Assembly (NCBI RefSeq): GCF_000160555.1
Contig: NZ_GG749281.1
Span: 1 to 32,942, forward strand
Reading direction: 5' to 3'
DNA from: Centipeda noxia ATCC 43541
Lineage (GTDB): Bacteria > Bacillota > Negativicutes > Selenomonadales > Selenomonadaceae
DNA: 32,942 bases
Shown here: positions 1 through 32,942 of the stretch, piece by piece
Layout: every line of letters begins with the position of its first letter
How positions within the stretch are numbered: position 1 is the first letter of the stretch
Made by a program: the position numbers and the translations under genes
Notes under the pieces: model-generated
What the model was told of the DNA's origin: nothing
Seen by the model: only the letters and a program-made list of their open reading frames with translations
Database searches by the model: none

Positions 1-58
1 TCATATTCTTTCGTCAAGCTTTTTTCTTAAACTTTTCTCAATTTTTTTCGCATAACTC

Positions 59-298
59 TCACATCATATGTGCAATCAGGACGACAATGACACCCGGAAT
101 GCCAAAGATGCCGACAATGAGCGCCTTGAAGAAGGTGATCTCGATGCCTGCGCCAAACAAATTGATGACCCACAGGATAACAGCACCGACGATGCTGTTT
201 GTGATGAGTGCCCACAGGATACGGAACGGCAGAGCGATCACCTTCCCGAGAATTGCAAACAATACAATGCCGACAGCAAGAGCAACAATAATATCCAT
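59..298 (-). CDS. bofA: BofA-family small membrane protein
   Basis: A 79-residue, almost entirely hydrophobic protein with two or three membrane segments and the glycine-rich tail typical of the BofA family (pro-sigma-K processing inhibitor BofA of Bacillus). In spore formers BofA holds the SpoIVFB protease inactive in the forespore membrane. In Negativicutes that do not sporulate the role is unknown, so the name reflects family and position only. I chose the start at 298 because a strong AGGAGG lies about 8 bases upstream; the longer frame to 328 runs into recR and has no ribosome site. It sits 1 base after the recR stop, the last gene of the dnaX-ybaB-recR-bofA run, which supports the assignment. 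Bases 1-58 downstream are AT-rich with no gene or clear terminator. Confidence 0.8.
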   Translation of the reverse strand: MDIIVALAVGIVLFAILGKVIALPFRILWALITNSIVGAVILWVINLFGAGIEITFFKALIVGIFGIPGVIVVLIAHMM

Positions 299-299
299 C

Positions 300-896
300 T
301 CAGATTTCCCTCCTATTTTCCATTGCACGCGAAAGAGTTACCTCGTCCGCGTATTCCAGATCTCCTCCGACGGGCAAACCGTGTGCGATGCGCGTAACAC
401 GGACACCCATGGGCTTCAGAAGCTTCGCAATGTACATTGCGGTCGCCTCGCCCTCAACGTTTGGGTTGGTCGCAACAATCACCTCCTCCACATCTGTTGT
501 GCCAACGCGCGTGACAAGCTCACGGATGCGGATATCGTTCGGCCCGATGCCCTCGATCGGCGAGAGTGCGCCGTGCAGAACGTGATACACGCCATCGTAG
601 TCATTCATACGCTCCATAGCCGCCACGTCGGGCGGCTGCTCGACGACGCAGATCATCGTGTGATCCCGCTTCTCCGCCATACAGATGGCACAAGGATCGC
701 TGTCCGTGAGGTTGAAGCAGGTGGAGCAAAAACCAATCTTCTCTTTTGCTTCAACAATGGCAGAAGCAAGCCGACGCGCCCGCTCCATGTCCATGTCGAG
801 AACATGATAGGCAAGACGCGCCGCCGTCTTTGCTCCGATGCCGGGCAGCGTACGAAACTGCTCTATGAGCTGCGTAAGCGGTGCGATATGCTGCAT
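300..896 (-). CDS. recR: Recombination mediator protein RecR
   Basis: 198 residues, the usual RecR length. RecR with RecO (and RecF) loads RecA onto gapped, SSB-coated DNA. Visible in order: helix-hairpin-helix segment around [17 protein letters not shown] (17-33), a four-cysteine zinc site (C57, C60, C69, C72) and a Toprim domain beginning near ICVVEQPPD (82-90), continuing to the conserved [13 protein letters not shown] region near the C-terminus. The start lies 1 base after the ybaB stop and has only a weak ribosome site, so translation is probably coupled to ybaB. Position between ybaB and bofA is the conserved Firmicute order. Confidence 0.97.
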
Positions 897-897
897 C

Positions 898-1224
898 TCA
901 GAGGAGTCCCGGCGGGAGTCCGAGTCCGCTCGTAAGTTTGCCCATCTCCTGTGCCATCATCTCATCAACCTTCTTCGTCGCTTCATTAAACGCAGCCGAA
1001 ATCAGATCCTGGAGCATCTCAACATCCTCGGGATCAACCGCATCCGGGGCAATAACGAGATTCTGCACCTGCTTCTCGCCGTCCATGACGATCTTCACAG
1101 CGCCGCCGCCCGCAGAGACCTCGATGGTCTTGCGCTTGAGCTCATCCTGCATCTTCTTCATTTCGCTTTGCATCTTCTGGACTTTTTTCATCATGCCGGC
1201 CATGTTGCCGCCGCCGTTAAACAT
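898..1224 (-). CDS. ybaB: YbaB/EbfC family nucleoid-associated DNA-binding protein
   Basis: 108 residues, the normal size for the YbaB/EbfC family, small dimeric proteins that bind DNA as a tweezer-like dimer and are nearly always encoded between dnaX and recR. The N-terminal part ([18 protein letters not shown]) is the family's methionine/lysine-rich helix, followed by a beta region with an [15 protein letters not shown]-like strand and a C-terminal acidic helix. I took the ATG at 1224 because AGGAG sits about 7 bases before it; a longer frame to 1254 has no such site. The gap to dnaX is about 60 bases, so all these genes are probably co-transcribed. The exact cellular role of the family is not settled. 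Confidence 0.95.
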
Positions 1225-1285
1225 AGTAGCTCTCCTTTGTATTGTAGAAATCATATATCTAGCCTAACAAAAAGCATCCCCGCCG

Positions 1286-3121
1286 TCAAGCATCATCGTC
1301 CGGAAGCTCATCGCTGTCAAACATCTCTGCCTCCTCGTCCGGCGTCGGCTCATACGCCCCATACGATGCGTCTTCACGAGGCGCTGTAGCTTTCTCTGCG
1401 CGACGGGGGACAGGTGCTGTGACCTCCTCGACACGCGCCCCCTCGCCTGCGATTTTGAGCAGCTCCGTTACCTGCTCCGGATATTCCGGCCGCTTCTCGG
1501 CGGGCGGCGGCGCGGCCGACTCCTCCTCACCGCCTGTGCAGACGACAACGACAGGATGTCCCGCGAGCTCCGTCATGACCTCCTCAAAAACGGCACGATG
1601 CCTCTTTCCGATGTAATCGCGCGCCATATCAGACGAGGGCCGGATGAAGAAATGCGTCTCCGTCATTCCCTCGTAGTCCGCTCCCGAGAGCAAAGAGGCG
1701 GCAAGCTTGTTTCGCTCCTTAAGACGTACTTGAAAACTCTTCCAGAGCTCCGCATCCAGCTGACGAGGCGCGTTGTCCGGAACCGGGGGCGCAGCTTTTG
1801 ATGCTGCGGCACGCTTCGTCGCGGCAGTCTTCGTATCCTTCGTCCTCGTCGAACCGATCGGCGGCACTCCCGCTCCTGCAGCAGGCGAGATATTCCGACC
1901 GACTGCATTCTTCGCCGCGCCGCCTGCTGCAAGGCGCGCCGTCAGCTGCGCTATCTGTGCCTCGAGCCGCGCAATACGCAGCGTGTCCGCACTGTTCGAT
2001 GCCGCGGTCTGTTCTGCAGTCTGCGGCGCCGGTGCATCTGCTGCACGGCAAAGCGCAATGAACATCGTCTCGACTGCGATGCGCGGCTGCGGTGAGAAGC
2101 GCAGTTCCTGCATCGTCTCATTGAGCGTACGCAGGATCGTCATGATCTTTTCCTGTGTGAAGCGTTTGGCCTCCTCACGCAGAACATCCTCCTGCTCTGC
2201 ACAGAACTCCGCTGCACTGACAGTTCCGCCCACACCGACGATCATCAGACTGCGGAAGTACTGAGCAAGTTCTCCGAGAATCTGCTTCAGCTCGCGCCCG
2301 TTCTGCAGGAGTTCACCCAGCTGGGCAATGAGTGCCGGAGCATCACAGTCCGCGATCTGCATTGCCATCTTCTCAATCCATGCATGCCCAACGAGGCCGA
2401 GCGCCTCCTGCACCCGCTCTGTCGTAAGCTGCCCCTCCGCGAGCGCCGTGCACTGATCGAGGATGGAAAGCGCATCGCGCATCCCGCCGTCCGCCTGCAG
2501 CGCAATGAGCCCGAGTGCATCCTCCTCTGCCGCAATGCCGGACTCCCGGCAGACATACAGCAGGCGGTCGCGAATCTCCGTCACCGTAATGCGGTGGAAA
2601 TCATAGCGCTGACAGCGAGACTGAATCGTCGCCGGCACCTTATGCGGCTCTGTCGTCGCGAGGATGAAGATCACGCGCTCAGGCGGCTCCTCAAGTGTTT
2701 TGAGGAGCGCGTTGAACGCCTCCGTCGTCAGCATGTGCACTTCGTCGATGATGTAGATTTTATAGCGCCCTGCTGTCGGCGCGAACTTCACCGACTCGCG
2801 CAGATCGCGGATCTCATCGATGCCGCGGTTCGATGCCGCATCGATCTCGAACACATCCATCGATGAGCCGTCGCTGATGCTGCGGCAGGACTCACACACA
2901 CCGCACGGCGTCAGCGTCGGCCCCTCGGCACAGTTGAGCGCACGCGCGAGGATCTTGGCCGTACTCGTCTTGCCCGTGCCGCGCGGCCCCGTGAAGAGAT
3001 AGGCATGGCTCGTCTGCCCCGATGCAACCGCACGAGAAAGTGTACGGCTGATATGCTCCTGCCCCACGAGATCGGCAAAACTCTCCGGCCGCCAGCGGCG
3101 ATACAGCGCAACGTAAGACAT
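1286..3121 (-). CDS. dnaX: DNA polymerase III subunits gamma/tau
   Basis: 611-residue clamp-loader ATPase subunit that couples the sliding-clamp loader to the replicase. Seen: RWRPESFADLVGQEH near the N-terminus, Walker A GPRGTGKT (45-52), a zinc site with three cysteines in TPCGVCESC after an earlier cysteine, the DEVH Walker B, and the SRC sensor/arginine-finger motif in QSRCQRYDF. A low-complexity Ala/Pro/Lys linker and an acidic tail follow domain III, as in tau. The start at 3121 follows GGAGGAG; the frame continues open to 3220 through the SRP RNA, which is not coding. No A-rich slippery heptamer was noticed, so production of a short gamma form by frameshift is not evident. The start codon is only about 17 bases after the SRP RNA terminator. 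Confidence 0.97.
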   Translation of the reverse strand: MSYVALYRRWRPESFADLVGQEHISRTLSRAVASGQTSHAYLFTGPRGTGKTSTAKILARALNCAEGPTLTPCGVCESCRSISDGSSMDVFEIDAASNRGIDEIRDLRESVKFAPTAGRYKIYIIDEVHMLTTEAFNALLKTLEEPPERVIFILATTEPHKVPATIQSRCQRYDFHRITVTEIRDRLLYVCRESGIAAEEDALGLIALQADGGMRDALSILDQCTALAEGQLTTERVQEALGLVGHAWIEKMAMQIADCDAPALIAQLGELLQNGRELKQILGELAQYFRSLMIVGVGGTVSAAEFCAEQEDVLREEAKRFTQEKIMTILRTLNETMQELRFSPQPRIAVETMFIALCRAADAPAPQTAEQTAASNSADTLRIARLEAQIAQLTARLAAGGAAKNAVGRNISPAAGAGVPPIGSTRTKDTKTAATKRAAASKAAPPVPDNAPRQLDAELWKSFQVRLKERNKLAASLLSGADYEGMTETHFFIRPSSDMARDYIGKRHRAVFEEVMTELAGHPVVVVCTGGEEESAAPPPAEKRPEYPEQVTELLKIAGEGARVEEVTAPVPRRAEKATAPREDASYGAYEPTPDEEAEMFDSDELPDDDA

Positions 3122-3137
3122 GGTCACTCCTCCCGAA

Positions 3138-3161
3138 CAAAAAAGCAGCCCCCCGGGCTGC
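3138..3161 (-). terminator. Rho-independent terminator of the SRP RNA
   Basis: On the minus strand a 7-bp perfect GC-rich stem (GCAGCCC/GGGCTGC, 3145-3161) with a 3-base loop is followed by a run of T. It ends the SRP RNA and stands directly before the dnaX ribosome site, so dnaX must rely on read-through or on an internal promoter. Confidence 0.85.
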
Positions 3162-3184
3162 AACGATATTCCGATTTCTCCCAC

Positions 3185-3308
3185 GGCAGGCCGCAGTTCC
3201 CAGGCGTCCTCGCGGCACATGGAACGATCCGCTTACCGCTGCTTCCTTCCGGACCTGACGGGGTTCACAGGGTTCCATTGCGCGAGACCAAGGCACTGCA
3301 GCCCGCCC
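3185..3308 (-). ncRNA. ffs: Signal recognition particle RNA, small bacterial type (4.5S-like)
   Basis: The minus strand carries the hallmark SRP domain IV sequence GTCAGGTCCGGAAGGAAGCA (within about 3240-3265), the asymmetric and symmetric internal loops bound by Ffh, closed by the GGAA tetraloop. The ends pair over about 20 bases: GGCGGGCTGCAGT at the 5' end with ACTGCGGCCTGCC at the 3' end, with only a few wobbles and mismatches, giving the expected long hairpin of about 120 nt without an Alu domain. With Ffh it targets membrane and secreted proteins to the translocon. It lies 19 bases after tRNA-Ser and ends at a clear terminator. Exact ends are estimated from pairing. Confidence 0.93.
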
Positions 3309-3327
3309 TGAGAAAAATCAATAAAAA

Positions 3328-3418
3328 TGGCGGAGAGTGAGAGATTCGAACTCTCGGTACGGTATCACCGCACACACGCTTTCCAGGCGTGCTCCTTCAA
3401 CCACTCGGACAACTCTCC
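3328..3418 (-). tRNA. tRNA-Ser, anticodon GGA
   Basis: Read on the minus strand: acceptor stem GGAGAGT/ACTCTCC, discriminator G, encoded CCA, anticodon stem CACGC/GCGTG with loop CTGGAAA (anticodon GGA at 3382-3384, reads UCC), a long variable arm as expected for serine tRNA, and a T arm with GTTCGAATC. About 91 bases including CCA. A sigma-70-type promoter lies just upstream. Confidence 0.96.
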
Positions 3419-3462
3419 ACGTGCTATCAAAAATAAAGCTATTCACTTCTGCAACGCTTGCT

Positions 3463-3492
3463 AGTCTAGCACGTTTTAAAGAATCTTGTCAA
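3463..3492 (-). promoter_or_regulatory. Sigma-70-type promoter for tRNA-Ser and SRP RNA
   Basis: Minus strand: TTGACA (3487-3492), 18-base spacer, TAGACT (3463-3468), about 40 bases before the tRNA. A consensus -35 fits a stable-RNA promoter. Bases 3493-3659 beyond it are AT-rich and hold no gene I can support. Confidence 0.65.
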
Positions 3493-3659
3493 GAAAAAAA
3501 GAAAACGGCACAGCGGCAGATTTTACGTATTCACATCATTCTTGACCGCCGCGAAAATATGCGAGAATTCGTTTGCCTTTCATCATGCGCCATAATCCTT
3601 CCCTTTCCATATTGTACTCTCCATAAATTTTGCATATTCCCTGCCTCGAGTTCCGTATC

Positions 3660-4265
3660 TTATTCTTGATCCTGCTCCAGTTCTTGCCTTCGGAGGCTTT
3701 CTTCCAACGCCTCCGATATTTCATCCAGATCTTTGATGATATCCCGTCTCTGACTGTCCTTTGCTGCTTCGAGACTCCATGTTTTACTTTTTTCTCCTCG
3801 TCTCCTCAGCTCTAAAAAGATCCTTTTGTCTTCTATGGAGATATCATCCAAATCTTCTATTAAAATCAAGCTCGATCCATATGCCTCCTGTAAATCCTTT
3901 AAATTACTTACCAAATTGCTAGGCCCATCCCATGACATACGAGCATCACTCGCATAGTTTTCGATTTTGATGATCTTTGTAAAGAGTGGGATGACACATA
4001 TTTTTGTATACCCCGACTCTCCGTAAGCATACAGATATGGAAATTTATATTCATGGGCATAGCAATTCATCTCCAGCGCACGGCGTTCATAAGTGTCAGA
4101 TAATACTTGATCATGGAAATACAACTGGTAGCGAAACCCCGCTATATTTGTGGTCTCCGGCAAGTAGACGGGCGTGACATAGGAGTATGTAAGAAACCAC
4201 ACATAAAGGGCAAAACCGATCCCAATGATGAAGGTGAGTGTTTTTACGACAAAGTAGGATTTCAT
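3660..4265 (-). CDS. Hypothetical single-pass membrane protein in AT-rich island
   Basis: 201 residues, function not recognised. Residues about 7-30 (VKTLTFIIGIGFALYVWFLT) form one membrane segment; the rest should lie on one side of the membrane. The middle contains aromatic-rich beta-like stretches (FRYQLYFHDQ, YKFPYLYAYG), and the last 70 residues are highly charged and helical (EDLDDISIEDKRIFLELRR, LDEISEALEESLRRQEL), probably a coiled coil. Codon use is AT-rich compared with dnaX and pfkA, suggesting acquisition by transfer. It resembles the neighbouring 4471-5121 product in layout (N-terminal anchor, soluble tail) but I see no clear sequence similarity. Such orphan membrane proteins are common as immunity proteins in toxin loci; this is inference from context only. 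Confidence 0.6.
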   Translation of the reverse strand: MKSYFVVKTLTFIIGIGFALYVWFLTYSYVTPVYLPETTNIAGFRYQLYFHDQVLSDTYERRALEMNCYAHEYKFPYLYAYGESGYTKICVIPLFTKIIKIENYASDARMSWDGPSNLVSNLKDLQEAYGSSLILIEDLDDISIEDKRIFLELRRRGEKSKTWSLEAAKDSQRRDIIKDLDEISEALEESLRRQELEQDQE

Positions 4266-4320
4266 ATGCCTCAGCTCCTCTTATTCATGAACCAGATCCG
4301 TTATCTGATGATGGAGTGAA

Positions 4321-4455
4321 TCAGATTCGTCCACTGCCATCGTCGGGGAGGTTATGCACGAGACGGAATGTCTCCTCACCGAAGACAGTGGCAAGTTCCT
4401 GCTGTTCTTCGATCTTCTTTTTGTCGAAGATTCTGCCGAGCTCATTCAGTTCCAT
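4321..4455 (-). pseudogene. 44-residue fragment, possibly from an FHA/CdiA-type polymorphic toxin
   Basis: A short frame starting MELNELGRIFDKKKIEEQQE and ending at a TGA at 4321. It continues in frame from the stop of the 4471-5121 gene, with six more open codons before its ATG, and has no ribosome site of its own. The composition (charged helix, then LATVFGEETFRLVHNL) reminds me of the helical module repeated in the C-terminal regions of filamentous-haemagglutinin/CdiA-like proteins of Negativicutes, upstream of the toxin tip. This resemblance is from memory and unverified. If right, it is a leftover of a recombined toxin cassette; otherwise it may be chance coding or a small unknown protein. 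Confidence 0.3.
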
Positions 4456-4470
4456 TTGATCTGCCAATGT

Positions 4471-5121
4471 TTAGCTGAAAGGATATAGCAGCATTTTTCG
4501 ATAATCAATCGTGCCATCTCTTTTCAGCGGCATAGTATAAAAAAATTCGGGCTGTATTATGGGAGGTGTTGACAGTTGTTCATAAAAGAGGTGATCTCTT
4601 TCCTCCAACTCTGTTTCACTGTGAAGAATAGTTAATTCATCATCACTATATTTTGCCAATGCTTTTGATAAATATTTGTATTCTGGAGAAGATAAATCAA
4701 CCTCCGGATTGATCAGGAGCGTAACATGAAACGGCTCAGACTGGATTATATAGAACCCCACACTTCCATACACATAAAACTTATTCTCCTGATAGAACAA
4801 GCCCATATCCTTTTCCCATGTGTATACTTCGTTGTCAAGGACGCGTACTTTACTCGCTCCGCCATGCCTTGTCCATTCCTCCAAGTGCATGTCCCACAGT
4901 GCCACTTGATTAGACTGGCTGCGATGAACGAGTATTTGTCCCTTACAAAAGATTTCTATATCGTATTCAGGAGAGATATATGGCCCGTAGGGCGGATCGA
5001 ACCATGTATTCAGCCAATATTTAAATCCGAATAGAACCTGATAAAGGATCCATACACTTAATAAAGTGCCGCACAGTATGCCTCCGCGGAGAACTATTTT
5101 TTTGATGCGATCTATCACCAT
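4471..5121 (-). CDS. Hypothetical single-pass membrane protein
   Basis: 216 residues, not recognised. A basic N-terminus followed by a membrane segment at about 12-33 (LRGGILCGTLLSVWILYQVL) anchors a soluble domain rich in Tyr, Trp and Phe. The soluble part has alternating hydrophobic strands (YDIEIFCKGQILVHR, NKFYVYGSVGFYIIQ, FHVTLLINPEVDL) and looks mostly beta, followed by a helical acidic stretch (LAKYSDDELTILHSETELEERD). AT-rich codon use matches the flanking island genes. The gene lies between the DUF2691-like gene and the short fragment, all on the same strand, with gaps of about 55 and 15 bases, so co-transcription is likely. A role as immunity protein is possible but only inferred. 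Confidence 0.6.
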   Translation of the reverse strand: MVIDRIKKIVLRGGILCGTLLSVWILYQVLFGFKYWLNTWFDPPYGPYISPEYDIEIFCKGQILVHRSQSNQVALWDMHLEEWTRHGGASKVRVLDNEVYTWEKDMGLFYQENKFYVYGSVGFYIIQSEPFHVTLLINPEVDLSSPEYKYLSKALAKYSDDELTILHSETELEERDHLFYEQLSTPPIIQPEFFYTMPLKRDGTIDYRKMLLYPFS

Positions 5122-5176
5122 AGGTCAATCCTCCGACAAGGAAACAGTTCCCTGAAATTCTGCCGTCCAGACGCAA

Positions 5177-5605
5177 TTATCCATCCATTTCAATATTTTC
5201 AAATCCTTGGTTTACTGCATTCGTATACAAGGCAGATATTATCTTGTCATCAACAGAAGAAATATCTACATATACACTATCTGTTACAACGACTTCTAAA
5301 TAAGCTCCATTTACCTTGTCCGTTTTGTTTTCGATGGAAGATTTTAAGCTGAATATACCTGATACTATATAGTACATACGTGACTCGAGCAATGAGAAAA
5401 AATCTTGGTTTGAAAAATAATCGGAATCAAATAAATCAACCATTTCACCGTTTATATTTTTCCATGCCTGAAGATCAACAACTTCCCATGTACCATAAAC
5501 CTCCCATGTACCATCGACGATATCCTTTATGGGGGAAAGTATACGATATAAATATTGTCCCCATTCATTTGGAATGATAAAACTTATTTTTTTTATATTG
5601 TCCAA
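5177..5605 (-). CDS. DUF2691-like protein of unknown function
   Basis: About 142 residues. The opening KKISFIIPNEWGQYLYRILSP, the later VVVTDSVYVDISS, and the ending LYTNAVNQGFENIEMDG resemble the DUF2691 family, small cytoplasmic Bacillus/Firmicute proteins of unknown function, from memory. The frame is open to an ATG at 5647, but I prefer the TTG at 5605: GGTGAG and AGGAG lie just upstream of it, while the ATG has no ribosome site, and family members begin very close to the IPN motif. There is no signal or membrane segment. Residues encoded at 5480-5514 carry a duplicated GTWEV, from a tandem repeat in the DNA. DUF2691-type proteins are sometimes found as lone or tandem genes in variable loci, fitting the island context. 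Confidence 0.55.
   Translation of the reverse strand: MDNIKKISFIIPNEWGQYLYRILSPIKDIVDGTWEVYGTWEVVDLQAWKNINGEMVDLFDSDYFSNQDFFSLLESRMYYIVSGIFSLKSSIENKTDKVNGAYLEVVVTDSVYVDISSVDDKIISALYTNAVNQGFENIEMDG
5480..5514. repeat. 18-bp tandem duplication inside the DUF2691-like gene
   Basis: Two adjacent copies with an 18-base period share the 13-base core TCCCATGTACCAT (5484-5496 and 5502-5514); 16 of 17 bases match when the flank AAC is included. The period is six codons, so the frame is kept and the protein reads GTWEVY-GTWEVV. Confidence 0.85.
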
Positions 5606-5647
5606 ATTTCTCACCTGCTCCTTTTCGGATGCCCATTTTTGTCTCAT

Positions 5648-5911
5648 TCCGGAGATAGACTTTATCTGCTTCCTCTTTTTCGCCCGTCCTTGTAAAGAAC
5701 CAGTTGCCCTCGAGAGGTCATGCCGAATACCTCGCTCCTTAAAGTCGAACAGAGGATTGGGACAGAGCTTGTGTTTAAGATCCAGGACATGACCGTCTGT
5801 CCTCTGCGCGGATGAGGGCAGGGAACGGCATCGCTGAAGATCAGCTTTCTTACGATGATTTGAGAGGCTCTCATCAGCCCACCGGCCACGCAGCGTTCAA
5901 AGAATGGGCTT
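5648..5911. other. Intergenic remnant without a supportable gene
   Basis: The minus strand has an open frame (5662-5889, GTG start, 75 codons) and a second frame open upstream into the DUF2691-like gene, but neither has a ribosome site, recognisable motif or protein-like composition that I trust. It may be decayed coding sequence of the island or its junction with the core chromosome. Confidence 0.4.
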
Positions 5912-5971
5912 TAAAAATAAAAGGCCCCGCACGACACTCTCCTCCCAAGAAGAAATGCCGTACAAAGCCTT
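5912..5971 (-). terminator. Terminator downstream of pfkA
   Basis: Minus strand: AAGGC and GTACGGCA pair with TGTCGTGC and GCCTT around a loop of about 19 bases, with small internal loops, followed by TTATTTTT (5912-5920). It lies about 60 bases after the pfkA stop. Confidence 0.65.
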
Positions 5972-6031
5972 AGCCTCGTGTTGATGAGATGACGACGGAG
6001 CGCACACACGACGCACTTCCCTGCCGCCGTT

Positions 6032-6997
6032 CTAGGCCAGCACACGCGAGAGGCGCACAAGCTCCGGGTCAAGGGTCTTCGTGTTGTTGACGGCCTCGAA
6101 GAGGTTCACGCTCACGACCTGCCCCTCGTTGAAGCTGAAGATCACATCGTTGACCCCCGAGATGATCGCCAGTGCCGCCTTCTCGCCGAGCATTGATGCC
6201 TTGATGCGGTCCTCCACCGTCGGCGAACCGCCGCGCTGGATGTGCCCGAGCACTGAGACGCGCGTGTCGATCTCCGTCTTTTCCCCGATGATCTTGCCGA
6301 TCTCGACGCCCGAACCTGCGCCCTCGGCGACGACGATGATGCTGTAACGCTTGCCGCGTTCGTACATCTCCTTCAGCTCGCAGCTGATCTCCTCGAGGTC
6401 GAATGCGACCTCGGGCACGAGGATGTATTCCGCACCGCCCGCAATACCCGACATCATTGCGAGCCAGCCCGAGTGGCGCCCCATGACCTCGACAATGATA
6501 ATGCGGCGGTGTGCCGATGCCGTATCGCGCAGCTTGTTGATCGCATCCACGATCGTGTTGCACGCCGTGTCGCAGCCGATGGTATAGTCCATGCCCCAGA
6601 TATCATTGTCGATCGTTCCCGGCAGGCCGACGATCGGCATGCCGGTCTCCTGACTGAGGAGCGAGCCGCCTGTGAGCGAACCGTCCCCGCCGATGATGAC
6701 AAGCCCCTCGATGCCGCGCTTGCGCAGATTCTCAAACGCTGTCCTGCGCCCCTCCGGCGTCATGAATGACTTGCTGCGCGCTGTGCCGAGGAATGTGCCG
6801 CCGCGCTGGATCAGATCACTGACACTGCGCGTGGTGAGCTGTACGATATCGTCATGCACCATGCCGCTGTATCCGTTGTGCACGCCGTAGACCTCGACAC
6901 CCTCGTAGGTCGCCGTGCGCACCACTGCGCGCGCCGCCGCATTCATACCCGGGCTGTCGCCGCCCGATGTGACCACCGCGATTGCCTTTTTCAGCAT
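6032..6997 (-). CDS. pfkA: ATP-dependent 6-phosphofructokinase
   Basis: 321 residues, the standard bacterial PFK-1 length. It phosphorylates fructose 6-phosphate to the 1,6-bisphosphate, the committed glycolytic step, in the cytoplasm. Seen: nucleotide loop TSGGDSPGMN (10-19), GGDGS (103-107), where the second Gly indicates ATP rather than pyrophosphate use, catalytic PGTIDND (126-132), MGRHSGW (172-178) and the substrate-binding HIQRGG motif. The ATG at 6997 follows a GGGGGA ribosome site. It is monocistronic by appearance, with a terminator downstream, and close to pyruvate kinase, though the two are on opposite strands with a symporter between them. Confidence 0.97.
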   Translation of the reverse strand: MLKKAIAVVTSGGDSPGMNAAARAVVRTATYEGVEVYGVHNGYSGMVHDDIVQLTTRSVSDLIQRGGTFLGTARSKSFMTPEGRRTAFENLRKRGIEGLVIIGGDGSLTGGSLLSQETGMPIVGLPGTIDNDIWGMDYTIGCDTACNTIVDAINKLRDTASAHRRIIIVEVMGRHSGWLAMMSGIAGGAEYILVPEVAFDLEEISCELKEMYERGKRYSIIVVAEGAGSGVEIGKIIGEKTEIDTRVSVLGHIQRGGSPTVEDRIKASMLGEKAALAIISGVNDVIFSFNEGQVVSVNLFEAVNNTKTLDPELVRLSRVLA

Positions 6998-7120
6998 AAA
7001 AACATCCCCCGTCCCTATGGCGCACTCTGTGCGATGTCTATTCTGCTCCTATTCTACGAAAGCAGGCACGAAAAGTAAAGCCTCACATGCAAAAAACTCA
7101 GCCGGAAGATCAGACGGCAA

Positions 7121-7170
7121 AAAGAGAGATTGGATCTCCCCGGAGGGAAAATCCAATCTCTCTTTATTTT
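7121..7170. terminator. Terminator after the symporter gene, probably bidirectional
   Basis: A 13-bp perfect stem, AGAGAGATTGGAT (7123-7135) with ATCCAATCTCTCT (7151-7163), is flanked by T-rich tracts in both directions (TTTTTGCC on the minus strand, TTTATTTTTT on the plus strand). It lies directly downstream of the symporter stop. Confidence 0.85.
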
Positions 7171-7175
7171 TTGTA

Positions 7176-8609
7176 TCAGTGCTTCTGTGGTTTGAACTGC
7201 TCCTCATCCCAGCCCACAATGCCGTGCTGGTCAGGCATGACGGACGGGTCGAAGACAGGATTCTTGCCCGCTGCCTTCTGTGCGAAGTAGTCCGTGAGTG
7301 CGATGCGTGCCAGCGGCGCGAGGCGTCCGATCGCATAGAGGTTCGTGAGACAGATCATCGCCATGAAGAGGTCGGCGAGGTTCCACACAAGTCCGAGCGC
7401 GGCAACGCAGCCAAAGAACACCATGACGACGACGGCGGTGCGATAGAGAAAGAGCGCCGTCCCCGTATTCTCGCCAAAGAAATGAATGTTGATCTCGCCG
7501 TAGTAGTAATTGCCCACAACCGAACTGAAGGCAAAGAGGAAGATGAGCACGGCGAGCAGCGCCGAAGCGCCGCCGCCGAAGACGCTCGCGAGCGAGTCCT
7601 GTGCGAGCGCGATCCCGGTCGTATTTCCGCCGATCGTATACTGACCCGTGAGGAGCACGATGAACGCCGTCGCCGAGCAGACGATCCATGTGTCGACGTA
7701 GACGCCGAATGCCTGCACGAGTCCCTGCTTGACCGGGTGCGTGACATTCGCGGTCGCTGCCGCATTCGGAATGGAGCCCTCGCCTGCCTCGTTCGAGAAA
7801 AGGCCGCGGCGGATGCCCGTGAGAATGACGGTGCCGAGCCCGCCGCCGACCGCTGCCTGCGGGCTGAACGCGTCATGCAGGATGAGCGCAAACATCCCCG
7901 GCACCTCATTGATGTGCATGATGACAACGACCAGCGCAATGAGGAGATAGAGCCCTGCCATGAACGGCACGAGCAGTGTGGTAAAGTTCGCAATGCGGTG
8001 AATCCCGCCGAAGATAACGGCGCCCGAGAGGACGGCGAGGATGCCGCCCATCACCCATGTATCAATGCCGAACGCCTTCTCCATCGAAAGCGCGATCGTA
8101 TTTGCCTGAACGGATACGTAGATCAGGCCGAAGGTGACGGAGATGAGCACAGCAAAGAGCTTTGCGACGGCAGGCTGTCCGAGTGCATTCTGGATGTAGT
8201 ATGCGGGACCGCCGTGAAAGAGCCCGTGTCCGCGCGGGATCTTGTAGATCTGGGCGAGCGTGCTCTCGACAAATCCCGTCGCCGTGCCGATGAAGGCGAT
8301 GACCCACATCCAGAATACGGCGCCGGGACCGCCGGTAACGATGGCGATGGCAACACCTGCGATGTTGCCGACGCCGACGCGCGAGGCCGTACTGACGCAA
8401 AAAGCCTGGAACGAAGAGATCGCCTTTCGTCCGCTCGGACGGCGGCCGAGATCCCCCGTGAGGAGGCGCACCATCTCGGGCAGAGCACGCAGCTGAATCA
8501 GCCCGGTGGAAAATGTGAACCAGAGCCCCGAGCCGACGAGCACAACGATGATGATATAAGTCCACAGGAAGTCGTTGATCGAACCGACAAGAGAATTGAG
8601 AAAATCCAT
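7176..8609 (-). CDS. Alanine/glycine:cation symporter (AGCS family)
   Basis: 477 residues, about 11 membrane segments, normal for the AGCS family of sodium- or proton-coupled alanine/glycine importers. Family features: GSGLWFTFSTGLIQLR after the first segment, the highly conserved SSFQAFCVSTASRVGVGNIAGVA region (GVGNIAGVA binds substrate and cation), the FWMWVIAFIGTATGF segment, PRGHGLFHGGPAYYIQ, and RRGLFSNEAGEGSIPNAAA. The ATG at 8609 follows GAAAGGA. A consensus sigma-70 promoter lies upstream and a strong hairpin downstream, so it is a single-gene unit. Substrate choice between alanine and glycine cannot be told from sequence. A 616-codon plus-strand frame over this gene is a GC-driven shadow. 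Confidence 0.95.
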   Translation of the reverse strand: MDFLNSLVGSINDFLWTYIIIVVLVGSGLWFTFSTGLIQLRALPEMVRLLTGDLGRRPSGRKAISSFQAFCVSTASRVGVGNIAGVAIAIVTGGPGAVFWMWVIAFIGTATGFVESTLAQIYKIPRGHGLFHGGPAYYIQNALGQPAVAKLFAVLISVTFGLIYVSVQANTIALSMEKAFGIDTWVMGGILAVLSGAVIFGGIHRIANFTTLLVPFMAGLYLLIALVVVIMHINEVPGMFALILHDAFSPQAAVGGGLGTVILTGIRRGLFSNEAGEGSIPNAAATANVTHPVKQGLVQAFGVYVDTWIVCSATAFIVLLTGQYTIGGNTTGIALAQDSLASVFGGGASALLAVLIFLFAFSSVVGNYYYGEINIHFFGENTGTALFLYRTAVVVMVFFGCVAALGLVWNLADLFMAMICLTNLYAIGRLAPLARIALTDYFAQKAAGKNPVFDPSVMPDQHGIVGWDEEQFKPQKH

Positions 8610-8637
8610 AGAACCGTCCTTTCAAAACATAACCTTC

Positions 8638-8666
8638 ATAATATGGAAAAAGCAAAGTTTTGTCAA
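8638..8666 (-). promoter_or_regulatory. Sigma-70-type promoter of the symporter gene
   Basis: Minus strand: TTGACA (8661-8666), exactly 17 bases, TATTAT (8638-8643), about 30 bases before the start codon. Confidence 0.75.
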
Positions 8667-8722
8667 ATTGGATTCCTGTATTCTTTCGCCCAAGCACCGT
8701 GTCCGAATTTAGCAGGGATTCC

Positions 8723-8751
8723 TTTACTTCTCACCGAAAAGAGTGTAGAAT
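8723..8751 (+). promoter_or_regulatory. Probable promoter of pyk
   Basis: TTTACT (8723-8728), 17-base spacer, TAGAAT (8746-8751), about 44 bases before the pyk start. The -35 is less good than that of the divergent symporter promoter. Confidence 0.55.
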
Positions 8752-8794
8752 ATTATCAGCCATAATATTTAGGAATAAAAGGCGGGGATACGAC

Positions 8795-10210
8795 ATGCTG
8801 AAAAAGACGAAAATCATATGTACGCAGGGACCGGCAACGGATCCGGACGGGATTGTCGACGCGCTCATCGAAAGCGGAATGAACTGCGCGCGCTTCAACT
8901 TCTCCCACGGTACCCATGCAGAGCACCTCGTACGTATCAGCAAGGTGCGCGAAGCGGCTGAACGCGCAGGCAAAGTGATCTCACTGATCCTCGATACGAA
9001 GGGCCCGGAGATGCGCCTCGGCGAGTTCGCAGAGGGCAAGGTGCAGCTCGAGAAGGGCAAACAGTTCACGCTGACCTATGACGATACGCCGGGGGACGAG
9101 ACACATGTCAGTGTGAATCACAAGCAGCTTTACAGCGAGGTAAAGCCGGGCGACACACTGCTCCTCTCGGACGGTCTTGTCGGGCTCGTGGTCGACGAAA
9201 TCCGCGGCAAGGACATCGTGACAACCATCCAGAACAGCGGGCCCATGTCGACGCGCAAGCGCGTGGCGGCGCCGGGCATTGAGCTGAGTCTGCCTGCGAT
9301 CTCGGAGCAGGACGAGCGCGACATTATCTTCGGCATTCAGAACGATATGGACTTTGTTGCGGCATCGTTCATCCAGCGTCCGTCGGACGTAGAGGAGATC
9401 CGCCATCTGATCGCAAAGCACGGCGGTCACATGGAGATCATCCCAAAGATTGAAAATTTGGCGGGCGTCAACAACTTTGACGCGATCCTCGCGGTCTCGG
9501 ACGGCATCATGGTGGCACGCGGCGATCTCGGCGTCGAGGTCCCGGCGGAGGACGTGCCCGTCATCCAAAAGGAAATCATCCGCAAGTGCAACGCGGTCGG
9601 CAAGCCTGTTATCGTTGCGACGCAGATGCTCGAGTCGATGACGACGAATCCTCGCCCGACCCGCGCCGAAGTCTCGGATGTCGGCAACGCGATCTTCGAC
9701 GGCGCGGACGCCATCATGCTCTCGGGCGAGACGGCGAGCGGCGACTACCCGGTCGAGGCGGTCAAGATGATGAGCACGATTGCGCTGCGCATGGAAGAGT
9801 CACTCGAGTACGACTCGATCATCCGCGCGCGCAGCATCCGCGAACGCTCCTCGGTGACGGACGCCGTCTCCCACGCAACGGTGCAGCTGGCCTATGAGAC
9901 GAGCGCCGCTGCGATCCTGACGCCGACACAGTCCGGCTACACGACGCGCGTCGTCTCGAAGTACCGCCCGAAGGCAACGATCGTCGCCTACGCGCCGAAT
10001 CCAATGGTCGCGCGCCACATCAATCTGCGCTGGGGCGTCTACTCCATCCTCGGCCGCAAGTGGACCGGGGTCGAGGACATGATCGAGTCCTGCACGCGCG
10101 GTGCACTCTCGCACGGCTATGTCAAGCAGGGCGACAAGGTCGTCATGGTCGCAGGAATGACCTACAACGAGGGCGGCTCCGTCGCTATCCGCGTGACAAC
10201 GATCCACTGA
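8795..10210 (+). CDS. pyk: Pyruvate kinase
   Basis: 471 residues, the short form without the extra C-terminal PEP-utiliser-like domain found in Bacillus. Converts phosphoenolpyruvate and ADP to pyruvate and ATP. Seen: KTKIICTQGPAT at the N-terminus, ARFNFSHGTH with the catalytic Arg/Asn/Ser, DTKGPEMR, the catalytic-lysine segment IPKIENLAGV, metal-binding MVARGDLGVEV, and IMLSGETASGDYPVEAVK. Start at 8795 follows GGCGGGGA; the frame is open further upstream to 8660 but that runs across the promoter. The residue after CT in the first motif is Gln where Leu or Ile is usual, a small oddity. A terminator follows, so it is probably monocistronic. Confidence 0.97.
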   Translation: MLKKTKIICTQGPATDPDGIVDALIESGMNCARFNFSHGTHAEHLVRISKVREAAERAGKVISLILDTKGPEMRLGEFAEGKVQLEKGKQFTLTYDDTPGDETHVSVNHKQLYSEVKPGDTLLLSDGLVGLVVDEIRGKDIVTTIQNSGPMSTRKRVAAPGIELSLPAISEQDERDIIFGIQNDMDFVAASFIQRPSDVEEIRHLIAKHGGHMEIIPKIENLAGVNNFDAILAVSDGIMVARGDLGVEVPAEDVPVIQKEIIRKCNAVGKPVIVATQMLESMTTNPRPTRAEVSDVGNAIFDGADAIMLSGETASGDYPVEAVKMMSTIALRMEESLEYDSIIRARSIRERSSVTDAVSHATVQLAYETSAAAILTPTQSGYTTRVVSKYRPKATIVAYAPNPMVARHINLRWGVYSILGRKWTGVEDMIESCTRGALSHGYVKQGDKVVMVAGMTYNEGGSVAIRVTTIH

Positions 10211-10232
10211 GCATGACTGATAAATGATGAAA

Positions 10233-10267
10233 GGAAGCCGCCTGCATATGAGACGGCTTCCTTTTTT
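10233..10267 (+). terminator. Terminator of pyk
   Basis: GGAAGCCG (10233-10240) pairs with CGGCTTCC (10254-10261), followed by TTTTTT. The stem is perfect and starts about 20 bases after the stop codon. Confidence 0.85.
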
Positions 10268-10306
10268 GAACCGTCCGGGATATTTTTGATGCGTATCGGA
10301 TTGCGC

Positions 10307-10401
10307 TTGGCACAGATTTTTGTCTGATCAGGGAAATGACAACACGCAGTGAGAAGCTGTGCAGAGGGTGTCCCCAAAGATCAGGCGAAAAAGCTGCCCA
10401 A
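10307..10401 (+). ncRNA. Structured leader element (copy A) upstream of ridA, unknown class
   Basis: About 95 nt between the pyk terminator and the ridA ribosome site. The 5' arm TTGGCACAGATTTTTG-TCTGATC pairs with the 3' arm GATCAGGCGAAAAAGCTG-CCCAA with a bulge, one A-G mismatch and a small asymmetry. Inside sits a second hairpin: GACA/TGTC, then CGCAG/CTGTG with loop TGAGAAG. A second copy lies at 30260-30360 with the same 16-base opening block (one T longer) and the same CGAAAAAG block but different paired bases. It ends about 5 bases before the AAGGAG of ridA, so as RNA it would be part of the ridA leader. It could be a cis-regulatory RNA or a mobile palindromic repeat; I recognise neither. 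Confidence 0.6.
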
Positions 10402-10418
10402 GATGGAAGGAGACTATT

Positions 10419-10790
10419 ATGGAAACAATTCACAGCGACAACGCCCCCGCCGCCCTCGGCCCATACAGCCAGGCGATGCGTGTCCGAGGCCTCGTCTACA
10501 CCTCAGGGCAGATCGGCATCGATCCCGCCGCGGGCAAGATCACGGGAACAAATGTCAAAGAGCAGGCGGAGCAGGTCTGCAAGAACCTCAGTGCCGTGCT
10601 CGCAGCGGCCGGCACCGATCTCACACGCGTTGTCAAGACGACTTGCTTCCTCGCCGACATGGGGGACTTCGCCGCGTTCAACGAGGTCTATGCCCGGTAC
10701 TTCACGAGCAAACCCGCGCGCTCCTGCGTCGCGGCAAAGGAACTGCCCGCAGGCGCACTCTGTGAGATCGAGGTCATCGCCGAGGTCTGA
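10419..10790 (+). CDS. ridA: RidA family reactive intermediate/imine deaminase
   Basis: 123 residues, full length for the YjgF/YER057c/UK114 (RidA) family. RidA hydrolyses reactive enamines/imines released by PLP enzymes such as threonine dehydratase, protecting other PLP enzymes. Seen: GPYSQAMRVRGLVYTSGQIG (14-33), and the active-site arginine R101 in PARSCVAAKELP with E116 in ALCEIEVIAEV, the pair expected in true RidA. The ATG at 10419 has GGAAGGAG about 6 bases upstream; the frame extends earlier through the structured leader and is not used. It stands alone between pyk and the convergent aroF, sharing a bidirectional terminator with aroF. Confidence 0.95.
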   Translation: METIHSDNAPAALGPYSQAMRVRGLVYTSGQIGIDPAAGKITGTNVKEQAEQVCKNLSAVLAAAGTDLTRVVKTTCFLADMGDFAAFNEVYARYFTSKPARSCVAAKELPAGALCEIEVIAEV

Positions 10791-10823
10791 TCTTTCTCCC
10801 CCATTTCTCCCACAGGAAAACAG

Positions 10824-10855
10824 AAAAGGGACGATCCGCACGGATCGTCCCTTTT
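10824..10855. terminator. Bidirectional terminator between ridA and aroF
   Basis: AAAAGGGACGATCCG (10824-10838) and CGGATCGTCCCTTTT (10841-10855) form a 15-base perfect inverted repeat with T runs on both strands, placed between two convergent genes. Confidence 0.9.
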
Positions 10856-10867
10856 CAATGCAGTTAT

Positions 10868-11902
10868 TCAGTTCAAAACCATCGGCTCGATGTGCTCGTC
10901 CGCCATGAATCGGCTGAGTTTCCGCACGCTCGCCATGAGGTCGAGATAGTTCTCCGGCGTGAGTGACTGCGGGCCGTCAGAGAGGGCGCGCGCCGGGTTC
11001 GGATGTACCTCGATGATGAGGCCGTCCGCCCCCGCTGCAATGGAAGCGAGAGCCATGGGCTTGATCATGCGCCACTTGCCCGTACCGTGGCTCGGATCAG
11101 CAATGATCGGCAGGTGTGAGAGATGCTTGATCGCCGCGACCGCACTGATGTCGAATGTGTTGCGCGTGTAGGTCTCATAGGTGCGGATGCCGCGCTCGCA
11201 GAGGATAACGTTCGGATTGCCCTCGTTCATGATGTACTCGGCGGCGTTCAGCCACTCGTCGATGGTGGCCGCAAGGCCGCGCTTTAGCATGACGGGCTTG
11301 CCTGAGCGTCCGACCGCACGCAGGAGGCCAAAGTTCTGCATGTTGCGTGCGCCGATCTGAAGGAGATCCGCATAGGCGGCCACTGTGTCCACCGCCTCGA
11401 CCACCGTCACTTCGGTGACGACAGCGAGACCGGTCTTTTCGCGTGCCTCGGCGAGATATTTCAGGCCCTCTTCCTCGAGCCCCTGGAATGCGTAGGGTGA
11501 GGTGCGCGGCTTATACGCGCCGCCGCGGATGAACTGCGCCCCGCCTGCTTTGATGATCTCCGCGGTCTCTATGAGCTGTGCGCGCGACTCGACGGCACAG
11601 GGGCCCGCCATGACGACAGGCGTTCCGTCACCGATCCGCACGCCGCGGATGTCGATGACCGTCGGTGCGGGGTGGAACTCGCGGCTCGCACGTTTGTAGC
11701 TCTTGGAGATGGCGACGGTCGTCTCGACGCCGTGCATCGCATCGAGCGGAGTTGAGGCGAGCTTTGTCTTATCGCCGATGACGCCGACGATCTTTTGGCG
11801 CGCTCCCTCCATAACCTTTGCCTCGAGCCCCTTCTCCTCGATGGCACGAATGACGCCCTCAATATCCGCCTGTGTGGCATCCGAATTCATAATGACAACC
11901 AT
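10868..11902 (-). CDS. aroF: 3-deoxy-7-phosphoheptulonate (DAHP) synthase, type I-beta
   Basis: 344 residues. Condenses phosphoenolpyruvate and erythrose 4-phosphate, the first step of the shikimate pathway. Residues about 1-70 are the ferredoxin-like regulatory domain found in type I-beta enzymes (as in Thermotoga), usually the feedback site for aromatic amino acids; the TIM barrel follows with GPCAVES (100-106), [11 protein letters not shown] (131-141), [17 protein letters not shown] and EVHPNP. The ATG at 11902 has AAAGGAG about 8 bases upstream. It starts 16 bases after the prephenate dehydratase stop, so the two form an operon running toward phenylalanine, with the pathway's first and late steps together. 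Confidence 0.96.
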
Positions 11903-11918
11903 GGTATCTGCTCCTTTG

Positions 11919-12776
11919 CTATTCGTTGTGTGCCATATGCACAGGGAAAGCGCCGAGTACCTTCAGCCAGACACTCTTCTCGGCGACGGCATCAATGGAC
12001 GCGCGCACGGCATCCGCATCGCTGTGGGCATCGAGATCGAAAAAGAACATATACGCGCCGAGCTCCGTCCGCGCGGGACGTGACTCGATGCGCGTGAGAT
12101 TCACAAAGCGGCGCGCAAACTCGCCGAGCACATCGTAGAGTGCGCCCGCGCGCGTGCCATCGATCTGGCAGACGAGGAGAACGGTATCGTTCTTCTCGGC
12201 GGGCGGCGGGATCGTTCCGTCGCGCACAACTTCGAAGAAGCGCGTGCAGTTGGAGCCGCGATCCTCGATCTTTCCCGCGATCTCGACCAGACCGTTCAGC
12301 TCGCCTGCCCTGCGCGTACAGATTGCCGCCCAGCCCGCATCTGCAGACGCGGCACCGACGATCTCCGCTGCGCGCGCCGTGCTCGCGGTTTTGATGATCT
12401 CTGCCCGCGGGCAGCACCGCAGGAGGAAGTCCCTGCACTGCGCGATGGGCTGCGCATGTGAGTAGATGCAGCGAATCTCACCATCCGCGCGGCGCGCCAT
12501 GAGATAGTTGTGTACGGGCCAGATGACCTCACGCCGCACGCGCAGGGTATCCGAGTGCGCGAGCGTATCGAGCGTTACGGCAATTGCCCCCTCGAGCGAG
12601 TTCTCGACAGGCACAAATGCAGCGTCCACAGCGCCCGTCTCCGCTGCGTGCAGACACTCTCCGATATCGCCGAAGCAAACGATCTCGCGGTCGAGCCGCT
12701 GCCACGCCATGAGATAGAGCGCCGCCGCCTCGCTGTGGGTCCCCACGGGACCGAGCACGCCCATTTTCTGTCTCAC
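11919..12776 (-). CDS. pheA: Prephenate dehydratase
   Basis: About 285 residues with no chorismate mutase domain, so a monofunctional dehydratase converting prephenate to phenylpyruvate. Seen: [14 protein letters not shown] at the start, [17 protein letters not shown], the catalytic NCTRFFEV (TRF) motif, and a C-terminal ACT domain with ESRP and AYMFFFDLD, the phenylalanine-binding regulatory part. Start choice: AGGAGG is 1 base from an ATG at 12782 but 5 bases from a GTG at 12776, so I prefer the GTG; the frame open to 12830 crosses the promoter. First gene of a pheA-aroF operon and divergent from the HD-domain gene. Confidence 0.95.
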
Positions 12777-12801
12777 ACGCATTCCTCCTATATAGTTTTC
12801 T

Positions 12802-12830
12802 ATCATACTATATGTACGGCACGTTGACAA
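12802..12830 (-). promoter_or_regulatory. Promoter of pheA-aroF
   Basis: Minus strand: TTGTCA (12825-12830), 17-base spacer, TATGAT (12802-12807). The start codon follows after a short leader, so no long attenuator lies between promoter and gene. Confidence 0.65.
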
Positions 12831-12862
12831 GGGCGATGGGAACCACTTTCATTTCATATACA

Positions 12863-12891
12863 TTTCCCTTACGATACAGCTGTGCTATAAT
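12863..12891 (+). promoter_or_regulatory. Extended -10 promoter of the HD-domain operon
   Basis: TGCTATAAT (12883-12891) is a perfect -10 with an extended TGn; the -35 (TTTCCC, 12863-12868) is poor. The start codon is about 36 bases downstream. Confidence 0.6.
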
Positions 12892-12927
12892 AGATACGAT
12901 TTCTCAGCCGAACGAAAAGGGGTGTCT

Positions 12928-13509
12928 ATGTCTCCCAAGGAATATCTTGCCGTCATGCACTGCATCGCAGGCCTCAAGGAGCGCACGCGCCACGCGTGGA
13001 TGAAGTCCGGCCGACAGGAGAGTGTGGCGGAGCACAGCTGGCGGATGGCGCTGATGGCGTATTTCCTGCGTGACCACTTCCCCTCTGCCGATCTCACGCG
13101 CGTCCTCCTGATGGCCCTGCTGCACGATGTGGGCGAAGTCTTTACGGGGGATATTCCGACGTTTGAGAAAACGGAGGCCGACCGCACGCAGGAGCACGAA
13201 CTGCGCGACGCATGGATTTCATCACTTCCTCCGCCTTTTGCAGAGGAGGTACGCGTACTCTTTGACGAGATGGATGCGCTGGAGACGGAGGAGTCACTTC
13301 TCGTGCGTGCGCTCGACCGTATGGAGGCAGTGATCACGCACAACGAGTGCGATCCCGCGACATGGCTGCCGCTCGAATATGATCTGCAGCACACCTATGG
13401 AGTCAACGAAGCGGCGTTCTCGCCCGCGCTCAAAGATCTGCGCGCCGAAGTGAACAACGAGGTGGACGCGGTGACCGCATCCCTCAGAAATAAGGAGGAA
13501 CATTTATGA
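12928..13509 (+). CDS. HD-domain phosphohydrolase, YfbR/HDDC2-like
   Basis: 193 residues. The HD metal site is complete: His in ESVAEHSWRMALMAY (about 35-49), HD in MALLHDVGEVFTGDIP, and a later Asp in ALDRMEAV. The ESVAEHS start and GE(V/I)xTGDIP segment match the HD_3 group that includes the 5'-deoxynucleotidase YfbR and the HDDC2 family, which remove phosphate from deoxyribonucleoside monophosphates. The exact substrate here is not provable. ATG at 12928 follows AAAAGGGG. Its stop overlaps the next gene's start by 4 bases (ATGA), so the two are translationally coupled. Confidence 0.85.
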   Translation: MSPKEYLAVMHCIAGLKERTRHAWMKSGRQESVAEHSWRMALMAYFLRDHFPSADLTRVLLMALLHDVGEVFTGDIPTFEKTEADRTQEHELRDAWISSLPPPFAEEVRVLFDEMDALETEESLLVRALDRMEAVITHNECDPATWLPLEYDLQHTYGVNEAAFSPALKDLRAEVNNEVDAVTASLRNKEEHL

Positions 13510-14279
13510 AACCAAACTACGGCAACTGGATTTCTGTGTCGATGATGAAAACGCTCTGCGCGATTGCCGCTGTACTCTATGTGCTCACGCTCGGCTGCGC
13601 GCTCTTTTTCAGTACGGAAGCGTCCTTCTATATCCTCGCGATCCTCTCCGGCGCTGCAACTTTTGTCGTCATCTATATGTACTACTGCCGCCGGGTCTTT
13701 TCCTTCGAGGGCGGCGGGCTCATGCGGCGCATTCACAGCTATCTGCTCGATCAGCTGCCGTGGGACGGCAGCGGCACGGCGCTCGACATTGGCTGCGGCT
13801 CGGGCACGCTCACCATCGCCGTCGCAAAAAAGTTCCCGCTCGCGCAGGTACAGGGCATCGACTACTGGCCCGCAATGTGGAACTACGGCAAAGAGCAGTG
13901 CGAAGGCAACGCGGCGGCGGAGGGCGTCGCAGACCGCTGCGCGTTCCAGCACGGAGATGCGGCGCAGCTCGACTTCCCCGACAACCATTTCGACGCCGTC
14001 GTCAGCAACTTCGTCTTTCATGAGGTACGCACGCAGAAGGATAAGTTCATGCTCGTGGAGGAGTCCCTGCGCGTACTGAAAAAAGGCGGCGCCTTCGCCC
14101 TGCACGATACCTTCGAGAACAGGGATCTCTACGGCAAGATGGATGAGTTCATCACTTACCTCAAAGAGAAAGGCATCTCAGACATCTCCTACCTCCCGCA
14201 TTCGGAGTGCAGGATCGATATGCCGCTGCCCGTGCGGTTCATGCTGCGCGGCATGGGTATCCTCTACGGAACGAAGTAA
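13506..14279 (+). CDS. Membrane-anchored class I SAM-dependent methyltransferase
   Basis: 257 residues. Two N-terminal membrane segments (about 15-35 and 41-60) precede a class I methyltransferase fold: SAM-binding motif LDIGCGSG (93-100), acidic residue in QVQGIDYWP, a DAAQLDFPDNHFDAVVSNFVFHEV motif with the expected post-strand region, and LRVLKKGGAFALHDTF. The enzyme domain should face the cytoplasm, held at the inner membrane, so a lipid, quinone or membrane-protein substrate is plausible, but the substrate is unknown. It overlaps the HD gene by 4 bases and is followed 17 bases later by the glucosaminidase-TPR gene, making a three-gene operon. Confidence 0.88.
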   Translation: MKPNYGNWISVSMMKTLCAIAAVLYVLTLGCALFFSTEASFYILAILSGAATFVVIYMYYCRRVFSFEGGGLMRRIHSYLLDQLPWDGSGTALDIGCGSGTLTIAVAKKFPLAQVQGIDYWPAMWNYGKEQCEGNAAAEGVADRCAFQHGDAAQLDFPDNHFDAVVSNFVFHEVRTQKDKFMLVEESLRVLKKGGAFALHDTFENRDLYGKMDEFITYLKEKGISDISYLPHSECRIDMPLPVRFMLRGMGILYGTK

Positions 14280-14296
14280 GCGAAAGGATTTTATCT

Positions 14297-15577
14297 ATGT
14301 TCTTCAGCGCCCTTCCCATCGCACTCAGCGCAGCGGCACTTCTCTGTGCCTCCTGTGCATTCGCCGCGCCCACGGCCGAAAAACCCGCGCCCAAACTCGT
14401 GCGCCCGCAATTCCCCGCAGAGATCCCGGAGGGGATGACCGCGGACGGCAAGCTCGTCCGCATGCTCCGCTTCCATGTCCCTTCGCCGCACGATGAGCTC
14501 CGCATGCCCGCCGAAGATTCGGCCGAGGTCACGATTCTTGGCGAGGCAGCCGCAACTGAGGAGCAGATGCTCGCGCGTCTCCTGGCACGCAATCCGCAGC
14601 CGAAACTCACAGGCACCCCCGAAGAACTCGTCCGCATCTACTACGAGGAGGCGGCACGCGAGGGCATCCGTCCCGATGCAGCTCTTGCGCAGGCCTACAA
14701 AGAAACAGGCTATTTCGCCTACGGCGGCGATGTCGACTGGCAGCAGAATAATTTCTGCGGACTCGGCGCGACCGGAGGCGGCGTCAAGGGACTCTCCTTT
14801 CCCGATATGCGCACGGGAGCACGCGCACACATTCAGCATCTGCTCGCCTACGCGAGCAAACAGCCGCCGACCGTTCCCATCGTTGACCCGCGCTATGATC
14901 TCCTCCGAACGAAGCGCCCCGATGTATTCGGGCGCCTCACGCGGTGGGTCGAGCTCAACGGCGTCTGGGCAGTCCCCGGCAGGAACTACGGGCAGGAGAT
15001 CCTCATGATCCGCGATCAGGCGCGTCTGCCCGACGGCTCCGATGCCTCTCTGCATGCCGCCGATGCACACATTGCACAGGCGGACAATGCTGACAACCGC
15101 ATCTACCGCGGTCTCGTCTATCTGCACCGCGCCGCCTATCCCGAGGCGCGCGCGGATTTCGCCGCTGCACAGGAACGCGACGCACAGCGCACCGAACCGC
15201 TCCTCGGCATTGCTCTCACCCACGCAGCTGCCGGCGATGTGAAAGAGGCACGCCGCGCCTATGAAATCTATCTGAAAGCCGTGCCGAACGACAGCGAGGG
15301 CTGGTATAACTACGGGCTCGTCCTGCTCGCAGCAAATGCCTCCGACCAGGCAGCCGCCGCTCTCCGTCAGTCGCTGCAGATCGCCCCGCAGAACGCCGAT
15401 GCGCACAATGCACTCGCCGTCGCCGCGCTGCATACGAAGGACTATCCGGCGGCATGGAAACATCTCGCCGATGCGGCACAGCTCGCGCCTGCAGACATGG
15501 ATATCCTCATCAATCAGATTCTGCTTCAGGCGTGTCTGAAGGATGTCTCCGGCAAAAAGCACGACAAAAAGAAATAA
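14297..15577 (+). CDS. Secreted glucosaminidase-domain protein with TPR repeats
   Basis: 426 residues. An N-terminal signal peptide (about 1-23, ending CAFA) directs export. Residues about 100-245 match the N-acetylglucosaminidase-type fold that cuts peptidoglycan glycan chains: a Glu in ALAQAYKETGYFAYGG, NNFCGLGATGGG, FPDMRTGARAHIQHL and GRNYGQEIL. Residues about 255-420 are tetratricopeptide repeats (IYRGLVYLHRAAYPEARADF, WYNYGLVLLAAN, NALAVAALHTKDYPAAWKHL), a protein-binding scaffold. The start at 14297 follows AAAGGA; the earlier open frame lies inside the methyltransferase gene. Probably a periplasmic or envelope cell-wall hydrolase whose TPR part recruits partners. Last gene of the HD-methyltransferase operon. 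Confidence 0.85.
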   Translation: MFFSALPIALSAAALLCASCAFAAPTAEKPAPKLVRPQFPAEIPEGMTADGKLVRMLRFHVPSPHDELRMPAEDSAEVTILGEAAATEEQMLARLLARNPQPKLTGTPEELVRIYYEEAAREGIRPDAALAQAYKETGYFAYGGDVDWQQNNFCGLGATGGGVKGLSFPDMRTGARAHIQHLLAYASKQPPTVPIVDPRYDLLRTKRPDVFGRLTRWVELNGVWAVPGRNYGQEILMIRDQARLPDGSDASLHAADAHIAQADNADNRIYRGLVYLHRAAYPEARADFAAAQERDAQRTEPLLGIALTHAAAGDVKEARRAYEIYLKAVPNDSEGWYNYGLVLLAANASDQAAAALRQSLQIAPQNADAHNALAVAALHTKDYPAAWKHLADAAQLAPADMDILINQILLQACLKDVSGKKHDKKK

Positions 15578-15587
15578 ACGAATGCCA

Positions 15588-15630
15588 ACGGGCGGCAGCG
15601 GAAGAATAAATCTTCCGCTGCCGCCCGTTT
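15588..15630 (+). terminator. Strong terminator of the HD-methyltransferase-glucosaminidase operon
   Basis: An 18-bp perfect stem (15588-15605 with 15611-15628) and 5-base loop ATAAA, followed by GTTTCTC. The T run is weak but the stem is very stable. Confidence 0.8.
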
Positions 15631-15637
15631 CTCATCG

Positions 15638-15681
15638 AAAAAAGAAGCTGCGCCGAGATTCCCTGCGGACGCAGCTCCTTC
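15638..15681 (-). terminator. Terminator of the coiled-coil membrane protein gene
   Basis: Minus strand: AGCTGCG (15670-15676) pairs with CGCAGCT (15646-15652), then TTCTTTTTTC. It faces the plus-strand operon terminator. Confidence 0.75.
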
Positions 15682-15693
15682 TGTATATCGCTC

Positions 15694-16605
15694 TTATTCT
15701 ATAAGTTCCAGCATGCCCGGCTGTTCGATCTTCCACTTGTCATTGCGCAGAGAGAAGAGCGCAGGCATGTCCACGATGAGTTTATCGTAAATCTTGCCCG
15801 GCTCATAGCGTGCGGCGAAGGTCTCCTTCATCCCCGCCTCCTCGTGCATCCTCTGATCGTAGGGAAACATAGGACTCGGGATCACGGCATAGTCGCCCGG
15901 CTGTCCGGGGATGTCATACGCCCAGAACGTCGCCTCGCCCACATCCTCGATCGTCTCGAACTTTGGCATCGCTTTGCCGTTCTCGGCCGCATTATGATCC
16001 GTACAGATGAGGAAATGCAGATGATACTTGTCGATAAACGGCTGGCAAAGCTCTGCGCCGCGCGCAGGCGTAAAGGTCTCGCGCAGCGCATGGTAGTCGT
16101 CCAACAGATCCTGCCAGATCGGCTTGCTCTCGAGCAGCGCGTCGAGATCAATCTCCTCTTCTTGCCTCTCGGGCACAGGTTCCGGTTCCGATACAGGCGC
16201 CGGCTCAGGCTCCGGTTCCGGCGATGGAGCCGCAGTCCCGCCCTGCAGGTTCGCAATCTGTGCCGCAAGCCGCTCCGCCTGCTCCTCTGCCTGCACGATC
16301 CGCGTCTCGAGCTGCACAATCTGTTCCTTGAGCGCAGCTGCTTCGTCCGCCGCCGCACTGCCCTTGTCCGCAGATTCCTGTATCGCCGCCGAAAGGCGCT
16401 CCGCCTCCGTGCGCAGCCACGAGATGTGTCCCTCCATAACGTCGATCGTGCCGCCCGTCTGCCGCCATGCATAGTACACTGCAACAGCGGCGACGCCGAC
16501 GCTCGCCACGACGAGGACAAGCGAGAGTATCGTCATCACATCCGCCATCACGGGGTGAATAAACCCCACCGTCTGTACGGCTGCAGCCGCTGTCTCAGTC
16601 TCCAT
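15694..16605 (-). CDS. Membrane-anchored coiled-coil protein, unknown C-terminal domain
   Basis: 303 residues, not recognised. One membrane segment at about 22-46 (DVMTILSLVLVVASVGVAAV), then a heptad-like coiled coil at about 57-122 (AERLSAAIQESADKG, LKEQIVQLETRIVQAEEQAE), then a Pro-Glu spacer at about 127-150 (PEPEPEPAPVSEPEPVPE) and a globular domain of about 150 residues rich in aromatic and acidic residues (FLICTDHNAAENGKAMPKF, FWAYDIPGQPGDYAVIP, FPYDQRMHEE). The layout, anchor, rod, stiff spacer and head, suits a protein that spans part of the envelope. ATG at 16605 has AAAGG upstream. It is separated from flavodoxin by a terminator, so is probably a single unit. Confidence 0.7.
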   Translation of the reverse strand: METETAAAAVQTVGFIHPVMADVMTILSLVLVVASVGVAAVAVYYAWRQTGGTIDVMEGHISWLRTEAERLSAAIQESADKGSAAADEAAALKEQIVQLETRIVQAEEQAERLAAQIANLQGGTAAPSPEPEPEPAPVSEPEPVPERQEEEIDLDALLESKPIWQDLLDDYHALRETFTPARGAELCQPFIDKYHLHFLICTDHNAAENGKAMPKFETIEDVGEATFWAYDIPGQPGDYAVIPSPMFPYDQRMHEEAGMKETFAARYEPGKIYDKLIVDMPALFSLRNDKWKIEQPGMLELIE

Positions 16606-16703
16606 AGATCATCAACCTTTCCCTCTCTCTGTCGAACACGCATTAAGCGCATATCCGTATAAATTCTCTGCGCGATCCCCAAAATCCTGCCAGCAAATGC
16701 ACA

Positions 16704-16733
16704 GAAAAAGAGCCGCTCCGCAAGAAGCGACTC
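16704..16733 (-). terminator. Terminator of the DUF3793-flavodoxin operon
   Basis: Minus strand: GAGTCGCT (16726-16733) pairs with AGCGGCTC (16710-16717) with one G-T wobble, then TTTTTC. It is about 33 bases after the flavodoxin stop. Confidence 0.8.
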
Positions 16734-16765
16734 CATTATCCGAACCTAGGCTGCGCCGTGTATGG

Positions 16766-17200
16766 TCAGCACGCGCCGACGAGCGCCGCACCGAGCTTCT
16801 TGCTGCCCTCGATGCCCTCGGCATCCGGCTCATTTTCCACGATGAACGTATCGACGAGCTTGGCACCTGCCTGCTTCGTGCGGTCTGACCACGTCTCCAT
16901 CCATGCGCCCGCGCCCCAGCCCCACGAGCCGAAGAGCACAACAGGCTTGCCCGAGAGCTTGCCGCTGTCAACCGCAGCTGCGAAGAACGGCTCATACGAC
17001 CCCTCTTCGAGTTCCTCGGCACCCATCGAGGGGCAGCCGAGCGCAAGAGCGTCAAAGTTATCGATCTGATCGACCGAGAAGCTGTCTACCTCGAAGAGAT
17101 CGGCGTCTGCGCCTGCGCCCTTTGCGCCCTCAGCGACAGCGCCCGCCATCTTCTCCGTATTGCCCGTGCCGGACCAGTACACAACTGCTACCTTTGCCAT
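16766..17200 (-). CDS. Flavodoxin
   Basis: 144 residues, a short-chain flavodoxin. It carries electrons on FMN and replaces ferredoxin when iron is scarce. Seen: phosphate loop SGTGNT (10-15), LALGCPSMGAEELEEG and the aromatic loop LFGSWGWGAGAW that stacks on the isoalloxazine. ATG at 17200 follows GAGGA. It lies 42 bases downstream of the DUF3793 gene, apparently under the same promoter, which overlaps a Fur-like palindrome; this agrees with flavodoxin being induced by iron limitation. A terminator follows. Confidence 0.95.
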   Translation of the reverse strand: MAKVAVVYWSGTGNTEKMAGAVAEGAKGAGADADLFEVDSFSVDQIDNFDALALGCPSMGAEELEEGSYEPFFAAAVDSGKLSGKPVVLFGSWGWGAGAWMETWSDRTKQAGAKLVDTFIVENEPDAEGIEGSKKLGAALVGAC

Positions 17201-17242
17201 GTGAAATCCTCCTCATAGAATCTCGAGAGCGTGACCGCTCCC

Positions 17243-17809
17243 CTATACCGCCTGCACCAACTCAGCGAGCGGACTTCCCGCCTCCAGCCGCGTACAGAAC
17301 TCATGTGTACAGACCGAGTACTGCTCAAAGAGCGCCCGTGCCTCGGCCTCATTCGTGTAGACCTTCCAGTATCCGCTGTAAACGAAATCCTGTCCCCGCC
17401 GCGTGATAAAGCCGCGCACATCCTCCGGAGGATAGCCGAGAAACAGCCCGATCTCCGGCGGCAGTGTCTTGCGCACGCGCATTCGCAGGCGCAGGAACTC
17501 GAGACGCTCCTCCATGCTGTCCGTAATGCGGTACCCCGCCTCGCACAGCAGATCCTGCGCCTGCGGTACGGCAAGCGCACGCGCGACAAGCTCCGCGCGA
17601 TAGAAAAGGATGAGGACATATTCCTCTCCCTCCGCAACGCGGAACGTCGAGATCCCCTTGCAGGAGAAACAGGGTTCATAAGACGCGAGCAGCGCGTCAA
17701 AATCCTGAAAGCGACTCTTTTGAAACGACAGCAGACTGCCCGCCGTCAGACCCGCAAGCAGGGGTGCAGCATGATAGCCGAGCAGATGCTCAAAATCCGG
17801 GCAGCGCAT
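17243..17809 (-). CDS. DUF3793 family protein
   Basis: 188 residues. The segment FLGYPPEDVRGFITRRGQDFVYSGYWKVY near the C-terminus is the hallmark of DUF3793, a family of unknown function in anaerobic Firmicutes. Other visible features are the Cys pairs CPDF, CFSC and CTHEFC, possibly ligands for a metal or cluster, and a mid-protein charged helix LEFLRLRMRVRKTLPPE. No signal peptide or membrane span. I chose the ATG at 17809 (GGGGGAG about 6 bases upstream) over a frame to 17860, which would start almost at the transcription start. First gene of an operon with flavodoxin; the Fur-like promoter suggests a role in iron-limited electron transfer or metal handling, but that is inference. Confidence 0.88.
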   Translation of the reverse strand: MRCPDFEHLLGYHAAPLLAGLTAGSLLSFQKSRFQDFDALLASYEPCFSCKGISTFRVAEGEEYVLILFYRAELVARALAVPQAQDLLCEAGYRITDSMEERLEFLRLRMRVRKTLPPEIGLFLGYPPEDVRGFITRRGQDFVYSGYWKVYTNEAEARALFEQYSVCTHEFCTRLEAGSPLAELVQAV

Positions 17810-17870
17810 CGTAATCTCCCCCTCTGTACAAACGCACAAAATCGTACCAATGAAAATCATCCGGCTTTAT

Positions 17871-17899
17871 ATTATAGCGCAAACGATTCTCATTGGCAA
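17871..17899 (-). promoter_or_regulatory. Promoter with embedded Fur-box-like palindrome for DUF3793-flavodoxin
   Basis: Minus strand: TTGCCA (17894-17899), exactly 17 bases, TATAAT (17871-17876). The spacer contains AATGAGAATCGTT (17882-17894), which matches 11 of 13 bases of the Fur core AATGATAATCATT. A bound Fur repressor here would block RNA polymerase directly. Confidence 0.72.
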
Positions 17900-18038
17900 C
17901 CGTCCTTGTCAGAGACAGAGAGCTACCGATTTGGTCTGGGTCTATTATAGCGGAGTTTTTGTCCAGTGACAACAGAATCTTTTCGCCCGCTGTATCGGGC
18001 GATGCAGTGTAAACGCCCTATGGCCTCTGTGGAAAACA

Positions 18039-18067
18039 TTGACAAAAATCCCCGTGTGTGCTACGTT
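18039..18067 (+). promoter_or_regulatory. Promoter of metNIQ
   Basis: TTGACA (18039-18044), 17-base spacer, TACGTT (18062-18067) with an extended TGC before it; the metN start is 36 bases downstream. I see no S-box, T-box or other methionine riboswitch between. A small hairpin (CGCCCG/CGGGCG, about 17984-18001) lies upstream, without a T run. Confidence 0.55.
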
Positions 18068-18103
18068 TGTCACGGTATATTACAGCCAAAGGAAGGCTTG
18101 CCT

Positions 18104-19156
18104 ATGATATATTTGAAAAACATTGTGAAAACATATGCGGATGACATCCACGCGCTGCGCGGCATCAATCTGCGCATTGAGCGCGGGAGCATCTACGGCA
18201 TCGTCGGCCTCTCGGGTGCGGGCAAGTCCACGCTCATCCGCTGCATCAACATGCTTGAGCGTCCGACGAGCGGCGAGGTGCTCGTGGGCGGGCGCGATCT
18301 CATGCAGATGTCGGAGAGCGAGCTGCGCGAGGAGCGGCGCCACATCGGCATGATCTTTCAGCATTTCAACCTGCTGTCCTCCGCGACAGTCTATGACAAT
18401 GTCGCCTTTCCGCTGAAACTCGCGGGCAAATCTGCAGATGAAATCCATCCGAAGGTCACAGAGCTGCTCGCCCTCGTCGGTCTCTCCGACCGGGCAGACG
18501 CCTATCCGAGCCATCTCTCGGGCGGGCAGAAGCAGCGTGTCGGCATCGCGCGCGCGCTTGCCGGCGATCCGAAGGTGCTCCTCTGCGATGAGGCAACCTC
18601 AGCGCTCGATCCTCAGACGACGAAGTCCATCCTCGCGCTCATCCGCGACATCAACCGCCGCATGGGACTGACGGTCGTCGTCATCACGCACGAAATGCAG
18701 GTCATCAAGGACATCTGTGACCGCGTTGCGGTCATCGACGGAGGCGTCATCGCCGAGGAGGGAGATGTCGTTGATGTCTTTACCGAACCGCGCGAAGCAA
18801 TCACCAAAGAATTTATCAGTGTCCTGCTCTCGAACGAACTGCCGACGGCATTTCGCGGCAATCCCGTCGAGTGCGATCCGAGTCCCGGGAGCTACATGCT
18901 CCTGCGTCTCACGTTCCTCGGGGAGAGTGCGGACAATCCCGTGCTTGCGGACATGATCCGCCTCTTTCCCGACATCGAGGTTACCATGCTCTTCGGCACG
19001 CTCGACCAGATCAAGGAGATGCCGTTCGGCCGCATGATCATCGGGATGCGCGGCGAACGTGCAGAGATCGAGGCGGCCATCGCGTATCTTTCCGCACAGC
19101 ATTTGAAGCAGGAGGTGATCGGCTATGTCCGCCGAAATGATGCCCCTCTTAACTAA
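18104..19156 (+). CDS. metN: Methionine ABC transporter, ATP-binding protein MetN
   Basis: 350 residues. ATPase of the MetNIQ importer for L- and D-methionine. Seen: Walker A GLSGAGKST (35-43), Q-loop IFQHFNLL, signature LSGGQKQRVGIAR (138-150), Walker B VLLCDEATSALD and the switch HEMQVIKDICDRVAV. The last ~100 residues are the NIL domain, which binds methionine and inhibits the transporter when the cell is replete. ATG at 18104 follows AAAGGAAGG; the frame open to 17966 lies upstream of the promoter. It overlaps metI by 32 bases. Confidence 0.96.
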   Translation: MIYLKNIVKTYADDIHALRGINLRIERGSIYGIVGLSGAGKSTLIRCINMLERPTSGEVLVGGRDLMQMSESELREERRHIGMIFQHFNLLSSATVYDNVAFPLKLAGKSADEIHPKVTELLALVGLSDRADAYPSHLSGGQKQRVGIARALAGDPKVLLCDEATSALDPQTTKSILALIRDINRRMGLTVVVITHEMQVIKDICDRVAVIDGGVIAEEGDVVDVFTEPREAITKEFISVLLSNELPTAFRGNPVECDPSPGSYMLLRLTFLGESADNPVLADMIRLFPDIEVTMLFGTLDQIKEMPFGRMIIGMRGERAEIEAAIAYLSAQHLKQEVIGYVRRNDAPLN

Positions 19157-19778
19157 AGCGCTGGGCGAAACGATCTACATGGTCGCCATCAGCATGCTCA
19201 TCGCAAGTGCCATCGGCATCCCGCTCGGCGTGCTCCTGCACGTCACGGCAAAGGGTGAATTCCTCGACGCTCCGATGGTCAACCGCAGCATCGGCGCCGT
19301 CGTCAACGCCGTGCGCTCCATCCCATTCATCATCCTGATGGTCGCGATCATCCCGCTGACCCGCCTCATCGTCGGTTCGGCGATCGGCACGACTGCGGCG
19401 ATGGTGCCGCTCGTCATCGCCTCCGTTCCCTTCATTGGGCGGCAGGTCGAGACCTCTCTGCGCGAGGTGCCGCGCGGTCTCGTCGAGGCGGCACTCTCCA
19501 TGGGCGCAACGCCGATGCAGATCATCACCCGCGTCCTGCTCCCTGAGTCCATGCCCGGCATCGTCAGCCAGCTCACGACGGTCATCATCGCTCTCGTCGG
19601 CGAGTCCGCGATGGCGGGCGCGATCGGCGGCGGCGGTCTAGGTGATCTTGCGATCCGCTACGGCTACCAGAGGTTCCGTCCGGACATCATGATCGCCACC
19701 GTCGTCATTCTCATTGTTCTCGTCCAGCTCGTGCAGTTCCTGGGCAACACCCTCGCCGCACGGCTGGATAAGAGATAG
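19125..19778 (+). CDS. metI: Methionine ABC transporter, permease MetI
   Basis: 217 residues, five membrane spans, usual length for MetI. The coupling-helix EAA motif is visible as EAALSMGATPMQIITRVLLP, followed by GGGGLGDLAIRYGYQRF, characteristic of MetI. AGGAGGTGAT lies about 7 bases before the ATG, within the end of metN, so the 32-base overlap is real and translation is probably coupled. Confidence 0.96.
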   Translation: MSAEMMPLLTKALGETIYMVAISMLIASAIGIPLGVLLHVTAKGEFLDAPMVNRSIGAVVNAVRSIPFIILMVAIIPLTRLIVGSAIGTTAAMVPLVIASVPFIGRQVETSLREVPRGLVEAALSMGATPMQIITRVLLPESMPGIVSQLTTVIIALVGESAMAGAIGGGGLGDLAIRYGYQRFRPDIMIATVVILIVLVQLVQFLGNTLAARLDKR

Positions 19779-19875
19779 ATTTCCATCTCATTTCAATCAC
19801 AATATGTGCCGGACACGATCACTCGCATAACGCGTCACTTTCGTCAGGCACGTATACACAAGCAAGGAGGTTTTT

Positions 19876-20688
19876 ATGAAGAAATTACTTACACTCGTTC
19901 TCGCCCTCACAACACTTGCCCTCGTCGGCTGCGGCGGCGGCGCGAACAATTCTGCCGCCAAGACGGAGAAAGTCATCAAGGTCGGCGCATCCCCCGTTCC
20001 CCATGCCGAGATTCTCGAGGCGATCAAGCCCGAGCTCGAAAAGGAAGGCATCAAACTCGAGATCGTCGAGTTCAACGATTACGTCCAGCCGAACCTCGCA
20101 ACGAACGACAAAGAGGTCGATGCGAACTTCTTCCAGCATGAGCCGTATCTCAAGAACTTCATCACCGAGCATCCGGAGCTGAAGCTCGTGAACGTCCTCG
20201 GCGTTCACGTCGAACCGATGGGCGTCTACTCGCACAAGATCAAGAAGCTCGACGAGCTCCGAGACGGCGCTCAGGTCTCCATCCCGAGCGATCCGACCAA
20301 CGGCGGACGCGCCCTGCTCCTCCTCGAGCGTGCAGGTCTGCTGAAGCTCAAGGACGGCGTCGGCGCTGCAGCAACCGTCCAGGATGTCGTCGACAATCCG
20401 AAGCATCTGAATTTCAAAGAGATCGAAGCGCCGCAGCTGCCCCGCACCCTCGATGACGTAGACATCTCCGTCATCAACACGAACTGGGCGATGCAGGCGG
20501 ACCTCGTTCCGACGCGCGATGCCCTCTTCATGGAGGACAAGACCTCGCCGTACGTCAACATCCTCGTCGTCCGCGAGGGCGATGAGAATCGTCCCGAGAT
20601 TCAGGCCCTCATGAAGGCGCTCCACTCCGATACGGTCAAGAACTTCATCAACGAAAAGTACAAGGGTGCGATCATTCCGGCATTCTAA
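19876..20688 (+). CDS. metQ: Methionine-binding lipoprotein MetQ
   Basis: 270 residues. A type II signal peptide with lipobox LVGC places the lipid on Cys19. The NlpA/MetQ family features follow: KVGASPVPHAEILE, FNDYVQPN, EVDANFFQHEPYL, GVYSHKIKKLDEL, IPSDPTNGGRALLLLERAG and VINTNWA. It delivers methionine to MetNI. ATG at 19876 follows AGGAGG. The 97-base gap after metI has no terminator, so all three genes are probably one operon that ends at the hairpin at 20712. Confidence 0.96.
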   Translation: MKKLLTLVLALTTLALVGCGGGANNSAAKTEKVIKVGASPVPHAEILEAIKPELEKEGIKLEIVEFNDYVQPNLATNDKEVDANFFQHEPYLKNFITEHPELKLVNVLGVHVEPMGVYSHKIKKLDELRDGAQVSIPSDPTNGGRALLLLERAGLLKLKDGVGAAATVQDVVDNPKHLNFKEIEAPQLPRTLDDVDISVINTNWAMQADLVPTRDALFMEDKTSPYVNILVVREGDENRPEIQALMKALHSDTVKNFINEKYKGAIIPAF

Positions 20689-20711
20689 CAGAAATACGCG
20701 ATCCCATATTC

Positions 20712-20749
20712 AAAAAGCGGAAGCCGTCAACGGACGGCTTCCGCTTTTT
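20712..20749 (+). terminator. Terminator of metNIQ
   Basis: A 17-bp perfect stem (20712-20728 with 20733-20749) with loop AACG; A run before and T run after make it active in both directions. Confidence 0.92.
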
Positions 20750-20827
20750 GCCGTCTTTCCATAAATGGCATGCTATGATAAAATAACATTGGAATGTATT
20801 TCGCTATGAACAGGAGAGCAGGATCGC

Positions 20828-22099
20828 ATGGAGCAAATATTGATAAACAACACTATATATGGTCGATGGATGTACCGCATTCTGCTGGGACTTGCGTTCG
20901 CTTCAAACATTTCAACAGGGGCTTCATCGATATTCGCTGCAGCGGGGCTCCTTCTTGTGTTGATCCAATCTGTACGTACACGGATATCTCCCCCAGTTGA
21001 TTCCGGATTAGCTGCCGCCGTTCTCATCTATCTTGGCATTTGGGTCATCTGCGGATTGACCTCACGAGAAGCGAGCACATCTGTCGCCGCAGTAGGAGGG
21101 GCAGCACACCGTATTCTGCCGCTTTTTCTCACGATGCTTTATGTACATCACAAGGAGCAGATGCGCGCTATCATTCTCGCTTTTGCTGCCTCCGTCTGCA
21201 TTAACGACATCACAGCGTTTGTCCAGCTCGGCATTCACGGCATGGAATGGCGTCCAACTGGCCTCGTCCACTCTCCGACATTTTTAGCCAGCCATCTGCT
21301 TATGGCGATCCCCGTACTTTGTTTCTTCTCTCAACAATCATATATGAAACATTTTCAACGCCCGCTGCTGGCCCTTGCGCTGCTTTCAGGAGTTCTTCTC
21401 CTGCTGACCCAAACACGCGGTGCATGGCTTGCGGCTGCAGGCACTTCTGCGCTCTTGTTCGCACTCACCCCGCAGCTGCGCCGTGTCCTGCTCGCCGCCG
21501 CCCTGATCGGTACACTGCTTCTCAGCGCAGTTATACTGTTTTCTCCAACTTACTCGTCCCGGCTCATATCCATTTCTGATACAGGGTATGCTTCTAACCA
21601 AGAGCGAATCTACATGTGGCAGGCGGCTCTTGATATCTTCCGAGACCATCCCATTTTAGGCGTCGGCATGGACGAATACGGATATTATTACAACACGGCT
21701 TATATTCCCGATGCAGCAAGAGAACGCCCCCGTGATCCGGATGATCCGAGCACCGGTCACGGTCATCCGCACAACAACTTTCTTAAGCATCTTTCCGAAG
21801 GCGGCATCTTCGGTGCTGTGGCATTTCTCTTGCTGCACGGCTATCTTTTCTATCGCCTTTACCAGCAGTTCCATGAGGAACGCCGCCAGAGGACACCGGC
21901 CTATGCCTTAATGGGAATTCTCGTTTTTGCCGGTATTCACCTTGAGGGGCTCACCGATACAAATATCAATCAGCTCTCCATTGCGCGCGAATATTGGCTG
22001 CTGATGGGCCTCATTCTTGCCAGTGGAGCAATGGAACGCCTCCCGCATACAGCGTGCACAGAAAAATCTTCTCCGGAATCCTCGTCTCATGAATACTAA
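20828..22099 (+). CDS. O-antigen ligase (WaaL/Wzy_C) family membrane protein
   Basis: 423 residues with about 10-12 membrane segments. The long periplasmic loop contains SNQERIYMWQAALDIFRDHPILGVGMDEYG and HPHNNFLKHLSEGGIFG, the Wzy_C (O-antigen ligase/polymerase) signature including the His-Asn pair; QTRGAWLA precedes it. Members join O-polysaccharide or other lipid-linked glycans to lipid A-core or to proteins in the periplasm. It cannot be decided from sequence whether it is WaaL, a Wzy polymerase or a protein glycosylation ligase; no other sugar genes are beside it. Ribosome site GGAGAGCAGGA is slightly imperfect. It overlaps the MATE gene by 11 bases. Confidence 0.85.
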   Translation: MEQILINNTIYGRWMYRILLGLAFASNISTGASSIFAAAGLLLVLIQSVRTRISPPVDSGLAAAVLIYLGIWVICGLTSREASTSVAAVGGAAHRILPLFLTMLYVHHKEQMRAIILAFAASVCINDITAFVQLGIHGMEWRPTGLVHSPTFLASHLLMAIPVLCFFSQQSYMKHFQRPLLALALLSGVLLLLTQTRGAWLAAAGTSALLFALTPQLRRVLLAAALIGTLLLSAVILFSPTYSSRLISISDTGYASNQERIYMWQAALDIFRDHPILGVGMDEYGYYYNTAYIPDAARERPRDPDDPSTGHGHPHNNFLKHLSEGGIFGAVAFLLLHGYLFYRLYQQFHEERRQRTPAYALMGILVFAGIHLEGLTDTNINQLSIAREYWLLMGLILASGAMERLPHTACTEKSSPESSSHEY

Positions 22100-23555
22100 A
22101 GATTTCGAAAGTCCTCTTCAAACACTCAAACGTCATGAGTACATCTACGGCGTGCACAACCCGCTCACCTATGACTTTCTCCACCATAACCTGCATCATC
22201 TGCACGTCCTGCTCTTCCACAGTGCCGATCAGCAGGACTTTACACGCGGGCCGATTCTCCGGCAGCTGCTCGTATTCATGCTGCCCATCCTGCTCTCGCA
22301 GTTCCTCCAGCAATTCTACGGCATTGCCGACACGGCGCTCGTCGGGCAGGCACTCGGTGCAGAGGCGCTCGCAGCGGTTGGTACAGCGAGCCTCATCCTC
22401 TCCGTCATCGTCAACTTCTTCATCGGCTTCTCTGCAGGCCTCAGCGTCCTCGTCTCGCAGCTTTATGGAGAGAAAGAATACGCCCGCCTGAGCACCCTCG
22501 TGCAGAGCATCTTCGTCACCGTACTTGCCTTCGCCGTACTCTTCACCGCCGTGGGACTTCTCCTTACGGAGCCGCTGCTCACTGCACTTGCAACGCCCGC
22601 AGACCTTATCCCTGAGGCAAGTCTCTACCTGAGAATCACACTCCTCGGCATGCTCGCTCAGCTTGTCTACAACACCGCCGGCGCAGTTCTGCGTGCGCTC
22701 GGCAACACGACGAGCGCCCTACACTACCTCGCAGTCGCCGTTGTGCTCAATATCGCACTGGATGTCCTATTGCTCATCATCATCCCCTGCGGCATCGCAG
22801 GCGCAGCAGCCGCGACCATCATCGCCCAGTATGCGTCCGCGCTGCTCGCCCTGCGCAAATTTTTCCATCTGCACGGCGCATGGCAGTTCACACTGAGCCG
22901 CCCCTTCTTTGCACCGCACTATCTCATCCCCATCCTCAGCACAAGCATCCCCGCCGGAATGCAGGCCGTCTTTATGAGCATCTCCTCGCTCGTCATCCAG
23001 ACCTACATCAACTCCTTCGGCTACGCTGCGATGGCAGGTATGACCGTCTATGCACGCGTCGAGGGATTCCTCTACTATCCGCTGTTCGCATTCGGCATCG
23101 CCCTCACGAGCTTCATCGGCCAAAACGCCGGTGCCGGGAATCTCACTCGCGTGCGCGAGGGGCTTACAGCAAGTCTCAAGTTTTCTGCCTTCGGTGCGAT
23201 GGGTATGGCGCTCGTCGCAGGCTTCTTTGCCCCCACGCTCATCTCTCTTTTCACCGATGATCCTGCAGTTGTCAGCAATGCATTGGGCGCCGTTTACTAT
23301 ACATTTCCATTCTATTGGCTATACGGAGTCAACCAAATCTACATCGGTGCCATCCGCGGGCTCGGCAATACGATCTGCCCCATGATGGCTGCACTCGCCG
23401 CCTACTGCATCTTCCGCGTTGCATGGTTCTGGACATGGGATGCTGTCGGTATTCACTCCATGCAGATTGTCTACAATGCCTATAACGCCAGCTTCTTCGT
23501 CATGGCTGCGCTGCTCTGGTTCGGCTGGCGAAAGACGATACGAACCTTCTCGTAA
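22089..23555 (+). CDS. MATE family efflux transporter
   Basis: 488 residues, 12 predicted membrane segments. The typical MATE start FTRGPILRQLLVFMLPILLSQFLQQFYGIADTALVG is present, but only from about residue 52; before it lies an unusual hydrophilic leader rich in His and Leu (HHNLHHLHVLLFHSADQQD). The later GFGIA-type motif appears as FAFGIALTSFIGQNAGAGN. MATE proteins export drugs or metabolites with Na+ or H+. The start at 22089 overlaps the ligase gene by 11 bases and has a weak ribosome site; a later start would still have to precede about 22245. Sharing an operon with a glycan ligase hints at export of a cell-surface precursor, but this is inference. Confidence 0.9.
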   Translation: MNTKDFESPLQTLKRHEYIYGVHNPLTYDFLHHNLHHLHVLLFHSADQQDFTRGPILRQLLVFMLPILLSQFLQQFYGIADTALVGQALGAEALAAVGTASLILSVIVNFFIGFSAGLSVLVSQLYGEKEYARLSTLVQSIFVTVLAFAVLFTAVGLLLTEPLLTALATPADLIPEASLYLRITLLGMLAQLVYNTAGAVLRALGNTTSALHYLAVAVVLNIALDVLLLIIIPCGIAGAAAATIIAQYASALLALRKFFHLHGAWQFTLSRPFFAPHYLIPILSTSIPAGMQAVFMSISSLVIQTYINSFGYAAMAGMTVYARVEGFLYYPLFAFGIALTSFIGQNAGAGNLTRVREGLTASLKFSAFGAMGMALVAGFFAPTLISLFTDDPAVVSNALGAVYYTFPFYWLYGVNQIYIGAIRGLGNTICPMMAALAAYCIFRVAWFWTWDAVGIHSMQIVYNAYNASFFVMAALLWFGWRKTIRTFS

Positions 23556-23613
23556 GGCGAAAGAAAACATTGCGCGTCCTGCACACACGATCTATTTAAA
23601 TAAAGAATTTCCA

Positions 23614-23640
23614 GCACCCTTTCGGGTGTTTTTTATTTTT
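23614..23640 (+). terminator. Terminator of the ligase-MATE unit
   Basis: GCACCC pairs with GGGTGT around loop TTTC, followed by a long T-rich tract. Downstream, 23641-23743 is very AT-rich with no gene. Confidence 0.8.
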
Positions 23641-23743
23641 AAAATATCATTGTATAAGCAGCGAATATACTTCCCATTAAAATATCATATTATTTTTTTC
23701 ATATATTCTTTATGTTTATTTTATTTTACTTAACTATACTGTC

Positions 23744-23762
23744 GAAATAGATTATCATTTTT
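23744..23762 (+). promoter_or_regulatory. Fur-box-like site before the giant TonB-dependent receptor
   Basis: This 19-base stretch, with core GATTATCATT, matches 14 of 19 positions of the Fur consensus palindrome. It lies about 50 bases before the start codon in AT-rich DNA with -35/-10-like sequences (TTACTT, 16 bases, TAGATT), so it could block the promoter when iron is plentiful. Confidence 0.55.
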
Positions 23763-23813
23763 ACTCTGATTATATTATCAAGAGGTGATTGTGCTGCAAA
23801 GGAGCTATCCCTT

Positions 23814-26800
23814 ATGAAACAAAGAACACGCCGGACGCCTTCGTTCCGGCATACACTTTCCTTGGCTGTCGCAACATGGTTTGCCCTCCCTGCATACACG
23901 GTCTGGGCAGATAATGCAGTACAGGGAGAGAGCAGTGTATACACTGATGATATACATGTCGATGCAGATGCCGTAAAGGAAGAGGCAAAATATGAGTCAC
24001 AGTCGACGACGATCATCACGGCGGAGGACATCGCACGCAAGCAGGCAAAGTCCGTCGAGGATGTGATCTTTAACGAGGTTGGTGTGACGCGCACCATCGA
24101 CGCAATGGGCAATGTCGGCGTGTCGATCCGCGGCGCTGATCCAAGGCACACGTTGATTCTCGTGGACGGACAGCGCGTGCTCGGCGGCGAGGCAAAGTAC
24201 AATGGCAGCGGTGATGAGCTGCTGCGCATCGGCGCGGAGAACATCGAGCGCATCGAGATCATCCGCGGCGCAGCGAGCGCGAAGTACGGCGCAGATGCCA
24301 TCGGCGGCGTGATCCGCGTCATCACGAAGCAGGGCGTGAAGAATCCATCCGTCTCACTGAACATCGAGGAACGCTATCACCGCTCCCGAACGGGGAGCGG
24401 TACGGAGACGAAGACCCTGCCCGCAAATTTCTACCTGCGTGCAGACGCGGGCGACATGGGCAAGCTGAACCTCAGCGGATGGACATCAAAGCGCGAGGTC
24501 ATGCCCGTCTACTCCCACGGCAAACAGTTCGTCATGGGCGAAAACTGGTACGAGGATTTCAAGCCGTCGCTGCGTTTTTATGGTTCGATCAAAAATGACG
24601 GTGTGAGCGGCTCCTACAAATTTGACGACGCGAACAAACTCTCCTTCCGCTTCACAGCGGAGCGCGAAAATATGCAGCGGCGCAACAAGGGTGAGCTCTA
24701 CCCGCTCGGCTCCTTCTTCGAACCGATGCAGATCTATCAGCGTGACCGGAGACGCGATACGTACAGTCTCAGCTACGAGGGGCGCATCGGCAAGAATACG
24801 GACTTCACGCTGAACTACGGCTACGGCAAGCTGCGCGAGGATGACTCAACTCTCCTCACCTACTACAGCAGCGGGCGTGACAAATACTCCGGCAAGAACA
24901 GTCTTGCAGGTGTGGACTATCTTGACCACACGCAGACGAACATCGACCTGCACTTCAACACCGCCGTGAATGACGCGCACTATCTCAGCTACGGCTTCGG
25001 CTGGCAGAAGGAGTATGCCGCAGGGTCACGTCTGCGCAATGCGCCGAAGAGCTATACGAAGAAGATCAATCCGTGGGACTATGACAAGTCGCTCGATGTT
25101 GATGACAATACGGCGGGCGTAGACGACGAGCCAAGCTCCTACGTCCACAACTATAAATTTATCCGCAATGAAAACGGCTTCGTCTGGGATAGAAACGGCG
25201 AATACTACGGGGCGGAAACGCCGCCGATGACATACGAGGAAGTGCAGCGCGTTCTTCCGGAGATTTTCGGCGGCGGCATTGTTGACCCTGCTATGCAGGC
25301 GAAATACGATGCATTTGAGGCGCTTCTCAAGGCACAGAATGATTTCAGCGATTCCAAATTTGACAATACACCGATGATGTATAAACATGCGCCCGTTCTC
25401 GGCTACTACGGCGCATTGGCGCAGTTCGGACCGGCATATAAGCAGGACAAGAACATCACATTCAACGGAACGTACTACGGGCAGGGCTTTGCCGCGCGGC
25501 AGAACCAGCTGCTCCTCGGCGAGGCGGACCTCACGAAGACCTACGCCTATGTGCAGGACAGCTGGCAGGTGACCCCGAAGACCATCCTCACGCCCATCCT
25601 GCGCATCGACCACAGCGGCCGCTTCGGCTCGCATACGACCTTGAACCTCGGCATGACACACATGCTTGCGAAACACCGCCGTCTCAAGGCAAACATCGGC
25701 ACGGGCTACGGCGAGCCGGGACTCGGCGAACTGTTCTACAACTGGGAGATGTACGGCGGCACGGGTGCAGACCATCTCGGCTGGTACTGGATCGGCAATC
25801 CGAACCTGAAACCCGAGAAGTCGCTGAACATCGACCTCTCACTCGAGGGGGAGAACGAGCGCACCTACGGGAAGGTCGGCATCTTCCACAACGAGATATC
25901 AGACTATATGACCCACTACTTCACAGGTCAGCTCGTGGACTTCAACTTCCATGGGCGGAGCTTCCGCAACGTGCCCGACCGCATCTACAGCTTCCGCAAC
26001 ATCGGCAAGGCAAAGCTCACGGGGATTGAGGCAGAGGTTCAGCACAAGTTTGACAAGCACTGGAGCGCAAAGCTTGGCTATACCTATCTGCACGCGATCA
26101 ATGCGAGCGACGATGATCTGCCGCGCCGTCTGCTCGATCGCCCGACGCATAAATTCGATGTCGGTGTCAACTACAAGGATGAGGCGCACGGCTGGCGCGC
26201 GGCGTTCTGGGGCAGCTTCTTCAGCCGCATGCTCGACAGCAACTCGGTCAAGACGGACAATCTGTTTGAAAAGGACGGCGCGGGCAACTACATCCGCAAG
26301 CGCGGCGAATACCGTGAAAAGAGCTTCGGCATCTGGAACCTCCTCGTCGAGAAGGATATCCGCAAGGACTTCACCGTCTATGCAGGAATCGACAATCTCT
26401 TTAACCATCAGGACGATGACCGTGCCTATCACGACCGCATGTTCCGCTTCGGCGTGAATATGAAGTTCGATGAGTTCGGCTCGTTCCTTGACACGGGCAT
26501 TCACCGCAACGCGGACGGTGTACTGGTCGACCGGGACGGCGTGCCGCTCAAGAATTTTTATAGAGAGGACTTTTTCCTGCGCCGCCCCGAGACGGCAACG
26601 GACAGCAGGGCAAAGGGCAGCCTCGACTTCTTCGGCGACTACCGTATGCGGACGAATACCTACCGCGGCTATGACCGCACGGAGATGCGCGAGACGAAGG
26701 AAACGCAGGCGGATGCAGATGCGGCACGGAACTATGCCGACCGCCCTGGGCACGGATTCGGGCAGCGTCTGCGCATCGGCGCGGACTATCGCATTGATAA

Positions 26801-28598
26801 TAAGCTCGGGGTCAAGGCAGTCCTCGCAACAGGCGAGGCGAACGATGCGGCAGATCCCGTGGACGAAACGAAAGGACTCGGCGGCGTCCACGTCGAGCGG
26901 GCCGAGGTCACGGGCAGCCCCGGCCGCTGGGACTGGACGCTCGGGCGCATCCATGAGCCGATGGGCGTGACGGGCTACTTCTTCGGCAAGGAGTACGACG
27001 GTGTGCGCGTCCTCTACACGAAGGACCGCACGCAGGTCGCCGCAGGATTCGGTGACTTCTCCCGCACAACGGGAGTCTATACAAGCGCGTACAGCCACAA
27101 GGAGGCGGCGATCATCCGCCGTGCCCCGACGCTGAACGAGCTGTTCGGCTACTATACACAGGAGGTACGTGATGCCAACAACCAGACTCAGCACGTCAGC
27201 AGCTCTCCCTATCCCATGAACTACGACCCGAACGCACCGGCAAATTTCCGCGAGAAATATAACAACGCGGGCAAGATACAGGACGCGGACGGCAACTGGG
27301 TGCGCGATCCTGCACTCTCCGATGTGCAGATCGCCGAAAAGAAGCTCGATGTCATGCGTGAGTTTGTCAGTATCCTCAAATCCGTGGATGCGGAACTCGT
27401 GCGCCGCTCGAACGAAACGCCCGGCGGCGGCGGATATGAAAGCAAATGGGAGAAAATTCTCGACGGAGATGGATCCCCTGATACCGCAACATCCACGTTT
27501 TATAGTAATTTTTACAGCGCTCGTGTCGTTGTGCGGCGCAGCGACGGCGTCGTCCGCGACCTCTATCGCGACAACAACTACGCTGCACTCAAATATCTAG
27601 ACCTCTCTCAGGAATCAGGCGTCGGTTCGCCTGTGGACAACCCGAAATACGGCGGCGTTGAGGGTATGCTCCGCGAGGAGAATATCCGTACGATGATGGA
27701 CGACATCCTAAAGGAAGTTGAGGATGCGGGCAGTACCTATGAGACGCAGGACGGACAGACGCTGACACGGGCTGAAGCAATTGACCGTATGTTCAGCGAC
27801 TTCGTCGGTGAAACTGCGGAATATTTTGACCAGAATATCCCCGGCAATTACGGCGGTTCGATTGGGAGATACAACGGCGTATCAAAATTTTTCTCGGCAA
27901 TGATGGGCAACGAGCGCTTCAATCCGCTCAACAATGCCCCCATCCCTCTTCCCGGGGCCCCCATCGCTTTCCGGCAGCCCGGTTTCCTGCTGAAACACGA
28001 CGTGATTCCAAAGATAGAACGTGCGGGCTTCCTCAAGGTACGCCATCAGTTTGGCAAACGCCTCGGTGCGGAGCTGTGGACGCTGCGCTCCTTCGGACAC
28101 GGCATGGATGTGAAGGGCGAGGAGCTGCCGATTGCGAACGTCATCGGCATCGGTGCACGCGCCGTCCTCGGTCCGCGCACGATGTTCTCCTTCGACTATG
28201 GCATCAACCGCGCTGCGACAGGACGCTATTTCCACGGCGCCAGGGACATCTACGGACGCTATACGGGCAGCGGCTCCGTGCCGTACTTTTGGGTCATGCG
28301 CCTGGACTTCGGCATTCCCGACATGGACATCCCCGGCAGCTGGGGCGTCTACCTTGACTACAAGAATTTCGAGCACGGCGCATTCCTCGGCGGCACGGGC
28401 ACAGATCTGCCCGACCGTTACCTCGACGGCATCCGTTCCTTTACCGCAGGGCTTGCCTTCGTTCCCGCCCAGAACCTCATGCTCGAGGCGACATATACAT
28501 TCGGCGCGTGCAGCACGCAGATGCGCGACACGCTCTACACTCCCGAGAATTTCCGCCTCGGCGACTACACGCGCATTCAGCTCACCTATCGGTTCTAA
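23814..28598 (+). CDS. TonB-dependent receptor fused to a second porin-like beta-barrel
   Basis: 1594 residues, about twice the size of an ordinary TonB-dependent receptor. A signal peptide ends near A32. A TonB-box-like VYTDDIHVDA precedes a normal plug (about 60-170: SVEDVIFNEVGVTRT, VSIRGADPRHTLILVDGQRV, ENIERIEIIRGAASAKYGADAIGGVIRVITK). A receptor barrel follows and closes near residue 885 with FRFGVNMKF. After a charged linker of about 50 residues a second region starts near 934 with SLDFFGDYRMRTNTY and RLRIGADYRIDNKLGVKAVL, VERAEVTG, WTLGRIHEPMG, EYDGVRVLYTK, which looks like the porin barrels of Negativicutes; it contains a 200-residue hydrophilic insert and ends with YTRIQLTYRF, a normal outer-membrane C-terminus. 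ATG at 23814 follows AGGAG. A Fur-like box upstream suggests iron or haem import, not proven. Confidence 0.85.
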   Translation: MKQRTRRTPSFRHTLSLAVATWFALPAYTVWADNAVQGESSVYTDDIHVDADAVKEEAKYESQSTTIITAEDIARKQAKSVEDVIFNEVGVTRTIDAMGNVGVSIRGADPRHTLILVDGQRVLGGEAKYNGSGDELLRIGAENIERIEIIRGAASAKYGADAIGGVIRVITKQGVKNPSVSLNIEERYHRSRTGSGTETKTLPANFYLRADAGDMGKLNLSGWTSKREVMPVYSHGKQFVMGENWYEDFKPSLRFYGSIKNDGVSGSYKFDDANKLSFRFTAERENMQRRNKGELYPLGSFFEPMQIYQRDRRRDTYSLSYEGRIGKNTDFTLNYGYGKLREDDSTLLTYYSSGRDKYSGKNSLAGVDYLDHTQTNIDLHFNTAVNDAHYLSYGFGWQKEYAAGSRLRNAPKSYTKKINPWDYDKSLDVDDNTAGVDDEPSSYVHNYKFIRNENGFVWDRNGEYYGAETPPMTYEEVQRVLPEIFGGGIVDPAMQAKYDAFEALLKAQNDFSDSKFDNTPMMYKHAPVLGYYGALAQFGPAYKQDKNITFNGTYYGQGFAARQNQLLLGEADLTKTYAYVQDSWQVTPKTILTPILRIDHSGRFGSHTTLNLGMTHMLAKHRRLKANIGTGYGEPGLGELFYNWEMYGGTGADHLGWYWIGNPNLKPEKSLNIDLSLEGENERTYGKVGIFHNEISDYMTHYFTGQLVDFNFHGRSFRNVPDRIYSFRNIGKAKLTGIEAEVQHKFDKHWSAKLGYTYLHAINASDDDLPRRLLDRPTHKFDVGVNYKDEAHGWRAAFWGSFFSRMLDSNSVKTDNLFEKDGAGNYIRKRGEYREKSFGIWNLLVEKDIRKDFTVYAGIDNLFNHQDDDRAYHDRMFRFGVNMKFDEFGSFLDTGIHRNADGVLVDRDGVPLKNFYREDFFLRRPETATDSRAKGSLDFFGDYRMRTNTYRGYDRTEMRETKETQADADAARNYADRPGHGFGQRLRIGADYRIDNKLGVKAVLATGEANDAADPVDETKGLGGVHVERAEVTGSPGRWDWTLGRIHEPMGVTGYFFGKEYDGVRVLYTKDRTQVAAGFGDFSRTTGVYTSAYSHKEAAIIRRAPTLNELFGYYTQEVRDANNQTQHVSSSPYPMNYDPNAPANFREKYNNAGKIQDADGNWVRDPALSDVQIAEKKLDVMREFVSILKSVDAELVRRSNETPGGGGYESKWEKILDGDGSPDTATSTFYSNFYSARVVVRRSDGVVRDLYRDNNYAALKYLDLSQESGVGSPVDNPKYGGVEGMLREENIRTMMDDILKEVEDAGSTYETQDGQTLTRAEAIDRMFSDFVGETAEYFDQNIPGNYGGSIGRYNGVSKFFSAMMGNERFNPLNNAPIPLPGAPIAFRQPGFLLKHDVIPKIERAGFLKVRHQFGKRLGAELWTLRSFGHGMDVKGEELPIANVIGIGARAVLGPRTMFSFDYGINRAATGRYFHGARDIYGRYTGSGSVPYFWVMRLDFGIPDMDIPGSWGVYLDYKNFEHGAFLGGTGTDLPDRYLDGIRSFTAGLAFVPAQNLMLEATYTFGACSTQMRDTLYTPENFRLGDYTRIQLTYRF

Positions 28599-28613
28599 AT
28601 TCATTACTACGCA

Positions 28614-28655
28614 AAAAATCCTGCTCCCGAGAAAATCGGGAACAGGATTTTTCTT
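28614..28655 (+). terminator. Terminator of the giant receptor gene
   Basis: AAAAATCCTG-TCCCGA (28614-28630) pairs with TCGGGA-CAGGATTTTT (28636-28652) with one C-A mismatch and loop GAAAA, followed by more T. Confidence 0.9.
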
Positions 28656-28890
28656 TTCCGTTCGGAGTGCCTCTTTCAGTGCTTGCTGACCTGTCCAAGA
28701 GCAAGCCCATAGGGCGCAGCTGATGGGGAACAGGTCGTATGCAAAAACATCCCAACGACACGAGCGTGAGCGACATTTGATTGGTTGACGTTGACTGCTG
28801 CCACGCGGGATGTGCGTGGAACATGTAGAAGCGGCGGGCGCAGCGATCCGATAGGAGCGCTCGTACAGCAGCCCCATTTTTCGTTTCACC
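28656..28890. other. Convergent intergenic region with several hairpins
   Basis: No gene is supported. Seen: GACCTGT (28688-28694) pairs with ACAGGTC (28730-28736) around nested GCCC/GGGC and AGC/GCT stems, and a second hairpin CCACG/CGTGG (28801-28819). These may be part of a terminator or an unknown small RNA; there is no T run after them on either strand. Minus-strand frames through here have no ribosome site. Confidence 0.4.
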
Positions 28891-29991
28891 TCACGGCGTC
28901 GCTGGCGTCTCCGCGTTCACCGCGCTGCGGCGGATCATATCGCCGACGCGCAGATCATAGGTGAGTGCCTTCTTGTGCAGGGTCTCGGCACGCGCAAAGT
29001 CCTCCGGCAGTCCTGAGTCGAGGCCTTTTACGAAACTCTCATACGAGGCGATGGACGCCTCCGTCGCCGCCTTGCGCTGCGCCGCAAGGTACGCCGCGCC
29101 GCGCGGAACTTCCACAGCATCGAGCTCACGCTGGTATTTTTTCAGCACGGGGATCATATCCTCCTGGAGGAGACGCGTGAGCGCTCTGCGGCGCTCGGTC
29201 GTATAGGTGCTGCGCTCCGTCTCCGTGAGGCTGCGGAACTCGCGCTGCGTCGAACGAAATACGCTGTTGTAGCGATCGACGATCGGGCGCGTCGCCTCGA
29301 TATAGCGTGTGATGTCGCTGCCTGCCGCCGACTGGACCGCCTCGAGATAGGCGCGATAGTTCGTCACGCGTACGATCTGCCATCCCGCCGCCCCCCGCTC
29401 CATGCGCAGCTGCAGTGGGAACTCGATGCCTGTGCCGCCGTCCCGCACCTGGATCGATGCGACGGCAGCACTGCCGTCCCATGCGGTCTCACCGACGCTG
29501 AGCAGCTCCGTATCACGCAGGTGGCTGCACTCCATCAGATACTCATAGTCAATGCCGAGTTGGCGTCCCTTGAGCGCATCCGCTCCGCCGGGTTCCTCCC
29601 ACACGCCGCTCTTCACGGCATTCTCAATCGTGCGGACAAGTCCCTCCGTAACGCTCTCCTTGACATTCTGGTAAAACTTGCCGGATGCATTGCGCTGCGC
29701 CTCTTTGAGGCTTGTATCGCGCGCAAAGAGGACATAGGTGAGATCGTCATAGCCGGCATCACAGACCGCCGCGATGTTCACGCGCCGCAGAAAAAGCTCC
29801 GCATCGTTCTCCCTGACTGCGGCTGCCGCCTGTTCAAGCGCATAGGCAGGGCGTTGGATGTAGTAGCCAAGGTAGCCTGCAAGCACAGCAATGGTGAGGA
29901 CGATGAATCCCGCTGCCAGACGGAATTTTCGCTGATATGCCTTGCGTCGCCGCGCCATGCGTACACGCCACGCGAACTCATCCACCGCCAT
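28891..29991 (-). CDS. Single-pass membrane protein, possibly DUF2939-like
   Basis: 366 residues. A basic N-terminus (RMARRRKAYQRKFR) and one membrane segment at about 26-46 (LAAGFIVLTIAVLAGYLGYY) anchor an external soluble region. Directly after the anchor, PAYALEQAAAAVRENDAELFLRRVN resembles DUF2939 proteins, which share a P-x-Y-x-L-x-Q-x-x-A-x-x-x-x-D pattern; this is from memory. The remainder is helical and charged, including long Arg/Glu helices near 265-330. I chose the start at 29991 (GGGGAGG about 8 bases upstream); an earlier ATG at 30030 falls within the -10 region. Function unknown. It is convergent with the giant receptor and divergent from the B12-regulated receptor. Confidence 0.72.
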   Translation of the reverse strand: MAVDEFAWRVRMARRRKAYQRKFRLAAGFIVLTIAVLAGYLGYYIQRPAYALEQAAAAVRENDAELFLRRVNIAAVCDAGYDDLTYVLFARDTSLKEAQRNASGKFYQNVKESVTEGLVRTIENAVKSGVWEEPGGADALKGRQLGIDYEYLMECSHLRDTELLSVGETAWDGSAAVASIQVRDGGTGIEFPLQLRMERGAAGWQIVRVTNYRAYLEAVQSAAGSDITRYIEATRPIVDRYNSVFRSTQREFRSLTETERSTYTTERRRALTRLLQEDMIPVLKKYQRELDAVEVPRGAAYLAAQRKAATEASIASYESFVKGLDSGLPEDFARAETLHKKALTYDLRVGDMIRRSAVNAETPATP

Positions 29992-30028
29992 CGCTGCGCC
30001 TCCCCTCTCATAAAATTCAAACGGTGTC

Positions 30029-30058
30029 ATTATAGCATTGAAGATTCATTTCCCGCAA
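30029..30058 (-). promoter_or_regulatory. Extended -10 promoter of the DUF2939-like gene
   Basis: Minus strand: TGCTATAAT (30029-30037) with a weak -35 TTGCGG (30053-30058) 18 bases away. Its position sets the gene start at 29991 rather than 30030. Confidence 0.65.
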
Positions 30059-30137
30059 CTGTAAAGGGTGCCTGCAGAAGCAAATTTTCACCGCAATTTT
30101 TATTTAAATAAATTGCAGTTTAAATTGTATTCTCTTA

Positions 30138-30166
30138 TTGACAAAATCGTATAATATGCATTAATA
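30138..30166 (+). promoter_or_regulatory. Promoter of the cobalamin-riboswitch leader
   Basis: TTGACA (30138-30143), 17-base spacer, TTAATA (30161-30166). Transcription from here would give a leader of about 580 bases containing the structured element, the riboswitch and two terminators before the receptor gene. Confidence 0.6.
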
Positions 30167-30259
30167 TAAGGATAAAAATTGAATATAGACGGGAATAGGC
30201 GTCGAGAGACTTAATCTGGAATTCGGTGAGGAATCGCTGATAAAATGAAGTCCGTCAGA

Positions 30260-30360
30260 TTGGCACAGATTTTTTGACCTGTCAAGGAGACAAACCGAAC
30301 GCATAGCAAAGGCTATGTGGAGGGTTTGTCGACGCAGAGAGGACGAAAAAGATGTGCTGA
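30260..30360 (+). ncRNA. Structured leader element (copy B) upstream of the cobalamin riboswitch, unknown class
   Basis: 101 nt, second copy of the element before ridA (10307-10401). Outer stem: 30260-30283 with 30337-30360, 20 of 24 positions paired (three G-T wobbles), including the shared TTGGCACAGATTTTT and CGAAAAAG blocks and a tandem G-A/A-G mismatch. Inner stem: GACAAACC/GGTTTGTC (8 bp), then CGCATAGC/GCTATGTG with loop AAAG, with a G-T wobble at the same place as in copy A. Inner pairs differ in sequence from copy A but keep pairing, which indicates selection on structure. It ends 3 bases before the riboswitch P1 stem. Confidence 0.6.
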
Positions 30361-30363
30361 GAT

Positions 30364-30518
30364 GACGGTGCTGAGTTTATCAGCGGCTCCTCGAAGCCGA
30401 AGCGGTCCCGCCACTGTAAGGAAGAGTCTGCACATATCATGTCACTGGAGCAATCTGGGAAGGCTTGTGCAGGCGATGACACCAAGCCAGGATACTTACC
30501 TATTCTAACATCACCGTC
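30364..30518 (+). promoter_or_regulatory. Cobalamin (vitamin B12) riboswitch
   Basis: The 3' half is canonical: GCGGTCCCGCCACTGTAA (about 30401-30419), CACTGGAGCAATCTGGGAAGGC, and the B12 box AAGCCAGGATACTTACC (30484-30500), which differs from AAGCCAGGAGACCTGCC by three bases. P1 is GACGGTG (30364-30370) with CACCGTC (30512-30518). The 5' half is unusual: after P1 come only two short hairpins (CTGA/TCAG; CGGCT/AGCCG), without a clear GGGAA and GGTGAAAATCC segment. Cobalamin binding would normally turn the downstream gene off by favouring the terminator that follows, in keeping with a B12 uptake receptor. Confidence 0.85.
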
Positions 30519-30596
30519 GGCTTTTGCGGATTTCAAGAGCCGGTACCTGCGAGCGATGGGTAGGGGATTTTGTCGATACTTCATGACAAAGCATCT

Positions 30597-30627
30597 CCGG
30601 CTGTATTTCATATGCCGGTTTTTCGTT
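30597..30627 (+). terminator. Riboswitch expression platform terminator
   Basis: CCGGC (30597-30601) pairs with GCCGG (30614-30618), followed by TTTTTCGTTTT. AGCCGG (30538-30543), just after the aptamer, can pair with CCGGCT (30597-30602), a candidate antiterminator exclusive with the terminator stem. Confidence 0.65.
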
Positions 30628-30640
30628 TTCTCATAAAGGC

Positions 30641-30680
30641 AATCCGTCTGAACCAAGCAAGGTCGCAGACGGATTTTTTT
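30641..30680 (+). terminator. Second, strong terminator before the receptor gene
   Basis: AATCCGTCTG (30641-30650) and CAGACGGATT (30666-30675) pair perfectly around a 15-base loop, followed by TTTTTTT. It stands 75 bases before the receptor start. A perfect palindrome GGAAGAAGGAATTCTTCC follows at about 30685-30702, and AT-rich DNA to 30740 could hold a second promoter. Confidence 0.8.
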
Positions 30681-30755
30681 GTTGGGAAGAAGGAATTCTT
30701 CCAGGACTTATTGTCTATATATTTTAAATATAAATGAGAAAACGGAGGCTCTTTC

Positions 30756-32942
30756 ATGTCCGAGAAAAGGAAAAAGAAGCATCTTGTCGCGGGTATCCTG
30801 TGGATGCTGCTCATCGGGGTGCTGTGTCATCCTGCGGCCGCTGCAGAGACGACGTCTGTGTCGAGCCCTACCGTGGATGGCGGGCAGGCTGAGACATCAT
30901 CCAGCGAATACACGACGCCCGATATCACCGTTGAGGCAAAACGCCCTTCGTGGGAGGAGATCCTCTCCCCCGGTACCGTGACTATCATCCGTCCCGAGGA
31001 GTTCAAGGGGGAGCAGAAGTCCTTGCCCGACTTCCTCAAGATGGTTCCCGGTGTGCATGTGCGTGAGGTCAACGGCAAGGGACAGTATACGACGGTGACG
31101 GTGCGCGGCTCGACAGCAGCACAGGTCGGCGTATTCGTCGACGGCGTGCTGACGAACCTCGGCGGCGATGCGGCGGTCGACATCTCGACGATCCCCGTCA
31201 GCAACGTCGAGCGTATCGAGGTCTACCGCGGCTATATCCCCGCGCGTTTTGCGGGCACCTTCATCGGCGGTGTCATCAACATCGTGACGAAGAAGCCGAC
31301 AGGTGCACACGGCTCTGCCGAGATCGGGCCGAGCTCGTTCGGCGGGAAGAAAGCATCGGTCGAGGTTACGGCGCCTGTCGGCAAAGGCAGCCTCCTCTTC
31401 GGATTCAACCACGAGTCGCGTGACGGCGACTTCCCCTATCACAGCTTTGCGGCGGATCAGTATTATACGAATACCCAAATTGGGCAGACGATCCTCGAGA
31501 CGCGGGCCGAACTGCAAGGTTACCTCGCTATGACACCGGCAGAGAAAGCCGCGTTTGATATCGCAAATGGCGCCGGAGCATGGCAGCAGAATGTAGATGA
31601 TTGTATCCAGTGGCTTGGTAATTACGAACGCCAGACAAGTGCTGCCGACGATCCGCGTCGCTGGCGAAAATACAATGACTACAGCAATTCGGATCTCCTG
31701 CTCAAATGGCAGAATGACGACTGGATGATCAAGGCCACGTATAAGACCGTCGACCGACATCTGCCCGACAGTCTCTGGGTCGATTACAGAAGCTATTTCG
31801 ATATGATTACGCCCGGCCTTCTCGTGGATAAATACGATCTCTATAAATACGACAAGCGTCACCAGAAGATCACGGCAAAAGAGCTGCTCGTGCAGCGCCG
31901 CTATATAGGAAACCGCTACGAATGGGGCTGGATGGTCGACTACCTCACCCAGAGCAAGGACTACCGCGCCGAGAATATTCATGATGGTCTGCGCTACATG
32001 ATTAAGGTTCCCATGCGGGAGTGGAGCCGTTACCGTTCGAAGAAATACAATGTACAGATAGACGGTACCTATCAGCTCAACAAGCGTAATATGCTTGATT
32101 TCCAGATGAACTACTCCCACGAGCGTATGAATATCCAAGGCGACGGGCTCGACGAGGTCATCGACGATGTGCAGGCCGGCATCGGAAATCTATGGACGCA
32201 GATGCGCGACCAGTTCGATCAGAACATCTTCAACGCACAGCTGCAGGATACGATCACGCTCGACAAGAAACGTTCTTGGCAGCTCACCCCTGCGATCCGC
32301 TACAACCGTTCAGAGATCGTCGGATACAGCAGGTTCGGCCGCTTTGATCCCCAAAAGACATACCATTGGGTGCATCCGAAGGACAGTCAGGTGGATTCCA
32401 GAGTCACATGGCAGCTCGCGGTCAAGAAGGAATTCAACAACCACTTCACGATGCGCATGACGGGCGGTACCTACTTCCGCCTGCTCAACATGTATGAGAT
32501 CGCAGGTGACGGCGCGGGCATCATGCCGGCGCCAATTGATCACAGAGGCAACAGTGCAAAATTTCCACAGCCCGAGTATGGCAAGCAGTTCGATCTCAGT
32601 GCCATCTGGGACGGGAAGTTCCTCGGCTCCGACAATCGCACGACGCTCACCTATTTCTGGCGCGATACGGATCGGATGCTGTATCTCTACCGCGCGGGTC
32701 TCAACTACAGTTCCTACTTCAACGATATGCGCGGCAAGGCACACGGCATCGAGCTGCAGACGAACTTCCACTGGAAGAAGTTTGATCTCGACATAGAAGG
32801 CACACATCTCCATATCAGCGCGCAGCGCAGGGACTCCTCTCCAGGCGTTGATCACTCCTGGTTAGAGGTGCGCCCGACCTATCAGCCCAAGTGGGAGGGC
32901 AACATCCGCCTGACCTATCGCCCGACGGAGAAATGGCTCTTC
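30756..32942 (+). CDS. TonB-dependent receptor, probably for cobalamin (BtuB-like), cut by window end
   Basis: 729 codons are visible with no stop; the 3' end lies outside the window. A basic signal peptide (residues 1-30, ending PAAAA) is followed by a TonB-box-like DITVEA (56-61) and a plug at about 65-180: SLPDFLKMVPGVHVREV, VTVRGSTAAQVGVFVDGV, VERIEVYRGYIPARFAGTFIGGVINIVTKKP. The rest alternates Tyr/Trp-rich strands and loops of a 22-strand barrel. ATG at 30756 has GGAGG about 7 bases upstream. The cobalamin riboswitch in its leader is the main reason to propose B12 or another corrinoid as ligand. Unlike the receptor at 23814 there is no Fur-like box. A long minus-strand frame inside it is a shadow. 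Confidence 0.9.
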   Translation, partial: MSEKRKKKHLVAGILWMLLIGVLCHPAAAAETTSVSSPTVDGGQAETSSSEYTTPDITVEAKRPSWEEILSPGTVTIIRPEEFKGEQKSLPDFLKMVPGVHVREVNGKGQYTTVTVRGSTAAQVGVFVDGVLTNLGGDAAVDISTIPVSNVERIEVYRGYIPARFAGTFIGGVINIVTKKPTGAHGSAEIGPSSFGGKKASVEVTAPVGKGSLLFGFNHESRDGDFPYHSFAADQYYTNTQIGQTILETRAELQGYLAMTPAEKAAFDIANGAGAWQQNVDDCIQWLGNYERQTSAADDPRRWRKYNDYSNSDLLLKWQNDDWMIKATYKTVDRHLPDSLWVDYRSYFDMITPGLLVDKYDLYKYDKRHQKITAKELLVQRRYIGNRYEWGWMVDYLTQSKDYRAENIHDGLRYMIKVPMREWSRYRSKKYNVQIDGTYQLNKRNMLDFQMNYSHERMNIQGDGLDEVIDDVQAGIGNLWTQMRDQFDQNIFNAQLQDTITLDKKRSWQLTPAIRYNRSEIVGYSRFGRFDPQKTYHWVHPKDSQVDSRVTWQLAVKKEFNNHFTMRMTGGTYFRLLNMYEIAGDGAGIMPAPIDHRGNSAKFPQPEYGKQFDLSAIWDGKFLGSDNRTTLTYFWRDTDRMLYLYRAGLNYSSYFNDMRGKAHGIELQTNFHWKKFDLDIEGTHLHISAQRRDSSPGVDHSWLEVRPTYQPKWEGNIRLTYRPTEKWLF

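Follow-up and report, generated by a model that had tools for sequence, protein, structure and literature searches.

A single gene of Centipeda noxia ATCC 43541 joins a TonB-dependent receptor to an OmpM-type porin barrel in one chain of 1594 residues. It was analysed within a stretch of 32,942 nucleotides (contig NZ_GG749281.1, forward strand; hereafter the window) of a 2.05 Mb genome. Structure prediction, homology and conservation together give good support to the view that the product is a natural multibarrel outer-membrane protein, in line with the two-barrel protein put forward in the original prediction, which was made from the letters of the window.

Two predicted barrels in one reading frame

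The features of the gene and its flanks, with the evidence for each in brackets, are as follows.

23613..23630, +, hairpin resembling a terminator, with T tail, separating the MATE gene from the fusion gene (terminator scan)
23814..28598, +, fusion gene, TonB-dependent receptor and OmpM-type porin barrel, 1594 aa (ORF list, domain profiles, predicted structures)
23814..23909, +, signal peptide, residues 1–32, ending VWA/D (by eye from the sequence)
23946..23969, +, residues 45–52 (DDIHVDAD), similar in relatives, which we take to be a possible TonB box (alignment)
23997..24311, +, plug domain, residues 62–166 (domain profile, E 1.2e-22)
24312..26471, +, 22-strand receptor barrel, residues 167–886, with its own C-terminal β-signal FRFGVNMKF (model, structural matches, alignment)
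26472..26621, +, linker, residues 887–936 (50 residues), probably periplasmic (alignment)
26622..27059, +, OmpM-type barrel strands 1–7, residues 937–1082 (model, structural match, profile match)
27060..28019, +, variable insert within loop 4 of the porin barrel, residues 1083–1402, largely helical, probably extracellular (model, alignment, profile, orthologue comparison)
28020..28595, +, OmpM-type barrel strands 8–16, residues 1403–1594, with the second β-signal YTRIQLTYRF at the end (model, structural match, profile match, alignment)
28616..28657, +, inverted repeat with T-rich tail after the stop, likely terminator (by eye; absent from the list of the terminator scan)

As originally claimed, the frame was open throughout, with no internal stop between 23814 and 28598. 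The mature protein has a computed mass of about 176 kDa. A domain profile identified the upstream neighbour as a MATE transporter gene, and the hairpin between the two genes suggests that the fusion gene lies on a separate transcript. As the gene downstream is on the opposite strand (28891–30030, −; convergent, weakly matching DUF2939 at a score under the Pfam cut-off), the fusion gene is probably transcribed alone here. The terminator expected after the gene has a counterpart in the repeat 3′ of the stop codon. A Fur-like box had also been predicted upstream and was not borne out: no site matched with three or fewer mismatches, and the best one, at 14 of 19 positions, was equalled in 6.6% of 500 Markov shuffles. 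Elsewhere in the window we observed MetNIQ-like ABC transporter genes (17966–20688; ATPase with NIL domain, permease and NlpA lipoprotein), a Wzy_C/O-antigen ligase-like gene (20828–22099) and a further TonB receptor gene with a plug match and a barrel unrecognised by Pfam, which runs off the end of the window (30756–32942).

Predicting the structures of the two halves separately, as had been proposed for checking the idea, gave a receptor barrel and an OmpM-type barrel as two distinct folds. Two complete barrels per chain were thus found as predictions of two overlapping fragments (residues 36–1110 and 887–1594) rather than of the full-length 1594-residue protein. The receptor model, made with 58 sequences (pLDDT 74.5, pTM 0.68), contained 22 receptor strands by manual count of the strand list, the last at residues 876–886; beyond it came the linker, modelled with low confidence, and then seven porin strands. 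A TonB barrel profile matched residues 408–862 (E 2.8e-39) up to the last position of the profile. The best 50 structural matches to the receptor model all ended at model positions 850–854, i.e. residues 885–889, indicating that the entire receptor precedes the second half; closure had been predicted near residue 885. Profiles and predicted structure therefore agree on a TonB-dependent receptor with a plug and a complete 22-strand barrel. Among the 58 aligned members, mean pairwise identity in the plug was 0.79, and the phenylalanine at position 885, in the C-terminal β-signal of the receptor, was kept in 49. TonB-driven transport by the fusion is putative, the motif having been picked out by eye and exbB, exbD and tonB lying beside some relatives.

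Structural comparison of the receptor half ranked Cir first by Z score (Z 40.6 over 563 residues), followed by BtuB and FyuA, all three being closer than ChuA (Z 33.9 over 551 residues). Ranking by Foldseek E-value placed PirA and PfeA on top, so structure gives no ligand. Family models of haem, haemoglobin and B12 receptors all scored below their cut-offs on the fusion protein, TIGR01785 and TIGR01786 (haem/haemoglobin receptor) reaching 116 and 138 bits versus 317 and 324. A score of this kind lowers the case for membership in the family, not the case that the protein works like a haem receptor.

The linker, predicted at about 50 residues, came to exactly 50 in the alignment; it ranged from 34 to 69 residues in the 58 members, with a mean pairwise identity of 0.21.

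The closest structure to the porin-half model (residues 887–1594; pLDDT 77.4, pTM 0.71) was Veillonella parvula OmpM1 (Z 27.9, 2.3 Å over 281 residues), and the runner-up from another protein was Omp35 (Z 21.1). A profile of the fusion family with the insert columns removed matched 23 OmpM-type proteins over 358 columns (probability 99.9, E 6e-32). The porin-like strands and aromatic C-terminus of the original prediction were thus recovered together with an OmpM1 fold match, and the phenylalanine at 1594, which ends the second β-signal, was kept in 56 of 58 members. A PDB sequence search with residues 931–1594 found no match, and a PDB search with an alignment of the C half returned only chance matches, to sorting nexins; at the sequence level the likeness to OmpM was reached via stand-alone relatives of the porin half, one of which bears an SLH domain and matches OmpM1 in the PDB. 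The first set of such relatives from the sequence search comprised eight proteins of 369–447 aa. Four of the six stand-alone relatives scanned carried an SLH domain, and a domain profile scan of the 1594-residue fusion protein found none at E up to 1; the fusion is therefore OmpM-derived and not an OmpM. Assignment of the second half to Pfam Porin_5 was considered and rejected, as the window protein gave only a short match below the cut-off. In three scanned relatives, one Porin_5 match passed (23.6 versus 22 bits) and one just reached the cut-off (22 versus 22).

Manual counting gave 18 strand segments in the porin-half model, two of which flank the insert. We interpret these two as a hairpin outside the membrane, which would leave 16 strands, as in OmpM1 (PMC10628300). 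Alternatively, there could be 18 transmembrane strands with a periplasmic insert. A 16-strand OmpM-type barrel is accordingly our reading of an 18-segment model.

The insert was present in all 58 aligned members, at lengths of 247–424 residues. In both the model and the profile alignment it sits between OmpM strands 7 and 8, a position that would make it extracellular loop 4 if the OmpM topology holds. Mean pairwise identity was 0.26 in the insert versus 0.49–0.58 in the flanking strands, and the insert and the linker were the most variable parts of the protein. The orthologues at loci L062 and L097 were 88–98% identical outside the insert (60-codon windows) but only 60–68% identical over residues 1201–1380, where L062 was 90–97% identical to the window gene. 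Between L062 and L096, dS was 1.07 in the insert versus 0.22–0.33 elsewhere. This pattern of identity and dS points to recombinational, cassette-like swapping of the loop 4 insert between close orthologues, as would be expected for a surface-exposed domain.

Conservation of the fused frame in the Negativicutes

A scan of named genomes of the Negativicutes yielded 72 loci, 46 of which held 57 open fused frames of 1500–1829 aa. Frames were classed as intact when they were open over at least 1450 aa and matched to the C-terminus; 4 of the 57 start at a locus edge. The 26 loci without an intact frame, which carried partial or interrupted copies, were excluded from the alignments. Open frames occurred in Selenomonas, Centipeda, Veillonella, Megasphaera, Anaeroglobus, Colibacter and one Sporomusaceae genome, and included the chromosome of V. 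parvula SKV38. The longest in the named loci (L165:4794–10283, 1829 aa, Megasphaera hutchinsoni) has extra sequence in the receptor half. A Megasphaera cerevisiae draft genome contributed 16 of the 72 loci (L099, L105, L109, L114, L127, L136–L138, L141, L142, L144, L147, L150, L152, L154 and L158), with open frames at three (L099, L142 and L152), reflecting either expansion with decay or poor assembly. The window genome carries a second copy of the fusion (G000:C17:461500–466307; L080 5474–10311) in which the frame is interrupted, leaving ORFs of 366 and 1247 aa. Phase variation through homopolymer tracts was rejected, as neither the window gene nor four interrupted copies contained such a tract (at least 9 A/T or at least 7 G/C).

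A class-wide search found matches in 77 of 380 genomes, 42 of them strong. The strong matches were to frames of 1293–1847 aa, bar one of 103 aa, and the weak ones mostly to OmpM-sized frames; mostly two candidates were scored per genome, a depth at which a rare free-standing C half could be missed. In a genus-level search in which every listed candidate was scored, every strong C-half match belonged to a fused frame or to a fragment of an interrupted copy. At the level of the phylum, 6 of 398 genomes matched, and the sole one outside the class was weak (E 3.7e-4, 268-aa frame).

Five orthologue pairs gave dN/dS values of 0–0.20 in every region, with the linker at or below 0.10, so all parts of the protein, the linker included, are under purifying selection. 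Pairwise distances in the receptor half and the porin half were correlated (r 0.84, versus at most 0.24 in 1000 permutations), i.e. the two halves share a history. In a tree, all 58 fused receptor halves were separated from 20 single-barrel receptors, which were a convenience set, with a support of only 0.68.

We also considered whether the fusion is an artefact, due to an assembly error or to misreading a single large barrel or a C half that is soluble. Although 26 of the 72 loci held only partial or interrupted copies and the second copy of the window genome is interrupted as well, the 57 open frames, which come from many different assemblies with the SKV38 chromosome among them, exclude an assembly error, and together with the dN/dS values and the two separate predicted barrel folds they rule out a frame accident or a single large barrel, leaving an artefact with next to no probability.

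Haem genes in genomes carrying the fusion

HmuW degrades haem without oxygen, and the flavodoxin-type HmuF delivers haem and reduces the product (PMC10404700). Veillonella dispar and Veillonella atypica are among the carriers of haem clusters with HmuW and HmuF (PMC10404700), and five TonB family proteins were detected in the outer-membrane proteome of V. parvula (PMC5491611, Table 1). The chromosome of SKV38, which is a laboratory strain, has two tandem fusion genes followed by genes for ExbB, ExbD, TonB, a BilS-like flavodoxin and ChuW/HutW. The last of these scored 488 bits (cut-off 400), and the BilS-like gene fell below its family cut-off (115 versus 155 bits). In the Sporomusaceae genome, a ChuW/HutW gene over the cut-off lies directly upstream of the fusion gene. 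The flanks of the 72 loci contained HutW in 9 cases, a PNPOx-like gene in 3 and neither in 60. The PNPOx-like genes, accompanied by ExbB beside the fusion, were found in Megasphaera, Colibacter and Anaeroglobus (L133:3982–4803, L104:4104–4973 and L126:3932–4807); they are perhaps HugZ-like haem enzymes, and the one at L133 had no NCBIfam match.

HutW over the cut-off was present in 106 of the 380 genomes of the class, comprising 41 of 42 fusion genomes versus 65 of 338 others (Fisher p 7.5e-25, a value that ignores kinship and so overstates the case). The one fusion genome without HutW, G359, holds only the 103-aa fragment. HutW lay within 20 kb of the fusion in 17 of the 41 genomes and within 8 kb in 15, across four families. 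It was on another contig in the window genome (G000:C19), and no fusion genome of the genus of the window (12 in all) had it within 20 kb. The haem link therefore rests on relatives, and a haem reading of the window copy is by analogy.

Proposed function and relation to known proteins

The explanation that we favour, and to which we give an even chance, is that the fusion acts as a receptor for haem or a haemoprotein, with a surface capture domain that is attached in cis and anchored by the porin barrel; we infer the ligand, the state of the pore and the oligomeric form. The two barrels would be neighbours in the outer membrane, given that the receptor finishes on the periplasmic side, which is where OmpM-type barrels begin. 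The receptor barrel would import haem, possibly after its removal from a host haemoprotein, in a TonB-driven manner, and the imported haem would feed anaerobic breakdown by ChuW/HutW. The porin barrel would serve mainly as a membrane anchor, possibly also as a trimerising base, for the loop 4 surface domain, which may capture or hold the ligand beside the gate. TbpB and HpuA are separate surface co-receptors for other receptors. The TbpA/TbpB and HpuB/HpuA pairs would thus share with the fusion the proposed job of a surface domain beside a TonB receptor, but with a separate partner, whereas the putative one of the fusion would be in cis and barrel-anchored. The data are compatible with the 'partner barrel' suggested in the original prediction. 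Counted against a haem receptor with its own capture domain are the 65 genomes in which HutW occurs without the fusion, and the strands flanking the insert, which if transmembrane could put the insert in the periplasm.

With a little less confidence, we extend the proposal to a receptor class widespread in diderm Firmicutes, in which a TonB haem importer would carry its own co-receptor in the form of a tether-less OmpM porin with loop 4 turned into a surface capture domain that can be exchanged; the two-barrel chains might assemble as trimers.

Instead of an anchor, the porin half might be an open OmpM-like pore that passes small solutes beside the active receptor, combining gated import with a diffusion channel, as the original prediction had suggested might be the case. 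The barrel is indeed closest to OmpM1, a general porin (PMC10628300), but five separate OmpM-like genes in the window genome would make a bulk pore redundant, the large insert is found in every aligned member, and V. parvula carries two fusions, which, set beside PMC10628300, also speaks against an open pore. We regard this alternative as unlikely. OmpM1 is a trimer (PMC10628300) and its fold is close, so by analogy the porin half might be a scaffold whose trimerisation clusters three TonB receptors; this possibility, compatible with a haem receptor bearing a capture domain, seems to us unlikely. It is also conceivable that the chain is inserted whole and then cleaved within the linker, so that one gene would supply two independent barrels. 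The variable length and sequence of the linker and the C-terminal β-signals kept by both barrels would suit a precursor of this sort, yet the low dN/dS of the linker among close orthologues does not, and we consider processing improbable.

The original prediction had described known TonB receptors as single barrels of roughly 600–1000 residues. For TonB receptors this largely holds, but two-barrel chains have been described, e.g. GfcD (PMC11494523), multibarrel outer-membrane proteins being known mainly from prediction; the same paper cites Solan et al. 2021 (PNAS) for work on proteins that contain more than one barrel domain. The fusion therefore adds the combination of a TonB receptor with an OmpM-type barrel, not a new category. 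GfcD shares with it two predicted barrel domains per chain, and differs in having 12 and 13 strands and a proposed role in polysaccharide export (PMC11494523), compared with 22 and 16 strands and a TonB-type receptor here. Like Cir, BtuB, FyuA and ChuA/ShuA, the fusion has a plug and a complete 22-strand barrel; unlike them, its chain runs on via a linker into a second barrel. It has the porin barrel fold in common with OmpM (V. parvula OmpM1, PDB 8bys/8bym/8byt) and differs in lacking an SLH domain and in having a receptor as N-terminal partner and a 247–424-residue insert in loop 4. The HmuR haem operons with HmuW and HmuF resemble the Veillonella relatives in their TonB receptor, ExbB/D, TonB, HmuW/HutW and flavodoxin, but no second barrel is mentioned for HmuR in the accessible part of PMC10404700. 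In the open-licence PMC literature, as far as accessible, we came across no account of a fusion between a TonB receptor and an OmpM-type barrel; Solan et al. 2021 may list the family.

If our reading is correct, one chain can be built from an active importer plus a barrel of the porin type, and the barrel-assembly machinery has to handle an internal β-signal. The arrangement suggests a route to a co-receptor without a surface lipoprotein. In relatives of the window gene, this multibarrel protein lies within an operon of readable function, which offers a lead on haem-iron acquisition by Veillonella and Selenomonas relatives.
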